This document shows positions 1-55,790 of a DNA stretch of 55,790 nucleotides, piece after piece. The notes below the pieces were generated by a model. The model saw only the letters and a program-made list of their open reading frames with translations, did not search any database and was not told the DNA's origin. Made by a program: the position numbers and the translations under genes. Position 1 is the stretch's first letter. Every line of letters starts with the position of its first letter. The DNA comes from Paracoccaceae bacterium (lineage in GTDB: Bacteria > Pseudomonadota > Alphaproteobacteria > Rhodobacterales > Rhodobacteraceae): positions 1 to 55,790 of the forward strand of contig JAIXZY010000029.1 in assembly GCA_027489355.1 (NCBI GenBank). Direction: 5' to 3'.

Positions 1-1027
1 CACCCCAGGACGGCATCCACAGGATGACCGAGAAGACCATGCCAAGGGTCGAGGCCCAGTCGGGCAGTGCCGTGTAGTGCAAATGGTGCGGACCGGCCCA
101 GATATACAGGAAGATCAGCGCCCAGAAGTGGATGATCGACAGCTTGTAGCTGAAGACGGGACGTTCGGCCTGCTTGGGCACGAAGTAGTACATCATCCCC
201 AGGAAGCCCGCGGTCAGGAAGAAGCCCACGGCGTTGTGGCCGTACCACCACTGCACCATCGCGTCCTGCACGCCGCTGTACAGTTGCACCTGGGCCGAGC
301 CGAAGATGGAAACCGGGATCGCGGCGTTGTTCACGAGGTGAAGCATCGCCACCGTCAGGATCATCGACAGAAGGAACCAGTTCGCCACGTAGATGTGGGG
401 CTCTTTCCGCTTGAAGAGGGTGCCCATGAAGGCGATCAGGAAGGCGACCCAGACCAGGGTGATCAGGATGTCGACGTACCAGACCGGCTCGGCATATTCC
501 TTGCCCTGCGTCGCGCCCAGGACGTAACCCGTGGCGGCCAGCACGATGACCAGCTGCCAGCCCCAGAACACGAACCAGCCGAGCGAGCCTCCGAAGAGCC
601 GCGCGGCGGAGGTGCGCTGGACGATGTAGAAGGACGACATGATCAGCGCGTTGCCGCCAAAGGCGAAGATCACCGCGCTGGTGTGCAGCGGCCGCAGGCG
701 ACCGAAGTTGCCGTATCCCTGCAGGAATTCGAAGTTCAGCTGCGGGAAGGCAAGCTGCAGCGCGATGACGACCCCCACAAGGAAGCCAACGGCCCCCCAG
801 AAGGCGGTGGCAATCGCGCCGGCGCGCACCACGCTGTCGAAATATTCGTGCTGCAGGTTCGGCTTCGGATCTCCCGCGGTCCGAACCACCCACAGAAAGG
901 CGATGCCCGCGGCAAGCATCACGGTAATCGCATTGACCTGGTAAGCCAGGTCATGGGCATAGTTGGCCGCGATCGCGGCACAGACCGCGACGAGGCCAAG
1001 CCCTGCCAGTTTCAAGTAATCCCACAT
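1..1027 (-). CDS. ccoN: cbb3-type cytochrome c oxidase subunit I, 5' part only
   Basis: Catalytic subunit of the high-affinity cbb3 terminal oxidase of the inner membrane, which reduces O2 at a heme b3-CuB centre. The reading frame runs off the left edge, so the first 342 residues of a usual length near 530 are seen. The N-terminus reads [12 protein letters not shown], followed by several membrane segments. His115 ([15 protein letters not shown]) fits the low-spin heme ligand. His264 ([11 protein letters not shown]) and the pair His314-His315 ([14 protein letters not shown]) fit the CuB ligands. Tyr308 has the spacing expected of the cross-linked tyrosine. The rest of ccoNOQP should lie just outside the window. 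The start is the ATG at 1027, the only one that preserves the family N-terminus. Two FNR-like boxes lie upstream, as expected for a micro-oxic oxidase. Identification is secure. Confidence 0.96.
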
Positions 1028-1136
1028 GGTTAGCGTCCCTTCGTCCTGTCCGTGCGCTTCGGCACCCGACTTGATTCGGGTTGACGAACGCACTCTTCGA
1101 CAGGGTGACTTCTGCAGTGCAGCAGCGCCAGCCGCC

Positions 1137-1150
1137 TTGATCTGGGTCAA
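1137..1150. promoter_or_regulatory. FNR/FnrL-like box (ccoN side)
   Basis: TTGATCTGGGTCAA matches the FNR consensus TTGAT-N4-ATCAA at 9 of 10 conserved positions. Its centre is about 116 bases from the ccoN start. A class II promoter (box at -41.5) would give a leader of roughly 75 bases. FnrL control of cco genes is established in Rhodobacter; assigning it to this site is inference. Confidence 0.7.
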
Positions 1151-1168
1151 CCGGCACCCTCGGCGGCA

Positions 1169-1182
1169 TTGACCTTGGTCAA
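1169..1182. promoter_or_regulatory. FNR/FnrL-like box (usp side)
   Basis: TTGACCTTGGTCAA is a perfect 14-base palindrome that fits TTGAC-N4-GTCAA, a common FNR/FnrL variant. Its centre is 61 bases upstream of the universal stress protein start. A box at -41.5 would put transcription start near 1217, about 20 bases before the ATG. It lies 32 bases (about three helical turns) from the other box. Confidence 0.7.
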
Positions 1183-1236
1183 AGCGTGCGGGACGGTAAC
1201 GCGCATGATGGGGCATCACCTTCCAGGGAGACATTC

Positions 1237-2082
1237 ATGGCCTACAAATCCCTTCTGACCATTGCCGCCTCGACCGAGGGCGTGCTGGGCACCGTCACCG
1301 CCGCCGCGCAGATCGCGCAGGCGATGGATGCCCATCTGGACGCGCTGGCGCTGGGGGTCGACCGCACCCAGGTCGGCTATTCCTACGTGGGTTCGGGCGC
1401 GGTGGTGATCGCGGCCGCAATGGATCGGGCCGAGGCGGATGCCCGCGATTCCGAGGCGGCGCTGAATGCGGCGCTGGGGGCCCAGGGCTCGGACCTGCGG
1501 TCCTCGGTCGAATCGGTCGTGACCCAGCTTGGCGCGCTGACCGATGTCGTCGCGGCCCGCGCACGGTATTCCGACCTGGTGATCCTGCCCCTGCCCTATG
1601 GCAAGACGCGCGGCGTCGAGGACGAGGCAGTGACCGAAGCGGCGCTGTTCGAGGGGATGGCGCCGGTCCTGATCGTTCCGCCGCAGGGGATGCGGACACC
1701 TGCGCCGAAGCGGATCGTCATTGCCTGGAACCAGAGCCGCGAGGCGCTGGTCGCCGCCCGCCGTGCGATGCCCTTCCTGAAACGCGCCGAGATGGTGCAG
1801 ATCGTGGTCGTCGATCCCCCGGCCCACGGCCCCGAGCGGTCGGACCCCGGCGGTCTGCTGTGCCAGCTTCTGGTGCGTCATGGCGTGCGGGCCGAGGTAT
1901 CGGTCCTGGCCAGGACCCTGCCCCGTGTGTCCGAAGTCCTGGCCCGGCAGATCCGGGATGTGGATGCCGACATGCTGGTGATGGGGGCCTATGGCCATTC
2001 GCGGTTCCGCGAAGCGATCCTTGGCGGCGCGACCCGCGACATGCTGGAAAGCGCCGAGGTGCCGGTCTTCCTGGCGCACTGA
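1237..2082 (+). CDS. Universal stress protein, tandem UspA domains
   Basis: A 281-residue cytoplasmic protein with two UspA-type Rossmann-like domains. The first starts at MAYKSLLTIAAS. The second begins near residue 160 (KRIVIAWNQSREAL) and ends with the GAYGHSRFREAILGGATR segment, which matches the nucleotide-binding G-x2-G-x9-G-(S/T)-like loop of ATP-binding Usp proteins. The ATG at 1237 was chosen over an in-frame upstream start at 1186 because AGGGAG lies just before it and the family N-terminus begins there. The gene diverges from ccoN and has its own FNR-like box. Usp genes next to ccoN are usual in Rhodobacter, which suggests a role at low oxygen; the exact function is unknown. Confidence 0.92.
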   Translation: MAYKSLLTIAASTEGVLGTVTAAAQIAQAMDAHLDALALGVDRTQVGYSYVGSGAVVIAAAMDRAEADARDSEAALNAALGAQGSDLRSSVESVVTQLGALTDVVAARARYSDLVILPLPYGKTRGVEDEAVTEAALFEGMAPVLIVPPQGMRTPAPKRIVIAWNQSREALVAARRAMPFLKRAEMVQIVVVDPPAHGPERSDPGGLLCQLLVRHGVRAEVSVLARTLPRVSEVLARQIRDVDADMLVMGAYGHSRFREAILGGATRDMLESAEVPVFLAH

Positions 2083-2101
2083 TGGCGGCTTAGGGAATGA
2101 A

Positions 2102-2134
2102 AAAGGCGGCAGCCCGGCCAGGGCTGCCGCCTTT
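2102..2134. terminator. Bidirectional intrinsic terminator
   Basis: A perfect 14-base stem (AAAGGCGGCAGCCC at 2102-2115 with GGGCTGCCGCCTTT at 2121-2134) closes a 5-base loop. A-rich and T-rich ends serve both directions. It sits between the convergent universal stress protein and protease genes and can terminate both. Confidence 0.9.
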
Positions 2135-2153
2135 GTCTTGGCCTGGACGGCCC

Positions 2154-4193
2154 TTACCCGAAGACCAGGTCCGTCAGCGCCAGCGTCCCCCCGGTCTGGA
2201 TGGTGAAAAGCGCCGTCGCGTTCGAACTGGAGCCACCGTCGGTGTCAAGGAAGAGGGTGCGGGACGTGGAGTCGTAGAACAGGACCGCATCCCCGTCGCC
2301 GAAGTCCGTCGGCAATGTCCCTCCGGTTTGCCAGAGGCTTGCCATCGTTGCGGTGGCCGAAATGCCAAGCGCCGTCCGCGCCAGCACGACCTTGTCTACG
2401 CCGCTGGTGAAGTCGAGGAACGAGTCCGCGACATCGGCCGCGCTGATGATGAAGCGGTCCACCCCGGCACCGCCGGTGTAGGTGTCAAAGCCCAGCCCGC
2501 CGTTCAGACGGTCAGCGCCGTCGCCGCCGTTCAGCACATCGTTGCCCGCGCGTCCGACCAGAAGGTCGGCGCCGATGCCGCCGGTCAGAACGTCGTCGCC
2601 TTCGCCTCCGTCCAGCTGGTCGTTTCCGTCTTCGCCCAGCAGCCGGTCATTCCCGACTCCACCGAACAGAACATCGTTGCCGAGGCCGCCGTAAAGCCAA
2701 TCGTCACCGCCGTCGCCAAAGGCGCGGTCGTTGTCGTTGCCGCCGTAGAGGTTATCGATGTCATTCCCGCCGATCAGGCTGTCGTTCCCCGCCCCGCCAA
2801 ACAGGAAGTCGAACCCGTCCAGCCCGAACAGCGTGTCCGAGCCGTTGCCACCCGTCATCCGGTTGCTTAGAGCGTTGCCCGAGCCGGTGGAGTTTGCCGC
2901 TGACGTGAAGACCAGGTTTTCCACGTTGTCACCCAGCGTGAAGCTGGTCAGACCGGTGCGAACCGTGTCGGTTCCGCCATCGGCAGCTTCGACGACAATG
3001 TCTGACAGGCTGTTGACGAAGTAGGTATCGTTGCCGATGCCGCCTTCCATGCTGTCATTGCCCATCTCGCCATAGAGGAAGTCGTTCCCGCTGCCTCCCA
3101 GAAGCGTGTCGTTGCCGTTGCCTCCGTAAAGGCTGTCGTTCCCAAGGTTGCCGTTCAGGCGGTCGGCCCCGCCGTTCGCCCGCAGGATGTTGCCCGCGTC
3201 GTTGCCGACAAGCGTATCGTTGCCCGCGCCCGAGATCGCGTTCTCGACCACCACGTCCCGCGCGATGGTGACGTTGTCCACCAGCCCGCCGATGTCGGAA
3301 TAGGTCAGCTCGATCAGCGAGATTTCCTGCGCCACCGTGAAGTTGGAGAAGTTGATCGTGTCGATCCCGTTGGAATCATAGATCGTGAAGGCGATGGGGT
3401 CGCCCCAGTACACGTCCGGCGTGGTCGGGATATAACCGGTCCACTGGTTCAGCAGCTTCTGCAGATAACCGCCGACGTTCGACCCGTAGCCATATGTCGA
3501 ATTGCCGCCGTTGGTTGCACCGCTGAAGCCGTAAAGGTTCTGGATGGCGATGATGTCAGCCGGCATCAGCGTCGCCGTGAAGGCGTAGCTTCCAGGAACA
3601 AGCGTGTTATCGTCCTGGCTGAAGTACGACATTACGGTCGCCAGCCAGCTGTCGTTGTCATACAGATTGTCGATCCCGAAGATCGCACTGCCGTTGTAGT
3701 TTCCGGCATGGCCCAGCCCGAGGGCATGGCCGATCTCGTGCATGTAGGTCTGCAGCATGTAGCTGTTCAGATCCAGCGGGGCCCAGTCTGCGGGGATGTT
3801 GATGAAGGACTGGTTGATGTTGCCGCTGCCGTCGATGTCGGAATAGGCGTAGGCTCCGCCCGGGTCGTTGTTGTCGAACATCAGGTCTGCGCCGGACGAG
3901 GTCGTGGCGACGAACTTGATGCCCGTGACCTCGGTCCAGGCTTCCAGCGCGGCGACAGCGACCTTGCGCTCGGCCGTAGACAGGCCCGAGACGTTGTACG
4001 TCAGCGTCCGCGTTGCGTCGAGCTGGAAGCTGAAACCGGAGAAGCCTTGCGAGTTCCAGTATCCGTCGGTGAGCTGATAGGCGATCTGGTCCCAGGTCCA
4101 GGGTGCGGACGAGACAGGGCCCGAGGCGTCAAGGTGCTGATCAAGGGCGGCGGTCGGATCGGAAGGTTCACGGGCGGAACAAAGAAGGCACAT
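2154..4193 (-). CDS. Serralysin-like secreted zinc metalloprotease with RTX repeats
   Basis: A 679-residue M10 family (serralysin/interstitial collagenase type) extracellular protease. The catalytic domain has the zinc motif HEIGHALGLGH at residues 152-162 and the Met-turn M188-S-Y. The C-terminal half carries many glycine/aspartate nonapeptides of the GGxGxDxLx type, the calcium-binding beta-roll of RTX proteins, in two or more blocks separated by a linker near residues 390-440. There is no N-terminal signal peptide. The protein ends in a hydrophobic tail (LALTDLVFG) like type I secretion signals of serralysins, so export by an ABC-type T1SS is expected, but no such transporter is in this window. 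The start at 4193 gives a typical short propeptide. A small exported protein gene lies 22 bases upstream on the same strand. Confidence 0.93.
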   Translation of the reverse strand: MCLLCSAREPSDPTAALDQHLDASGPVSSAPWTWDQIAYQLTDGYWNSQGFSGFSFQLDATRTLTYNVSGLSTAERKVAVAALEAWTEVTGIKFVATTSSGADLMFDNNDPGGAYAYSDIDGSGNINQSFINIPADWAPLDLNSYMLQTYMHEIGHALGLGHAGNYNGSAIFGIDNLYDNDSWLATVMSYFSQDDNTLVPGSYAFTATLMPADIIAIQNLYGFSGATNGGNSTYGYGSNVGGYLQKLLNQWTGYIPTTPDVYWGDPIAFTIYDSNGIDTINFSNFTVAQEISLIELTYSDIGGLVDNVTIARDVVVENAISGAGNDTLVGNDAGNILRANGGADRLNGNLGNDSLYGGNGNDTLLGGSGNDFLYGEMGNDSMEGGIGNDTYFVNSLSDIVVEAADGGTDTVRTGLTSFTLGDNVENLVFTSAANSTGSGNALSNRMTGGNGSDTLFGLDGFDFLFGGAGNDSLIGGNDIDNLYGGNDNDRAFGDGGDDWLYGGLGNDVLFGGVGNDRLLGEDGNDQLDGGEGDDVLTGGIGADLLVGRAGNDVLNGGDGADRLNGGLGFDTYTGGAGVDRFIISAADVADSFLDFTSGVDKVVLARTALGISATATMASLWQTGGTLPTDFGDGDAVLFYDSTSRTLFLDTDGGSSSNATALFTIQTGGTLALTDLVFG

Positions 4194-4215
4194 GCAGGTG
4201 GTCCTCGGTCAGGGT

Positions 4216-4638
4216 CTATCTCGGAAAACTGGCGATCAGCCGGGCGAAGAAGTCGCGGCGGAGGGGTTCGGACATCCGGGCGTCAGAGATGCGGACACCG
4301 ACCGAGGGCTGGCTCGTGCGGATGCCCTGCGCATCGACCAACGTCGGGGTGACTTCCAGACCCATGTCGTTTGCCCGGTCGATGACGATCTCCAGCCCCG
4401 GACCCGCAGACAGCGGCACGACCTGTTCCGGCTGCAGCGACACCCCCGGTTGATCCCGAAGGACCGTCAGAAACTCGGCGCAGATCGTTGCGGCCAAGGT
4501 CGGATCGACACTGTCGGCCGCCGCGCAGGCAGCAAAGAACTGTTTGGTCTGCCCCTGATCGCCGCTTGCCGCTGAACCCATCAACCCCACCACCAAAACC
4601 GTCATTCCAATACCAAGGCGGCGAGCATCGCGCCTCAT
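4216..4638 (-). CDS. Small exported protein of unknown function upstream of the protease
   Basis: Not recognised. The reading frame can start further upstream at 4713. The ATG at 4638 is preferred because it yields a classical signal peptide: MRRDARRLG, then the hydrophobic run MTVLVVGLMGSA, and a likely cut after ASG. The mature part, about 115 residues, has two cysteines near its start (FFAACAAADSVDPTLAATIC) that could form a disulfide. It reads as a compact periplasmic or secreted domain. Only 22 bases separate its stop from the protease start, so the two are probably co-transcribed. A partner or inhibitor of the protease is conceivable, but it does not show a recognisable serralysin-inhibitor sequence. 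Confidence 0.6.
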   Translation of the reverse strand: MRRDARRLGIGMTVLVVGLMGSAASGDQGQTKQFFAACAAADSVDPTLAATICAEFLTVLRDQPGVSLQPEQVVPLSAGPGLEIVIDRANDMGLEVTPTLVDAQGIRTSQPSVGVRISDARMSEPLRRDFFARLIASFPR

Positions 4639-4829
4639 CCGGGGAAACCCTCTGAAAACATCTGGCGTCATCCTATCGGCAATCCGCGCGTCGGTTCGAC
4701 GGATTTGCGGCAAATTGCGGGCAAGATGATATGCTGTAGCCTGCTTGGCAATCTTTTAATCGTGCCGCGCCAGTCCGTTTCCGGGATTTGCGGTAAAGCA
4801 TCGCGGCCCGGAACATCCCTTTCCGCCCG

Positions 4830-5210
4830 TCAGTCCGGCAGCTTCCCCAGCTCCTCCACCGCCGTCTCGCGCAGGGCCTGCAGATCGGCGATGGCGGCGT
4901 CAAGATCCTTGCGTTGCTGTTCCAGCGCGACGAGCTGGCGGTCGGCCAGTTGCAGCCAGGCCAGGAGTTGCGGTCGCTCTCCCTTCTTGCCGTAGATCAG
5001 GAGCCACTGGCGGATCTCTTCAAGCGAGAAGCCGAAGCGGCGGCCGCGCAGGATCAGCTTCATCCGCGCCACCTCGCGCGGGCCGTAAAAGCGCGAGCGA
5101 CCCTCCTTCTCGGGCTGCAGAAGTTCGATGTATTCGTAGTAGCGCAGGGTGCGCGGGGTCACGTCGAACCGGGCGCACATCTCCTTGAAGCTGAGGCGGG
5201 TTTCGGTCAT
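4830..5210 (-). CDS. MerR family transcriptional regulator
   Basis: A 126-residue MerR-type activator/repressor. It has an N-terminal winged helix ([20 protein letters not shown]), then a wing and LILRGRRFGFSLEEIRQWL, and a C-terminal coiled coil with AALEQQ/LDAAIADLQA-like heptads. There are no cysteine pairs for metal sensing, so the ligand is probably an organic molecule. The start at 5210 is used instead of 5285 because the domain begins directly after MTETRLS. It closely resembles the second MerR protein at 43360-43758; both sit beside acyl-CoA-handling genes. It diverges from a thioesterase pair, which it may regulate (inference). Confidence 0.9.
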   Translation of the reverse strand: MTETRLSFKEMCARFDVTPRTLRYYEYIELLQPEKEGRSRFYGPREVARMKLILRGRRFGFSLEEIRQWLLIYGKKGERPQLLAWLQLADRQLVALEQQRKDLDAAIADLQALRETAVEELGKLPD

Positions 5211-5238
5211 GCGCGGTCCTCCCGGCGCGCAGACTAGG

Positions 5239-5286
5239 GTTGCGGCCGCATCGGTGCAACAGGGTCGGGGGTTGCCTTCCCGCAAC
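5239..5286. promoter_or_regulatory. Paired GTTGC/GCAAC inverted repeats, possible MerR operator
   Basis: The 107-base divergent intergenic region holds two inverted repeats with the same half-site: GTTGC (5239-5243) with GCAAC (5256-5260), and GTTGC (5271-5275) with GCAAC (5282-5286). Their place between the MerR gene and the thioesterase genes fits an autoregulatory operator. No clear -35/-10 pair was found, so this is tentative. Confidence 0.35.
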
Positions 5287-5317
5287 GTCGCGGCTTTGAT
5301 GCGCGCCCGGAGGCCCC

Positions 5318-5740
5318 ATGCCCGATATCGATGCGATCGCCCGCCAGTTCATCCAGGCCCTGCCGCACAGCCATGCCTTGGGCATGGAGCTTGAGGCCAT
5401 CGGCGACGGGACGGCGACCATTGCCATGCCCTACGACGCCCGGCTGATCGGGGACCCGACGACCGGGGTGATCCACGGCGGCGCGGTCTCGGCCCTGATG
5501 GACACGGCCTGCGGGGCCGCGGTGATGAGCCATCCGAACGCCGGCTTCTCCACCGCCACGCTGGATTTGCGCATCGACTACATGCGTCCGGCGACGGCGG
5601 GCCAGACGATCCGGGCGCGGGCGGAATGTCACCATGTCACCCGGTCGGTGGCCTTCGTCCGCGCCGTGGCGACCGATGACGACGAAAGCCGCCCGGTCGC
5701 GATGGCCACTGGGGCCTTCACGGTGGAGCGCAAGGGATGA
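5318..5740 (+). CDS. PaaI family hotdog thioesterase
   Basis: A 140-residue single hotdog-fold acyl-CoA thioesterase of the PaaI/YbgC-like group. The signature [16 protein letters not shown] contains the HGG motif and the acidic residue that activates water for thioester hydrolysis. The protein then continues with [20 protein letters not shown], the usual central strand region. The start has CGGAGG just upstream. It overlaps the next gene by four bases (ATGA), so it is translationally coupled to a second hotdog protein. Two subunits could pair as a heterodimer. The substrate cannot be told from sequence. Confidence 0.9.
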
Positions 5741-6228
5741 AGGCGCCGGAACCTGTCCATGTGATCAAGCGCCGGCGCGAGGCGCTGCTGCGCACCCTGG
5801 TCGAGGGCGTGCCCTACATCCAGTTCCTGGGCGTCCAGTTCGACCGGCGCGGCGACGAGCTAACGGCCGTCCTGCCCTTCCGCGACGACCTGATCGGCAA
5901 CCCGCGCCTGCCCGCCCTGCACGGCGGCGCGACGGCGGCCTTCCTGGAAATCGCCGCGATGATCGAGCTGTCGTGGAGTACCCTCTGGGAAGGGGTCGAG
6001 GCGGACGGGGCGCTGCCTGACGGGCCGCTGCGCCTGCCGAAGACCATCGATTTCACCGTGGATTACCTGCGCGCGGGCCTGCCACGGGACGCCTATGCGC
6101 GGGCGCGGGTCAACCGCTCGGGCCGCCGCTATGCCTCGGTCCATGTCGAGGCCTGGCAGGACAACCGCAGCCGGCTTTTCGCCCAGGCGACCGGCCATTT
6201 CCTGATGCCTCCGGCCGAGTCGAAATGA
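5737..6228 (+). CDS. Second PaaI family hotdog thioesterase
   Basis: A 163-residue hotdog-fold protein related to, but clearly diverged from, the preceding gene. [21 protein letters not shown] has the HGG motif with Glu in the catalytic acidic position where the upstream protein has Asp. [21 protein letters not shown] is the matching core strand. It overlaps both neighbours by four bases and so belongs to one tightly coupled unit with the thioesterase before it and the MATE exporter after it. The function is probably hydrolysis of a CoA or carrier thioester. Confidence 0.87.
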
Positions 6229-7535
6229 CCGAGATCACCCACGGCCGCGTCCTGCGGATCGCGGGGCCGATCGTCTTGTCCAATGCCACGGTGCCGCTTC
6301 TGGGCGCGGTGGACACGGCGGTCATCGGGCAGCTGGGCGACCCGGCAAGCCTGGGCGCCGTGGGGATCGGCGCGGTCATCCTGGCGACGCTTTACTGGGC
6401 CTTCGGCTTCCTGCGGATGTCGACCTCGGGCCTTGCCGCGCAGGCACATGGCGCGGGGGATACGGGCGAACGCTCGGCGGTGCTGCTGCGCGCGTTGATC
6501 GCAGGTGCCGGGGCTGGGCTGGCGCTGGTCTTGGCGCAGGGGCTGCTCTTTGCGGCGGCGTTCTGGGTCGCCCCTGCCTCGGACCAGGTCGAGGCGCTGG
6601 CGTGGGACTACCTGGCGATCCGCATCTGGGGCGCGCCCGCAACCATCGCGCTTTACGCGCTGACCGGCTGGCTGGTGGGGCTGGAGCGGACGCGGGGCGT
6701 GCTGGTCCTGCAGCTTTGGCAGAACGGGCTGAACATCCTGTTGGACCTGTGGTTCGTGCTGGGCCTCGGCTGGGGCGTGCCGGGGGTGGCTTTCGCCACG
6801 CTGATCGCCGAGTGGACCGGGCTTCTGCTGGCCCTGTGGCTGGCGCGCGATGCCTTCGGGCCAGCCTTTCGCATCGGGCTGGCGCGGATCGGCGACCGGA
6901 TCGCGCTGCGGCGGATGTTTTCCGCCAGCCGGGACATCATGGCACGGACGATCCTGCTGCAGCTGAGCTTCACAAGCTTCGTCTTCCTCGGCGCGCGGTT
7001 CGGGGACGTGACGCTGGCCGCGAACCAGGTGCTGATGCAGTTCCTGGAAATCACCGCCTATGCGCTGGACGGGTTCGCCTTCGCGGCCGAGGCGCTGGTC
7101 GGCCAGGCGATCGGCGCGCGGTCGGTCCGCCAGACCCGCGCGGCGGGGCGGATCTGCATGCAATGGGGCATCGGCGGCGCGGCGGCTCTGGCGCTGGTCT
7201 TCGCGCTGACCGGACCGGCAATCATCGACCTGATGACCACATCGCCCGAGGTGCGCGAGGCGGCGCGGGGCTACCTGCCCTGGCTGGTGGCCGCGCCGCT
7301 GATCGGGATCGCGGCCTGGATCTACGACGGCATCTTCATCGGTGCGCTGCTGACCGGGGACATGCTGCGGGCGATGCTCGTCTCGGTCGCGGTCTATGTG
7401 GTGGCGCTGGCGGTGCTGGTGCCGCTGGCCGGGAACCACGGGCTCTGGGCGGCGCTCATGGTGCTGAACGGGACGCGGACGCTGACGCTGTGGCGGAAGT
7501 ATCCGAAGATCGCGGCACGGGCGGGCGCGGCGTAA
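6225..7535 (+). CDS. MATE family efflux transporter (DinF/NorM type)
   Basis: A 436-residue inner-membrane cation-coupled exporter with about 12 hydrophobic helices arranged as two similar halves. The start [20 protein letters not shown] and the VDTAVIGQLGDPASLGAVGIG segment are characteristic of the DinF-like branch. It overlaps the second thioesterase gene by four bases. Exported substrates of this branch are poorly defined. Coupling to two thioesterases hints at extrusion of an acid released from a thioester, but that is inference. Confidence 0.93.
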   Translation: MTEITHGRVLRIAGPIVLSNATVPLLGAVDTAVIGQLGDPASLGAVGIGAVILATLYWAFGFLRMSTSGLAAQAHGAGDTGERSAVLLRALIAGAGAGLALVLAQGLLFAAAFWVAPASDQVEALAWDYLAIRIWGAPATIALYALTGWLVGLERTRGVLVLQLWQNGLNILLDLWFVLGLGWGVPGVAFATLIAEWTGLLLALWLARDAFGPAFRIGLARIGDRIALRRMFSASRDIMARTILLQLSFTSFVFLGARFGDVTLAANQVLMQFLEITAYALDGFAFAAEALVGQAIGARSVRQTRAAGRICMQWGIGGAAALALVFALTGPAIIDLMTTSPEVREAARGYLPWLVAAPLIGIAAWIYDGIFIGALLTGDMLRAMLVSVAVYVVALAVLVPLAGNHGLWAALMVLNGTRTLTLWRKYPKIAARAGAA

Positions 7536-7589
7536 GGCTTGCCTTCCCCCCGCCGCCCGCGCGATATTGCGGCGGCAAAGGGGAGAAAC

Positions 7590-8045
7590 ATGCGGAAATT
7601 CCTGGTCGTGCTGGACGACAGCCGCGAATGCCTGAACGCGATGCGCTTCGCGGCCCTGCGTGCGGCCCATACCGGCGGCGGGGTGACGATCCTGTCCATC
7701 GTCCCGCCCGAAGAGTTCCAGACCTGGATGGGTGTGGCCGACCTGATGCGGGCCGAGGCGCGCGAACGGATCGAGGCGCATTTCGAGGTCTTCGCCAAGT
7801 GGATGCGCGACAAGCAGGGCGTCAACCCCGAGCTGGTCGTGCGCGAGGGCGACCCGGTGGTCGAGATCCTTGCCCAGGTGAACGAGGACCCGGAGATCGG
7901 CGTCCTGGTCCTGGGCGCGGGGACCGAGAAGTCCGGTCCAGGCCCGCTGGTGACCGCGCTGTCGCGCAACTCGGGCAATCTGCCGATCCCGATCACCATC
8001 GTTCCGGGCGACATGTCGAAAGAGCGGTTGGAGAGCATCACCTGA
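7590..8045 (+). CDS. Universal stress protein, single UspA domain
   Basis: A 151-residue UspA-fold protein. It starts MRKFLVVLDDSRECLNAMRFA and ends with VLVLGAGTEKSGPGPLVTALSR, which contains the glycine-rich nucleotide-binding loop, followed by the IPITIVPG strand. The ATG at 7590 is preceded by GGGGAG and gives the family N-terminus; an in-frame start at 7539 would add a proline-rich tail unlike Usp proteins. It follows the MATE gene by 54 bases and may be read from the same transcript. Unlike the protein at 1237 it has only one domain. Confidence 0.92.
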   Translation: MRKFLVVLDDSRECLNAMRFAALRAAHTGGGVTILSIVPPEEFQTWMGVADLMRAEARERIEAHFEVFAKWMRDKQGVNPELVVREGDPVVEILAQVNEDPEIGVLVLGAGTEKSGPGPLVTALSRNSGNLPIPITIVPGDMSKERLESIT

Positions 8046-8180
8046 CAGGGTTGTGAACGCGAGGGTCATGGTGCGGGATGGTCAATCGGGCGGTTTAAGC
8101 GGCTGCTTAGAGCATCGCAGGCAAGGAACCCCTATTGTCCGCCCGGGTCGCATCCGGCCCGAAGCGCCAGGACCCCTTGC

Positions 8181-9821
8181 ATGACCGACCCGACCACGAC
8201 CCACCGGAACCGTCCGGAACTGTCCCCCTTTGCCCTGAACCTTCTTGTCTCGGCCTACCTGATGGCGCTGTGCAACGCGACCTTCTGGGGCCATCTCTTC
8301 CGCATCTTCGAAGGCCGCACCGTGACCGCGCTGGGTCTTGCGGGCGCGGTCTTTGCGCTCATGCTGCTGGTCGTCTCGCTTCTGGCGGTGCGGAGGGCGC
8401 AGAAGCCGGTCCTGGTGGCCCTGCTGATCACCGCGGCAGTGACGTCCTATTACGTCGATGTCCTGGGCGTCGTGGTCGACCGCGACATGATCCAGAACGC
8501 GATGACCACGACCTTCGCGGAATCGAAGCATCTGATCACCGTGCAGTTCGTCTCGCATGTCGTGCTGTACGGCGTCATCCCCTCGGCGCTGGTCCTCTGG
8601 GTCCGCATCCGTCGCACCACGGTCGGGCGTGCGCTGGCGGGATATGGCCTGGTCGCTGCGCTGTCGGCGGCGCTGGTGGTGGGTCTGCTGTTCACCAACC
8701 TGAAGGCCTATTCCACCGTGCTGCGCGGCAACAAGGAACTGATGGGCTCGGTCCAGCCGCTTGCGCCGATGGGCGGGGCGCTGCGCTATGCGAAGATGAT
8801 GTTCAAGTCGACCCGGATCGTGGTCGAACCGACGGGCCGGGACGCCAAGCCGGGTTCCTTCCTGGCCAAGGCCGACAAGCCCGTGCTGATGGTCATCGTC
8901 GCGGGCGAGACGGGGCGGGCGCAGAACTGGTCGCTGGGCGGCTACGGGCGCGAGACCAATGCTGAGCTGAAGACGCGCGACATCGTCTACTATCCGAACG
9001 TCACCAGCTGCGGCACGGCGACGGCGACCTCGCTGCCCTGCATGTTTTCGCCGCTGACGATGGACCAGTATTCCTATGAAGGGGGACTGGGGAACGAGAA
9101 CCTGCTGGATGTGCTGATGCACGCGGGCTTCGACGTGGAATGGTGGGACAACAACACCGGCGACAAGAACATCGGCGACCGCCTGCCCGTGCGCCCGCGC
9201 AAGATGGATGCCAAGGACGGAGCCGAGTTCTGCTTCCCCGAATGCATCGACGGCGTCTTCCTGAAAAGCCTGCAGGACAAGGCCGACACGATCACGAAGA
9301 ACACGGTGATCGTGCTGCACCAGATCGGCAGCCACGGGCCCAGTTACTGGCTGCGCTACCCGGCCGACCGTGAACTGTTCACGCCCGCCTGCGAGACTCC
9401 CGAGTTGACCGAGTGCTCCACCGAGGAAATCGTCAACGCCTACGACAATACCATCGCCTACACGGATTATTTCCTGGCGCAGGTGATCGACCTGCTGGAG
9501 GCCTCGGACCGGGTGATTCCGGCGATGTACTACGTCTCGGACCACGGAGAGTCGCTGGGCGAGAACGGCCTTTACCTGCACGGCACGCCCTATTTCATGG
9601 CGCCGGAGTATCAGACCCGGGTGCCGATGGTGCTCTGGATGTCGCAAGAGTTCCGTGGCAGTCTGGGGATCGACCAGGACTGCCTGAAGGCAAAGGCGGC
9701 CGAGCCGGTCAGCCACGACAACTTGTTCTCGACGGTGCTTGGAATGGTGGATGTAACGACGACGGCCAAGGATCAGGCGCTTGATCTTGCAGGTGCCTGC
9801 CGACAGCCCGTGACGGGCTAG
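8181..9821 (+). CDS. eptA: Phosphoethanolamine transferase (EptA/MCR family)
   Basis: A 546-residue inner-membrane enzyme that moves phosphoethanolamine from phosphatidylethanolamine to lipid A or another envelope glycan. Five N-terminal membrane helices (residues about 15-172) are followed by a periplasmic alkaline-phosphatase-like domain. Glu242 (AGETGRAQN) and Thr279 (SCGTATATS) fit the zinc ligand and the phospho-accepting nucleophile; DHGESLGENGLYLHG supplies further metal ligands. Several cysteines in the periplasmic domain (for example PCMF, FCFPEC) fit the conserved disulfides. The gene is three bases from a diacylglycerol kinase gene, which recycles the lipid by-product. The exact acceptor is unproven. 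Confidence 0.92.
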   Translation: MTDPTTTHRNRPELSPFALNLLVSAYLMALCNATFWGHLFRIFEGRTVTALGLAGAVFALMLLVVSLLAVRRAQKPVLVALLITAAVTSYYVDVLGVVVDRDMIQNAMTTTFAESKHLITVQFVSHVVLYGVIPSALVLWVRIRRTTVGRALAGYGLVAALSAALVVGLLFTNLKAYSTVLRGNKELMGSVQPLAPMGGALRYAKMMFKSTRIVVEPTGRDAKPGSFLAKADKPVLMVIVAGETGRAQNWSLGGYGRETNAELKTRDIVYYPNVTSCGTATATSLPCMFSPLTMDQYSYEGGLGNENLLDVLMHAGFDVEWWDNNTGDKNIGDRLPVRPRKMDAKDGAEFCFPECIDGVFLKSLQDKADTITKNTVIVLHQIGSHGPSYWLRYPADRELFTPACETPELTECSTEEIVNAYDNTIAYTDYFLAQVIDLLEASDRVIPAMYYVSDHGESLGENGLYLHGTPYFMAPEYQTRVPMVLWMSQEFRGSLGIDQDCLKAKAAEPVSHDNLFSTVLGMVDVTTTAKDQALDLAGACRQPVTG

Positions 9822-9824
9822 GCC

Positions 9825-10196
9825 GTGACAGTGCAGGAAAAGCCGCCGCGCAAGTCGGGCGTTGCGCATTTCTTCGCTGCTGCCGGCTATTCGTTGGGCG
9901 GGTTGCAGCGCCTGTCGCGGGAAAGTGCGTTCCGGCAGGAGGTCGCACTGATCGCGGGGCTGCTGGTCCTGTTCCTCGTGCTTGGCGCCTCGGTGCCCGA
10001 AACGCTGGGGATGCTGGCCATCGGCCTGGCCCTGATCGCCGTCGAGGCCCTGAACACCGCGGTCGAGGTGCTGGTCGATCACCTGTCGCCCGGCTGGTCG
10101 CAGTTCGCCAAGGAGGCGAAGGATCTCGGCTCGCTGGCGGTGGCCTGCACGATCGGCGTGCTTCTGATCTATTCCGCGGTCGTGCTGATCTGGTAG
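9825..10196 (+). CDS. dgkA: Diacylglycerol kinase (prokaryotic DgkA type)
   Basis: A 123-residue integral membrane kinase that phosphorylates diacylglycerol to phosphatidate. There are three membrane helices after an amphipathic N-terminus (AAAGYSLGGLQRLSRESAFRQE). The active-site signature AVEALNTAVEVLVDHLSP matches the family E-x-x-N-T-A-(I/V)-E motif. The start is a GTG at 9825, three bases after the eptA stop, with no strong ribosome site, so translational coupling is likely. Together the pair makes biochemical sense: EptA releases diacylglycerol and DgkA returns it to phospholipid synthesis. Confidence 0.94.
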   Translation: MTVQEKPPRKSGVAHFFAAAGYSLGGLQRLSRESAFRQEVALIAGLLVLFLVLGASVPETLGMLAIGLALIAVEALNTAVEVLVDHLSPGWSQFAKEAKDLGSLAVACTIGVLLIYSAVVLIW

Positions 10197-10302
10197 CTCA
10201 TGCCGCACCTGCATTGCTGCCATGCAGCGAAATGCATTGGGGCGGCGGCGGGAAAGGACTATGTTCACGCGCAGGGAGGAGCCTTCCGAAAGGCCCTGTA
10301 TC

Positions 10303-10458
10303 ATGTCCGTGCATCTGTTCCTGAACCGCAAGCCCAAGGCCATTGCGCCCGTCGAGCCCTACTTTTCGCCCGAACCGGTCGATCTTGTGGTCCCCCGTCT
10401 GCGCCCCCTGACCGCGCTTGAGCAGATGTATGCCTATTGGGGGTCCGACCGGGCCTGA
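10303..10458 (+). CDS. Small protein of unknown function
   Basis: A 51-residue reading frame, MSVHLFLNRKPKAIAPVEPY followed by a proline-rich middle and the end LTALEQMYAYWGSDRA. The ATG at 10303 has AAAGG at a good distance of nine bases. An alternative ATG at 10261 has a poorly placed ribosome site. No membrane segment or cysteine is seen. The tail LTALEQMYAYW looks like short conserved proteins found in Rhodobacterales, but I cannot name a family. A dispersed palindrome begins right after its stop codon, supporting this as a true gene end. Confidence 0.55.
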   Translation: MSVHLFLNRKPKAIAPVEPYFSPEPVDLVVPRLRPLTALEQMYAYWGSDRA

Positions 10459-10460
10459 GC

Positions 10461-10487
10461 GTAAGGTGGGCGATACGCCCACCCTAC
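10461..10487. repeat. Dispersed palindrome, copy 1
   Basis: GGTGGGCG-ATA-CGCCCACC (10465-10483), flanked by GTA and TAC that also pair with one mismatch between. It begins two bases after the stop of the small gene. Other copies are at 36479-36505 and 52841-52868. It can form a stable hairpin in RNA but has no U-tract. Confidence 0.85.
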
Positions 10488-10499
10488 CCCCGCGCCCGG

Positions 10500-10516
10500 T
10501 TTAGAACCGTTCCAGA
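10500..10516. promoter_or_regulatory. Irr (ICE)-like box upstream of the Nfu gene
   Basis: TTTAGAACCGTTCCAGA keeps the TTTAGAA half-site of the alphaproteobacterial iron control element (TTTAGAA-N3-TTCTAAA), with two differences in the second half. It lies directly upstream of a possible -35 (TTGACG, 10518-10523), 17 bases before CATATC. Irr control of Fe-S genes is known in this class; application here is inference. Confidence 0.45.
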
Positions 10517-10571
10517 CTTGACGTTGCGGGTCCAAAGGCGCATATCCGAGTGGAATAGTCGGAGACTCCCC

Positions 10572-11135
10572 ATGTTCATCCAGACCGAATCCACGCCGAA
10601 CCCCGCGACGTTGAAGTTCCTGCCTGGCCAGACCGTGCTTGACCTCGGCACCGCCGACTTCCCCAGCGCCGAAGCCGCGGCCAAGTCGCCCTTGGCGAAG
10701 CGCATCTTCGCGGCAGGCGGCGTGACCGGGGTCTTCTTCGGCACCGATTTCGTCACCGTGACCAAGGCCGATGACACGGACTGGGCGCATATAAAGCCGC
10801 AGATCCTTGGCGCGATCATGGAGCATTACCAGTCCGGCCAGCCCGTGATCGAGGGCGAGGGCGCGACCGGCGGCGGCCATGCCGAGCATTCGGGCGAGGA
10901 TGGCGACATCGTGCGCCAGATCAAGGAACTGCTCGACACCCGCGTCCGTCCCGCCGTGGCGCAGGATGGCGGCGACATCACCTTCCACGGCTTCGACCGG
11001 GGGGTGGTCTACCTGCACATGCAGGGCGCCTGCGCGGGCTGCCCGTCCTCGACCCTCACGCTGAAGATGGGGATCGAGAACCTGCTGCGGCACTACATCC
11101 CGGAAGTGCTGGAAGTCCGTCCCGTCGCGGCCTGA
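10572..11135 (+). CDS. Nfu/NifU-like Fe-S cluster carrier protein
   Basis: A 187-residue scaffold/carrier that delivers Fe-S clusters to apoproteins. The N-terminal Nfu_N domain (MFIQTESTPNPATLKFLPGQ) is joined by a glycine/histidine-rich linker near residues 97-108 to the C-terminal NifU-like domain (RVRPAVAQDGGDITFHGFD). Cys154 and Cys157 (GACAGCPSS) are the cluster-binding CxxC. The start at 10572 gives the exact family N-terminus; longer in-frame starts would cover the palindrome and promoter. It is followed closely by tsaB. The gene could be iron-regulated through the Irr-like box upstream. Confidence 0.95.
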   Translation: MFIQTESTPNPATLKFLPGQTVLDLGTADFPSAEAAAKSPLAKRIFAAGGVTGVFFGTDFVTVTKADDTDWAHIKPQILGAIMEHYQSGQPVIEGEGATGGGHAEHSGEDGDIVRQIKELLDTRVRPAVAQDGGDITFHGFDRGVVYLHMQGACAGCPSSTLTLKMGIENLLRHYIPEVLEVRPVAA

Positions 11136-11142
11136 GTCTGAC

Positions 11143-11748
11143 GTGCTGCTGCCGATCCTGGCCTTCGACACCTCGGCCGCGCATTGCGCGGCCGCTTTGC
11201 TTTTACCCGACCGGGTGATCCAGCGCGTAGAGCCGATGGAAAAGGGTCAGGCCGAGCGGCTGGTTCCGCTGCTGGAAGAGCTGCTGGCCGAGGGCGGCAT
11301 CGGCTGGTCCGACCTGAAGGCCCTGGCCGTGGGGACCGGCCCGGGCAACTTTACCGGCGTCCGCATCGCCGTCGCCGCCGCGCGCGGGCTGGCGCTTGGC
11401 CTGGGCATCCCGGCCGTCGGAGTGACCCGGCTTGAGGCGCTGGCGCACGGGCTTCCCCGTCCGCTGGTCGTGATCGAGGATGCGAAGCGCGGGCAGGTCT
11501 ATGTCCAGCTCTTCACACCCGGTGGTGCCGGGATCGCGCATCTCGCCGACCGGATCGTCCCCGCCTGCCCCGCCACCGGATCGGCCGCGGGGGACGGCGC
11601 CCTGCCCCCTGCCATGCCCCTGGTCGAGGCCATTGCCCGCATTGCCGCCACCCGCGCCGAAACGCCACAGCCGCGCCCCGCCCCCTTCTACCTGCGGGGC
11701 GCGGACGCCGCTCCACCCTCGGACCCGCCTCCGGTGATCCTGCCGTGA
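11143..11748 (+). CDS. tsaB: tRNA threonylcarbamoyladenosine biosynthesis protein TsaB
   Basis: A 201-residue ASKHA-fold protein that partners TsaD in adding threonylcarbamoyl to A37 of ANN-decoding tRNAs. LAFDTSAAHCAAAL and LAVGTGPGNFTGVRIAVAAARGLALG are the family hallmarks. The length is at the short end for TsaB, with a trimmed C-terminal half. It uses a GTG start, seven bases after the Nfu stop, and its end overlaps rimI by four bases. The TsaB-RimI order is very common in bacteria. Confidence 0.93.
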   Translation: MLLPILAFDTSAAHCAAALLLPDRVIQRVEPMEKGQAERLVPLLEELLAEGGIGWSDLKALAVGTGPGNFTGVRIAVAAARGLALGLGIPAVGVTRLEALAHGLPRPLVVIEDAKRGQVYVQLFTPGGAGIAHLADRIVPACPATGSAAGDGALPPAMPLVEAIARIAATRAETPQPRPAPFYLRGADAAPPSDPPPVILP

Positions 11749-12185
11749 CGCCCGAGGCCCTGGCCGCCCTTCACGCGCGCTGCTTCCGCTCGCCTCCGCC
11801 GTGGAGCGCGGCGGATTTCGCGGGCTTCCTGACCGATCCGCTGGCCTTCCTGCTGGTCGAGGGCGATGCGGGATTTCTCCTGGGGCGGGCGGTGGCGGGC
11901 GAGGCAGAACTGCTGACCATCGCGGTCGCCCCCGAGGCCCGGCGCCTGGGCCTGGGCCGCAAGCTTTTCGCACGGTTCCTCTACCAGGCGCAGCTCCGGG
12001 GGGCGGATCGGGCGTTCCTGGAGGTCAAGGCTGACAATGCCCCGGCCCTCGCACTTTACGAATCGGCGGGCTTCTCCCCTGCCGGGAGGCGGCGCGGCTA
12101 TTACCAGGAACCGGATGGCAGCCGGACCGATGCCCTCGTCCTGGCGCGGGATCTGGCCGCCGCGCCTTCGCACGGAAAATTTTGA
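11745..12185 (+). CDS. rimI: GNAT acetyltransferase, RimI-like
   Basis: A 146-residue GNAT-fold enzyme, probably the ribosomal protein S18 N-terminal alanine acetyltransferase. LLTIAVAPEARRLGLGRKLF holds the acetyl-CoA-binding R/Q-x-x-G-x-G/A-like loop (motif A), and FLEVKADNAPALALYESAGF is the usual motif B with the ALY..GF end. The ATGA overlap with tsaB supports translational coupling and the RimI assignment. Other small-molecule or protein targets cannot be excluded from sequence alone. Confidence 0.88.
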   Translation: MTPEALAALHARCFRSPPPWSAADFAGFLTDPLAFLLVEGDAGFLLGRAVAGEAELLTIAVAPEARRLGLGRKLFARFLYQAQLRGADRAFLEVKADNAPALALYESAGFSPAGRRRGYYQEPDGSRTDALVLARDLAAAPSHGKF

Positions 12186-12197
12186 CCAAAAGGTCAA
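12182..12197. promoter_or_regulatory. RutR-like operator upstream of the nucleoside transporter
   Basis: TTGACCAAAAGGTCAA is a palindrome (perfect six-base arms, AAAA centre) that differs by one base from the RutR consensus TTGACCA-N2-TGGTCAA. RutR is a pyrimidine-responsive TetR regulator. The site overlaps the rimI stop and lies 28 bases upstream of the likely -35. The spacing is wrong for FNR (N6, not N4, between TTGAC and GTCAA). Confidence 0.5.
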
Positions 12198-12225
12198 CAT
12201 GCCGCAGCGGCGAAAAGAATCCGGC

Positions 12226-12254
12226 TTGACCCTCATGCGGCCTTCGACACTAAT
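12226..12254 (+). promoter_or_regulatory. Likely sigma-70 promoter of the nucleoside transporter operon
   Basis: TTGACC (12226-12231) and ACTAAT (12249-12254) are separated by 17 bases. Transcription would start near 12261, leaving a leader of about 70 bases before the binding-protein gene. No other promoter-like pair was seen in this gap. Confidence 0.5.
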
Positions 12255-12331
12255 CAGCGGCAGGAACCGCCCGCGACCGGGATGACCGGCGGACAGGGCG
12301 TCACACTGTTTTATCAACCGGGAGTCTACCC

Positions 12332-13326
12332 ATGAGCCTTATGAAATCCCTCGCCGGGGCCACCTGCGCGTTTGCCCTGCTGTCGGGCGTCGCGGCGGCC
12401 GAGCCGGCGATCATCTTCGACCTTGGCGGCAAGTTCGACAAATCCTTCAACGAGGCCGCCTCAACGGCGCAACCCGTTGGGCCGAGGAAACCGGCGGGAC
12501 CTTCAAGGAACTGGAAATGCAGGACGAGGCCCAGCGCGAGCAGGCGCTGCGCCGCCTGGCAGAAGCGGGTGCCAACCCGGTCGTGATGACCGGCTTCGCC
12601 TTCGGCGACGTGCTGAACAAGGTCGCCCCCGACTTTCCGAACACCAAGTTCGCCATCGTCGACATGGTCGTCGAACAGCCGAACGTGAAATCGGTCGTCT
12701 TCAACGAGCATGAGGGCTCTTACCTCGTCGGCATGATGGCGGGCCTGGCCACCAAGACCGGCACCGTCGGCTTCATCGGCGGCATGGACATCCCGCTGAT
12801 CCGCAAGTTCGGCTGCGGCTATGCCCAGGGCGTGCTGGCCGCGAAGCCCGATGCCAAGGTCGTGCTGAACATGACCGGCACCACTCCGGCCGCGTGGAAC
12901 GACCCGGTCAAGGGCGCGGAACTGGCCAAGGGCCAGAAGGCTCAGGGCGCGGACGTGATCTACGCAGCCGCCGGCGGCACCGGCGTGGGCGTCCTGCAGG
13001 CGGCCGCGGACGAGGGCATCCTCTCGATCGGCGTCGACTCGAACCAGAACTACCTGCACCCCGGCTCGGTCCTGACCTCGATGCTGAAGCGTGTCGACAA
13101 CGCCGTCTACGAGGCCTTCAAGGAAGGTGAGAACCTGACCCCCGGCATCAACGTGATGGGTCTGGCGAACGACGGCGTGGGCTACGCGATGGACGAGAAC
13201 AACGCCTCGCTCGTCACCCCCGAGATGCAGGCCAAGGTCGACGAGGCCGCGGCCAAGATCAAGTCGGGCGAGATCGTGGTCCACGATTACATGTCGGACA
13301 ACACCTGCCCGGCCGCCACGTTCTGA
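12332..13326 (+). pseudogene. BMP-family nucleoside-binding protein gene with a one-base frameshift
   Basis: Periplasmic substrate-binding protein of the Bmp/Med type, which feeds a nucleoside or purine ABC importer. The start MSLMKSLAGATCAFALLSG is a clean signal peptide with cleavage near AAA/EP, and AIIFDLGGKFDKSFNEAA is the family opening. The frame is then lost after base 12461. In the next frame the family text resumes at once as NGATRWAEETGGTFKELEMQ and runs intact to the stop at 13326. Restoring one A (TC to TAC) gives NEAAYNGATRW and an uninterrupted protein of 331 residues. The rest is undamaged, so this is either a very recent mutation or a sequencing error. An internal start at 12517 would lack the signal peptide. 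Confidence 0.85.
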
Positions 13327-13349
13327 TCGGGACGGTCTGCTGAACAAGG

Positions 13350-13379
13350 GATGCCGCGCCAACCCTTTGGCGCGGCATC
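13350..13379 (+). terminator. Hairpin between binding-protein and ATPase genes (attenuator)
   Basis: A perfect 13-base stem (13350-13362 with 13367-13379, around CCCT) follows the binding-protein stop by 23 bases. There is no T-run, so it more likely protects or attenuates the transcript so that the binding protein is made in excess, as is usual in ABC operons. Confidence 0.6.
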
Positions 13380-13443
13380 ACTGATAGGGGCGGGTGCCAA
13401 GCCGCACGAAAGATGCGGCCGGACCCGGCGTCAGGGGGAAGAC

Positions 13444-15003
13444 ATGGCCAACCAGAACGCGGCCGCAGCGGCTTATGCCATCGAACTGAAAGGCATCTCC
13501 AAGGCCTTCGGCCCGGTCCAGGCGAACAAGGACATCAACATCGCGGTGCCGAAAGGCACGATCCACGGGATCATCGGCGAGAATGGCGCGGGCAAGTCCA
13601 CGCTGATGTCGATCCTCTACGGCTTCTACAAGGCCGACGCGGGGCAGATCTTCATCAACGGCCAGCTCACTCCCATCCCCGACAGCCAAAGCGCGATCCG
13701 CGCGGGCATCGGCATGGTCTTCCAGCATTTCAAGCTGGTGCAGAACTTCACCGTCCTGGAAAACATCATCCTCGGCGCCGAGGAAGGCCAGATGCTGAAC
13801 ACCTCGCTGTCCAAGGCGCGGAAGGAGCTGGAGCGTCTGGCGCGCGACTATGACCTTGAGGTCGATCCCGATGCGCTGATCGAGGACCTGTCCGTCGGCC
13901 ACCAGCAGCGGGTGGAGATCCTGAAGGCGCTCTACCGCCAGGCGGAAATCCTGATCCTGGACGAACCCACGGGCGTCTTGACCCCCGACGAAGCCGACCA
14001 CCTGTTCCGCATTCTGAAAGGGCTGAAGGACCAGGGCAAGACTGTCATCCTGATCACTCACAAGCTGCGCGAGATCATGGAGGCGACCGACAACGTCAGC
14101 GTCATGCGGCGCGGCACGATGGTCGCCACGGTCAAGACGGATGAAACCAGCCCCGAACAGCTCGCCGAACTGATGGTCGGCCGCAAGGTCCTGCTCGAGG
14201 TCGACAAGGGCGCGGCCAAGCCGGGCGAGGTCGTGCTCAAGGTTCAGGACCTGCGCGTCCGCGACGAACACAAGGTCGAACGCCTGAAGGGCGTCAGCTT
14301 CGAGATCCGCGCGGGCGAGATCCTGGGCATCGCCGGCGTGGCCGGGAACGGCCAGTCCGAGCTTCTGGCCGCCCTGGGCGGGATGCAGGCGGCCACGGGC
14401 AGCGTGACGCTGAAGGGGGCCACGCTGCCGCTCTCGGGGGCGGGGTCGGACGGCCAGAGCCGGCGGCGCGCGGGCATCGCCCATGTGCCGGAGGACCGCC
14501 ACCACTATGGTCTCATCCTGGACTTCACCGCCTGGGAGAACATGGCCTTCGGCTATTTCAACGACCCGGACTACCAGAAGAACGCGCTGCTGATGGACAA
14601 CGACGCGTTGCGCGACGACACCCGGAAGAAGATGGAGAAGTTCGACGTCCGCCCGCCGGATTGCTGGCTACCGGCGAAGAGCTTCTCGGGCGGGAACCAG
14701 CAGAAGATCGTCGTCGCGCGCGAGATGGAGCAGAACCCCGCGCTTCTTCTGGTCGGCCAGCCCACCCGCGGCGTGGACATCGGCGCGATCGAGTTCATCC
14801 ACAACCAGATCATCGCGCTGCGCGACGCGGGCGCTGCGATCCTTCTGGTCAGCGTCGAGCTGGACGAGATCATGAGTCTTTCGGACCGCATCGCCGTCAT
14901 GTTCGATGGCAAGATCATGGGCTTCCGCGACCCCGAGACCACCGACGAACGCGAGCTTGGCCTGTTGATGGCCGGGGTGACGGGAAAAGGGGAGGCAGCA
15001 TGA
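13444..15003 (+). CDS. Nucleoside ABC importer, double ATPase subunit
   Basis: A 519-residue protein with two ABC domains, of the type used by nucleoside and sugar (RbsA-like) importers. Domain 1: Walker A GENGAGKST, signature LSVGHQQRVEILKAL, Walker B ILILDEPTGVLTP. Domain 2 has the degenerate Walker A GVAGNGQSELL, signature FSGGNQQKIVVARE, and LLVGQPTRGVDIGA with Gln for the catalytic Glu, normal for this family. The start at 13444 has GGGGGAAG upstream and gives MANQNAAAA; an earlier start at 13351 lies in the hairpin. It follows the binding protein and precedes two permeases with an inserted repeat element between. Confidence 0.94.
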   Translation: MANQNAAAAAYAIELKGISKAFGPVQANKDINIAVPKGTIHGIIGENGAGKSTLMSILYGFYKADAGQIFINGQLTPIPDSQSAIRAGIGMVFQHFKLVQNFTVLENIILGAEEGQMLNTSLSKARKELERLARDYDLEVDPDALIEDLSVGHQQRVEILKALYRQAEILILDEPTGVLTPDEADHLFRILKGLKDQGKTVILITHKLREIMEATDNVSVMRRGTMVATVKTDETSPEQLAELMVGRKVLLEVDKGAAKPGEVVLKVQDLRVRDEHKVERLKGVSFEIRAGEILGIAGVAGNGQSELLAALGGMQAATGSVTLKGATLPLSGAGSDGQSRRRAGIAHVPEDRHHYGLILDFTAWENMAFGYFNDPDYQKNALLMDNDALRDDTRKKMEKFDVRPPDCWLPAKSFSGGNQQKIVVAREMEQNPALLLVGQPTRGVDIGAIEFIHNQIIALRDAGAAILLVSVELDEIMSLSDRIAVMFDGKIMGFRDPETTDERELGLLMAGVTGKGEAA

Positions 15004-15011
15004 GCCTTGAC

Positions 15012-15147
15012 CAGCCCCTCACCCCCATCCCCTCCCCACGCCGGGGGAGGGGAGGCGCTTTATCCGCACCGTTCCCAGGGATGCCAGAGGGATCGTCCGG
15101 GCACCTCCCTCCCCCCGCCGTGGGGGAGGGCTGGGGAGGGGGGGCTG
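15012..15147. repeat. GC-rich inverted-repeat element inside the transporter operon
   Basis: A 136-base element with imperfect 44-base terminal arms (15012-15055 and 15104-15147), each itself made of C-runs and G-runs around ACGCC / CGCCG. The centre contains a short unique stretch. It is the kind of dispersed C/G-rich extragenic palindrome found scattered in alphaproteobacterial genomes. It separates the ATPase gene from the first permease gene by 172 bases and can fold into a long RNA hairpin, so it may affect permease expression. Confidence 0.75.
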
Positions 15148-15175
15148 CCCCCCGTTCAATCTGGAGGGCCGCCTG

Positions 15176-16276
15176 ATGGACCGCTTGCCACGCTGGGCCG
15201 ATGTCGCCCTTGTCCCGCTTGTCTCGCTTACCCTGGCCGCGATCATTTCGGCACTTGTCATCATCGCCATCGGCCAGGACCCGTGGGAAGCGATCACGGT
15301 GATGGTCGAGGGATCGGTGATGAACGCCTATGGCTGGGGCTATACGCTCTATTACGCGACCAGCTTCATCTTCACCGGGCTTGCGGTGACGGTCGCGTTC
15401 CACGCGGGCCTCTTCAACATCGGCGGCGAGGGTCAGGCGCAGCTGGGCGGGCTTGGCGTCGCCTTGGCGGTGCTGTTCATCCCCTGGCCGCACTGGACGC
15501 TGGCGCTGCTGGCAGCGTCGGTCGGCGCAGCGGCCTTCGGCGCGGCCTGGGCGGCGATCCCGGCCTATCTCCAGGCGAAACGCGGCAGCCACATCGTGAT
15601 CACCACGATCATGTTCAACTACATCGCCGCCAGCCTGATGATCTTCATGCTGGTCGACGTGCTGCGCCCGCCGGGCAAGATGGACCCGGCCACCGCGAAC
15701 TTCCCGCCCGAGGCGCACCTGCCCAGCTTCAACGAGATCCCGGGCCTGAACCTGATCTTCACGTCCGGAGTGCCCGCCAACGTCACCTTCTTCATCGCGC
15801 TTATCATGGCGGTGGTGGTCTGGCTCCTCCTGTGGCGCACCAGGCTTGGCTACCAGATCCGCGCCTTCGGCAAGTCGGAACCCGCCGCGCGCTACGCCGG
15901 CATCAACCCGACCCGCATCATCATGATCGCCATGCTGATCTCGGGCGGTCTTGCGGGGCTGATGGCGATCAACAACGTCATGGGCGAGGCAGAGCGGCTT
16001 CTGGGCAACTCGGCCTCTGGCGCCGGGTTCATCGGCATCGCCGTGGCGCTGATGGGCCGCAACCATCCGGTCGGCGTGGTGCTGGCGGCGCTTCTGTTCG
16101 GGTTCCTGTTCCAGGGCGGGGCCGAGCTTGGCCTCTGGACCAAGATCCCGATCGAGCTCAGGACCGTGGTCCAGGGCCTGGTGATCCTCTTCACCGGCGC
16201 GCTGGACATGATGGTGCGGATGCTCCTGATCCGCATCTTCGCCCTCTTCCGCCCCGCAAAGCTGGAGGCCGCGTGA
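15176..16276 (+). CDS. Nucleoside ABC importer permease 1
   Basis: A 366-residue inner-membrane permease of the BPD_transp_2 (branched-chain/nucleoside) class with about ten hydrophobic segments. FHAGLFNIGGEGQAQLGGLG is the strongly conserved motif of nucleoside importer permeases (NupB/YufP type). RAFGKSEPAARYAGINPTRI is the cytoplasmic coupling loop that contacts the ATPase. The start ATG at 15176 follows GGAGGG. Its stop overlaps the ATG of permease 2 (TGATG). It works with the ATPase and the binding protein upstream. Confidence 0.94.
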   Translation: MDRLPRWADVALVPLVSLTLAAIISALVIIAIGQDPWEAITVMVEGSVMNAYGWGYTLYYATSFIFTGLAVTVAFHAGLFNIGGEGQAQLGGLGVALAVLFIPWPHWTLALLAASVGAAAFGAAWAAIPAYLQAKRGSHIVITTIMFNYIAASLMIFMLVDVLRPPGKMDPATANFPPEAHLPSFNEIPGLNLIFTSGVPANVTFFIALIMAVVVWLLLWRTRLGYQIRAFGKSEPAARYAGINPTRIIMIAMLISGGLAGLMAINNVMGEAERLLGNSASGAGFIGIAVALMGRNHPVGVVLAALLFGFLFQGGAELGLWTKIPIELRTVVQGLVILFTGALDMMVRMLLIRIFALFRPAKLEAA

Positions 16277-17244
16277 TGGATTACGGCACCCTTCTGCAGG
16301 TCCTCGATTCCACCCTGCGCCTGGCGACGCCGCTGCTGCTTGCCTGCCTTGCGGGCCTTTATTCCGAACGCTCGGGCGTGTTCGACATCGGCCTGGAAGG
16401 CAAGATGCTGGTGGCCGCCATGTGCGCGGGCGCGGTGGCCTTCTACACCGGTTCCGCCTGGATCGGCGCGCTGGCGGGCATCGCCGGGTCGCTGGTCTTT
16501 GCCCTGATCCACGGGGTCACCTCGATCACCTTCCGCGGCAACCAGCTGATCGCCGGGGTGGCGCTGAACTTCCTCGCCTCGGGGATGACGGTGCTTGTCG
16601 CGCAGTACCTCTTCGGCCAGGGCGGCCGCACCCCCCCGCTGGAAGGTCACGCCCGGTTCAACCCGATCACGCTCCCCTTCGCCGACGCGCTGCAGCCGGT
16701 GCCGGTGATCGGGCCCTTCTACCACGAGGTCCTGTCCGGCCACTCCGTCCTGGTCTACGCCGCCTTCGCCATCGTCGCCCTGACCTGGTGGGTGCTCTAC
16801 CGCACCCGCTATGGCCTGCGCCTGCGCGCGGTGGGCGAGAACCCGGCCGCCGTCGACACCGCCGGGGTCAGCGTCAAGGGCCTGCGGTTCTCGGCCGTGA
16901 TGATCACCGGCGTCCTCTGCGGTCTGGCCGGAGCCTACATGGCGACGGCGCTCCAGGCGGGCTTTGGTAAGGAGATGACGGCGGGCCGCGGCTACATCGC
17001 GCTTGCCGCGCTGATCTTCGCCAAGTGGCGACCCGTCCAGGCCATGTATGCCTGCCTTCTGTTCGGCTTCTTCCAGGCGCTCGCGCTGCGGCCCGACGTG
17101 GTGCAGGCCGTGGTCCAGGTCAAGGTTCCCGTCCCCTTCCTGGACGCGCTGCCCTACATCCTGACCGTGCTTGTCCTCGCCGGCTTCGTCGGCAAGGCCA
17201 TTCCCCCCCGTGCGGGCGGCGAGCCCTACGTCAAGGAACGCTGA
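16276..17244 (+). CDS. Nucleoside ABC importer permease 2
   Basis: A 322-residue membrane permease, partner of permease 1 (NupC/YufQ type). LYSERSGVFDIGLEGKMLVAA is the family signature, and RAVGENPAAVDTAGVSVKGLR is the ATPase-coupling loop. About nine hydrophobic segments are seen. The ATG at 16276 overlaps the previous stop; a GTG one codon upstream is also possible. The operon continues to purine nucleoside phosphorylase, which indicates that purine nucleosides are among the substrates. Confidence 0.94.
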   Translation: MDYGTLLQVLDSTLRLATPLLLACLAGLYSERSGVFDIGLEGKMLVAAMCAGAVAFYTGSAWIGALAGIAGSLVFALIHGVTSITFRGNQLIAGVALNFLASGMTVLVAQYLFGQGGRTPPLEGHARFNPITLPFADALQPVPVIGPFYHEVLSGHSVLVYAAFAIVALTWWVLYRTRYGLRLRAVGENPAAVDTAGVSVKGLRFSAVMITGVLCGLAGAYMATALQAGFGKEMTAGRGYIALAALIFAKWRPVQAMYACLLFGFFQALALRPDVVQAVVQVKVPVPFLDALPYILTVLVLAGFVGKAIPPRAGGEPYVKER

Positions 17245-17293
17245 GACTTCGACCAAAAGTGTCTTTCTCTTCCACAAATATCCCACGGGGGGT

Positions 17294-17315
17294 GCGGGGG
17301 GTGTGAACCCCCCGC
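17294..17315 (+). terminator. Strong G/C hairpin between permease 2 and nucleoside phosphorylase
   Basis: GCGGGGGGT (17294-17302) pairs perfectly with ACCCCCCGC (17307-17315) around GTGA. It is preceded by the AT-rich CACAAATATCCC. There is no T-run after it, so it could be a partial terminator or an mRNA-stabilising stem within the operon. Confidence 0.5.
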
Positions 17316-17341
17316 TCCGCCGCCAGCCAGGGGCGCTGCCG

Positions 17342-18145
17342 ATGTCCGATGCCGATACGCTTGCGAGACTGATCCGCACCCGCGCGGGGGATGCGCCGGT
17401 GACCCTGGGCCTGATCCTCGGCTCGGGCCTCGGCCATATCGCGCAGCAGGTCGAGGGCGTGGCGATCCCCTATGCCGACCTGCCCGGCTTCCCGCATGTC
17501 GGCGTCTCGGGCCACAACCCGAACCTGCACGTCGGCACCCTGGAGGGCGTCCGCGTCGCGGTCTTCGGCGCGCGCGAGCACTACTATGAATCCGGCAATC
17601 CCCGCGCGATGCTTCTGCCCCTCCAGGTGCTGAAGGCCCTGGGCGCGGACAGCCTGATCCTGACCAATGCCGCGGGCTCCATGCGGCCCGACATTCCGCC
17701 GGGCAACGTCATGCTGCTGTCGGACCACATCAACTATTCCGGCCTCAACCCGCTGATCGGCGAAAAGACCGACGCCCGCTTCGTGCCGATGACCGATGCC
17801 CACGACCCCGCCCTGCGCGCCGCGCTGAAGGCCGCCGCCAAGGCCGAGGGCATCGAGCTGCCCGAAGGCGTCTACTGCTGGTACTCCGGCCCGTCGTTCG
17901 AGACCCCGGCGGAAATCCGGATGCTCAAGCTTCTGGGCGGGGATGCCGTCGGCATGTCCACCGTCCCCGAAGTCATCCTGGCCCGCTTCCTGGGCCTGCG
18001 GGTGGCGGCGATCTCGACCATCACCAACATGGCCGCCGGGATGTCGGACGAGAAGATCAGCCACGAACACACCAAGGCGATGGCCCCGCTGGGTGCGGCA
18101 AAACTGGAACGGATCCTGCGGGAATTCCTGCGATCACGAAAGTGA
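17342..18145 (+). CDS. Purine-nucleoside phosphorylase (trimeric, inosine/guanosine type)
   Basis: A 267-residue cytoplasmic enzyme that splits purine nucleosides with phosphate into base and ribose 1-phosphate. Visible motifs: the phosphate loop LILGSGLGH, FGAREHYYESG, TNAAGSMRPDIPPGNVMLLSDH, the purine pocket GPSFETPAEIR, and the sugar/base site AVGMSTVPEVILAR followed by TITNMAAGM, with the Asn used for 6-oxopurines. The start at 17342 gives MSDADTLARLIR; upstream in-frame starts would run through the hairpin. It closes the nucleoside uptake operon, so imported nucleosides are cleaved at once. Confidence 0.94.
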   Translation: MSDADTLARLIRTRAGDAPVTLGLILGSGLGHIAQQVEGVAIPYADLPGFPHVGVSGHNPNLHVGTLEGVRVAVFGAREHYYESGNPRAMLLPLQVLKALGADSLILTNAAGSMRPDIPPGNVMLLSDHINYSGLNPLIGEKTDARFVPMTDAHDPALRAALKAAAKAEGIELPEGVYCWYSGPSFETPAEIRMLKLLGGDAVGMSTVPEVILARFLGLRVAAISTITNMAAGMSDEKISHEHTKAMAPLGAAKLERILREFLRSRK

Positions 18146-18244
18146 GACGACAGGGCGTTTGACTTCCCGGGCAAAGCCGCGCAACCCTTTGAACAGCCCG
18201 TCGCTTTCGCCCTTTCCCGCCTCTTTCGACCGAATGCCGCCTGG

Positions 18245-19165
18245 ATGCAGCTTTACCTCCCCATCGCCGAGGTCTCGGTCAACGCCTTCCTGATCCTCGG
18301 GATCGGCGGCATCGTGGGGTTCCTGTCCGGCATGTTCGGCGTAGGCGGCGGGTTCCTGATCACGCCGCTTCTGTTCTTCATCGGCGTCCCCCCCGCCGTC
18401 GCGGTCGCCACCGGGGCGAACCAGGTCGTCGCCTCGTCGGTGTCGGGCGTGCTGGCGCAGCTCAAGCGCAAGGGCGTGGACTTCGCGATGGGCACCGTCC
18501 TTCTGGTGGGCGGGATGATCGGGTCCGCGATCGGGGTCTGGGTCTTTGCGCTGATGACCCGGCTTGGGCAGATCGACCTTTTCGTGCAGCTCTCTTACGT
18601 CATCTTCCTGGGCCTGATCGGCGGGATGATGTTCCAGGAAAGCCTGCGCAGCCTCTTGCGGGCGCGCAAGCCGGGCGGCGCCCCGATCCGCCGCGCGCAT
18701 GTCCACAGCTGGGTCCACGGGCTGCCCTTCAAGATGAAGTTCCGCGCCTCGGGCCTTTACATCAGCGTCATCCCTCCCGCGCTGATCGGCGTTGCGGTGG
18801 GCTTCCTGTCGGCGATTATGGGCGTCGGCGGCGGGTTCATCCTGGTTCCCGCGATGATTTACCTGCTGGGCATGCCCACCAAGGTCGTGATCGGCACCTC
18901 GCTGTTCCAGATCATCTTCGTCACCGGCTTCACCACCGTCATGCATGCGGTGAACAGCCAGAGCGTCGATATGATGCTGGCGCTGCTTCTGATCCTTGGC
19001 GGGGTGATCGGCGCGCAGATCGGCACCCGCGTCGGCGTCCGGCTCAAGGCCGAACAGCTGCGCATCCTGTTGTCGCTTCTGGTCCTTGCGGTCTCGCTTC
19101 GCATCGCCGTCGACCTGCTGGTCAAGCCGTCCGAGCTTTATTCCGTCGCGGGGATGCTGCCATGA
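18245..19165 (+). CDS. TauE/SafE (TSUP) family sulfite/organosulfonate exporter
   Basis: A 306-residue membrane protein with about eight helices. Two repeated signatures, SGMFGVGGGFLITPLLFFIG and SAIMGVGGGFILVPAMIYLL, mark the two halves of the TSUP fold. A hydrophilic loop near residues 140-170 separates them. Family members move small sulfur-containing anions such as sulfite or sulfoacetate, but many substrates are unknown. Its stop overlaps the next gene by four bases, and that gene encodes the TIGR02186 protein usually found beside this subgroup, so they likely form one complex. Confidence 0.92.
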   Translation: MQLYLPIAEVSVNAFLILGIGGIVGFLSGMFGVGGGFLITPLLFFIGVPPAVAVATGANQVVASSVSGVLAQLKRKGVDFAMGTVLLVGGMIGSAIGVWVFALMTRLGQIDLFVQLSYVIFLGLIGGMMFQESLRSLLRARKPGGAPIRRAHVHSWVHGLPFKMKFRASGLYISVIPPALIGVAVGFLSAIMGVGGGFILVPAMIYLLGMPTKVVIGTSLFQIIFVTGFTTVMHAVNSQSVDMMLALLLILGGVIGAQIGTRVGVRLKAEQLRILLSLLVLAVSLRIAVDLLVKPSELYSVAGMLP

Positions 19166-19920
19166 TCCGCGCGCTTGCCCTGCTGCTGGCCCTTGCCCTT
19201 CCTGCCGCCGCGCAAGAGGTCATCGTCGCCGGGATGAGCCAGAACCGCGTCTCGATCACCGCCGATTTCGACGGGTCCGAGATCCTGATCTACGGCGCGG
19301 TGAAGCGCGATGCCCCCCCGCCTTCGGGCGGCCCGCTGGAGGTGATCGTCACGGTCGAGGGGCCGTCCACCCCCGTCGCGGTGCGCCGCAAGGACCGCGT
19401 GGCCGGGATCTGGATCAACAACGCCTCGGTCCACATCGACAGCGCCCCCAGCTTCTACGCCGTGGCCACCACCGGACCCTTGGACCACATCCTGTCGGAC
19501 ATCGACAACCTGCGTTACGGCATCACGATCGAGCGGATGATCCGCGCCATCGGCATCGCCGACGAGGCGGACCAGGCCGGCGAATTCGTCTTGGCCCTGC
19601 TGCGGGTGCGCACGAACGAGGGGCGCTACCGCGTGCTGGAAGGCAAGGTCGAACTGACCGAGGACACGCTTTTCCGCACCGACGTGGTGCTGCCCGCCAA
19701 CCTGACCGAGGGGGAATACAAGGTCCGCCTGTTCCTGCTGCGCGACAAGCGGGTGATCGCCAGCCAGGAGCGGGTGATCGGTGTCCGCAAGGAGGGGCTG
19801 GAGCGGTTCATCTTCAACCTCGCACAGCAGCAGCCGCTGATCTACGGCCTTCTCTCGCTTGCGATGGCGGCCTTTGCGGGCTGGGGCGCCTCTGCCGCCT
19901 TCCGGTTGATCCGGACCTGA
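19162..19920 (+). CDS. TIGR02186 family membrane-anchored periplasmic protein
   Basis: A 252-residue protein with a signal peptide (MIRALALLLALALPAAAQE), a long periplasmic beta-rich domain (RVSITADFDGSEILIYGAV, RKDRVAGIWINNASVHID) and one C-terminal membrane helix (QQPLIYGLLSLAMAAFAGWG). This domain layout and the ATGA overlap with a TauE/SafE permease match the TIGR02186 family of alphaproteobacteria. It probably assists the permease on the periplasmic side. Biochemical function is not known. Confidence 0.87.
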   Translation: MIRALALLLALALPAAAQEVIVAGMSQNRVSITADFDGSEILIYGAVKRDAPPPSGGPLEVIVTVEGPSTPVAVRRKDRVAGIWINNASVHIDSAPSFYAVATTGPLDHILSDIDNLRYGITIERMIRAIGIADEADQAGEFVLALLRVRTNEGRYRVLEGKVELTEDTLFRTDVVLPANLTEGEYKVRLFLLRDKRVIASQERVIGVRKEGLERFIFNLAQQQPLIYGLLSLAMAAFAGWGASAAFRLIRT

Positions 19921-19955
19921 CGCACCGCCAACCGGCGGACCGGCAGAAGCGGACT

Positions 19956-20213
19956 TCAGCCTTTCTTCTTGGCCAGCGCAGCCTCAAGCGCGGCAATCCG
20001 GGCTTCCAGCGCTGCGTTTTCCTCGCGCGCTTTCTGCGCCATCGCGCGGGCCGCGTCGAACTCTTCCCGGGTCACGAAGTCGCGGTCGGCCATCCAGCGG
20101 TCGATCCAGCTTTTCATCGCCGTCTCGGCCTCGGTCTTGGCGCCCTGGGCCACGCCCATCGCGTTGGTCATGAGCTGGCTCATGTCGTCGAAGAACTTGT
20201 TGCGGGTCTGCAT
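19956..20213 (-). CDS. UbiK-type accessory factor (BMFP domain)
   Basis: An 85-residue protein: an N-terminal amphipathic part (MQTRNKFFDDMSQLMTNAMG), the core RDFVTREEFDAARAMAQKAR, and a C-terminal coiled coil (ENAALEARIAALEAALAKKK). This is the BMFP/UbiK architecture; the E. coli member helps the ubiquinone biosynthesis complex and binds lipids as a trimer. The start is the ATG at 20213, where the family sequence begins; the frame is open upstream to 20354 but that part overlaps lgt. It diverges from lgt. Confidence 0.88.
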   Translation of the reverse strand: MQTRNKFFDDMSQLMTNAMGVAQGAKTEAETAMKSWIDRWMADRDFVTREEFDAARAMAQKAREENAALEARIAALEAALAKKKG

Positions 20214-20325
20214 GCGGGCCTCCTGGCGCTTTCGACCTATATGGCCCCGCCCTGCCTGCAGGGCAAGCCGCGGTTGACATCCCCTGCCCCGCCCGCGACA
20301 AGCGGGCAAAGCTGAAAGGGCCGTC

Positions 20326-21195
20326 ATGATCCCCTTCCCCGACATCTCGCCCAATGTCTTCGCCGTCGAGCTTTTCGGCCGCGAGATCGCGCTGCGCTGG
20401 TATGCGCTGGCCTATATCGCCGGGCTGATGTTCGGCTGGTGGATCGTCCTGCGCGCCGTCCGCACGCCCCGGCTCTGGACCGGCCCCGCGCCGATGACGC
20501 CGGATCAGGTCGAACGCCTGCTGACCTGGATCATCGTGGGCGTGATCCTGGGCGGCCGGCTGGGCTATGTCCTGTTCTACGACCTCTCCACCTACCTGGC
20601 CGACCCACTGCAGATCTTCCAGGTCTGGAACGGCGGGATGTCCTTCCACGGCGGTTTCCTGGGCGTGGTGTTGGCCGCGCTCTGGTTCGGCCGGCGCGAG
20701 AGGATCCCGCTCCTGACGCTGGGCGATCTTCTGGCGATGGCGACCCCCGTGGGCCTGATGCTGGGCCGCCTGGCAAACTTCGTCAATGCCGAGCTCTGGG
20801 GCCGCCCGACCACGCTGCCCTGGGGCGTGATCTTCCCCGGAGATGCGGCCCAGTCCTGCCCCGGGATCGAGGGGCTCTGCGCCCGCCATCCCAGCCAGCT
20901 GTACCAGGCGGGGTTGGAGGGGCTGCTGCTTGCCGCCGTCCTGCTGTGGCTGGTGTTCCGTGCGGGCGCGCTGAAACGGCCGGGACTGGTGATGGGTGTC
21001 TTCCTGGTGGGGTATGGTCTGGCGCGTTTCCTGGTCGAATTCGTCCGCCAGCCCGACGCGCAGTTCGTCTCGCCCGGCAACCCGATCGGCTGGGCGGTCC
21101 AGTTCGGCCAGTTTGGCCTGACGATGGGCCAGCTTCTGTCGCTGCCGATGATCGCGCTTGGCCTGTGGTTCGTCCACCGCGCCAAGCCGGCATGA
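20326..21195 (+). CDS. lgt: Prolipoprotein diacylglyceryl transferase
   Basis: A 289-residue inner-membrane enzyme that moves diacylglycerol from phosphatidylglycerol to the lipobox cysteine of prolipoproteins. Seven or so helices are visible. The Lgt signature region [16 protein letters not shown] and the HGGFLG and [12 protein letters not shown] motifs are present. A TTGACA at 20274-20279 could serve as a -35. The gene heads a tightly overlapping unit with midA and pgeF. Confidence 0.96.
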
Positions 21196-22244
21196 CCCCC
21201 CTCGCCCGCCTGCTGGCCCAGCGTATTCGCGAGACCGGGCCGATCACCGTGGCCGACTACATGGCCGAGTGCCTGCTCCACCCCGTTCACGGCTACTACA
21301 CCACGCGCGACCCCTTTGGCGCGGCAGGGGACTTCACCACCGCCCCCGAGATCAGCCAGATGTTCGGAGAGCTTCTGGGCCTGGCGCTCGCCCAGGCCTG
21401 GCTTGACCGCGGCTCCCCCGCCCCCTTCACCCTGGCCGAGCTTGGCCCCGGACGCGGCACGCTGATGGCGGACCTCCTGCGCGCGACGAAGGGCGTCCCG
21501 GGTTTCCACGCCGCTGCCCGGATCACCCTTGTCGAAGCCTCACCGCGCTTGCGCGAGGTGCAGGCCGCCACCCTCTCCGCCTACGCGCCGCGCTGGGTTG
21601 AGCGACTGGAAGACCTGCCCGAGGCACCGCTCTTCCTTGTCGCCAACGAATTCCTCGACGCCCTGCCGATCCGCCAGTTCCAGCATGGCCCCCAAGGCTG
21701 GCAGGAGCGCCTGGTCGGCCTGCGCGACGAGGCTCTGACCTTCGGCCTCTCCGCGCCGCTGCCCGAGGTCCCCGACACCCCCGCCTTCCGCCACGCCCCG
21801 GACGCCGCACTTGTCGAGGACAACCTGCCCGCCCGCCTGGCCGTAGCCAAGGTCTCCACCCGCATCGCCCGGCACGGGGGCGTGGCCTACTGGATCGACT
21901 ATGGCGGCTGGCGGTCGCAGGGCGACACGCTGCAGGCCCTGCGCAACCATGCCCCGGATGATCCGCTGGCCCATCCGGGCGAGGCGGACCTGACCGCCCA
22001 TGTCGATTTCGAGCCGCTTGCGGCCCTGGCGCAGGCTTTCGCCTATGACACGCAAGGTGCCGTCCTGACCCGGCTTGGCATCGACGCAAGGGCCGACCGG
22101 CTGGCGCAGGCGCTTGCGGGCGACCGGCTGGAAAGCCACCGCGCCGCACATCGCCGCTTGACCCATCCTGAAGAAATGGGTTCGTTGTTCAAGGTGCTGG
22201 CGATCACCTCGGCCGGTGCCCCGCCACCCCCCGGATTCGTCTGA
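21192..22244 (+). CDS. SAM-dependent methyltransferase, MidA/NDUFAF7-like
   Basis: A 350-residue class I methyltransferase (DUF185, SAM_MT_MidA). [20 protein letters not shown] and [17 protein letters not shown] are the family start; [16 protein letters not shown] is the SAM-binding glycine loop; [16 protein letters not shown] is the next core motif. In mitochondria the homologue methylates a complex I subunit arginine, and alphaproteobacterial members probably act likewise on NuoD-type subunits (inference). It overlaps lgt by four bases and its stop overlaps the pgeF start. Confidence 0.91.
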
Positions 22245-23002
22245 TGCCCACCACGCTGGAAATCATCACCTCCGATGCTCTGGACGCCCGCCACGGCTTC
22301 TTCACACGCAAGGGCGGCGCGTCCTCGGGCGTCTTCGCGGGACTGAACTGCGGCACCGGTTCCTCGGACCAGACCGAGATCGTCGCGATCAACCGCGCCC
22401 GCGTGGCCGAGGCGATGGGCGTTGCGCCCGACATGCTGGTGACCGTCCACCAGGTGCATTCCGCGAAGGCGCTGCCCGTCACCGGCCCGCTGTCGATCCG
22501 CCCCGAGGCCGATGCGCTGGTCACCGACCGGCCGGGCGTATTGCTGGCCGTCCTGACCGCCGACTGCCAGCCCGTCCTGTTCGCCGACCCTGCGGCCAAG
22601 GTGGTCGGCGCCGCGCATGCCGGATGGCGCGGCGCTGTGGACGGCGTCCTGGAAGCCACCCTCGACGCGATGGAGGCGCTAGGTGCGCGGCGGTCGAACG
22701 TCACCGCCGTCATCGGCCCCACGATCAGCCAGGCCGCCTACGAGGTCGGCCCCGAGTTCTTCGACCGCTTCCGCGCCGAAGATGAGGACAGCACCCGCTT
22801 CTTCGCCAATGGCGAGGGCGACCGGATGCTCTTCGACCTGCCCGGCTACGGGTTGTACCGGCTGCGCAACGCAGGGGTGAAACACGCGGAATGGACTGGC
22901 CATTGCACCTACCGCGATCCGGCCCGCTTTTTTTCCTATCGGAGAACAACGCACGCCAAAGAGGCGGATTATGGTCGCCTCATATCGGTAATAAGGCTTT
23001 GA
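22244..23002 (+). CDS. pgeF: Peptidoglycan editing factor PgeF (YfiH/laccase-like domain)
   Basis: A 252-residue cytosolic zinc enzyme of the Cu-oxidase_4/YfiH family. In E. coli PgeF removes wrongly incorporated L-serine from UDP-MurNAc precursors. The ligands His and Cys are visible in TVHQVHSAKALP, TADCQPVLFAD and AAHAGWRGAVDGV; IGPTISQAAYEVGPEF and TGHCTYRDPARFFSYRRTTH complete the fold. It is translationally coupled to the methyltransferase gene through TGATG. Confidence 0.94.
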   Translation: MPTTLEIITSDALDARHGFFTRKGGASSGVFAGLNCGTGSSDQTEIVAINRARVAEAMGVAPDMLVTVHQVHSAKALPVTGPLSIRPEADALVTDRPGVLLAVLTADCQPVLFADPAAKVVGAAHAGWRGAVDGVLEATLDAMEALGARRSNVTAVIGPTISQAAYEVGPEFFDRFRAEDEDSTRFFANGEGDRMLFDLPGYGLYRLRNAGVKHAEWTGHCTYRDPARFFSYRRTTHAKEADYGRLISVIRL

Positions 23003-23115
23003 ATTCGCTGAATGTGGCGTGAAAATGCTCTGATTGCAGCATCATTCTTCCCCAAGACTGCCGCAATCTGCCGCCAAGCATACTCCACAAGGTTGTAATG
23101 CGACGGGGGCCTTCC

Positions 23116-23313
23116 ATGATCATCCAGATGAAAACCAAGCGCCGCTGGATCCTGTCGATCCTCGAAACGGTTGGGGATGGGGAAGATACCCGCGTCGTGG
23201 CCCGCGCGTCGGCGCGCCAGACTTCGGGCCGGACGGCGATGATTGCGGGTCAGAAGGGGTTCGCCATGCGGCTGAAAACCGCAACCCGCCAGGTTTCGGA
23301 CGCCGCGCGTTAA
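23116..23313 (+). CDS. Small basic protein of unknown function
   Basis: A reading frame of 65 residues from the ATG at 23116: MIIQMKTKRRWILSILETVG, then an arginine/alanine-rich remainder with TAMIAGQKGFAMRLKTATRQ. It is strongly basic with no cysteine. An alternative start lies at 23098 (AAGG six bases before it) and another at 23128 (MKTKRRW). Short MKTKRRW-type proteins occur in Rhodobacteraceae, but I cannot give a family or function. It is convergent with the Lrp-type gene, three bases away. Confidence 0.55.
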   Translation: MIIQMKTKRRWILSILETVGDGEDTRVVARASARQTSGRTAMIAGQKGFAMRLKTATRQVSDAAR

Positions 23314-23316
23314 GGC

Positions 23317-23817
23317 TCAGGCGTTCTTCGCCAGCCGCGCTTCCAGGACATCGAACGGCAGACCGGGCTCGTCCTTCGCACAGCGAATGACGAGGCTGGT
23401 CTTCACGTTTGCCACGTTGTCAGCCTTCAGCAGCTCCTCGGTCAGAAAGCTCTGGAAGGTCGACAGGTCGGGCGAGACGCATTTCAGGATGAAGTCGATC
23501 TCGCCGTTCAGCATGTGACATTCGCGGACCAGCGGCCAGGCGCGGCAGCGCGCCTCGAAGGCAGCCAGGTCGGCTTCGGCCTGGCTGTTCAGGCGCACCA
23601 TCGCAAAGACCTGGACCTCGAAGCCCAGTTCCCGGGCGTTGATGTCGGCGTGATAGCCGCGGATGAAGCCCTGCTCCTCCAGCCCGCGCACGCGGCGCAG
23701 GCAGGGCGGCGCCGAGATGCCCACGCGCGACGCCAGTTCCACATTCGTCATGCGCCCGTCGGCCTGCAATTCGGCCAGGATCTGACGGTCGATGGGATCA
23801 AGCTTGTGCGCGGCCAT
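23317..23817 (-). CDS. Lrp/AsnC family transcriptional regulator
   Basis: A 166-residue regulator. The N-terminal helix-turn-helix is LDPIDRQILAELQADGRMTNVELASRVGISAPPCLRRVRGLEEQG; the C-terminal RAM effector domain follows, with FEVQVFAMVRLNSQ and ECHMLNGEIDFILKCV. The effector is most likely an amino acid, as in the rest of the family. It diverges from trxB with a 169-base AT-rich gap between, an arrangement common in alphaproteobacteria. Autoregulation and control of trxB are plausible. Confidence 0.93.
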   Translation of the reverse strand: MAAHKLDPIDRQILAELQADGRMTNVELASRVGISAPPCLRRVRGLEEQGFIRGYHADINARELGFEVQVFAMVRLNSQAEADLAAFEARCRAWPLVRECHMLNGEIDFILKCVSPDLSTFQSFLTEELLKADNVANVKTSLVIRCAKDEPGLPFDVLEARLAKNA

Positions 23818-23845
23818 GGTGCCTCCCTTCTGGCGCCCTACTTAA

Positions 23846-24925
<1,080 letters not shown>

Positions 24926-25016
24926 GCCTGTCCACAGTGGACAAACGCGCGATCCCCTGCCTTTTCAACGGGTTGGCCGCGGGCGTTCAGGGTTTGTTAA
25001 GGTCACCCGCCCCGGA

Positions 25017-26090
25017 TCAGCCCCGGCGCGGGTATTCCTGGCGTAGCCGCAGACCGTCCGTGTCGAACAGCATCGCATCCCGGGCATCGAAGCTGACCCC
25101 CACCTTCGCGCCCGGCTCCAGGCTGACCTGGTCGTGGCGTTCGACGATCAGCTTCTCGCCCGACGGCGCGGTGAGGTGGACGTAGCTCACGCCGCCCAGC
25201 GCCTCGGTCAGGTCGACGCGGTGCGTGTCGCCTGGCCCGATCTTCAGGTGCTGCGGACGCAGGCCCACGGTCACCTCGTTTCCTGCGGGCGGAAGCGCGT
25301 TCGAGGTCGCGACCGATCCCGCCAACCCCTTTGCGGCCACCGACCCGCCTTCGACCACACCGGAAACGAAGTTCATCGACGGCGAACCGATGAAGCCCGC
25401 GACGAACTTGTTGTCGGGGTCGTTGTAAAGGTCCAGGGGCCTGCCCACCTGTTCAATGCGCCCAGACCGCAGCACCACGATCTTGTCGGCCAGCGTCATC
25501 GCCTCGACCTGGTCGTGGGTCACGTAGATCATCGTCGCGCCGATCTCGCGGTGCAGACGGGCGATTTCGACGCGCATTTCCACCCGCAGCTCGGCGTCGA
25601 GGTTCGAGAGAGGTTCGTCGAAGAGAAACACCTCCGGCCCCCGAACGATGGCGCGGCCGATTGCGACGCGCTGGCGCTGACCACCCGACAGGGCCTTGGG
25701 CTTGCGGTCCAGCAGAGGCTCCAGCTTCAGGATGCGCGCGGCTTCGGCGACCTTGCGGTCAACCTCGGCCTTGGGATGGCCGGTCATCTTCAGCCCGAAG
25801 CCCATGTTTTCGGCCACGGTCATGTGGGGGTAGAGGGCATAGGTCTGGAATACCATCGCCACGCCGCGTTCCGAGGGGTCGATGTAGGTAACGTCCCGTG
25901 CGCCGATGCGGATGGCGCCGGAACTGGTTTCTTCCAGCCCCGCGATCATCCGCAGCAGCGTCGACTTTCCACAGCCCGAGGGTCCAACAAAGACGCAGAA
26001 CTCCCCGTCGTCGATCTTCAGGTCCACCCCGTGGATCACCTGCACCTCGCCAAATCGCTTGACGACTTTCTCCAGCGTCACTCCCGTCAT
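25017..26090 (-). CDS. ugpC: Sugar ABC importer ATPase (UgpC/MsmK type)
   Basis: A 357-residue CUT1-family ATPase. Walker [11 protein letters not shown]-loop in [20 protein letters not shown], signature [14 protein letters not shown], Walker [14 protein letters not shown]-loop VTHDQVEAM, then the C-terminal TOBE/regulatory domain ([31 protein letters not shown]). It lies 16 bases downstream of the iclR gene and on the opposite strand to the binding protein and permeases that it energises. Such ATPases can be shared among several sugar importers. The ugpC symbol is by family. Confidence 0.93.
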
Positions 26091-26106
26091 GGGTTCCTCC
26101 CCCCGG

Positions 26107-26892
26107 TTAAACCTGTTCCGGAAAGCGCCAGCTTTCCGCCTCGGCAGCGATCTTCGCCGCGATGTCCTTGATCGTCGGAGCCAGCGCGCCCAACGTGTCC
26201 AGCGTGGTGCGCGCCGTGGTGGACGTTACCGACAAGGCTCCGATCACCCGACCCGAGCGGCTGAGAATCGGGACCGCACAGCAGATGATTCCCGTCTCGT
26301 GCTCTTCCCGGTCCCAAGCGTGGCCGCGGGTCCGAATCGCCTGAAGCTCGGCGAGCAGGGCCTCGCGGCTGGCAAGCGTGTGGGGCGTGTGGCGATAGAA
26401 GGACTGGCGCGCGAGCGCGGCCTCCAGCGCCTCGGGCGGGAGGTAGGCGAGCATCGCCTTACCGACCCCGGTGCAATAGGCCGGACCGACCTTGCCGGCC
26501 TGGGCGAACATCTCCACCGGCTTCGCAGCATTGCGCTTGTCGACGTAGAGGACCTGACCGAGGTCCATCTGCGCCAGGTGGATCGTCTCGCCAGTTTTTG
26601 CCGCCAGTTCATCCAGATAGGGCCGGGCGATCGGCGCAAGCGAGGATTGCGCCCAGGCCGCGTGGGCCAGCCGCACCAGCCGCACCCCCAGCGCGTAGGC
26701 CCCCGTATCGGGGTCGAGCGTCAGCATCCCCTGATGCGTCAAGGTCTGAAGCAGCCGGTACAACGTGGCCTTCGGATAGGCCGATTGCGTGAGGAGATCG
26801 GAAAAGCGCACCGGCCGGCCGTGGCTGGCCACCATGTCCAAGACGTCCAGCGCCTTGCCCACCGTCCCGTCCGCGTGGCCCTCGGCCGCCAT
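26107..26892 (-). CDS. IclR family regulator of the galactoside locus
   Basis: A 261-residue IclR-type protein. A winged helix at residues about 10-75 ([41 protein letters not shown]) is followed by the effector domain ([60 protein letters not shown]). The start at 26892 is chosen since the domain begins right after MAAEGHADG; the frame is open to 26961 but that covers the divergent promoter. It likely controls the divergent transporter/catabolic operon and, with ugpC, itself. The effector is perhaps galactose or a breakdown product (inference). Confidence 0.92.
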
Positions 26893-26913
26893 CGTCGCCT
26901 CCCAACGTCGTTG

Positions 26914-26942
26914 TTGACAGGCATAGCGATAGCCGACATAGT
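26914..26942 (+). promoter_or_regulatory. Promoter of the galactoside operon
   Basis: TTGACA (26914-26919) and CATAGT (26937-26942) are 17 bases apart. Transcription would start near 26949 and run into the binding-protein leader, overlapping the operator just downstream. Confidence 0.55.
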
Positions 26943-26961
26943 TTTCAATATTCAAGACCAA

Positions 26962-26978
26962 GTTTCAAATAGTGAAAC
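26962..26978. promoter_or_regulatory. Possible IclR operator
   Basis: GTTTCAAATAGTGAAAC has perfect five-base arms around a seven-base centre. It lies just downstream of the predicted transcription start and 16 bases before the binding-protein ATG. This position fits repression that is relieved by an inducer. Confidence 0.45.
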
Positions 26979-26993
26979 CGACGGGAGGAAACC

Positions 26994-28247
26994 ATGGTTC
27001 ACAAACTGACGGGCGCGCTGGCGCTCGGGGCGGCGCTTCTGCTGTCCACTTCGGCCTTCGCGCAGGACAAGCGCGTCGTCACCTGGAATGCCGACTACGA
27101 CCCGATCCCGCTGGCCGCGGCCGAGGCGCTGATCGCCGATTTCGAGGCCGCGAACCCCGAGATCGACGTGGTGCTGACCAACTTCGACCACGAGGCCTAC
27201 AAGAACGCGATCCGCAACTTCCTGACCGCGGACCCGCCGGACCTGGCCAACTGGTATGCGGCGAACCGGATGCGTCCCTTCGTGGAAGCCGGCCTCTTCG
27301 CCGACATCTCGGACGTCTGGGCGAACAACGGGCTGATGGAGTCGCTGGCTGCCTCGGTGCCGTCGTCGACCATCGACGGCAAGCAGTATGCGATCCCCTA
27401 CACCTACTATCAGTGGGGCATCTACTATAACCGCGACGCCTACAAGGCGGCGGGCGTGGACGTGCCGGGGCCGGAAGGCGTGACCTGGGACCAGTTCCTG
27501 GCCAACTGCGAGAAGTTCAAGGCCGCGGGGATCGACTGCGTGACGACGGGCTCGTCGGCACTGTGGCCGGTCGCGGGGATCTTCGACTATGTGTCCCTGC
27601 GCACCAACGGCTACCAGTTCCACAGCGACCTGGCGGCGGGCAAGATTTCCTGGACCTCACCCGAGGCGCGGGCCGTGTTCGAGAACCTGGGCAAGCTGCA
27701 GCCCTACGTCACCGAGAACCATGCCGCGATCGACTGGCAGGATGCCGCGGCGCTGTTCGTGCAGGGCAAGGCGGCCAACTACGTGATGGGCAACTTTGCC
27801 GTCGGCGTCTTCAAGGAAGGCGGCATGACCAACGACAACCTGGGTTTCATGGTGTTCCCCGAGATCACCGCGGGCATCGCCCGGGCCGAGGAAGCGCCGA
27901 CCGACACCATCCACCTGACGTCGGGTGCGAAGAACCCGGACGACGCCAAGACCTTCCTGGCCTACATGGCCAGTGCCGAGGCGCAGTCCAAGTGGAACGC
28001 GGCCGTGGGTCAGCTGCCCACGAACAAGAACGCCACGGTGGATGCGGCCGACCCGTTCCTGACCGCGGGCTTCCAGGCGCTGTCCACCTCGACCGGCGGG
28101 ATCGCGCAGTTCTGGGACCGCGACGCGGATGCCGAATATGCCAAGGCCGGCATGGAAGGCTTCCAGCGGTTCCTGGTGCAGCCCGAGGCGCTGGAAGAGA
28201 TCCTGGCGCAGCTGGAAGCGACCCGCACGCGGCTTTTCCCGCAGTGA
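26994..28247 (+). CDS. Sugar ABC importer substrate-binding protein
   Basis: A 417-residue family 1 extracellular solute-binding protein. The signal peptide MVHKLTGALALGAALLLSTSAFAQ ends at AFA/QD, and there is no lipobox. The mature protein has the CUT1 pattern FEAANPEIDVVLTNFDHEAYKNA and TIDGKQYAIPYTYYQWGIYYN. It starts the plus-strand operon after an IclR operator and GGGAGG. The gene context (GH4, GH42, Dgo enzymes) implies that it captures galactosides, such as lactose or raffinose-type sugars; the exact ligand is unknown. Confidence 0.93.
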   Translation: MVHKLTGALALGAALLLSTSAFAQDKRVVTWNADYDPIPLAAAEALIADFEAANPEIDVVLTNFDHEAYKNAIRNFLTADPPDLANWYAANRMRPFVEAGLFADISDVWANNGLMESLAASVPSSTIDGKQYAIPYTYYQWGIYYNRDAYKAAGVDVPGPEGVTWDQFLANCEKFKAAGIDCVTTGSSALWPVAGIFDYVSLRTNGYQFHSDLAAGKISWTSPEARAVFENLGKLQPYVTENHAAIDWQDAAALFVQGKAANYVMGNFAVGVFKEGGMTNDNLGFMVFPEITAGIARAEEAPTDTIHLTSGAKNPDDAKTFLAYMASAEAQSKWNAAVGQLPTNKNATVDAADPFLTAGFQALSTSTGGIAQFWDRDADAEYAKAGMEGFQRFLVQPEALEEILAQLEATRTRLFPQ

Positions 28248-28258
28248 TCTGACGACCT

Positions 28259-28283
28259 GGCGCCCCCTGTCACGGGGGGCGCC
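28259..28283 (+). terminator. Attenuator hairpin after the binding-protein gene
   Basis: GGCGCCCCC (28259-28267) pairs with GGGGGCGCC (28275-28283) and is followed by TTT. It is a partial terminator that would leave the binding-protein message in excess over the permeases. Confidence 0.65.
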
Positions 28284-28305
28284 TTTCCGTTTCCGGGGGG
28301 AAGAC

Positions 28306-29226
28306 ATGGCAGAGGCAGCTACGACCGCACCGCGGCGCTGGACCCAGAGGACGTTGGCTCCCTGGCTGTTCCTGGCCCCCGGGCTGATCATGTTCACGAT
28401 CTACGTGCTCTGGCCCATCGTCGAAAGCGTGACCCTGTCCTTCTATGACTGGAACGGGCTTTACGACAGGGACGGCGCCTTCACGGGGACCTTCGTGGGC
28501 ATGGGCAACTATGCCGAGCTGATGGGCGATCCGGCCTTTACCACCAGCCTGTGGAACAACCTGAAGTGGCTGGTCCTGTACATGCTCGCCCTACCGATCG
28601 GGCTGTTCATCGCGATCTTCCTGAACCAGACCGTGACCGGCATCCGGCTTTACAAGTCGCTGTTCTTCTTCCCCTTCGTCATCAGCCAGGTCGTCGTCGG
28701 CCTGATCTTCGCCTGGTTCTACGCGCCGAACTTCGGGCTGCTCTATCTGCTAACCGAAGCCATCACCGGCAAGGGCACGGCGATCCTGGCCGACCCGGAC
28801 CTCGTGACCTATGGCATCATCGCCGCCGGGCTTTGGCCGCAGATCGCCTATGTGATGATCCTGTACCTCACCGGCCTGAACAACGTTGCCCCCGACCAGA
28901 TCGAGGCCGCGCGGCTGGACGGGGCCAAGGGCTGGCGGATGCTGTGGTATGTCGTACTGCCGCAACTGCGCCCGGCCACCTTTATCGCGGTGATCGTCAC
29001 CGTCATCGGCGCGCTGCGGTCCTTCGACCTGGTGTCGATCATGACCAGCGGCGGGCCGTTCGGATCGTCCCGCGTGCTCTCCTACTACATGTACGAGATG
29101 GCGCTGGGAGAGTTCGGTTTCCGCATGGGCTATGGTGCGGCCATCGCCGTCGTCCTGTTCGCCATCATGATGATCTTCATTTCGGGCTTCATCTGGAAGA
29201 TGTGGCGCGACGAGAAGGAGCGCTAG
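28306..29226 (+). CDS. Sugar ABC importer permease 1 (MalF/UgpA type)
   Basis: A 306-residue CUT1 permease with six hydrophobic segments. LAPWLFLAPGLIMFTIYVLWPIVES is the typical first helix, and EAARLDGAKGWRMLWYVVLPQLRP is the EAA coupling loop that docks to the ATPase. The ATG at 28306 has GGGGGGAAG upstream. It lies one base from the next permease gene. Confidence 0.93.
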   Translation: MAEAATTAPRRWTQRTLAPWLFLAPGLIMFTIYVLWPIVESVTLSFYDWNGLYDRDGAFTGTFVGMGNYAELMGDPAFTTSLWNNLKWLVLYMLALPIGLFIAIFLNQTVTGIRLYKSLFFFPFVISQVVVGLIFAWFYAPNFGLLYLLTEAITGKGTAILADPDLVTYGIIAAGLWPQIAYVMILYLTGLNNVAPDQIEAARLDGAKGWRMLWYVVLPQLRPATFIAVIVTVIGALRSFDLVSIMTSGGPFGSSRVLSYYMYEMALGEFGFRMGYGAAIAVVLFAIMMIFISGFIWKMWRDEKER

Positions 29227-29227
29227 G

Positions 29228-30073
29228 ATGTTCCCGCGTCCGATCCAGAAATCCTCGACCGCCGCGCAGTGGGTCTACAGCATCGCCCTGCCCGTCGCGC
29301 TGCTCCTGTGGCTCTTCCCGCTGCTGGGCGTCGCGCTGACCTCACTGCGTCCGGCCTCGGACCTCGCGCAGGGGAACTACTTTGGGATGCCGTCGGGCAT
29401 CGCCTGGGAGAACTACAAGTTCATCTTCACCGAAACGCCCATCGGTCAGTACATGCTGAATTCCATGTGGGTCACGATCCCCACCGTGATCGGCGCGGTC
29501 AGCCTCAGCCTGATGACCGGCTTCGCGCTGGCGGTCTACGGGTTCCGGGCGAACATTCTGGTGTTCTTCATGTTCGTGGCGGGAAACTTCGTGCCCTTCC
29601 AGATCCTGATGGTCCCCGTCCGCGACATGACGCTCCAGCTGGGCATGTACGACACCTGGTACGGGTTGGCACTTTTCCACATCGCGTTCCAGACCGGGTT
29701 CTGCACGCTCTTCATGCGGAACTTCATCAAGGCCCTTCCTTACGAACTGATCGAGGCCGCCCGGGTGGAAGGCGTCAGCGAATGGCGCATCTTCTGGTAC
29801 ATCGTCCTGCCCCTGATGCGCCCCGCCATCGCGGCGCTGTCGGTCCTTGTCTTCACCTTCATCTGGAACGACTTCTTCTGGGCCACCGTGCTGACGCAGG
29901 GCGTGGACAGCCAGCCGATCACCGCAGGCCTCTCCAGCCTCAACGGCCAGTGGATCGCCCAATGGCACCTCGTTTCGGCGGGGTCGATCCTCGCCGCCCT
30001 TCCGCCCGTCGCCATGTTCTTCCTGATGCAGAAGCACTTCATCGCGGGCCTTACCCTAGGAGCAGTCAAGTGA
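29228..30073 (+). CDS. Sugar ABC importer permease 2 (MalG/UgpE type)
   Basis: A 281-residue partner permease with six helices. EAARVEGVSEWRIFWYIVLPLMRPA is its EAA loop. WNDFFWATVL and the end MQKHFIAGLTLGAVK are usual for the MalG/LacG branch. Its stop overlaps the GTG start of the GH4 gene (GTGA at 30070-30073), so hydrolase and transporter are made together. Confidence 0.93.
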   Translation: MFPRPIQKSSTAAQWVYSIALPVALLLWLFPLLGVALTSLRPASDLAQGNYFGMPSGIAWENYKFIFTETPIGQYMLNSMWVTIPTVIGAVSLSLMTGFALAVYGFRANILVFFMFVAGNFVPFQILMVPVRDMTLQLGMYDTWYGLALFHIAFQTGFCTLFMRNFIKALPYELIEAARVEGVSEWRIFWYIVLPLMRPAIAALSVLVFTFIWNDFFWATVLTQGVDSQPITAGLSSLNGQWIAQWHLVSAGSILAALPPVAMFFLMQKHFIAGLTLGAVK

Positions 30074-31425
30074 CCAAAATTGCCTTCATCGGGGCGGGAT
30101 CGACCGTCTTCATGAAGAACCTGATCGGCGATGCGCTGTCGATGCCGGCGCTGGCCGCAGCGACGATCAGCCTGATGGACATCGACGCCAAGCGGTTGGC
30201 CGAGTCCGAGCTGGTGGCGCGGAAGATGGTCGCCAGCCTTGGGGCTCCGGCCAAAGTGGAAACCCACATGGACCAGCGCCGGGCGATCGAAGGGGCGGAT
30301 TTCGTGATCGTCGCCTTCCAGATCGGCGGCTACAAGCCCTGCACCGTCACCGATTTCGAGGTGCCGAAGCGGATGGGCCTGCGCCAGACCATCGCCGATA
30401 CGCTGGGGATCGGCGGCATCATGCGCGGCCTGCGCACCGTGCCACATCTGTGGAAACTGGCCGAAGACATGCGCGCCGTCTGCCCCGACGCGATCATGCT
30501 GCAATACGTCAACCCGATGGCGATCAACACCTGGGCGCTGGGGGCGAAATACCCGGATGTCCGGCAGGTGGGTCTCTGCCACTCGGTCCAGGGCACGGCC
30601 GAGGAACTGGCGCGCGACCTGGAGATTCCGGTGTCCGACCTGCGCTACAGGGCGGCAGGGATCAACCACATGGCCTTCTACCTGAACTTCGAGGCGCGCC
30701 AGCCCGATGGGTCGTACCGCGACCTTTATCCCTTGCTGGAGGCCGGCTATCGCAAAGGCGCGATCCCGAAGCCCAGCAGCTGGAACGCGCGGTGCCCGAA
30801 CAAGGTGCGCTACGAGGTGATGACGCATCTGGGCTATTTCGTCACCGAAAGCTCGGAGCATTTCGCGGAATATGTCCCGTGGTTCATCAAGAGCCACCGC
30901 CCCGACCTGATCGAAAGCTTCGTCATTCCGCTGGACGAATATCCGGTGCGCTGCGAGGAGCAGATCGCCAAGTGGGAGGCCCAGGCCGAGGAATACCGCC
31001 GCGCCGACAAGATCGTCGTGAAACCCACGCATGAATATGCGGCGACGATCATGAACTCGGTGGTGACGGGGGTGCCGTCGGTCATTTATGGCAATGTGCC
31101 GAACCGGGGCTACATCCCGCAGCTTCCGGCCGGGGCGGCGGTCGAGGTGCCGGTGCTGGTCGATGCGAACGGCTTGCAGCCGACCACGGTGAATGACATC
31201 CCGCCGCAGCTGGTCGCGCTGATGCGGACCAACGTGAACGTGCAGGAACTGACCGTGGCCGCGCTGATGGAAGAGAACCGCGAGCATGTCTATCACGCGG
31301 CGATGCTGGACCCGCATACCGCGGCCGAGCTGGACTTGCGCCAGATCCGCCAGCTGGTCGACGAGCTGATCGCCGCGCATGGCGACTGGATGCCGGCCTG
31401 GCTGCGCGGACGCCGGGCGGCGTGA
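30070..31425 (+). CDS. Glycoside hydrolase family 4, probable alpha-galactosidase
   Basis: A 451-residue NAD+- and metal-dependent glycosidase (MelA/AglA type). N-terminal Rossmann loop KIAFIGAGSTVFMKNLIGD; catalytic metal Cys in GLCHSVQGTAEEL and His in AAGINHMAFYL, the GH4 hallmarks; NPMAINTWAL also fits. It acts through oxidation at C3, not by classical acid catalysis. It uses GTG as start, in a GTGA overlap with the permease gene. The context of DgoK/DgoA points to galactose as product, so alpha-galactosidase is favoured over alpha-glucosidase. Confidence 0.9.
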   Translation: MTKIAFIGAGSTVFMKNLIGDALSMPALAAATISLMDIDAKRLAESELVARKMVASLGAPAKVETHMDQRRAIEGADFVIVAFQIGGYKPCTVTDFEVPKRMGLRQTIADTLGIGGIMRGLRTVPHLWKLAEDMRAVCPDAIMLQYVNPMAINTWALGAKYPDVRQVGLCHSVQGTAEELARDLEIPVSDLRYRAAGINHMAFYLNFEARQPDGSYRDLYPLLEAGYRKGAIPKPSSWNARCPNKVRYEVMTHLGYFVTESSEHFAEYVPWFIKSHRPDLIESFVIPLDEYPVRCEEQIAKWEAQAEEYRRADKIVVKPTHEYAATIMNSVVTGVPSVIYGNVPNRGYIPQLPAGAAVEVPVLVDANGLQPTTVNDIPPQLVALMRTNVNVQELTVAALMEENREHVYHAAMLDPHTAAELDLRQIRQLVDELIAAHGDWMPAWLRGRRAA

Positions 31426-31476
31426 AACCTATCGCGCGTCTGACCGTTTAGGACACCACAGCAGGAAGGCCCGGGA

Positions 31477-32244
31477 ATGACCCCCTTTGCCCAGTTCGAG
31501 GATTTGCGGAACCGCTCGGTGTTCATCACCGGCGGAGGCTCTGGCATCGGGGCCGCGCTGACCGAGGCCTTCCTGCGGCAGGGCGCGAAGGTGGCCTTCT
31601 GCCAGCGGTCCGACGCGTCGACGTTCTGCGACGCGATGGAGCAGGCGACGGGGAACCGGCCCCTGTTCCTGCCGTGCGACATCTCGGTCACGGACCAGTT
31701 GCAGCTGACGCTGGCGACGGCGGCCAAGGTGAACGGGCCGATCACCGTGCTGGTCAACAACGCGGCCAACGACCAGCGGCACGAGACGTTGAAGACCGAT
31801 CAGGCCTTCTGGGACTGGTCCATCGCGGTGAACCTGCGGTCCTACTTCTTCGCCTGCCAGTCGGTTATTCCGGGGATGCAGGCGGCGGGGGGCGGGTCGA
31901 TCATCAATTTCAGCTCGATCAGCTTCATGATGGCCGACCAGGGCTATGCCGCCTATATCACGGCGAATGCCGGGATCGTCGGCATGACCCGCACCCTGGC
32001 GCGCGAGTTCGGGCCGGACCGCATCCGGGTGAACGCGGTGGCGCCGGGTTGGGTTCTGACCGAGCGGCAGAAAGAGATGTGGGTGACGCCGGAAAGCCTG
32101 TCGGCCCATCTGGCGCGGCAATGCATCCCCGACCCGATCCAGCCCGAGGACGTGGCGGGGACGGTGCTGTTCCTGGCCTCGGGCGCGTCGAAGATGATGA
32201 CCTCGCAGACGCTGATCCTGGATGGGGGGTATATCTCGTCATGA
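31477..32244 (+). CDS. SDR dehydrogenase, probable galactose dehydrogenase, with atypical active site
   Basis: A 255-residue short-chain dehydrogenase that would oxidise D-galactose to galactonolactone in this pathway. NAD loop ITGGGSGIGAALTEAF at residues 18-33, NNAA at 94-97, Asn119, Ser147 and Tyr160 are in place. Where the catalytic Lys of YxxxK should be (164) the sequence reads Y-I-T-A-N: an AAT codon, so Asn replaces Lys. The rest, including the C-terminal TSQTLILDGGY, is intact. It may have reduced or altered activity, or the base may be misread. It overlaps dgoK by four bases. Confidence 0.85.
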   Translation: MTPFAQFEDLRNRSVFITGGGSGIGAALTEAFLRQGAKVAFCQRSDASTFCDAMEQATGNRPLFLPCDISVTDQLQLTLATAAKVNGPITVLVNNAANDQRHETLKTDQAFWDWSIAVNLRSYFFACQSVIPGMQAAGGGSIINFSSISFMMADQGYAAYITANAGIVGMTRTLAREFGPDRIRVNAVAPGWVLTERQKEMWVTPESLSAHLARQCIPDPIQPEDVAGTVLFLASGASKMMTSQTLILDGGYISS

Positions 32245-33146
32245 CCGTGACCCCCGCATGGATTGCCGTCGACTGGGGCACCTCGAACCTGCGCGCCTGG
32301 GCGATGGGGCCGGATGGCCGCGTGCTGGCCGAGGCCACCAGCGACGAGGGCATGGGCAAGCTCAGCCGAGAGGGGTTCGAGCCCGCGCTGCTGCGGCTGG
32401 TCGGGCCGTGGCTGGCCGACCGGCCGCCGGTCGTGGCCTGCGGGATGGTGGGCAGCCGCCAAGGCTGGTGCGAGGCGCCGTACCGGACAGTCCCCTGCAC
32501 GCCGCTGGACCGGGGAGCGCTGGTCCTGGCACCGGCGACGGATGCGCGGCTGAAGGTCTGGATCGCACCGGGGTTGAAGCAGACCAGCCCCGCCGACGTG
32601 ATGCGCGGCGAGGAAACCCAGATCGCGGGCGCGCTGCGGCTGTTGCCAGGATATGACGGCGTCCTCTGCCTGCCCGGCACCCATTCCAAGTGGGTCCACA
32701 TCAGCGCGGGCGAGGTCGTCAGCTTCCAGACCTACATGACCGGCGAGATGTTCGCGCTTCTGTCCGAGGCGTCGGTCCTGCGCCACGGGATGCAGGGTGC
32801 GGGCTGGGACGAGGCGGCCTTCGACGCCGCCGTCTCGGACGCCCTGTCGCGGCCCGAACGCCTGGGCGCGCGGCTGTTCTCCCTTCGCGCCGAGGGGCTG
32901 ATCGCCGGGCTGTCGCCCCAGGCCGCCCGGGCGCGGCTGTCTGGCCTCTTGATCGGCACCGAACTCGCCGCCGCCAGACCCTACTGGCTGGGCCAGCGCG
33001 TCACCCTGATCGGGGCCGAGACGCTGTCCGCCGCCTATGCCCGCGCATTGGCCGCGCAAGGGGTCGCGGCCCAGCGGCTGAACGCCACCGACTGCACATT
33101 GGCAGGCCTCGCCTCGCTTTCCCCCATGACCGAGGGCGCAAGATGA
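32241..33146 (+). CDS. dgoK: 2-dehydro-3-deoxygalactonokinase
   Basis: A 301-residue ASKHA kinase that phosphorylates 2-keto-3-deoxy-galactonate at C6. The phosphate loop AVDWGTSNLRAWAM is at the N-terminus. ACGMVGSRQGWCEAPY and CLPGTHSKWVHI are DgoK signatures, and LLIGTELAAARPYW is the second nucleotide region. It has four-base overlaps with the SDR gene before it and dgoA after it. It is step four of the De Ley-Doudoroff route. Confidence 0.95.
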   Translation: MTVTPAWIAVDWGTSNLRAWAMGPDGRVLAEATSDEGMGKLSREGFEPALLRLVGPWLADRPPVVACGMVGSRQGWCEAPYRTVPCTPLDRGALVLAPATDARLKVWIAPGLKQTSPADVMRGEETQIAGALRLLPGYDGVLCLPGTHSKWVHISAGEVVSFQTYMTGEMFALLSEASVLRHGMQGAGWDEAAFDAAVSDALSRPERLGARLFSLRAEGLIAGLSPQAARARLSGLLIGTELAAARPYWLGQRVTLIGAETLSAAYARALAAQGVAAQRLNATDCTLAGLASLSPMTEGAR

Positions 33147-33748
33147 CCCACCGCAACCTGATCGCAATCCTGCGCGGGATCACCCCGGCCGAGGCCGCCA
33201 CCGCGGCGCAGGCCCTCGTGCAGGCCGGGATCACCCGGATCGAAGTGCCCCTGAACTCGCCCGACCCCTTCGCCTCGATCACCGCGATGGTGAAGGCCAC
33301 GGAAGATGCCGAGATCGGCGCCGGCACCGTGCTGACGGTCGAGGACGTGGGCCGCGTCAAGGCGGCGGGCGGCAGCCTTGTCGTCTCGCCCAACTGCGAC
33401 CCGGACGTGATCTGCGCCACCCGCGCGCAGGGCATGGCCTCCTGGCCCGGGGTGATGACGCCGACCGAATGCTTCGCGGCGATCAAGGCCGGGGCGACGG
33501 GGCTGAAGCTGTTCCCCGGCAGCCTGATCGGTCCCGAGGGGCTTAAGGCGATCCGCGCGGTCCTGCCGAAGGACTTGCCCGTCTATGCCGTCGGCGGCGC
33601 GGGACCGGCGAACTTTGCCGACTGGGCCAAGGCCGGGGCCAACGGGTTCGGCATCGGCACCGCGCTTTACACCCCCGGCCTGACCACCGCCGAGATCGCC
33701 ACCCGCGCGACCGAGATCGTCGCGGCCTATGACAGGGTCTTCCCATGA
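33143..33748 (+). CDS. dgoA: 2-dehydro-3-deoxy-6-phosphogalactonate aldolase
   Basis: A 201-residue class I aldolase of the KDPG/KDPGal group that cleaves KDPGal into pyruvate and glyceraldehyde 3-phosphate. Catalytic Glu in TRIEVPLNSPDPF, Schiff-base Lys in TGLKLFPGS, substrate loop LVVSPNCDPDVI and the phosphate site VYAVGGAGPANF are all present. The VPLNSP segment is diagnostic of the galacto-specific branch. Overlaps of four bases on both sides show tight coupling with dgoK and the lactonase gene. Confidence 0.95.
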   Translation: MTHRNLIAILRGITPAEAATAAQALVQAGITRIEVPLNSPDPFASITAMVKATEDAEIGAGTVLTVEDVGRVKAAGGSLVVSPNCDPDVICATRAQGMASWPGVMTPTECFAAIKAGATGLKLFPGSLIGPEGLKAIRAVLPKDLPVYAVGGAGPANFADWAKAGANGFGIGTALYTPGLTTAEIATRATEIVAAYDRVFP

Positions 33749-34581
33749 TCTACGACAGCCGCCCCTGCGAGCTGGGCGAAGGCCCGCTCTGGCACCCGCT
33801 GCGCAACGAACTGTTCTGGTTCGACATCCTGAACCGGACGCTGCATTCCAGGGCCACCTCCTGGCCGTTCGAGATCCATGTCTCGGCGGCCGGATGGATC
33901 AGCCGGGACGAGCTGCTGATCGCCTCGGAAACCGGGCTGTTCCGCTTCAACCTGGCGACCGCCGCCCGCACCCCGGTCGCCACCGTCGGGACCGCGCAGA
34001 CCCGGTCGAACGACGGGCGCGCCGACCGGCAGGGCGGGTTCTGGTTCGGCACGATGGGAAAGAAGGCCGAAAAGGGCGCCGGCGCGATCTGGCGCTGGCA
34101 CCGGGGCGAAGTGCGCCAGCTGTTCAAGGACATCTCGATCCCGAACTCGATCTGCTTTACCCCGGACGGGCGGGCGGCGCATTTCTCGGACACGCCGCAG
34201 GGCAAGGTGATGAAGGTCGCCCTCGACGCCGAGGGCTGGCCGCAGGGCGAGCCCCAGGTCTGGCACGACTTCGACCGGGCCGGGCTGAACCCGGACGGCG
34301 CGGTGATCGACGCCGAGGGCCGCTTCTGGAACGCGCAATGGGGCGAGGGCCGGGTTGCCTGCTATGCCCCCGACGGGGCTTTCCTGCAGGCGGTCGAGAC
34401 CCCCGGCGCGCCGCAGACCTCGTGCCCGGCCTTTGGCGGCGACGACCTGTCCACGCTGTTTGTCACCACCGCCCTTGAACACATGGACGCCGAGGCGCGG
34501 GCGAAGCACCCGACCTCGGGCCAGGTTTTCGCCTTTCCCGGCATCGGCAAGGGCCTTTCCGAACCTCAGGTTTCCCTATGA
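33745..34581 (+). CDS. SMP-30/gluconolactonase-like protein, probable galactonolactonase
   Basis: A 278-residue six-bladed beta-propeller lactonase that would open D-galactono-lactone to galactonate. Metal-binding residues fit CELGEGPLWHPL (Glu), TRSNDGRADRQGGFWFGTMG (Asn, Asp), SIPNSICFTPDG (Asn) and LNPDGAVIDAEGRFWNAQWG (Asp). Its place between dgoA and the beta-galactosidase gene, with four-base overlaps on both sides, supports galactonolactone as substrate; family members also act on arabino- and gluconolactone. Confidence 0.92.
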   Translation: MIYDSRPCELGEGPLWHPLRNELFWFDILNRTLHSRATSWPFEIHVSAAGWISRDELLIASETGLFRFNLATAARTPVATVGTAQTRSNDGRADRQGGFWFGTMGKKAEKGAGAIWRWHRGEVRQLFKDISIPNSICFTPDGRAAHFSDTPQGKVMKVALDAEGWPQGEPQVWHDFDRAGLNPDGAVIDAEGRFWNAQWGEGRVACYAPDGAFLQAVETPGAPQTSCPAFGGDDLSTLFVTTALEHMDAEARAKHPTSGQVFAFPGIGKGLSEPQVSL

Positions 34582-36482
34582 AAAGAACGCTTGGCGTCTG
34601 CTACTACCCCGAACACTGGCCGGAACCGCAATGGGGCGAAGATGCCGCCCGGATGGCCGCGCTTGGCCTGACCTGGGTCCGCATCGGCGAATTTTCCTGG
34701 AGCCGGATGGAGCCGGAGCCGGGCCGCTACGACTGGGCCTGGCTTGACCGCGCGATCGAGGTGCTGGGCTCGAAGGGCCTGAAGGTCGTGCTGGGAACGC
34801 CCACGGCGACCCCACCGCGCTGGATGCTGGACCGCCACCCCGACATGCTGGCGGTGGACGCGCAGGGCCGGACCCGCGGCTTCGGCTCGCGCCGGCACTA
34901 CGATTTCTCGCACCAGGGCTATCGCGGCGAATGTGCAAAGATCGTTACCGCGCTGGCGGAACGCTATGGCCGGAACCCCCATGTCGCCGCCTGGCAGACC
35001 GACAACGAATATGCCTGTCACGAGACCACGCTCAGCTACTCCGAGATCGCGAAGGCCGCGTTCCAGGACTGGCTGGCGCAGAAATACCAGTCGCCTGACG
35101 CGCTGAACCGGGCCTGGGGCAACGTGTTCTGGTCGATGGAGTACCGCGATTTCCGCGAGGTGGGGCTGCCGAACCTGACAGTGACCGAGGCGAACCCCAG
35201 TCACGTCATGGACTTCCGTCGCTTTGCCAGCGAGCAGGTCGTCAGTTTCAACCGGCTGCAGGTCGACATCCTCCGCAAGCATTCGGCGGCGCCCATCGCG
35301 CATAACTTCATGGGCGCGATCACCGAGTTCGACCATTGGGACGTGGGCGCGGACCTGGATATTGCCAGCTGGGACAGCTACCCGCTGGGCTTCCTGTCCG
35401 ACCGAATCCCGGCGGATGCCGAACACAAGCGCCGCTTCGTGCGGCAGGGCGACCCGGACTTCCAGGCCTTCCACCACGACCTCTACCGCGCCGTGGGCCG
35501 GGGCCGCTGGTGGATCATGGAACAGCAGCCCGGCCCGGTGAACTGGGCGCCCTACAACCCGGACCCGCTGCCGGGGATGGCGCGGCTCTGGGCCTGGGAG
35601 GCTTTCGCGCACGGGGCCGAGGCGGTGTGCTATTTCCGCTGGCGGCAGGCGCCCTTCGCGCAGGAACAGATGCATGCGGGCCTTCTGCGCCCGGACAGCG
35701 CCCCCGCGCAGGCGTTTGGCGAGGCCGAGCAGGTGGCCCGGGAACTGGCGTCGATGCCGCCCACGGCCGAGACGGCCGCGGCGGACGTGGCGCTGGTCTT
35801 CGACTACGAATCCGACTGGGCCTGGCAGATCCAGCCGCAGGGGCGAAGCTTCAGCTACTTCTGGCTGGTGTTCCACGCCTACAAGGGCCTGCGCCGGCTG
35901 GGGCTGAACGTCGACATCGTCCGTCCCGACGTGGCGGACCTGTCGGCCTACAAGCTGGTGCTGGCACCGGGGCTCTTCACGCTGTCGGACCCGCTGAAGG
36001 CGGCGCTGGCGGGGTTCGGGGGGACGGCGATCCTTGGGCCGCGGACGAATTCCAGGACCAGGGACTTTGCGATCCCTGTGCCGCTTCCGCCCGCCCTGCC
36101 GGGGCTGGAGGCGGTGGTCGCCCGTGTCGAAAGCCTGCCGCCCGACGTGACCGTGCCGCTGGCCCAGGGCGGGGCGCTGGTGAACTGGCGCGAAAAGCTG
36201 GAAGGCCCGGCGCAGGTGGTCGAGACCAGCGAGGACGGCTGGCCCGTGCTGGTCTCTGCGGGCAAGCTGCACTATCTGGCCGGCTGGCCGGACGAGACCG
36301 CGCTGGCCCGTATCCTGCAACGCGCCTGCGCGGCCGAGGGGATCGAATGCGATCCCCTGCCCGAGGGGTTGCGGCGGCGCGACACCCCGACGCACCGGTT
36401 CCTGTTCAACTACAATCCGGTTCCGGCGGAATGGGGCGGGGTCAGCATACCCCCGGCAGGGGTGCACTGGATCGAGAAGTAG
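34578..36482 (+). CDS. Beta-galactosidase, glycoside hydrolase family 42
   Basis: A 634-residue retaining beta-galactosidase. The TIM barrel starts MKRTLGVCYYPEHWPEPQW. Glu144 (QTDNEYACH) is the acid/base and Glu315 (WWIMEQQPGPVNW) the nucleophile. A trimerisation/CobB-like domain follows (VALVFDYESDWAWQIQ) and a small C-terminal beta domain. There is no signal peptide, so it acts in the cytoplasm on imported beta-galactosides. It is the last gene of the plus-strand operon; a hairpin-forming palindrome overlaps its stop codon. Confidence 0.95.
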   Translation: MKRTLGVCYYPEHWPEPQWGEDAARMAALGLTWVRIGEFSWSRMEPEPGRYDWAWLDRAIEVLGSKGLKVVLGTPTATPPRWMLDRHPDMLAVDAQGRTRGFGSRRHYDFSHQGYRGECAKIVTALAERYGRNPHVAAWQTDNEYACHETTLSYSEIAKAAFQDWLAQKYQSPDALNRAWGNVFWSMEYRDFREVGLPNLTVTEANPSHVMDFRRFASEQVVSFNRLQVDILRKHSAAPIAHNFMGAITEFDHWDVGADLDIASWDSYPLGFLSDRIPADAEHKRRFVRQGDPDFQAFHHDLYRAVGRGRWWIMEQQPGPVNWAPYNPDPLPGMARLWAWEAFAHGAEAVCYFRWRQAPFAQEQMHAGLLRPDSAPAQAFGEAEQVARELASMPPTAETAAADVALVFDYESDWAWQIQPQGRSFSYFWLVFHAYKGLRRLGLNVDIVRPDVADLSAYKLVLAPGLFTLSDPLKAALAGFGGTAILGPRTNSRTRDFAIPVPLPPALPGLEAVVARVESLPPDVTVPLAQGGALVNWREKLEGPAQVVETSEDGWPVLVSAGKLHYLAGWPDETALARILQRACAAEGIECDPLPEGLRRRDTPTHRFLFNYNPVPAEWGGVSIPPAGVHWIEK

Positions 36483-36505
36483 GGTGGGCATTTCTGCCCA
36501 CCCCC
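36479..36505. repeat. Dispersed palindrome, copy 2
   Basis: GGGTGGGCA (36482-36490) pairs with TGCCCACCC (36495-36503) around TTTC. The left end, GTAGGG, includes the TAG stop of the beta-galactosidase gene, so the repeat supplies the stop codon. It belongs with copies at 10461 and 52841. Confidence 0.8.
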
Positions 36506-36545
36506 TCCACTCGGTCCTCAGTCACTGGTTAATTCTTTTCGAACC

Positions 36546-36573
36546 GGCTTCGCCAAGCCATTGATTTTCTTTT
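36546..36573 (+). terminator. Possible intrinsic terminator of the galactoside operon
   Basis: A short stem GGCTT/AAGCC (36546-36559, loop CGCC) is followed by the T-rich ATTGATTTTCTTTT. The stem is only five pairs, so the call is weak. Nothing else is seen in the gap between the convergent GH42 and GH13 genes apart from the palindrome. Confidence 0.35.
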
Positions 36574-36596
36574 GGCCGCCGGTCTGTCCACGCTGG

Positions 36597-38207
36597 TCAC
36601 GCCTGCACCGCCACGCTGCCAGAAACCGGCAGGAAAGCCGCGGCGTTCGGACCAAGGGTCAGCCGCTCGCCCTGCAGGACCGCATGGATCGACGGCCCGG
36701 TCGGAGCGTCCACGCCCGCAACCGTGACCGACAGCGCCACCGGCGAGAGGTTGAACAGGCACAGAAGCGCCCCCTCCCCCTCGCCGCGGACGAAGCCAAG
36801 AACCGGCTCGGGCAGGTCGAGAAACCGCGTCCGGCCCGACCGCAGCGCCGGGGTGGCGCGACGGAAGGCAAGGACCTGGCGGTAATGCTCCATCACCGAC
36901 CCCTGCGCGCCCTTCTGGCCCGCAACATGCCGGGCCGCCTGTTCAGCCTTCACAGGCAGCCAGGGCTTCACGGTCGAGAAGCCGCCAAAGTCCGTGTCGT
37001 CCCAGACCATCGGCGTGCGGGTGTTGTCGCGGCCGATCGGTTCGGGCCAGAAGTTGATGCCCTGCGGATCGGTCAGCTCCTCGAAGTCGAGGATCGTGTC
37101 GGTCTGCCCCAGCTCTTCGCCCTGCCAGAGGCAGACGGACCCCTCGAACGCCAGCAGAAGCGCGCCGGCCTGCTTCGCCACATCCTCGACCGAGGTGCCA
37201 TGTTCGGCCCAGCGCGTCGCATGGCGGACGACGTCGTGGTTCGAGAATGCCCACATCGGCCAGCCGTCCGGGGCGCCCTTGAAGAACCCCTCGACCCGGT
37301 CGCGGAAGAAGCCGGCGGAATAGTCGTAGCCCATCAGTTCGAACGAGTAGCACTGATGCAGGCGGCCCGGCGCGGTGTATTCGCCCATCATGCGGATCGC
37401 ATGGTGGCTTTCCCCCATCTCGCCCACCGAGGCCGCGCCGTATTCGTCCAGCAGCGTGCGGATGCGTTCCATCCAGAGCAGGTTCTCGGGCTGGTTCTTG
37501 GAAAACAGGTGGTACTGCATCCCGTAGGGGTTGCCCTCGGGTTCCTTCTTCACCCGGTAGTCGGCCGGGTCGTCGCGGAACAGGGGATCGTGGAAGAAGT
37601 AGTTCACCGTGTCGAAACGGAAGCCGTCCACGCCGCGTTCCAGCCAGAAGCGCATGTTCTCCAGCGCCCAGTCCTGCACGGCGGGATTGTGATAGTTCAG
37701 GTCGGGCTGCGAGCTGAGGAAGTTGTGCAGGTAATACTGCTTGCGCCGCGCGTCCCATTGCCAGGCCGGGCCGCCGAAGACCGAGAGCCAGTTGCAGGGC
37801 GGCATCCCGTCGTGGCGGGGATCGGCCCAGACGTACCAGTCGGCCTTGGGGTTCAGCCGGTCGCGGCGGCTTTCGGCGAAATAGGGGTGCTGGTCCGAGG
37901 TATGGCTGAGCACCTGGTCGATGATGACCTTCAGCCCCAGCCCATGCGCCTTGGTAACCAGCGCGTCGAAATCGCCCAGGGTGCCGAAGACCGGATCGAC
38001 GTCGCAATAGTCGCTGACGTCATAGCCCATGTCCTTCATCGGGCTGCGGAAGAAGGGCGAGAGCCAGAGCGCGTCGACGCCAAGGTCGGCCAGATGGTCA
38101 AGCCGGCGGGTGATGCCCGGGAGGTCTCCGACCCCGTCGCCGTTCGAATCCTGGAAAGACCGCGGATAGACCTGATAGGTCACGGCACCACGCCACCAGT
38201 CGGACAT
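36597..38207 (-). CDS. Alpha-glucosidase, GH13 (oligo-1,6-glucosidase type)
   Basis: A 536-residue cytoplasmic enzyme that hydrolyses alpha-glucosides. GH13 regions: DVSDYCDVDPVFGT, DQVLSHTSDQHPYF, GVDGFRFDTVNYFFHD with nucleophile Asp199, SVGEMG with acid/base Glu263, and FSNHDVVRH with Asp325. VYPRSFQDSNGDGVGDLPGI near the N-terminus includes the calcium loop. The start at 38207 (MSDWWRGAVTYQVYPRSF) is the family start; the open frame further upstream covers the divergent promoter region. No alpha-glucoside importer is adjacent. Confidence 0.93.
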   Translation of the reverse strand: MSDWWRGAVTYQVYPRSFQDSNGDGVGDLPGITRRLDHLADLGVDALWLSPFFRSPMKDMGYDVSDYCDVDPVFGTLGDFDALVTKAHGLGLKVIIDQVLSHTSDQHPYFAESRRDRLNPKADWYVWADPRHDGMPPCNWLSVFGGPAWQWDARRKQYYLHNFLSSQPDLNYHNPAVQDWALENMRFWLERGVDGFRFDTVNYFFHDPLFRDDPADYRVKKEPEGNPYGMQYHLFSKNQPENLLWMERIRTLLDEYGAASVGEMGESHHAIRMMGEYTAPGRLHQCYSFELMGYDYSAGFFRDRVEGFFKGAPDGWPMWAFSNHDVVRHATRWAEHGTSVEDVAKQAGALLLAFEGSVCLWQGEELGQTDTILDFEELTDPQGINFWPEPIGRDNTRTPMVWDDTDFGGFSTVKPWLPVKAEQAARHVAGQKGAQGSVMEHYRQVLAFRRATPALRSGRTRFLDLPEPVLGFVRGEGEGALLCLFNLSPVALSVTVAGVDAPTGPSIHAVLQGERLTLGPNAAAFLPVSGSVAVQA

Positions 38208-38412
38208 TCCCACCCCCAGCTCGATAGCGCAGGCCATAGCGGGGCCTGTCGCGCTGCAAAAGCCCAAAGCGGTTGCGGGTGGTGGGTACCGTGGAAAATC
38301 CCGCGCTCTGCGGCACATCCGCAACGCAGGGCGAGGCTGTAACGGTGACAATATCGCGGTTGACCCCGACAGCCCCCGCGCGCACCTTGCCGGCCTGAAC
38401 CGGAGCGCCCGC

Positions 38413-39651
38413 ATGTCCAAAGCCCCCCTGATCACCCCCGTCCTGATCGCCGGCTGCGTGATCCTGATGATCTCCTTCGCGGTCCGGGCCAGTTTCGGTG
38501 TCTTCCAGATCCCTATCGCCGAGGAGTTCGGCTGGATGCGTGCCGATTTCTCGCTGGCCATCGCGATCCAGAACCTGGCCTGGGGGATCGGTCAGCCGCT
38601 GTTCGGCGCGCTGGCGGAACGGTTCGGGGACCGCAAGGCGATCATCGCGGGTGCGCTGATGTATGCGGCGGGTCTAGTCCTGTCGGCCTATGCCGTGACG
38701 CCGGGCCAGCACCAGCTGCTGGCGATCATGGTGGGCTTCGGCATTGCCGGGACCGGGTTCGGCGTGATCCTGGCCATCGTCGGCCGGGCCTCCAGCCCCG
38801 AGAACCGGTCGATGGCGCTTGGCATCGCCACCGCAGCCGGGTCGGCGGGACAGGTCTTCGGCGCGCCGACGGCCGAGTTCCTGCTGCAAAGCTACAGCTG
38901 GCAGACCGTGTTCGTGATCTTCGCGGCGGTGATCCTGGCGACCCTTGCCGCCCTGCCCTTCCTGCGCAGCCCGCAACTCGCCTCGAAGCAGGAGCTGGAG
39001 GAAAGCCTGGGGACCGTGCTGATCCGGGCCTTCAAGGACCCGTCCTACACGCTGATCTTCCTGGGCTTCTTTTCCTGCGGTTATCAGCTGGCCTTCATCA
39101 CCGCCCACTTCCCCGCCTTCGTGACCGAGCTGTGTTCCCCCATCGACGCGGGGTCCACGCTGGCCGGGCTGGGGATCACCACGACCTCGGCGCTGGGGGC
39201 GGTGTCGATTGCGGTGATCGGCCTGTTCAACATCGTCGGCACGCTGACCGCCGGGTATCTGGGCAAGCGCTACACCAAGAAATACCTCCTGTTCGCGATC
39301 TATGTCGGCCGCACCATCGCGGCGGCGGCGTTCATCCTGTTGCCTATCACGCCCCTGTCTGTGCTGGTGTTCTCGGCCGTGATGGGGTCCTTGTGGCTGG
39401 CGACGGTGCCGCTGACCAGCGGATTGGTCGCGCATATCTACGGCATCCGCTACATGGGCACGCTTTACGGCGTGGTGTTCCTGTCGCACCAGATTGGCGG
39501 CTTCCTGGGCGTGTGGCTCGGCGGGCGGATGTATGACCTGAACGGTGACTACACGCTGGTCTGGTGGATCGGCGTCGGCGTCGGCGCGTTCAGCGCGCTG
39601 GTCCACCTGCCGATTCGCGAAAGGGTGATGCCGGTCGGCCAGCCAGCCTAG
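38413..39651 (+). CDS. MFS transporter, monocarboxylate/oxalate-formate antiporter-like
   Basis: A 412-residue inner-membrane carrier with 12 hydrophobic helices. FAVRASFGVFQIPIAEEFGW and WGIGQPLFGALAERFGDRKA (loop 2-3 motif G-x3-(D/E)-R-x-G-x-(R/K)) mark the major facilitator fold, closest by look to the oxalate/formate (OFA) and monocarboxylate branch. Its 3' end overlaps the 3' end of the convergent DUF4424 gene by four bases. The 205-base divergent gap to the GH13 gene holds no clear operator. Confidence 0.88.
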   Translation: MSKAPLITPVLIAGCVILMISFAVRASFGVFQIPIAEEFGWMRADFSLAIAIQNLAWGIGQPLFGALAERFGDRKAIIAGALMYAAGLVLSAYAVTPGQHQLLAIMVGFGIAGTGFGVILAIVGRASSPENRSMALGIATAAGSAGQVFGAPTAEFLLQSYSWQTVFVIFAAVILATLAALPFLRSPQLASKQELEESLGTVLIRAFKDPSYTLIFLGFFSCGYQLAFITAHFPAFVTELCSPIDAGSTLAGLGITTTSALGAVSIAVIGLFNIVGTLTAGYLGKRYTKKYLLFAIYVGRTIAAAAFILLPITPLSVLVFSAVMGSLWLATVPLTSGLVAHIYGIRYMGTLYGVVFLSHQIGGFLGVWLGGRMYDLNGDYTLVWWIGVGVGAFSALVHLPIRERVMPVGQPA

Positions 39652-40691
39652 TTCGGCATCGGCTGGACGATCAGCACCTCAAGGTCGCGGTCGGGCGCGT
39701 AGTCGGTCTTTTCGACCACGAAGGTCGTGGGGCCGGTCTTTTTCACGCCGTCCGCGCAAAGCGACAGCACGTTCCCCGGCGCGCCCTTGTCCAGCGTGAG
39801 GGTGAACTTGCCGATGGGGCCGGCCCAGCTGTTCGCGGTGCGCAGGACGTAAGAGATGTTGTAGGCGGTGCCGTAGCTCCCGAACTCGTCGCCCTCGGGG
39901 TTCTTCAACGCCTTGGCGATGGCCTTCGAAGTGCCGTCGTCGATGCAGTATTGGTCCTTCAGGTAGGTCTGGTAGTCCTCGGGCGGGTCGGACCAGTAGA
40001 ACAGGCCCCCCGGCGGGCGGTTGGTGTAGCTGTGGCTGATCGTGACCGATTTCCCCGCGGGGAAAGTCTGCGTCCAGTGGTAGCGCGTGACGATGGCCCA
40101 GGCGCCGTAGACGTCAGGCGGGATGTCGCTGGCCGCGTCACCCTCGTAGTATTCCGCCAGCCCCAGCGCGGCGACTTCGTTCCGCTTGTCCTCGGGGAGG
40201 GCCATCAGCACCTCGCGCACCGCCATGTAGTCCAGCGTCAGCGGGATGCCGAAGCGGGCAAGGTCCGCGGTCACGTCGCGGCCGGGGTTGTCGTATTGCT
40301 TCGAGGGCGGGTTCGGCTGGTCCCAGCCCTCTTCGATCACGGCGATCCGGTCGATGGTGACCTGGACCGGTTGGCCGTCCACAGTGGCGGTGAAGCCCAC
40401 TAGGTCCGGCTGCGTCAGGTCCTCAGGCAGGTTCATCATCGCCTCGTAGCCCGACCAGACGCCCACGGGCGGCAGGGGGAAGACCACCTCTCCGGTCACG
40501 TCCTGGTCGGTGGTGTTGCGGAAGAGGTAGTCGACCGAGACCTTGTCGATGCCAATGAACAGCCGTTCCTCTTCCATCGCCACGGCGTCGGTCTGGCCGA
40601 AGGTAAGGCCGGTGGCGGACAGCCCGCCAAAGCCGTCATTGCCAAGCGCGGGGCTGGCGAGGAGAAGAGCGGGAAAGAGGAGAGAACGCAT
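39648..40691 (-). CDS. DUF4424 family exported protein
   Basis: A 347-residue secreted or periplasmic protein. Signal peptide MRSLLFPALLLASPALGND; the mature start GFGGLSATGLTFGQTDAVAM(E) and MEEERLFIGIDKVSVDYLF match the DUF4424 family, which is beta-rich. Two conserved cysteines lie in the C-terminal half (DQYCIDD, LSLCADG) and may pair. The start at 40691 begins the signal peptide; the open frame extends to 40772 without a plausible leader. Function unknown. Confidence 0.87.
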   Translation of the reverse strand: MRSLLFPALLLASPALGNDGFGGLSATGLTFGQTDAVAMEEERLFIGIDKVSVDYLFRNTTDQDVTGEVVFPLPPVGVWSGYEAMMNLPEDLTQPDLVGFTATVDGQPVQVTIDRIAVIEEGWDQPNPPSKQYDNPGRDVTADLARFGIPLTLDYMAVREVLMALPEDKRNEVAALGLAEYYEGDAASDIPPDVYGAWAIVTRYHWTQTFPAGKSVTISHSYTNRPPGGLFYWSDPPEDYQTYLKDQYCIDDGTSKAIAKALKNPEGDEFGSYGTAYNISYVLRTANSWAGPIGKFTLTLDKGAPGNVLSLCADGVKKTGPTTFVVEKTDYAPDRDLEVLIVQPMPN

Positions 40692-40845
40692 CGAAACCTC
40701 CGAGGGAATGACAGCATCTGATGCCGGGAAGCGCGGACCCGCAAGTCTGGAGAAGCTTCTTCTTTCGTCCATTTTTTAGGCGGCTGCCCTTGCGCCCGTC
40801 CCGCCGAGTTGCCACAAATCCCGGACCCCCCGAAAGGTCCGCCCC

Positions 40846-42015
40846 ATGCGCATCGGCATTGCCGCCCTCGTCCTCGCCTATGTCCTGAGCCAGTTCTACC
40901 GCGCGTTCCTGGCGGTGATGACGCCGGTGCTGACCGCCGACCTGGGCGTCTCGGCGGCCGAGCTGGCCTCGGCCTCGGGCTGGTGGTTCCTGGCCTTTGC
41001 CGCGATGCAGGTGCCGATCGGCTCCTGGCTGGACCGGGTCGGGCCGCGGCTCACGTCGGGGCTGCTGCTGGCGCTGGGGGCGGTCGGCGCGCTGATCTTC
41101 AGCCAGGCGACCGGGGCCTTGCAGATCAAGCTGGCGATGGCGCTGATCGGCGCGGGCTGTGCGCCGGTGCTGATGGCGGGCTATTTCATGTTCGCCCGAA
41201 GCTATTCGCCCGCCGTCTTTGGCACGCTCGCGGCGCTGATGCTGGGAGTGGGGACGCTGGGGAACGTCGCGGCCTCGCTGCCCCTGTCCTGGGCCGTGAC
41301 CGCCTTCGGCTGGCGCGAGACGGTGATGGGCCTTGCCGCGATCACCGGGGCGGTGGCGCTGGCGATCCTGCTTCTGGTGCGCGACCCCGAGAAGCTGGAG
41401 GGCGCGCGGGGCGGCTCGATGCTGGAACTGCTGAAGATGCCGGTGCTGTGGCCGATCCTGGCGATGATGGTGGTCTGCTACGCCCCCATCGCCGGGCTGC
41501 GCGGGTTGTGGATCGGGCCGTACTTTGCGGACGTGCATGGTGCCGGGCAGGCCGAGATCGCGCAGGTCAGCCTTTGGGTCGGGCTTGCGATGGTGGCGGG
41601 CAACTTCGCCTATGGGCCTCTGGACCGCTGGCTGGGGCGGCGGAAGCTGGTGGTGCTGGTCGGCAATGCGGTGACGCTGGCCTGCCTGTTCGCGCTGTGG
41701 TGGTTTGCTGCCGCGTCGGCAGGGGTGGTCACGGCGATTCTGGTCGCCGCCGGGTTCTTCGGTGCGACCTTCCCCATCGTGCTGGCGCATGGCCGATCCT
41801 TCGTCCCCGCGCATCTGACCGGGCGGGGCGTCACCCTTCTGAACCTCTTCGGCATCGCGCCCATCGGCATCGCCCAGATCGTCACCGGGCGCATCCATGC
41901 CGCGACCGAGCCGGTCACGCCCTCGGCCCCCTACGAGGCGGTGTTCCTGTTCTTTGCCGTGGCCACAGCCATCGGGCTTTTCGTCTATCTCTGGTCACAG
42001 GACCGGCCGCACTGA
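40846..42015 (+). CDS. MFS transporter
   Basis: A 389-residue carrier with 12 predicted helices. LSQFYRAFLAVMTPVLTADLGVS and VPIGSWLDRVGPRLTSG, with the loop 2-3 motif, place it in the major facilitator superfamily; the first helix resembles organic-anion or nitrate/nitrite-type carriers. The second half begins near residue 200 (LWPILAMMVVCYAPIAGLRGLWIGPYF). It precedes asd by 90 bases with no clear shared role. Substrate unknown. Confidence 0.88.
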   Translation: MRIGIAALVLAYVLSQFYRAFLAVMTPVLTADLGVSAAELASASGWWFLAFAAMQVPIGSWLDRVGPRLTSGLLLALGAVGALIFSQATGALQIKLAMALIGAGCAPVLMAGYFMFARSYSPAVFGTLAALMLGVGTLGNVAASLPLSWAVTAFGWRETVMGLAAITGAVALAILLLVRDPEKLEGARGGSMLELLKMPVLWPILAMMVVCYAPIAGLRGLWIGPYFADVHGAGQAEIAQVSLWVGLAMVAGNFAYGPLDRWLGRRKLVVLVGNAVTLACLFALWWFAAASAGVVTAILVAAGFFGATFPIVLAHGRSFVPAHLTGRGVTLLNLFGIAPIGIAQIVTGRIHAATEPVTPSAPYEAVFLFFAVATAIGLFVYLWSQDRPH

Positions 42016-42105
42016 CGCACCCGAGTCGAATCCGCTTTCCCCGGCGCGGGCCTTGCGCTATGGGCCGCCCGTCCCCGATGGGCGGGGGCGACAAGGAGAA
42101 CCCCG

Positions 42106-43128
42106 ATGGGCTACAAGGTCGTCGTCGCGGGTGCCACGGGCAACGTGGGCCGCGAAATGCTGAACATCCTCGCCGAGCGCGAGTTCCCGGTCGATGAGAT
42201 CGTTGCGCTCGCGTCGCGCAAATCTCTCGGCACTGAAGTCAGCTTTGGCGACAAGACTATCAAGACCAAGGACCTGGACACTTTCGACTTCACCGGCTGG
42301 GACATCGCGCTTTTCGCCGTGGGGTCCGAGGCGACGAGGGTCTATGCCCCCAAGGCAGCGGCTGCGGGCTGCGTGGTGATCGACAACTCCTCGCTCTACC
42401 GCTACGACCCGGAAATCCCGCTGATCGTGCCGGAAGTGAACGCCGACGCGATCCACGCCTACAAGAACAAGAACATCATCGCGAACCCCAACTGCTCGAC
42501 CGCGCAGATGGTGGTGGCGCTGAAGCCGCTGCATGACCGCGCGAAGATCAAGCGGGTGGTGGTTTCGACCTACCAGTCCGTCTCGGGCGCCGGGAAGGAA
42601 GGGATGGACGAGCTCTGGAACCAGACCAAGGCCGTCTACAACCCGACCGACGAGGTCCCGCCGAAGAAGTTCTCCAAGCAGATCGCCTTCAACGTGATCC
42701 CGCATATCGACGTCTTCCTGGACAGTGGCGAGACCAAGGAAGAATGGAAGATGGTGGCCGAGACGAAGAAGATCCTCGACCCGTCGATCAAGGTCACCGC
42801 GACCTGCGTCCGCGTGCCGGTCTTCGTCGGCCATTCGGAAGCGATCAACATCGAGACCGAGGAATTCCTGGACTGGCAGGAAGCCCAGGACATCCTGCGG
42901 GAATCGCCCGGCGTCATGCTGGTCGACAAGCGGGAGCCCGGTGGCTACATCACGCCGATCGAATGCGTGGGCGAGTTTGCGACCTATGTCTCCCGCGTGC
43001 GTCAGGACTCGACGATCGAGAACGGCCTGAACCTGTGGTGCGTCAGCGACAACCTGCGCAAGGGCGCGGCGCTGAACGCGGTGCAGATCGCCGAGCTTCT
43101 GGGCCAGAAGGTGCTCAAGAAGGGCTGA
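42106..43128 (+). CDS. asd: Aspartate-semialdehyde dehydrogenase
   Basis: A 340-residue NADPH enzyme that makes aspartate semialdehyde for lysine, methionine and threonine (and diaminopimelate) synthesis. NADP loop VVVAGATGNVGREML, catalytic Cys130 in ANPNCSTAQMV, then SVSGAGKEGMDEL, the substrate Arg/His region VRVPVFVGHSEAINIE, and a C-terminal LRKGAALNAVQIAELL. It is a single-gene unit followed by an intrinsic terminator. Confidence 0.96.
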   Translation: MGYKVVVAGATGNVGREMLNILAEREFPVDEIVALASRKSLGTEVSFGDKTIKTKDLDTFDFTGWDIALFAVGSEATRVYAPKAAAAGCVVIDNSSLYRYDPEIPLIVPEVNADAIHAYKNKNIIANPNCSTAQMVVALKPLHDRAKIKRVVVSTYQSVSGAGKEGMDELWNQTKAVYNPTDEVPPKKFSKQIAFNVIPHIDVFLDSGETKEEWKMVAETKKILDPSIKVTATCVRVPVFVGHSEAINIETEEFLDWQEAQDILRESPGVMLVDKREPGGYITPIECVGEFATYVSRVRQDSTIENGLNLWCVSDNLRKGAALNAVQIAELLGQKVLKKG

Positions 43129-43151
43129 GCTGTCCTTTCCCGGCAGAACTG

Positions 43152-43180
43152 GGACCCCGGCCGCCAGCCGGGGTCCTTTT
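43152..43180 (+). terminator. Intrinsic terminator of asd
   Basis: A perfect ten-base stem, GGACCCCGGC (43152-43161) with GCCGGGGTCC (43167-43176), is followed by TTTT. This is a standard rho-independent terminator 23 bases after the asd stop. Confidence 0.9.
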
Positions 43181-43237
43181 CATTGCGGTACGGCGCTTAC
43201 CGGGTCTGCGCGCGCCCCGAAGCAGTGCGGGCCGCGC

Positions 43238-43290
43238 TGACTTCACGTCAGGCGTGCGTCTGACGTGACGTCACAGTGACGTTAACGTCA
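43238..43290. promoter_or_regulatory. Triple TGAC-GTCA repeat array upstream of the MerR gene
   Basis: Three near-copies: TGACTTCACGTCA (43238-43250), TGACGTGACGTCA (43261-43273) and the perfect palindrome TGACGTTAACGTCA (43277-43290). The last overlaps a likely -35 (TGACGT, 43277-43282), 18 bases before TAATCT (43301-43306), close to the long spacer of MerR-controlled promoters. The array is probably the operator for the MerR protein encoded next to it and for the beta-oxidation operon that follows. Confidence 0.65.
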
Positions 43291-43359
43291 ACTGGTCTGG
43301 TAATCTTGTCCGGGGCTTCGCATCTGCCGGTGCAGATGCTTCCCGACACGAGTTTGACC

Positions 43360-43758
43360 ATGACCGAGCTTCCGACCGACGTGATGACCATCCGCGAGAT
43401 GTGCGAGGCCTATGACGTGACCCCGCGGACCTTGCGGTTTTACGAGGCCAAGGAGCTGCTGACCCCGATCCGCGTCGGGACCCGGCGGTTGTTCACCCGG
43501 CGAGACCGGGCGCGGCTGGCGCTGATCCTGCGCGGCAAACGCTTCGGCTTCAGCCTTGAGGACATCCGGCAGACGCTGGACCTGTACGACCGCGAAGGCG
43601 GTGCCTCGGCCCAGCGGCAAAAGGCCTATGACCTCGGTGTGAAACGCCTGGCCGAGATGGAGGCCCAGCGCGCCGAACTGGACCTGGCGATTGCGGACCT
43701 GAAGGCCGAACTGGCCGATGCGGAGGCCAAGGGCCTCGTGCCCCGGCGCGCGGCCTGA
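43360..43758 (+). CDS. MerR family regulator of the beta-oxidation cluster
   Basis: A 132-residue MerR protein. The winged helix [25 protein letters not shown] is followed by [25 protein letters not shown] and a C-terminal coiled coil ([24 protein letters not shown]). There are no metal-binding cysteines, so an acyl-CoA or similar ligand is likely, as for LiuR-type MerR proteins that govern acyl-CoA degradation. The ATG at 43360 is used; earlier in-frame starts lie in the operator array. It is 46 bases before the acyl-CoA dehydrogenase gene and closely resembles the MerR protein at 4830-5210. Confidence 0.9.
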
Positions 43759-43804
43759 CAAGACCCGCGCCACGTGGCGCGACAGACAAAGGGAAGAGGA
43801 CGAA

Positions 43805-45577
43805 ATGCCCAGCTATACCGCCCCCGTGAAGGACATGCAGTTCCTGCTGCACGACCTGCTGAAGATCAGCGAAGCCGACATTCCGGGCTATGCCGAGCTT
43901 GACCGCAGCTTCACCGGGGCGGTGCTGGACGAGGCCGCCAAGGTGGCGCAGGACGTCCTGGCGCCTCTGAACGCGGTGGGCGATGTCGAGGGCTGCGTGC
44001 TGGAGAACGGAGTCGTCCGCACGCCGAAAGGCTTCAAGGAGGCGTTCCGCACCCTGTCCGAAGGCGGCTGGATGTCGCTGGACGCTGCCCCGGACTATGG
44101 CGGGCAGGGGCTGCCCTACCTGATGCATACGGCCGTGAACGAGACCTTTGTTTCGGCCAACATGGCCTTCAACATGTACCAGGGGCTGACGCATGGGGCC
44201 TATTCCGCGATCCTGGCGCATGGGACCGAGGAGCAGAAGGCGAAGTGGCTGCCGAAGCTGGTGACGTGCGACTGGACGGGCACGATGAACCTGACCGAGC
44301 CGCATTGCGGCACGGACCTCGGGCTTCTCCGCACAAAGGCCGAGCCGCAGGCGGACGGGTCCTACAAGATTACCGGGCAGAAGATCTTCATTTCGGCCGG
44401 CGATCATGACATGGCCGAGAACATCGTCCACCTGGTGCTGGCGAAAGCGCCGGGCGGGGGCGAGGGGACGAAGGGGATCAGCCTCTTCATCGTGCCGAAG
44501 TTCCTGGTGAATGACGACGGCTCGCTGGGCCATCGCAATGCCGTGTCCGTGGGCAAGGTCGAAGAGAAGATGGGCATCCACGGCAACGCGACCTGCGTGA
44601 TGAACTACGACGGCGCGACGGGCTGGCTGCTGGGCGAGCTTCACAAGGGCATGAAGGCCATGTTCACGATGATGAACGAGGCCCGGCTTGGCGTGGCGCT
44701 GCAGGGCTATGCGGTGGCCGAGGCGGCCTACCAGAATGCGCTGGCCTATGCGAAGGATCGCCTGCAGGGCCGCGACGTGACCGGCGCGAAGAACCCGAAT
44801 GGTCCCGCCGATCCGCTGATCGTCCACCCGGACATCCGCCGCAATCTGATGGAGCAGAAGAGCTTCGTCGAAGGCGCCCGCGCGCTGACCTACTGGGGCG
44901 CGACCCTGATCGACCGCGCGCACCAGGGCGACGCGGCGGCGGACGGGCTGATCGGGCTTCTGACCCCGGTGCTCAAGGGCTTCCAGACCGACAAGGGGTT
45001 CGAGATGGCAGTGCAGGCCCAGCAGGTCTATGGCGGGCATGGCTATATCGAGGAATGGGGCATGTCGCAGTTCGCCCGCGACGCCCGGATCGCCATGATC
45101 TACGAAGGCGCGAACGGCGTGCAGGCGCTGGACCTCGTGGGCCGGAAACTTGCGACCGACGGCGGCAAGCATGTGATGGCCTTCTTTGAAATGGTGAAGG
45201 CCGAATGCAAGGCGCATGACGGCGACGAGCGGATGAGGGGGTTCGTGGAACCGCTGAAAACCGCGTCCAAGGCGCTGCAACAGGCGGGGATGTTCTTCAT
45301 GCAGAACGGGATGAAGAACCCGAACGCCGCGCTGGCCGGATCCTACGACTTCATGCACATGATGGGCCATGTCTGCCTTGGGCTGATGTGGACGCGCATG
45401 GCCAAGGCCGCCTATGAGGCGCTGGACGCCGGCGCGCAGGACCGCGACTTCTACGAGGCGAAGATCGCCACCGGGCGGTTCTACATGGCGCGCCAGCTGC
45501 CCGCCTGCGCGATGCACCTGATGCGCATCGAAAGCGGCGCCGATCCCGTCATGGCGCTGGCCGCCGAGGCGTTCTAG
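43805..45577 (+). CDS. Acyl-CoA dehydrogenase (long FadE/DmdC-like type)
   Basis: A 590-residue flavoenzyme for the first step of beta-oxidation. The N-terminal helical domain runs to about residue 160; the FAD/substrate region is [19 protein letters not shown]; the Glu base is in [38 protein letters not shown] precedes it. The extra C-terminal domain (about 130 residues) is typical of the branch that includes methylmercaptopropionyl-CoA dehydrogenase DmdC, so DMSP-type substrates are possible but unproven. GGGAAGAGGA precedes the ATG at 43805. Confidence 0.94.
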
Positions 45578-45636
45578 GCTTTGGCATCCGGGACGGGTCA
45601 TGAGGCTCGTCCCAGCCGGGTCTTGGAGGGATGGGC

Positions 45637-46260
45637 ATGAAACTCTACTGCTTCGCGGAAAGCGGCAACGCCTACAAATGCGCCTTGGCGCTGGAGATGA
45701 CGCGTCTCGACTGGGAGCCGGTCTTCGTCGACTTCTTCAAGGGCGAGGCGCGGAGCGCGGAGTTCAAGAAGATCAACGAGATGGGCGAAGTGCCGGTGCT
45801 GGTCGACGGCGAGACGACGCTGACCCAGTCGGGCGTCATCTTGGACTACATTTCGTCCAAGACGGGACAGTTGGGCGGCCGGTCCGCCGCCGAACGGCGC
45901 GAAGTGCTGCGCTGGCTTTTCTGGGACAACCACAAACTGTCCACCACCATCGGCACCTGCCGCTTCCTGATGAACTTCTTGCCGCCCGAAAAACGGCCCG
46001 AGGCCGTGATCCCCTTCCTGCAGGGCCGGTTGAAAGCCGCCTACGCCGTGCTGAACGACCACCTTGCAGAGCGCGACTGGATCGTGGGCGACGGGGTGAC
46101 GATCGCCGACCTTAGCTGCAGCGGCTATCTCTTCTATCCCGAGCCCTACGGCTTCACCCGCACGGACTGGCCGCACATCGACGCCTGGCTGACCCGCATC
46201 AGCGACCTGCCCGGCTGGAAACACCCCTACGACCTGATGCAGCGGGCCTTCCCCGCGTAA
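45637..46260 (+). CDS. Glutathione S-transferase family protein
   Basis: A 207-residue GST-fold protein. The thioredoxin-like domain begins MKLYCFAESGNAYKCALAL, with EMGEVPVLVDGETTLTQSGVILDYI carrying the cis-Pro and the Gln-Ser glutathione contacts; the helical domain follows (WIVGDGVTIADLSCSGYLF). The ATG at 45637 is preferred, since GGAGG lies about seven bases before it; an ATG at 45631 is almost on top of that site. GST genes are often found in such beta-oxidation operons of Rhodobacterales, their role unproven. Confidence 0.92.
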   Translation: MKLYCFAESGNAYKCALALEMTRLDWEPVFVDFFKGEARSAEFKKINEMGEVPVLVDGETTLTQSGVILDYISSKTGQLGGRSAAERREVLRWLFWDNHKLSTTIGTCRFLMNFLPPEKRPEAVIPFLQGRLKAAYAVLNDHLAERDWIVGDGVTIADLSCSGYLFYPEPYGFTRTDWPHIDAWLTRISDLPGWKHPYDLMQRAFPA

Positions 46261-46271
46261 GGAGACCTTCG

Positions 46272-47483
46272 ATGACCGACGCCTACATCTACGACGCCGT
46301 CCGCAGCCCCCGCGGCAAGGGCCGTCCCGACGGGTCTCTGCACGAACTGACCTCGGTCGCGTTGTCGGCCAAGGTGCTGAACGCAGTGAAGGAGCGGAAC
46401 GGGCTGGAGGGTCAGGCGGTTGAGGACGTGATCTGGGGCAACGTCACCCAGGTGGGCGAGCAGGGCGGCTGCCTGGCGCGGTCGGCGGTGCTGGCCAGCG
46501 ACCTTGACGAACGCATCCCCGGACTTGCGATCAACCGGTTCTGCGCCTCGGGAATGGAGGCGGTGAACCTGGCGGCGAACCAGGTCAAGGGCGGCGCGGG
46601 GCAGGCCTATATCGCGGGCGGGGTCGAGATGATGGGCCGCGTCGCGATGGGCTCGGACGGTGCGGCGATTGCCGTGGACCCTGGGCTGGCGATGAAGACC
46701 TACTTCGTGCCGCAGGGGATCAGCGCAGACATCATCGCCACCGAATACGGCTTTACCCGCGACCAGGCCGATGCGCTGGCCGTCGAATCCCAGCGCCGGG
46801 CCGCCGTAGCGTGGGCCGAGGGGCGGTTCGAGAAATCCGTCCTGACCATCGCAGACCAGAACGGCCTGCCGATCCTTGCGACCGACGAATACATGCGCCC
46901 CGGCACCGACATGCAGGCGCTTGGCGCGTTGCGGCCGGCGTTCAAGGACATGGGCGAGGTGATGCCCGGTTTCGACAAGGTCGCGATGATGAAGTACCCG
47001 CATCTGGAGCGGATCAACCACATCCACCATGCAGGGAACTCCAGCGGGATCGTGGACGGGGCGGCGGCGGTGCTGATCGGCAATGCCGAGTTCGGCAAGG
47101 CGCACGGGCTGAAGCCGCGCGCCCGCATCCGCGCCACGGCGAAGATCGGGACCGACCCGACGATCATGCTGACCGGCCCGGTCCCGGCGACGCAGAAGAT
47201 CCTGAAGGACAGCGGCATCAGCATCCGCGACATCGACCTCTTCGAGGTCAACGAAGCCTTCGCCTCCGTCGTCCTGCGCTTCCAGCAGGCCTTCGACGTG
47301 GACCCCGCGCTGGTCAACGTCAACGGCGGGGCGATCGCGATGGGCCATCCGCTTGGCGCGACCGGGGCGATCATCATCGGCACGCTTCTGGACGAGCTGG
47401 AGCGCCAGGACAAGGAGCTGGGCCTTGCCACGCTGTGCATTGCCTCGGGCATGGGCGCGGCCACGATCATCGAGCGCGTGTGA
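46272..47483 (+). CDS. Acetyl-CoA C-acyltransferase (thiolase, FadA/FadI type)
   Basis: A 403-residue thiolase that cleaves 3-ketoacyl-CoA in the last step of beta-oxidation. Nucleophile Cys91 (INRFCASGMEAVNLAA), the base His in GGAIAMGHPLGATGA, and the second active Cys in TLCIASGMGAATIIERV. The start YIYDAVRSPRGKGRPDGSL is typical of the FadA/FadI-like thiolases of Rhodobacteraceae. It is 11 bases after the GST gene and pairs functionally with the FadJ-type gene 3 kb downstream. Confidence 0.94.
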   Translation: MTDAYIYDAVRSPRGKGRPDGSLHELTSVALSAKVLNAVKERNGLEGQAVEDVIWGNVTQVGEQGGCLARSAVLASDLDERIPGLAINRFCASGMEAVNLAANQVKGGAGQAYIAGGVEMMGRVAMGSDGAAIAVDPGLAMKTYFVPQGISADIIATEYGFTRDQADALAVESQRRAAVAWAEGRFEKSVLTIADQNGLPILATDEYMRPGTDMQALGALRPAFKDMGEVMPGFDKVAMMKYPHLERINHIHHAGNSSGIVDGAAAVLIGNAEFGKAHGLKPRARIRATAKIGTDPTIMLTGPVPATQKILKDSGISIRDIDLFEVNEAFASVVLRFQQAFDVDPALVNVNGGAIAMGHPLGATGAIIIGTLLDELERQDKELGLATLCIASGMGAATIIERV

Positions 47484-47642
47484 TGCCGATCCGCGACAGG
47501 GATGAGCAAAACGGCAGACAGCCAGCGTCAGTCCGCGCTGGTGTCGCTTTTGCATCTGGAACTGTCGCAATCCTACGTCGCGCTGTGGGTGATTCTCCCA
47601 AGCTGGGTGCTTCCCTGGATTGCAGCACAAGGTTTTCGCGAC

Positions 47643-48065
47643 ATGCATTCGTCCCATTCGGCCCAGCTTCGCTTGCGGGGCGAGATGCTTCTGCAAGGCA
47701 GGATCGACGACCTGCTGGACGCCTATCTGTTCCCGCTGCCGATCTTCCTGCCCGAGCGCCGGATGCTGCTTCTGGGGCCGGATCACGCGCGGCTTGTGCT
47801 GGCGCTGTTGCACGACCAGCTGGTCCGGACGGGCATCGTGGCGGTCCGGCCCGAGTTGCGCGCGGTGGAACTTCCGCGGGACGGGCGCTATCGGCTTTGG
47901 GCGGACTGGCACGAGATCGACGCCTCGGGCGAGACGCGCAGCTCTTCGGCGATCTACTACTGCCGCACGACGGCGCTTGGCCCGCGGATCGAGATGGTCA
48001 ACTATACGCGCCTGTCGATGCCCGAGCTGAACCACGAGTTCGAGGCACTGGCCCTGTCCGCCTGA
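47643..48065 (+). CDS. NTF2-like-looking protein A, unknown function
   Basis: Not recognised by name. A 140-residue protein with an N-terminal helix (LRGEMLLQGRIDDLLDAYLF), a loop LPIFLPERRMLLLGPDHARL, a second helical part and alternating beta strands (RYRLWADWHEIDA, SSAIYYCRTTALGPRIEMVNY). This order matches proteins B (48582) and C (50194) and looks like the NTF2/SnoaL alpha-beta cone. The ATG at 47643 (AAGG ten bases before) is favoured: an in-frame start at 47502 would add a hydrophobic stretch with lower GC that has no match in the other two. It lies between the thiolase and a cupin gene. Confidence 0.6.
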   Translation: MHSSHSAQLRLRGEMLLQGRIDDLLDAYLFPLPIFLPERRMLLLGPDHARLVLALLHDQLVRTGIVAVRPELRAVELPRDGRYRLWADWHEIDASGETRSSSAIYYCRTTALGPRIEMVNYTRLSMPELNHEFEALALSA

Positions 48066-48114
48066 CGCCGGGCCGCTTCCGGTCGGGCGGCCCCCAACCG
48101 GATGGAGAGCCCGC

Positions 48115-48585
48115 GTGCCCGTGATTGACCCCGCCAAGGTGCCGGTAAAGACCGGATCGATCTACCCCGAACCCTATGCCAGCATGATGCAGGGCCGATC
48201 CTCGTTGCGGCTGGGCGAGGCGGGCGGGCTGACGCAGTTCGGGGTCAACCTGGTGACACTGGCACCCGGCGCGCTGTCAAGCCTGCGCCATTGGCACCGG
48301 CACGAGGATGAGTTCGTGATGGTGACCGAGGGGGAATGCACCCTGGTCCAGGACGCGGGCGAGACGGTGATGCGTCCCGGCGACTGCGCGGCCTTTCCGG
48401 CGGGGTCCACGGACGGCCACCACTTCATCAACCGGACCGACCGGCTGGCACGCTTCCTGGTCGTCGGCTCGAAGGCCCCGCGCGAGGTGGCGACCTATTC
48501 CGACGTCGATCTTGTCTGCGAGATCGAGGGCGGCAAGGCGCGCTTCACCTACAAGGACGGCACCGACTGGACAGGGCCGAGATGA
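48115..48585 (+). CDS. Single-domain cupin protein
   Basis: A 156-residue bicupin-like beta-barrel. Cupin motif 1 is HWHRHEDEFVMVTEG (HxH-x4-E-x6-G) and motif 2 is GDCAAFPAGSTDGHHFIN (P-x-G-x4-H-x3-N). All metal ligands are there, so it likely binds a divalent metal. The end (YSDVDLVCEIEGGKARFTYKDGTDW) recurs in the double-cupin protein nearby. The GTG start is preceded by GGATGGAG. It overlaps the next NTF2-like gene by four bases. The reaction or ligand is unknown. Confidence 0.85.
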   Translation: MPVIDPAKVPVKTGSIYPEPYASMMQGRSSLRLGEAGGLTQFGVNLVTLAPGALSSLRHWHRHEDEFVMVTEGECTLVQDAGETVMRPGDCAAFPAGSTDGHHFINRTDRLARFLVVGSKAPREVATYSDVDLVCEIEGGKARFTYKDGTDWTGPR

Positions 48586-49040
48586 ACCCTGTCGAGATCT
48601 TCCAGCAGGCGCTTGATGCGGTGACCCGGGCGGTGCGGGACCGGGATTTCGACGCCTACATGGAGTTGATCGACCTGCCGTATCTGGTGCAGACGCGCAG
48701 CGCGACGCATCTGGTGACAGAGGCCGAGGGCTTGCGCCCAAGCTTCCTGGCCCTGGCCGATGGCCTTGGGTCGCGTCGGATCACGCATTACGAACGGGTC
48801 GCGCGCAAGGCCGATTATGTGGCGCGGGACCGGATCGAGGGCTGGCACCACAGCCACCTCATCTCGGATGGCGAGCCGCTGGCCCTTCCGCACCTGTCAC
48901 GTCACGTCCTGGTGCGGCGGGATGATAGCTGGCTGTTTTCGGAAGCGCAGTACGACATGATCGAGGCTGCGCACTGGCCGCTGACCGAGGCGGATTTCTT
49001 CGGCCATGCCGATGCGCGTAACCGGCGGGCGGGACCGTGA
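48582..49040 (+). CDS. NTF2-like-looking protein B, unknown function
   Basis: A 152-residue protein with the same plan as its two neighbours A and C: helix (EIFQQALDAVTRAVRDRDFDAYMEL), an LPYLVQTRSATHLVTEAEG loop, a second helical part and strands. It shares with protein C a GEPLALPHLSRH.. / AHWPL pattern near the C-terminus (C has GEKLALP.. and ARWPM). There are no catalytic residues I can name. It overlaps the cupin gene before it and the double-cupin gene after it by four bases each, so the three are certainly one translation-coupled unit. Confidence 0.7.
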   Translation: MNPVEIFQQALDAVTRAVRDRDFDAYMELIDLPYLVQTRSATHLVTEAEGLRPSFLALADGLGSRRITHYERVARKADYVARDRIEGWHHSHLISDGEPLALPHLSRHVLVRRDDSWLFSEAQYDMIEAAHWPLTEADFFGHADARNRRAGP

Positions 49041-50041
49041 TCGTCCGCCCCGGCCAGATCCGGCGCAGCGAGACGCCCGCTGCCGATGTGCCTCGCCTTG
49101 GCCGGGCCGAGACGTTGCACCTGTCGGATGCAGGCGGGCTGACGCAGTTCGGGGTCCATCTGCAGACGCTGCATCCCGGAGCCTCGACCGGGGCGCGGCA
49201 CTGGCATTCCGCCGAGGACGAGTTCCTGTTCGTGCTGGATGGCTGCGTGACGCTGCGGGACGATCAGGGCGCGCAGGACCTGGGTCCGGACGATGCCGTC
49301 TGCTGGCCGCAGGGTCGGGCCAACGGGCACTGCCTGATGAACCACAGTACGACGCCGTGCCGGTACCTGATCGTCGGCAGCCGCGCGCAGGGTGATGTCT
49401 GCACCTACCCCGACGAGGGCCGCCGCCAGATCAACGAGGCCAGGACCTGGCGCATCGAGGCCGCGGACGGCTCGGTGGTGAAGTCCGGCGATCTGCCGCC
49501 CGAGCTGCTGGGCCTGCGCGCGCCCTGGGGACGGCCGTTCGACGGGCTCGACCGGCCGCAGGTGATCCGCGCGGGCTCGGTTCCGGGGACCAGCGACCCC
49601 GGCTCGGCCGCTGGTCTGTTTGGCGGTCTTGGCGACTACGTCGCCTGGCCGCTGTCGGACGCCGGGGGCCTGACCCAGTTCGGCGCCTTCACCGAAACGC
49701 TGATGCCCGGAGGACGGTCCAGCCACCGGCACTGGCACGCCGAGGAAGACGAGTTCCTGTACACGCTGGACGGCGTGGTCACCCTGCACGAGGACGGTGG
49801 TCCGCAGGACCTGCCGCCAGGAAGCTGCGTCTGCTGGCCTGCAGGGGTGGCGAACGGGCATTGCCTGGAAAACCGCACCAACGGTCCGGTCCGGTACCTC
49901 GTCGTCGGCACGCGCCTGCCCGAGGACGAGGTCACCTATCCCGACATCGACCTGCACTGCACCCGCCGTGGCGGACGTCGCACCCTGTCGCACAAGGACG
50001 GGACGCCCTATCCGGGCTGGCCGCGCGAGGACCAGCGATGA
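49037..50041 (+). CDS. Double-cupin protein
   Basis: A 334-residue protein with two full cupin domains. Domain 1 (about residues 20-140): HWHSAEDEFLFVLDG and WPQGRANGHCLMN. Domain 2 (about 190-330): HWHAEEDEFLYTLDG and WPAGVANGHCLEN. Both keep HxH-x4-E and the second-motif His, so two metal sites are likely. Domain 2 also repeats the YPDIDLHCTRRGGRRTLSHK tail found in the single-cupin protein. It appears to be a fusion of two copies of that gene. It uses a GTG start in a GTGA overlap. Confidence 0.85.
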   Translation: MIVRPGQIRRSETPAADVPRLGRAETLHLSDAGGLTQFGVHLQTLHPGASTGARHWHSAEDEFLFVLDGCVTLRDDQGAQDLGPDDAVCWPQGRANGHCLMNHSTTPCRYLIVGSRAQGDVCTYPDEGRRQINEARTWRIEAADGSVVKSGDLPPELLGLRAPWGRPFDGLDRPQVIRAGSVPGTSDPGSAAGLFGGLGDYVAWPLSDAGGLTQFGAFTETLMPGGRSSHRHWHAEEDEFLYTLDGVVTLHEDGGPQDLPPGSCVCWPAGVANGHCLENRTNGPVRYLVVGTRLPEDEVTYPDIDLHCTRRGGRRTLSHKDGTPYPGWPREDQR

Positions 50042-50193
50042 GCACGCAGAATTATTTTGAAAAGTCGGGAACCGAACCTGCAGCCTTGGGTTGTAATTAT
50101 CGTATTGGTATGTCCGCAAGGATGCATTTCTTGAGTGCCGGTCGCCTCTTGCAGCGGGGTGGCCTTCCCCCCGATTGCGAAGGAGACATATTG

Positions 50194-50640
50194 ATGCCGG
50201 CATCGGCCATCCTGCAGACCTACCTCGACGACATGGGCCGGATCGTGATGAACGAATGGTTCGAGGACTATGCCGCACGCGTCCAGCTGCCACTGATCAT
50301 ACTGACGTCGTCGGCCACGCTGACCGTCACGACCCGCGAGGACCTGGAGGACGGGTTCGACAACTTCGTGGAAATGATCCGCAGCCACGGCGTGACCCGC
50401 ATGATCCGCACCGTGCAAGCAGCCACCTATCAGGGCAACGACCACGTCGTCGGCGTCTATGAGACCAAGCTGATGGCGGGCGAGAAGCTTGCCCTTCCGG
50501 TCTTCCATTCGAAGATGTGGATCGGCTGCTACGGCGGCGTCTGGAAGGCGATCAAGATCCACAACACCACCAAAGAGGCGCGCTGGCCGATGCTGCTGAC
50601 GCGTCTCGCGCCCGAACACTGGCTATCCGAGGAGTTCTGA
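50194..50640 (+). CDS. NTF2-like-looking protein C, unknown function
   Basis: A 148-residue relative of A and B. N-terminal helix LQTYLDDMGRIVMNEWFEDY, loop LPLIILTSSATLTVTTRED, helices (LEDGFDNFVEMIRSHGVTR) and strands (MIRTVQAATYQGNDHVVGVY, FHSKMWIGCYGGVWKAIKI). The ATG at 50194 has AAGGAGA seven bases before it. It is preceded by a 152-base AT-rich gap that may hold its own promoter. It is one base before the FadJ-type start, so its expression is tied to beta-oxidation. Confidence 0.7.
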   Translation: MPASAILQTYLDDMGRIVMNEWFEDYAARVQLPLIILTSSATLTVTTREDLEDGFDNFVEMIRSHGVTRMIRTVQAATYQGNDHVVGVYETKLMAGEKLALPVFHSKMWIGCYGGVWKAIKIHNTTKEARWPMLLTRLAPEHWLSEEF

Positions 50641-50641
50641 G

Positions 50642-52831
50642 ATGCCCGACTTCACCATGACCACCGACGCCGACGGCGTCGCCACTATCACCTGGGACGT
50701 TCCGTCGAAGTCGATGAACGTCATGTCGACCGAGGCGTTCATGGTGCTGAACGGCCTTGTCGACCAGGCGCTGGCGGATGGGTCGGTGAAGGGGGTGATC
50801 ATCACCTCGGGCAAGAAGGACTTTGCCGGGGGCATGGACCTGAACGTCATCGCCCAGATGCGGGCCGGGGGCGCCGGGGCGATCTTCGATGGTGTGATGC
50901 AGATGCACCAGGTCCTGCGCAAGATCGAGCGTGCGGGTATGGACCCGAAGACGCTGAAGGGCGGCAAGCCCATCGTGGCCGCCCTGCCGGGGACGGCGCT
51001 GGGGATCGGGCTGGAGCTTCCGCTCTCGTGCCACCGGATCATCGCCGCGGACAATCCGAAGGCGAAGATCGGCCTGCCCGAGATCATGGTCGGCATCTTC
51101 CCCGGCGCGGGCGGAACGACGCGGCTCGTCCGCAAGCTGGGCGCGATGGCCGCCGCACCGTTCCTGTTGGAGGGCAAGCTTTCGTCTCCGAAAGAGGCGA
51201 AGGCCGCCGGGATCATCGACGAGGTCGTTGCGCCCCAGGACCTGTTGAAGCGGGCAAAGGAATGGGTGCTGTCCGCCACGGATGCGGACTTGGTGAAGCC
51301 CTGGGACGCCAAGGGCTACAAGATGCCCGGCGGCGCGCCCTATCATCCGGCAGGGTTCATGACCTTCGTCGGGGCCAGCGCGATGGTGCATGGCAAGACG
51401 ATGGGCGTCTATCCCGCGGCGAAGGCCCTGCTGGCGGCGGTGTATGAGGGCGCGCTGGTGCCGTTCGACACCGCGCTGAAGATCGAGGCGCGGCACTTCA
51501 CCTCGGTCCTGATGAACCCCTCGTCCAGCGCGATGATCCGCAGCCTCTTCATCAACAAGGAGGCGCTGGAAAAGGGCGCGAACCGGCCCAAGGTCGAGGA
51601 CATGGCCGTGAAGAAGCTGGGCGTGATCGGTGCGGGGATGATGGGCGCGGGCATCGCCTATGTCGCCGCCAATGCCGGGATCGAGGTGGTTCTGATCGAC
51701 TCCACGCAGGAAGCGGCGGATCGCGGCAAGGCGCATTCCGAGGGCATCCTCGACAAGGGGATGAAGCGCGGCAAGGTGACGGCGGAGAAGAAGGCCGAGG
51801 TGCTGGGCCGGATCACCGCGACGCCGGAATATGCGGCGCTGGCGGGCGTTGACCTGGTGGTCGAGGCGGTGTTCGAGGACCCGAAGGTGAAGGCCGAGGT
51901 CACGGCGAAGGTCGAGGCGGCGGTGGGTGCTGACTGCATCTATGCGACCAACACCTCCACACTGCCGATCACCGGCTTGGCGGCGGCCAGCAAGCGGCCC
52001 GAGCAATTCATCGGCATCCACTTCTTCAGCCCCGTCGACAAGATGATGCTGGTCGAGATCATCCGCGGCAAGACGACCGGCGACAAGGCGGTGGCCAAGG
52101 CGCTGGATTTCGTGCGGCAGATCCGCAAGACCCCCATCGTCGTCAACGACGCGCGGTTCTTCTACGCCAACCGCTGCATCATCCCCTACATCAACGAAGG
52201 CATCCGCATGGTGGCCGAGGGCGTGGAACCAGCGCTGGTCGAGAATGCCGCGAAGCTGGTGGGGATGCCGCTGGGTCCGCTGCAGCTGGTCGATGAAACC
52301 TCGATCGACCTTGGGGTGAAGATCGCCAAGGCCACCAAGGCGGCGATGGGCAAGGACTACCCCGACGAGGCGGTGGATCATGTCCTGTTCTGGATGGCCG
52401 ACCAGGGGCGGCTCGGCAAGAAGGCCAATGCGGGCTTCTACGCCTATTCCGACAAGGGGGAACGTCTGGGCCTGTGGGAGGGGCTGGAGCAGAAGTACCC
52501 GCTGGACAAGATGCAGCCTTCGCTGGCTGACGTGCAACACCGTCTCCTCTTCGCGCAGGTGCTGGAAGCCGTTCGGGCTCTGGAAGAGGGCGTGTTGACC
52601 GACATCCGCGAGGGCGATGTGGGCGCGATTCTGGGCTGGGGTTTCGCGCCCTGGTCTGGCGGGCCGTTCAGCTGGCTCGACATGATCGGCGCAGGCCGCG
52701 CAGTGGAAATCTGCCGGGGCCTGACGGCGCAGTTCGGGCCACGCTTCCATGCGCCGGCCTTGCTGCGGGAAATGGCCGAGACGGGTCAGACCTTCTATGG
52801 CCGGTTCGCGGGCGAGAAGGCCGCAGCGTAA
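50642..52831 (+). CDS. Multifunctional FadJ/FadB: enoyl-CoA hydratase and 3-hydroxyacyl-CoA dehydrogenase
   Basis: A 729-residue fused enzyme for steps two and three of beta-oxidation. The hydratase part runs to about residue 200: FAGGMDLNVIAQM, GIGLELPLSCHRII and GLPEIMVGIFPGAGGTTR carry the oxyanion hole and both catalytic Glu. The dehydrogenase part starts near residue 322: NAD loop KLGVIGAGMMGAGIAYVAANAG, catalytic His in IGIHFFSPVDKMMLVEII, then the C-terminal helical domains with FYANRCIIPYINEGIRM. A perfect palindrome follows the stop codon. It works with the thiolase at 46272. Confidence 0.95.
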   Translation: MPDFTMTTDADGVATITWDVPSKSMNVMSTEAFMVLNGLVDQALADGSVKGVIITSGKKDFAGGMDLNVIAQMRAGGAGAIFDGVMQMHQVLRKIERAGMDPKTLKGGKPIVAALPGTALGIGLELPLSCHRIIAADNPKAKIGLPEIMVGIFPGAGGTTRLVRKLGAMAAAPFLLEGKLSSPKEAKAAGIIDEVVAPQDLLKRAKEWVLSATDADLVKPWDAKGYKMPGGAPYHPAGFMTFVGASAMVHGKTMGVYPAAKALLAAVYEGALVPFDTALKIEARHFTSVLMNPSSSAMIRSLFINKEALEKGANRPKVEDMAVKKLGVIGAGMMGAGIAYVAANAGIEVVLIDSTQEAADRGKAHSEGILDKGMKRGKVTAEKKAEVLGRITATPEYAALAGVDLVVEAVFEDPKVKAEVTAKVEAAVGADCIYATNTSTLPITGLAAASKRPEQFIGIHFFSPVDKMMLVEIIRGKTTGDKAVAKALDFVRQIRKTPIVVNDARFFYANRCIIPYINEGIRMVAEGVEPALVENAAKLVGMPLGPLQLVDETSIDLGVKIAKATKAAMGKDYPDEAVDHVLFWMADQGRLGKKANAGFYAYSDKGERLGLWEGLEQKYPLDKMQPSLADVQHRLLFAQVLEAVRALEEGVLTDIREGDVGAILGWGFAPWSGGPFSWLDMIGAGRAVEICRGLTAQFGPRFHAPALLREMAETGQTFYGRFAGEKAAA

Positions 52832-52840
52832 AGGGCCAGC

Positions 52841-52868
52841 GTAGGGTGGGCGATATCGCCCACCCTAC
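52841..52868. repeat. Dispersed palindrome, copy 3 (perfect)
   Basis: A perfect 28-base palindrome: GTAGGGTGGGCGAT and its complement meet at GATATC. It lies between the convergent FadJ-type and 2-hydroxyacid dehydrogenase genes and may terminate either transcript. It is the most complete of the three copies in this window. Confidence 0.9.
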
Positions 52869-52876
52869 CCATGCCA

Positions 52877-53836
52877 TCAAGGATTGACGTGGTTCGGCAA
52901 GGGTTGCCCCTCGACCCAGGCAATCAGGTTCGTCACCGCCATCATCCCCATGTTCTCGCGCACCTCCAGGCAGGCGGTGCCGAGATGCGGCAGCAGGGTG
53001 ACGTTCTCCATCGCCATGAGCGCGGCCGGGACCTTCGGCTCGAACTCATAGACATCAAGCCCGGCGCCCGCGATCCGACCTGCCTGCAGCGCGTCGATCA
53101 GCGCCGCCTCGTCCACCACGTCGCCGCGAGAGATGTTCACGAAGATGCCTGAGGGCTTCATCATCCCAAGGACGCTGGCATCGATCAGGTGATAGGTCGC
53201 CTTGCCCCCAGGCACTGCGACCACTACGAAATCCGCCGCCATCGCCTCGTCCATCTCGACCTGCCGTGCTGGCAGACCGGGGTCGGCGACGCGGGAGCGG
53301 TTGTAGAACACCACCTCCATGTCGAAGCCGTAGTGGCAGCGTCGGGCAATCGCCTTGCCGATCCGGCCCATTCCGATCACCCCCAACCGCTTGCCGGTGA
53401 CGTGGGTCCCCAGCATCTGCACCGGCCCCCAGCCGTCCCACTTGCCCGCGCGCAGGATTCGTTCACCCTCGCCCAGGCGGCGCGCGGTCATCAGGATCAG
53501 GGACAGCGCGATGTCGGCCGTCGCATCCGTGACCGCACCGGGAGTATTGGTGACCGCGATGCCCGCCGCCCTGGCGGCCTCGGCGTCGATGTGGTTGTAG
53601 CCCACCCCGAAGTTCGCGAGGATCCTCGCCCGCGGCTGGGGAACATCCGCGAAGACCTCGGCGCGGAAGAGATCGCCCAGCGTCGGCAGAACGGCGTCAT
53701 AGTCGCGAAGCGCGGCTCGCAATTCCTCGGGTGTCAGCACATCCGTCCGGTCGCGGAGGGTCACGTCGAACCTCGCACGCGCGGCGTCGAGAACGCGGTC
53801 GGGCAGGCGGCGTGTGATGAGGAGCTTCTGTTTCAA
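52877..53836 (-). CDS. D-2-hydroxyacid dehydrogenase (glyoxylate/hydroxypyruvate reductase type)
   Basis: A 319-residue NAD(P)-dependent enzyme. NAD loop LGVIGMGRIGKAIARRC, catalytic Arg in FVNISRGDVVDEAAL, Glu in DVYEFEPKVPAAL and His in LLPHLGTACLEVRE. The opening MKQKLLITRRLPDRVLDAA and the long VGYNHIDAEAARAAGIAVTNTPG region fit the GyaR/glycerate dehydrogenase branch. Its start overlaps the CsaA-like gene by four bases. Probably reduces glyoxylate or hydroxypyruvate. Confidence 0.93.
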   Translation of the reverse strand: MKQKLLITRRLPDRVLDAARARFDVTLRDRTDVLTPEELRAALRDYDAVLPTLGDLFRAEVFADVPQPRARILANFGVGYNHIDAEAARAAGIAVTNTPGAVTDATADIALSLILMTARRLGEGERILRAGKWDGWGPVQMLGTHVTGKRLGVIGMGRIGKAIARRCHYGFDMEVVFYNRSRVADPGLPARQVEMDEAMAADFVVVAVPGGKATYHLIDASVLGMMKPSGIFVNISRGDVVDEAALIDALQAGRIAGAGLDVYEFEPKVPAALMAMENVTLLPHLGTACLEVRENMGMMAVTNLIAWVEGQPLPNHVNP

Positions 53837-54168
53837 AAGAGTTTTCCTCCCAGCGGAACCTCGTGGCCGGGTCCGATCAGGACCACTTCACCCTCTGCGT
53901 CGGGCAGGCCAAGGACCAGGACCTCGGACTTGACCGGCCCGATCTGGCGGGGCGGGAAGTTGACGACGCCAAGGACTTGACGGCCGACAAGCTGGTCGAT
54001 GGTGTAGTGCTTGGTGATCTGCGCCGAGGAGCGTCTCTCGCCGATCTCGGGTCCGAAATCGACCCAAAGCTTGTAGGCGGGCTTCCGCGCCTCGGGGAAA
54101 GGTTCGGCGCGGGTGATGCGGCCGACGCGGATGTCGACCTTTTCGAAATCGGCGTAGGTGATGGTCAT
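53833..54168 (-). CDS. tRNA-binding domain protein, CsaA-like
   Basis: A 111-residue OB-fold protein: FEKVDIRVGRITRAEPFPEARKPAYKLWVDFG, SSAQITKHYTIDQLVGRQV and VVNFPPRQIGPVKSEVLVLG are the hallmarks of CsaA/YgjH-type tRNA-binding proteins (the EMAPII/Arc1p module). B. subtilis CsaA has been linked to secretion and tRNA binding. It sits between proC and the hydroxyacid dehydrogenase gene with four-base overlaps on both sides. Confidence 0.9.
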   Translation of the reverse strand: MTITYADFEKVDIRVGRITRAEPFPEARKPAYKLWVDFGPEIGERRSSAQITKHYTIDQLVGRQVLGVVNFPPRQIGPVKSEVLVLGLPDAEGEVVLIGPGHEVPLGGKLF

Positions 54169-54977
54169 TTGCCAAGCTCCCGCCCACGGTCCGCAGCGGC
54201 CTTCACGGCGCGGCGAAGCAGCGCGGGGAAGCCGGTTTCGGGGTCCATCAGCACCCCCAGCGCGGCCGCCGTGGTTCCTCCGGGAGAGGTGACGTTGATC
54301 CGAAGCTGCGCGGCGGTTTCCGGGCTTTGGAACGCCAGTTCCCCAGCCCCGCAGACCGTGGCGCGGGCCAGTTGCATGGCAACGTCGGCGGGCAGGCCCT
54401 CGGCCTCGCCCGCGGCGGCCATCGTCTCGATCAGGTGGAAGACATAAGCGGGACCAGAGCCAGAAACGGCCGTCACCGCATCGATCTGGTCCTCGCCCGT
54501 AAGGTCCACCACCTGACCGACGGCGGCCATCAGGTCACGGGCCAGCGCGAAGTCGGCGTCAGAGACATGCGCGTTCCGGCAAAGCGCGGTGATGCCGCGG
54601 CCCACCATTGCGGGCGTGTTCGGCATGGTGCGGACGATAGGGGTGCGGGTGCCGAGCACCTCTTCGAAGGTGGCGATCTTGGTTCCGGCAGCGATGGAGA
54701 CAAAGAGGGTCGCCCCATTGCCCAGGGCCTGCAACGCGGGCAGCGCCGCGCCCATCATCTGCGGCTTCACCGCCAGCAGCGCCACGGCGGGCGCGGGCGG
54801 GACGCCTTCGTTCAGATGGACCCCGCAGCGGCGCAGCCAGTCGGTCGGGTTGGGCTCGATCACCCAGACCGAAGCCGGAGGCACCCCCGCTGCCAGCCAG
54901 CCGGTCAGCAGCGCCGTTCCCATCTTGCCGCAGCCAAGCAGCACCAGCCCATCCCGGGCCACGCGATCCAAACTCAT
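54165..54977 (-). CDS. proC: Pyrroline-5-carboxylate reductase
   Basis: A 270-residue NAD(P)H enzyme making proline. Dinucleotide loop LVLLGCGKMGTALLTGWL, AVKPQMMGAALPAL, RTMPNTPAMVGRGITALC, and the C-terminal signature DAVTAVSGSGPAYVFHLIETMAAAGEAEGL with FQSPETAAQLRINVTSPGGTTAAAL. All family regions are present in usual order and length. It has a four-base overlap with the CsaA-like gene downstream and is 28 bases after the YbjN-type gene. Confidence 0.96.
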   Translation of the reverse strand: MSLDRVARDGLVLLGCGKMGTALLTGWLAAGVPPASVWVIEPNPTDWLRRCGVHLNEGVPPAPAVALLAVKPQMMGAALPALQALGNGATLFVSIAAGTKIATFEEVLGTRTPIVRTMPNTPAMVGRGITALCRNAHVSDADFALARDLMAAVGQVVDLTGEDQIDAVTAVSGSGPAYVFHLIETMAAAGEAEGLPADVAMQLARATVCGAGELAFQSPETAAQLRINVTSPGGTTAAALGVLMDPETGFPALLRRAVKAAADRGRELGK

Positions 54978-55005
54978 TGGAATTCCCCTTCTTTACCGGG
55001 GAAGG

Positions 55006-55509
55006 TTAGGCGCGGCCGTAAGCCTCGGCAATGGCGACTTTCATCGCTTCGGCCGGGGTCTGGTCGCCCCAGATTGCCAGCTGGAACGCCGGGTAGAACC
55101 GTTCGGCCGCCAGGACCGCACTGGAGATCAGCCGGTCGATCTGTTCGGGTCCTGCCACCTGGCCGCCTGACAGCACCAGTCCATAGCGCCAGACCATCAG
55201 TTTCTGTTCCGCCCACCAGGTAAAGGCGCCGGTCCAGACCATGTCGTTGCAGCGGTTCAAGACGTCGTAGAGCGCGGGAATCTTGTCCTCGGGAGGCTCC
55301 ATCTCGAAGGTGCAGATCAGGCGCAGCGTTTCGTCCTGTTCGGACCAGGCCAGCGTCAGAGAGTAGGTGCGCCATTGACCTTCGACCGCCATCGCGATCT
55401 GGTCGTCGGTGACGCGGTCAAATTCCCAGGCATGGTGTTCGGCCAGGCTTTCGACGATGTCGATGGGATGGAGATCCTCCATCGACGCGTAATCTTCGGA
55501 AAGCGACAT
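55006..55509 (-). CDS. YbjN domain-containing protein
   Basis: A 167-residue cytoplasmic protein. HPIDIVESLAEHHAWEFDRVTDDQIAM, LTLAWSEQDETLRLICTFEME and LYDVLNRCNDMVWTGAFTWW match the YbjN/DUF1790 family of alphaproteobacteria, which has a fold like type III secretion chaperones. It probably heads the proC transcript, 28 bases ahead. Overexpression of YbjN in E. coli has stress-related effects; the exact role is unknown. Confidence 0.88.
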   Translation of the reverse strand: MSLSEDYASMEDLHPIDIVESLAEHHAWEFDRVTDDQIAMAVEGQWRTYSLTLAWSEQDETLRLICTFEMEPPEDKIPALYDVLNRCNDMVWTGAFTWWAEQKLMVWRYGLVLSGGQVAGPEQIDRLISSAVLAAERFYPAFQLAIWGDQTPAEAMKVAIAEAYGRA

Positions 55510-55679
55510 TGCCCGGCCTCATCATGAAGCTTCAGGCGGGCCGCGACCCACAAGAAGCTGGGTGTCTGGCAAGGGTCAGCGTTTGCCCGACGCTTCCCTT
55601 ACTAGATATGGTGTGGCCAAAGCGGAAGCCTGTAAAGCGTTTTCTTGCGAAATAAGCTGTGGAAAAGCCTGAAGGCCGC

Positions 55680-55790
55680 TTACTGCGGATGCTGCTTGCG
55701 GGGCGGGTGCCACCAGCCGTTGCAGTGCGCGCGGCCGTGGCGGAAGAGCAGGTCGTCATCCTCGCCGCCCTTGAAATGCTCGGCGATGAA
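55680..55790 (-). CDS. C-terminal end of an unrecognised gene (partial)
   Basis: Reading in from the right edge, the frame is open for 36 codons to a TAA at 55680-55682: FIAEHFKGGEDDDLLFRHGR then AHCNGWWHPPRKQHPQ. The composition (charged, His/Trp-rich tail) is not what a shadow frame in this DNA looks like. No start is visible, so the gene begins outside the window. A family cannot be named. The 170 bases between this end and the YbjN gene show no other gene. Confidence 0.5.
   Translation of the reverse strand, partial: FIAEHFKGGEDDDLLFRHGRAHCNGWWHPPRKQHPQ

Follow-up and report, generated by a model that had tools for sequence, protein, structure and literature searches.

The locus described here raises the question of why five small genes are inserted between the thiolase and the FadJ-type gene of an operon for beta-oxidation, which is viewed as an unchanging core pathway. 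The window, that is the whole stretch of DNA that was analysed, comprises 55,790 nucleotides, and all genes considered lie on its + strand. The operon includes an acyl-CoA dehydrogenase of ~590 aa (43805..45577, the start being inferred from the alignment with PDB entry 6ijc, E 3.1e-295), which occupies the same position in most loci examined, a presumed GST-like gene (45631..46260), homologs of which stand in the same place in most regions compared, a thiolase (46272..47483; Thiolase_N and Thiolase_C) and the FadJ-type hydratase/dehydrogenase (50642..52831; ECH_1, 3HCDH_N and 3HCDH). The order acyl-CoA dehydrogenase, GST, thiolase, FadJ was also found in relatives, as expected for a beta-oxidation operon of this type. 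Thiolase and FadJ genes are neighbours in many cases.

The five genes that a sequence-only reading had placed between these two flanks were confirmed, namely NTF2-like A (47643..48065, 140 aa), the metallo-cupin CUP1 with a GTG start (48115..48585), NTF2-like B (48582..49040), a bicupin with two metallo-cupin domains and a GTG start (49037..50041) and NTF2-like C (50194..50640, 148 aa). Four-base overlaps at both ends of B (48582-48585 and 49037-49040) link three genes, as had been claimed, while the further overlap that could exist at 50038 is probably not used, because 67/107 C homologs are exactly 148 aa long and a GAAGGAG precedes the start at 50194. C therefore probably starts at 50194; the alternative is a longer form from 50038, a good part of the remaining homologs being annotated with at least 200 aa. 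Judged by homolog length (141 aa in 58/106 and 142 aa in 17/106) and conserved spacing, A probably starts at 47643 rather than at 47502.

Both cupin genes matched Cupin_2 (E 8e-19 for CUP1 and, in two stretches, 1e-31 for the bicupin), with scores of 67.5 and 108.5 bits that exceed the cut-off of 27.2. The complete H-H-E-H metal ligands that had been read in all three cupin domains of the window are present, and H59, H61, E66 and H102 are retained in 131/134 cupin rows overall. The tail said to be common to these domains is clear for CUP1 and the second bicupin domain and weaker for the first. CUP1 and FadJ evolve about equally slowly (dN/dS 0.126 vs 0.11), and the slow-evolving metallo-cupin, together with the bicupin, is most likely an enzyme. 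No named cupin enzyme of NCBIfam scored above its curated cut-off, the highest value being 25.5 vs 175 (other examples are mandelonitrile lyase, 20.5 vs 140, ureidoglycine aminohydrolase, 23.2 vs 200, and the oxalate decarboxylase family, 19.7 vs 254.2). PDB entry 3i7d, a single-domain cupin with the same ligand pattern, aligned with almost all of CUP1 (residues 1-153, E 6.7e-53) and with the bicupin (E 4.5e-29), and is called 'sugar phosphate isomerase' by its depositors. We take this entry to be SPO2919 of Silicibacter/Ruegeria pomeroyi; a literature search by the entry name found no paper. Anti-phage defence was considered using PADLOC and rejected, since A, B, the bicupin and C gave no match at E 0.1 and CUP1 gave four weak partial matches (best E 0.012), none of them convincing.

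The proposed NTF2-like fold was borne out by structural models of A (pLDDT 92) and C (pLDDT 85), in both of which helices lead into a curved beta sheet that forms a cone. Both models matched NTF2-like folds in the PDB; B is assigned through homology to C. B matched C within its own genome (E 4.4e-9), and the iterated profiles of B and of C converged on gene sets of equal size with full overlap by ORF, while profile comparison connected A with B/C at E 4.8e-6 (probability 86). The GE-x-LALP pattern proposed for B and C is shared by both, whereas the second proposed pattern, (A/H)WP(L/M), holds for B (HWPL) and fails for C (RWPM). Pfam SnoaL_3 matched B below its cut-off (E 0.0035, 18.1 bits vs 22) and did not match A or C; among 52 NTF2-like rows searched at E <=0.1, two matched SnoaL_3 (best E 0.0035) and five DUF6841 (best E 0.00011). 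The alignment of the 52 rows contains no invariant column, and thus no universal catalytic set is visible, although residues conserved by subtype were found (R72 in 47/52 and W117 in 50/51 for the B/C type, E117 in 12/16 for the A type). Many of the best 50 Foldseek matches of A are to Pseudomonas putida ketosteroid isomerase, from E 2.5e-6, with 12-16% identity and with designed NTF2 proteins ranking above them. The Foldseek list of C is headed by a designed vitamin-D3 binder and contains many non-enzymes as well as dioxygenase beta subunits, so that the fold does not single out one function. The NTF2-like genes have a dN/dS of 0.30-0.50, faster than CUP1 or FadJ. Pairwise fusions are frequent among the NTF2-like proteins of the slot.

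The alternating order within the window had suggested a duplicated [NTF2-like + cupin] module, and a recent duplication of this kind could represent a dedicated new pathway. However, in the cupin tree CUP1 and the N- and C-domains of the bicupin form three separate lineages of several genera each, and in the tree of NTF2-like proteins A branches off deeply (100/99) and B and C occupy the other half, so that the lineages are old and separate. The two gene types were also statistically independent across the family, 17 loci containing both, where frequencies of 47 and 51 of 141 predict 17.0 (window counted). Among same-genus loci, B occurs without the bicupin (e.g. L103, L115, L130) and the bicupin without B (e.g. 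L120, L132). On the strength of the trees and of this independence the duplication was rejected, and it is now considered highly improbable.

The survey of the Rhodobacteraceae used one genome per genus and yielded 141 thiolase-FadJ loci, in which the gap held neither gene type (60), a cupin only (34), an NTF2-like gene only (30), both (16) or a FadJ fragment (1). The expected conservation next to fad genes was thus found in the form of one or both types at 80/141 loci, and the cassette genes are dispensable for beta-oxidation as such, since in 60 of the 141 genera the operon contains neither. Within the genus the arrangement is more than chance, since all 29 loci with both flanks have both gene types and 5/29 have the identical order. 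Two culturable relatives, Tabrizicola aquatica RCRI19 and Rhodobacter sp. SY28-1, carry the same cassette. On the FadJ tree, NTF2-like presence was distributed almost randomly (37 changes vs a shuffled mean of 39.6). This and the fast evolution of the NTF2-like genes speak for a permissive hot spot, whose genes would be unrelated to fatty acids (stress, sensing or competition) and would simply profit from favourable expression and from being exchanged through homologous recombination between the conserved flanks. Also consistent with a hot spot are some of the 18 NTF2-like copies found elsewhere, several of which lie in ribosomal and other core operons, including the gap between L16 and S17 in the ribosomal operon (three genera), sites adjoining EF-Ts and purK, and a site near ribonucleotide reductase genes with a DUF1489 gene intervening. 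However, 67/85 NTF2-like matches lie in the thiolase-FadJ gap in the orientation of the operon, the copies in the ribosomal gap are oriented opposite to the ribosomal genes (those by EF-Ts and purK run in the same direction as their neighbours), inserts of other kinds are rare in the slot, the cupin is constrained about as strongly as FadJ, and outside the family, too, it is again found between thiolase and FadJ. The hot spot is regarded as rather unlikely.

Outside the family, the cupin was not seen to be flanked by thiolase and FadJ at 16/19 class loci, judged from the available ~1.5 kb flanks, and the contexts, drawn from the 6/19 loci with a Pfam match on a flanking ORF, were mixed (DctP; uracil phosphoribosyltransferase; TRCF and CopCD; GNAT; ABC transporter; PNPase). 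Searching the class with the NTF2 profile at E 0.001 gave 11/240 genomes, including two from the same family. A 2OG-Fe(II) oxygenase is present in 89/149 family genomes, with an adjacent NTF2-like gene in at least three; a general partnership of the two was rejected because the NTF2 profile reports only few copies outside the slot.

The explanation we tentatively prefer, and to which we give a substantial though less than even chance, is that the thiolase-FadJ gap of the main Rhodobacteraceae beta-oxidation operon is an accessory slot, repeatedly filled and emptied, whose two sorts of small pocket proteins handle non-standard acyl-CoA intermediates. The cassette genes would be co-transcribed with those for acyl-CoA dehydrogenase, thiolase and FadJ, and the proteins made from this same message would convert or hold such acyl-CoA (with hydroxyl groups, double bonds or rings, for example) and so let FadJ and thiolase proceed. 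Next to the metallo-cupin as a probable enzyme, the fast-evolving NTF2-like proteins would most likely be lineage-specific acyl-CoA pocket proteins of a dehydratase, isomerase or binding type, both sorts presumably acting on the same pool, and in this way the cassette may help the pathway with unusual fatty acids, much as the sequence-only reading had suggested for acyl groups ahead of FadJ. Counted against this explanation were the genera with neither gene, the unclustered NTF2-like presence and missing invariant column, the NTF2-like copies elsewhere, the minority of overlaps at other junctions, the class cupin loci outside a thiolase-FadJ context and the non-specific fold list of C.

NTF2-fold proteins serve as beta subunits in ring-hydroxylating dioxygenases, and on this model the cassette proteins might instead be non-catalytic subunits or adaptors of a FadJ-thiolase complex, adjusting how it assembles or which chain lengths it prefers. 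Their genes are positioned between the two complex partners and overlap FadJ at 30/60 cupin and 15/49 NTF2-like junctions (overlaps being a minority at the latter, at thiolase-to-NTF2, 9/70, and at NTF2-to-cupin, 16/55), and the dioxygenase beta subunits in the C list and the lack of an invariant NTF2-like residue also agree with such a role. Metal ligands as widely retained as those of the cupins would be superfluous for a scaffold, though, and so many genera lack both gene types that we consider the adaptor role distinctly improbable. An extension of the accessory-slot explanation, in which cupins and NTF2-like genes are swapped through putative homologous recombination in thiolase and fadJ and retune the pathway to niche acyl substrates, is rather unlikely; if true, it would amount to something like an integron cassette site for pocket proteins, placed within central metabolism. 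That a family-wide slot combines two unrelated pocket-protein folds in many ways suggests that accessory steps are added lineage by lineage, and it would give a testable context to the cupin 3i7d, a solved structure with unnamed function, and to several orphan NTF2-like families.

Entry 6ijc is presumably a DmdC, and R. pomeroyi SPO2915 is taken to be its orthologue. Through the match to 6ijc the acyl-CoA dehydrogenase of the window was likened to SPO2915 (DmdC3; PMC5395565), and the available sections of that paper mention no cupin or NTF2-like neighbours of SPO2915. The NTF2/SnoaL dehydratases BaiE and SteC (PMC13101464) were considered as related systems, C having 5% identity to 4l8p. COG3837 cupins occur in fungal epoxyquinone pathways (PMC12356543), which, as far as the accessible text goes, have no bearing on the cassette, and the accessible parts of PMC6061476 and PMC6922389 likewise contain nothing that bears on it. 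In the open-access literature, to which the search was mostly confined, no paper was found that joins cupin and NTF2-like genes in this operon.

The leader before A (47484..47642) contains a conserved motif, GGGTGATTCTCCC (47587-47599), and a conserved open frame whose ATG overlaps the thiolase stop. Allowing up to two mismatches, the motif was present in 21/26 same-genus loci with A first, in 0/3 with a cupin first and in 0/141 thiolase-FadJ gaps of the family. As GTGATTCTCCC occurs only once in its own genome, a regulon signal was rejected and the motif appears to be locus-specific. No Rfam match was obtained for 47000-51000 at E up to 1. A 213-aa ORF that extends over gene A in another frame was rejected as a rival gene, the part overlapping A resembling the open frames common in GC-rich coding sequence; its leader part showed some coding-like constraint in a frame test.

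Gene contents of the interval between the thiolase and FadJ genes of the beta-oxidation operon (the slot, or gap) were surveyed in 149 Rhodobacteraceae genomes, one per genus and including the source genome of the window. FadJ was detected at E 1e-100 in 147 of these, and 147 family regions (60 + 9 + 78) were fetched, the contents of the gaps being assigned by profile search using a domain E of ≤0.01. Five regions were exchanged for second regions, the FadJ of those genomes being located elsewhere, and the two genomes without FadJ, four with FadJ at a contig start or unlisted and one ending at a contig edge were left out, yielding 141 usable loci with both flanks, own genome excluded. Neither an NTF2-like nor a cupin gene was found in 60 gaps, cupins only in 34, NTF2-like genes only in 30, both in 16 and a FadJ fragment in one. 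Where neither type was present, gap length was 6 to 132 bases in 52 loci, 150 to 218 in three and longer in five; of the longer gaps, L146 and L174 each contain a single clear gene of another kind, which by eye we take to be NADAR-like and Fic/Doc-like, respectively, and L175, L179 and L197 hold a small frame. Eleven filled gaps contain an additional unassigned stretch of more than 250 bases, partly leader or spacer.

In the window, the order on the + strand is acyl-CoA dehydrogenase, GST-like, thiolase (46272-47483), NTF2-like A (47643-48065), the single-domain metallo-cupin CUP1 (48115-48585), NTF2-like B (48582-49040), a bicupin with N- and C-domains (49037-50041), NTF2-like C (50194-50640) and FadJ (50642-52831). 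Named relatives carrying C were Tabrizicola, Rhodobacter and unclassified alphaproteobacterial records; eight named loci (L032-L039) were taken as identical with eight same-genus genomes and counted once. The full order was found in six of the eight (L039 ends before thiolase). Neither B nor the bicupin is present in L034 and L037, and L037 has a shortened A. All 29 same-genus loci having both flanks contain NTF2-like as well as cupin genes, arranged in twelve domain orders; two more same-genus regions end at contig edges.

The relation of the two gene types was assessed in 141 loci, a set to which the window was added and from which the FadJ-fragment locus was dropped. NTF2-like genes occur in 47, cupins in 51 and both in 17, compared with 17.0 expected by chance, and pairwise comparison along the FadJ tree, which offers few informative pairs, gave no association in either direction. 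Turnover was measured against the FadJ tree alone, built by a quick method, a limited yardstick on which gain and loss are indistinguishable. The NTF2-like state required at least 37 changes (shuffled mean 39.6; equally low in 38 of 200 shuffles), the cupin state at least 35 (41.9; 3 of 200) and the state of either type at least 46 (45.8; 122 of 200). Gap occupancy at genus level is therefore nearly independent of ancestry, with weak inheritance of cupin occupancy.

The cassette is packed into one operon with acyl-CoA dehydrogenase, thiolase and FadJ, and known NTF2-fold functions, according to excerpts of PMC8851701, include dehydratases, isomerases, epoxide hydrolases and cyclases; excerpts of PMC13101464 describe SteC and BaiE as steroid-acid dehydratases. 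This company and these functions suggest that the cupin may be a metalloenzyme and that the NTF2-like proteins may provide substrate-specific pockets for odd acyl-CoA intermediates. In the strongest competing reading, the slot would be a hot spot collecting genes of unrelated use. For the reading as putative metalloenzyme and pocket proteins, the operon's acyl-CoA dehydrogenase is related to 6ijc and is presumably the orthologue of SPO2915 of R. pomeroyi. The latter appears under the name DmdC3 in excerpts of PMC5395565, where DmdC enzymes are reported to accept various acyl-CoAs of short to medium chain length. The cupin and NTF2 folds are themselves already known; no description of a variable slot inside this operon was found in the literature searched, which was mainly open-access.

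The sequence-only reading had proposed a duplicated pair of NTF2-like and cupin genes. In a cupin tree of 89 rows, into which only some of the same-genus loci were taken and in which 40 of 86 inner branches are starred, CUP1 falls within a large lineage with several genera, and the bicupin N- and C-domains fall in a 10-row clade (100/98) and an 8-row clade (100/94), each also with several genera. In an NTF2-like tree of 90 rows, similarly restricted (40 of 87 starred), A-type genes form a 24-row deep branch (100/99) apart from B and C, which lie in same-genus clades of eight (99/98) and ten rows (100/99), the C clade grouping weakly (90/59) with genes from two other genera. These separate lineages argue against duplication of a pair, which was rejected, and point to a cassette assembled from old paralogs. 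Fusions among slot genes are common, with one open frame covering both partners in 22 of 37 neighbouring cupin pairs and in 9 of 14 neighbouring NTF2-like pairs.

CUP1 residues 1-153 align with PDB 3i7d (E 6.7e-53), and no named NCBIfam cupin enzyme was matched at or above cut-off. In an alignment of 134 cupin domain rows (three from the window, 131 from fetched loci, fragments excluded) the H-H-E-H ligands are intact in 131, and G43 (133/133), N106 (134/134) and G118 (134/134) are also kept. Relatives of CUP1 were found at E 1e-20 in 58 of 240 Alphaproteobacteria genomes, two of them from the own family; outside the family, three of the 19 best loci inspected place the relative between thiolase and FadJ. 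Several polar residues are conserved within subtypes, namely Q8 (43/52), D12 (41/52), R72 (47/52) and W117 (50/51) in B/C-type NTF2-like proteins and R82 (13/16), Y105 (13/16) and E117 (12/16) in the A type. Median dN/dS, obtained by simple counting from same-genus pairs with dS 0.2-1.5 (13 to 30 loci per gene), was 0.126 for CUP1, 0.113 for FadJ and 0.089 for thiolase, and 0.50, 0.30 and 0.34 for A, B and C; the cupin evolves in the manner of a core enzyme, and the NTF2-like genes resemble fast-changing accessory genes.

An NTF2-like profile of 52 rows, mostly slot-derived and biased toward relatives of slot members, gave 85 matches in 56 of the 149 family genomes; B alone matched in 32. On the operon strand, 65 matches lie within 5 kb upstream of FadJ and two more (G061, G142), on split contigs, are placed in the thiolase-FadJ gap by their positions, giving 67 in the slot, three of them from the window, and 18 elsewhere. 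Copies antiparallel to ribosomal genes occupy the L16-to-S17 gap in three genera, and others adjoin EF-Ts, purK and further genes. A PF13759 2OG-Fe(II) oxygenase, a family present in 89 of 149 family genomes, accompanies the NTF2-like genes of L255, L256 and L260 in the L16-S17 interval (L16 to S8-L6 in L256), together with a ferritin-like gene in L260. At L274:10246-18740, a fused NTF2-NTF2 gene lies upstream of a TRAP transporter, an IclR regulator and a second FadJ-type gene with thiolase. In G055 (L265:3674-6816), an A-type gene is immediately 3' of a DAO/GCV_T gene.

Three further features in and beside the operon were observed. On the reverse strand 3' of FadJ, a gene resembling 2-hydroxyacid dehydrogenases by eye (52877-53836) has an equivalent position in seven of the eight named loci and many same-genus regions. 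The spacer 5' of C (50042-50193), seemingly AT-richer by eye and with variable-length counterparts in several same-genus loci, could contain an internal promoter serving C and FadJ. The leader upstream of A (47482-47642) contains a motif, GGGTGATTCTCCC, which recurs with almost constant spacing in 21 of 26 same-genus loci beginning with A; GTGATTCTCCC occurs once in the own genome. The frame reading the motif as GGT-GAT-TCT-CCC is free of stops in 22 rows, whose other two frames contain 19 and 54, and shows more synonymous differences than expected (0.371 versus 0.253, the rows being related). In 21 of 24 motif-bearing rows, an ATG follows the stop codon of thiolase at a distance of 2 to 8 bases; the motif is absent from three further loci. 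The leader is possibly translated or encodes a small protein.
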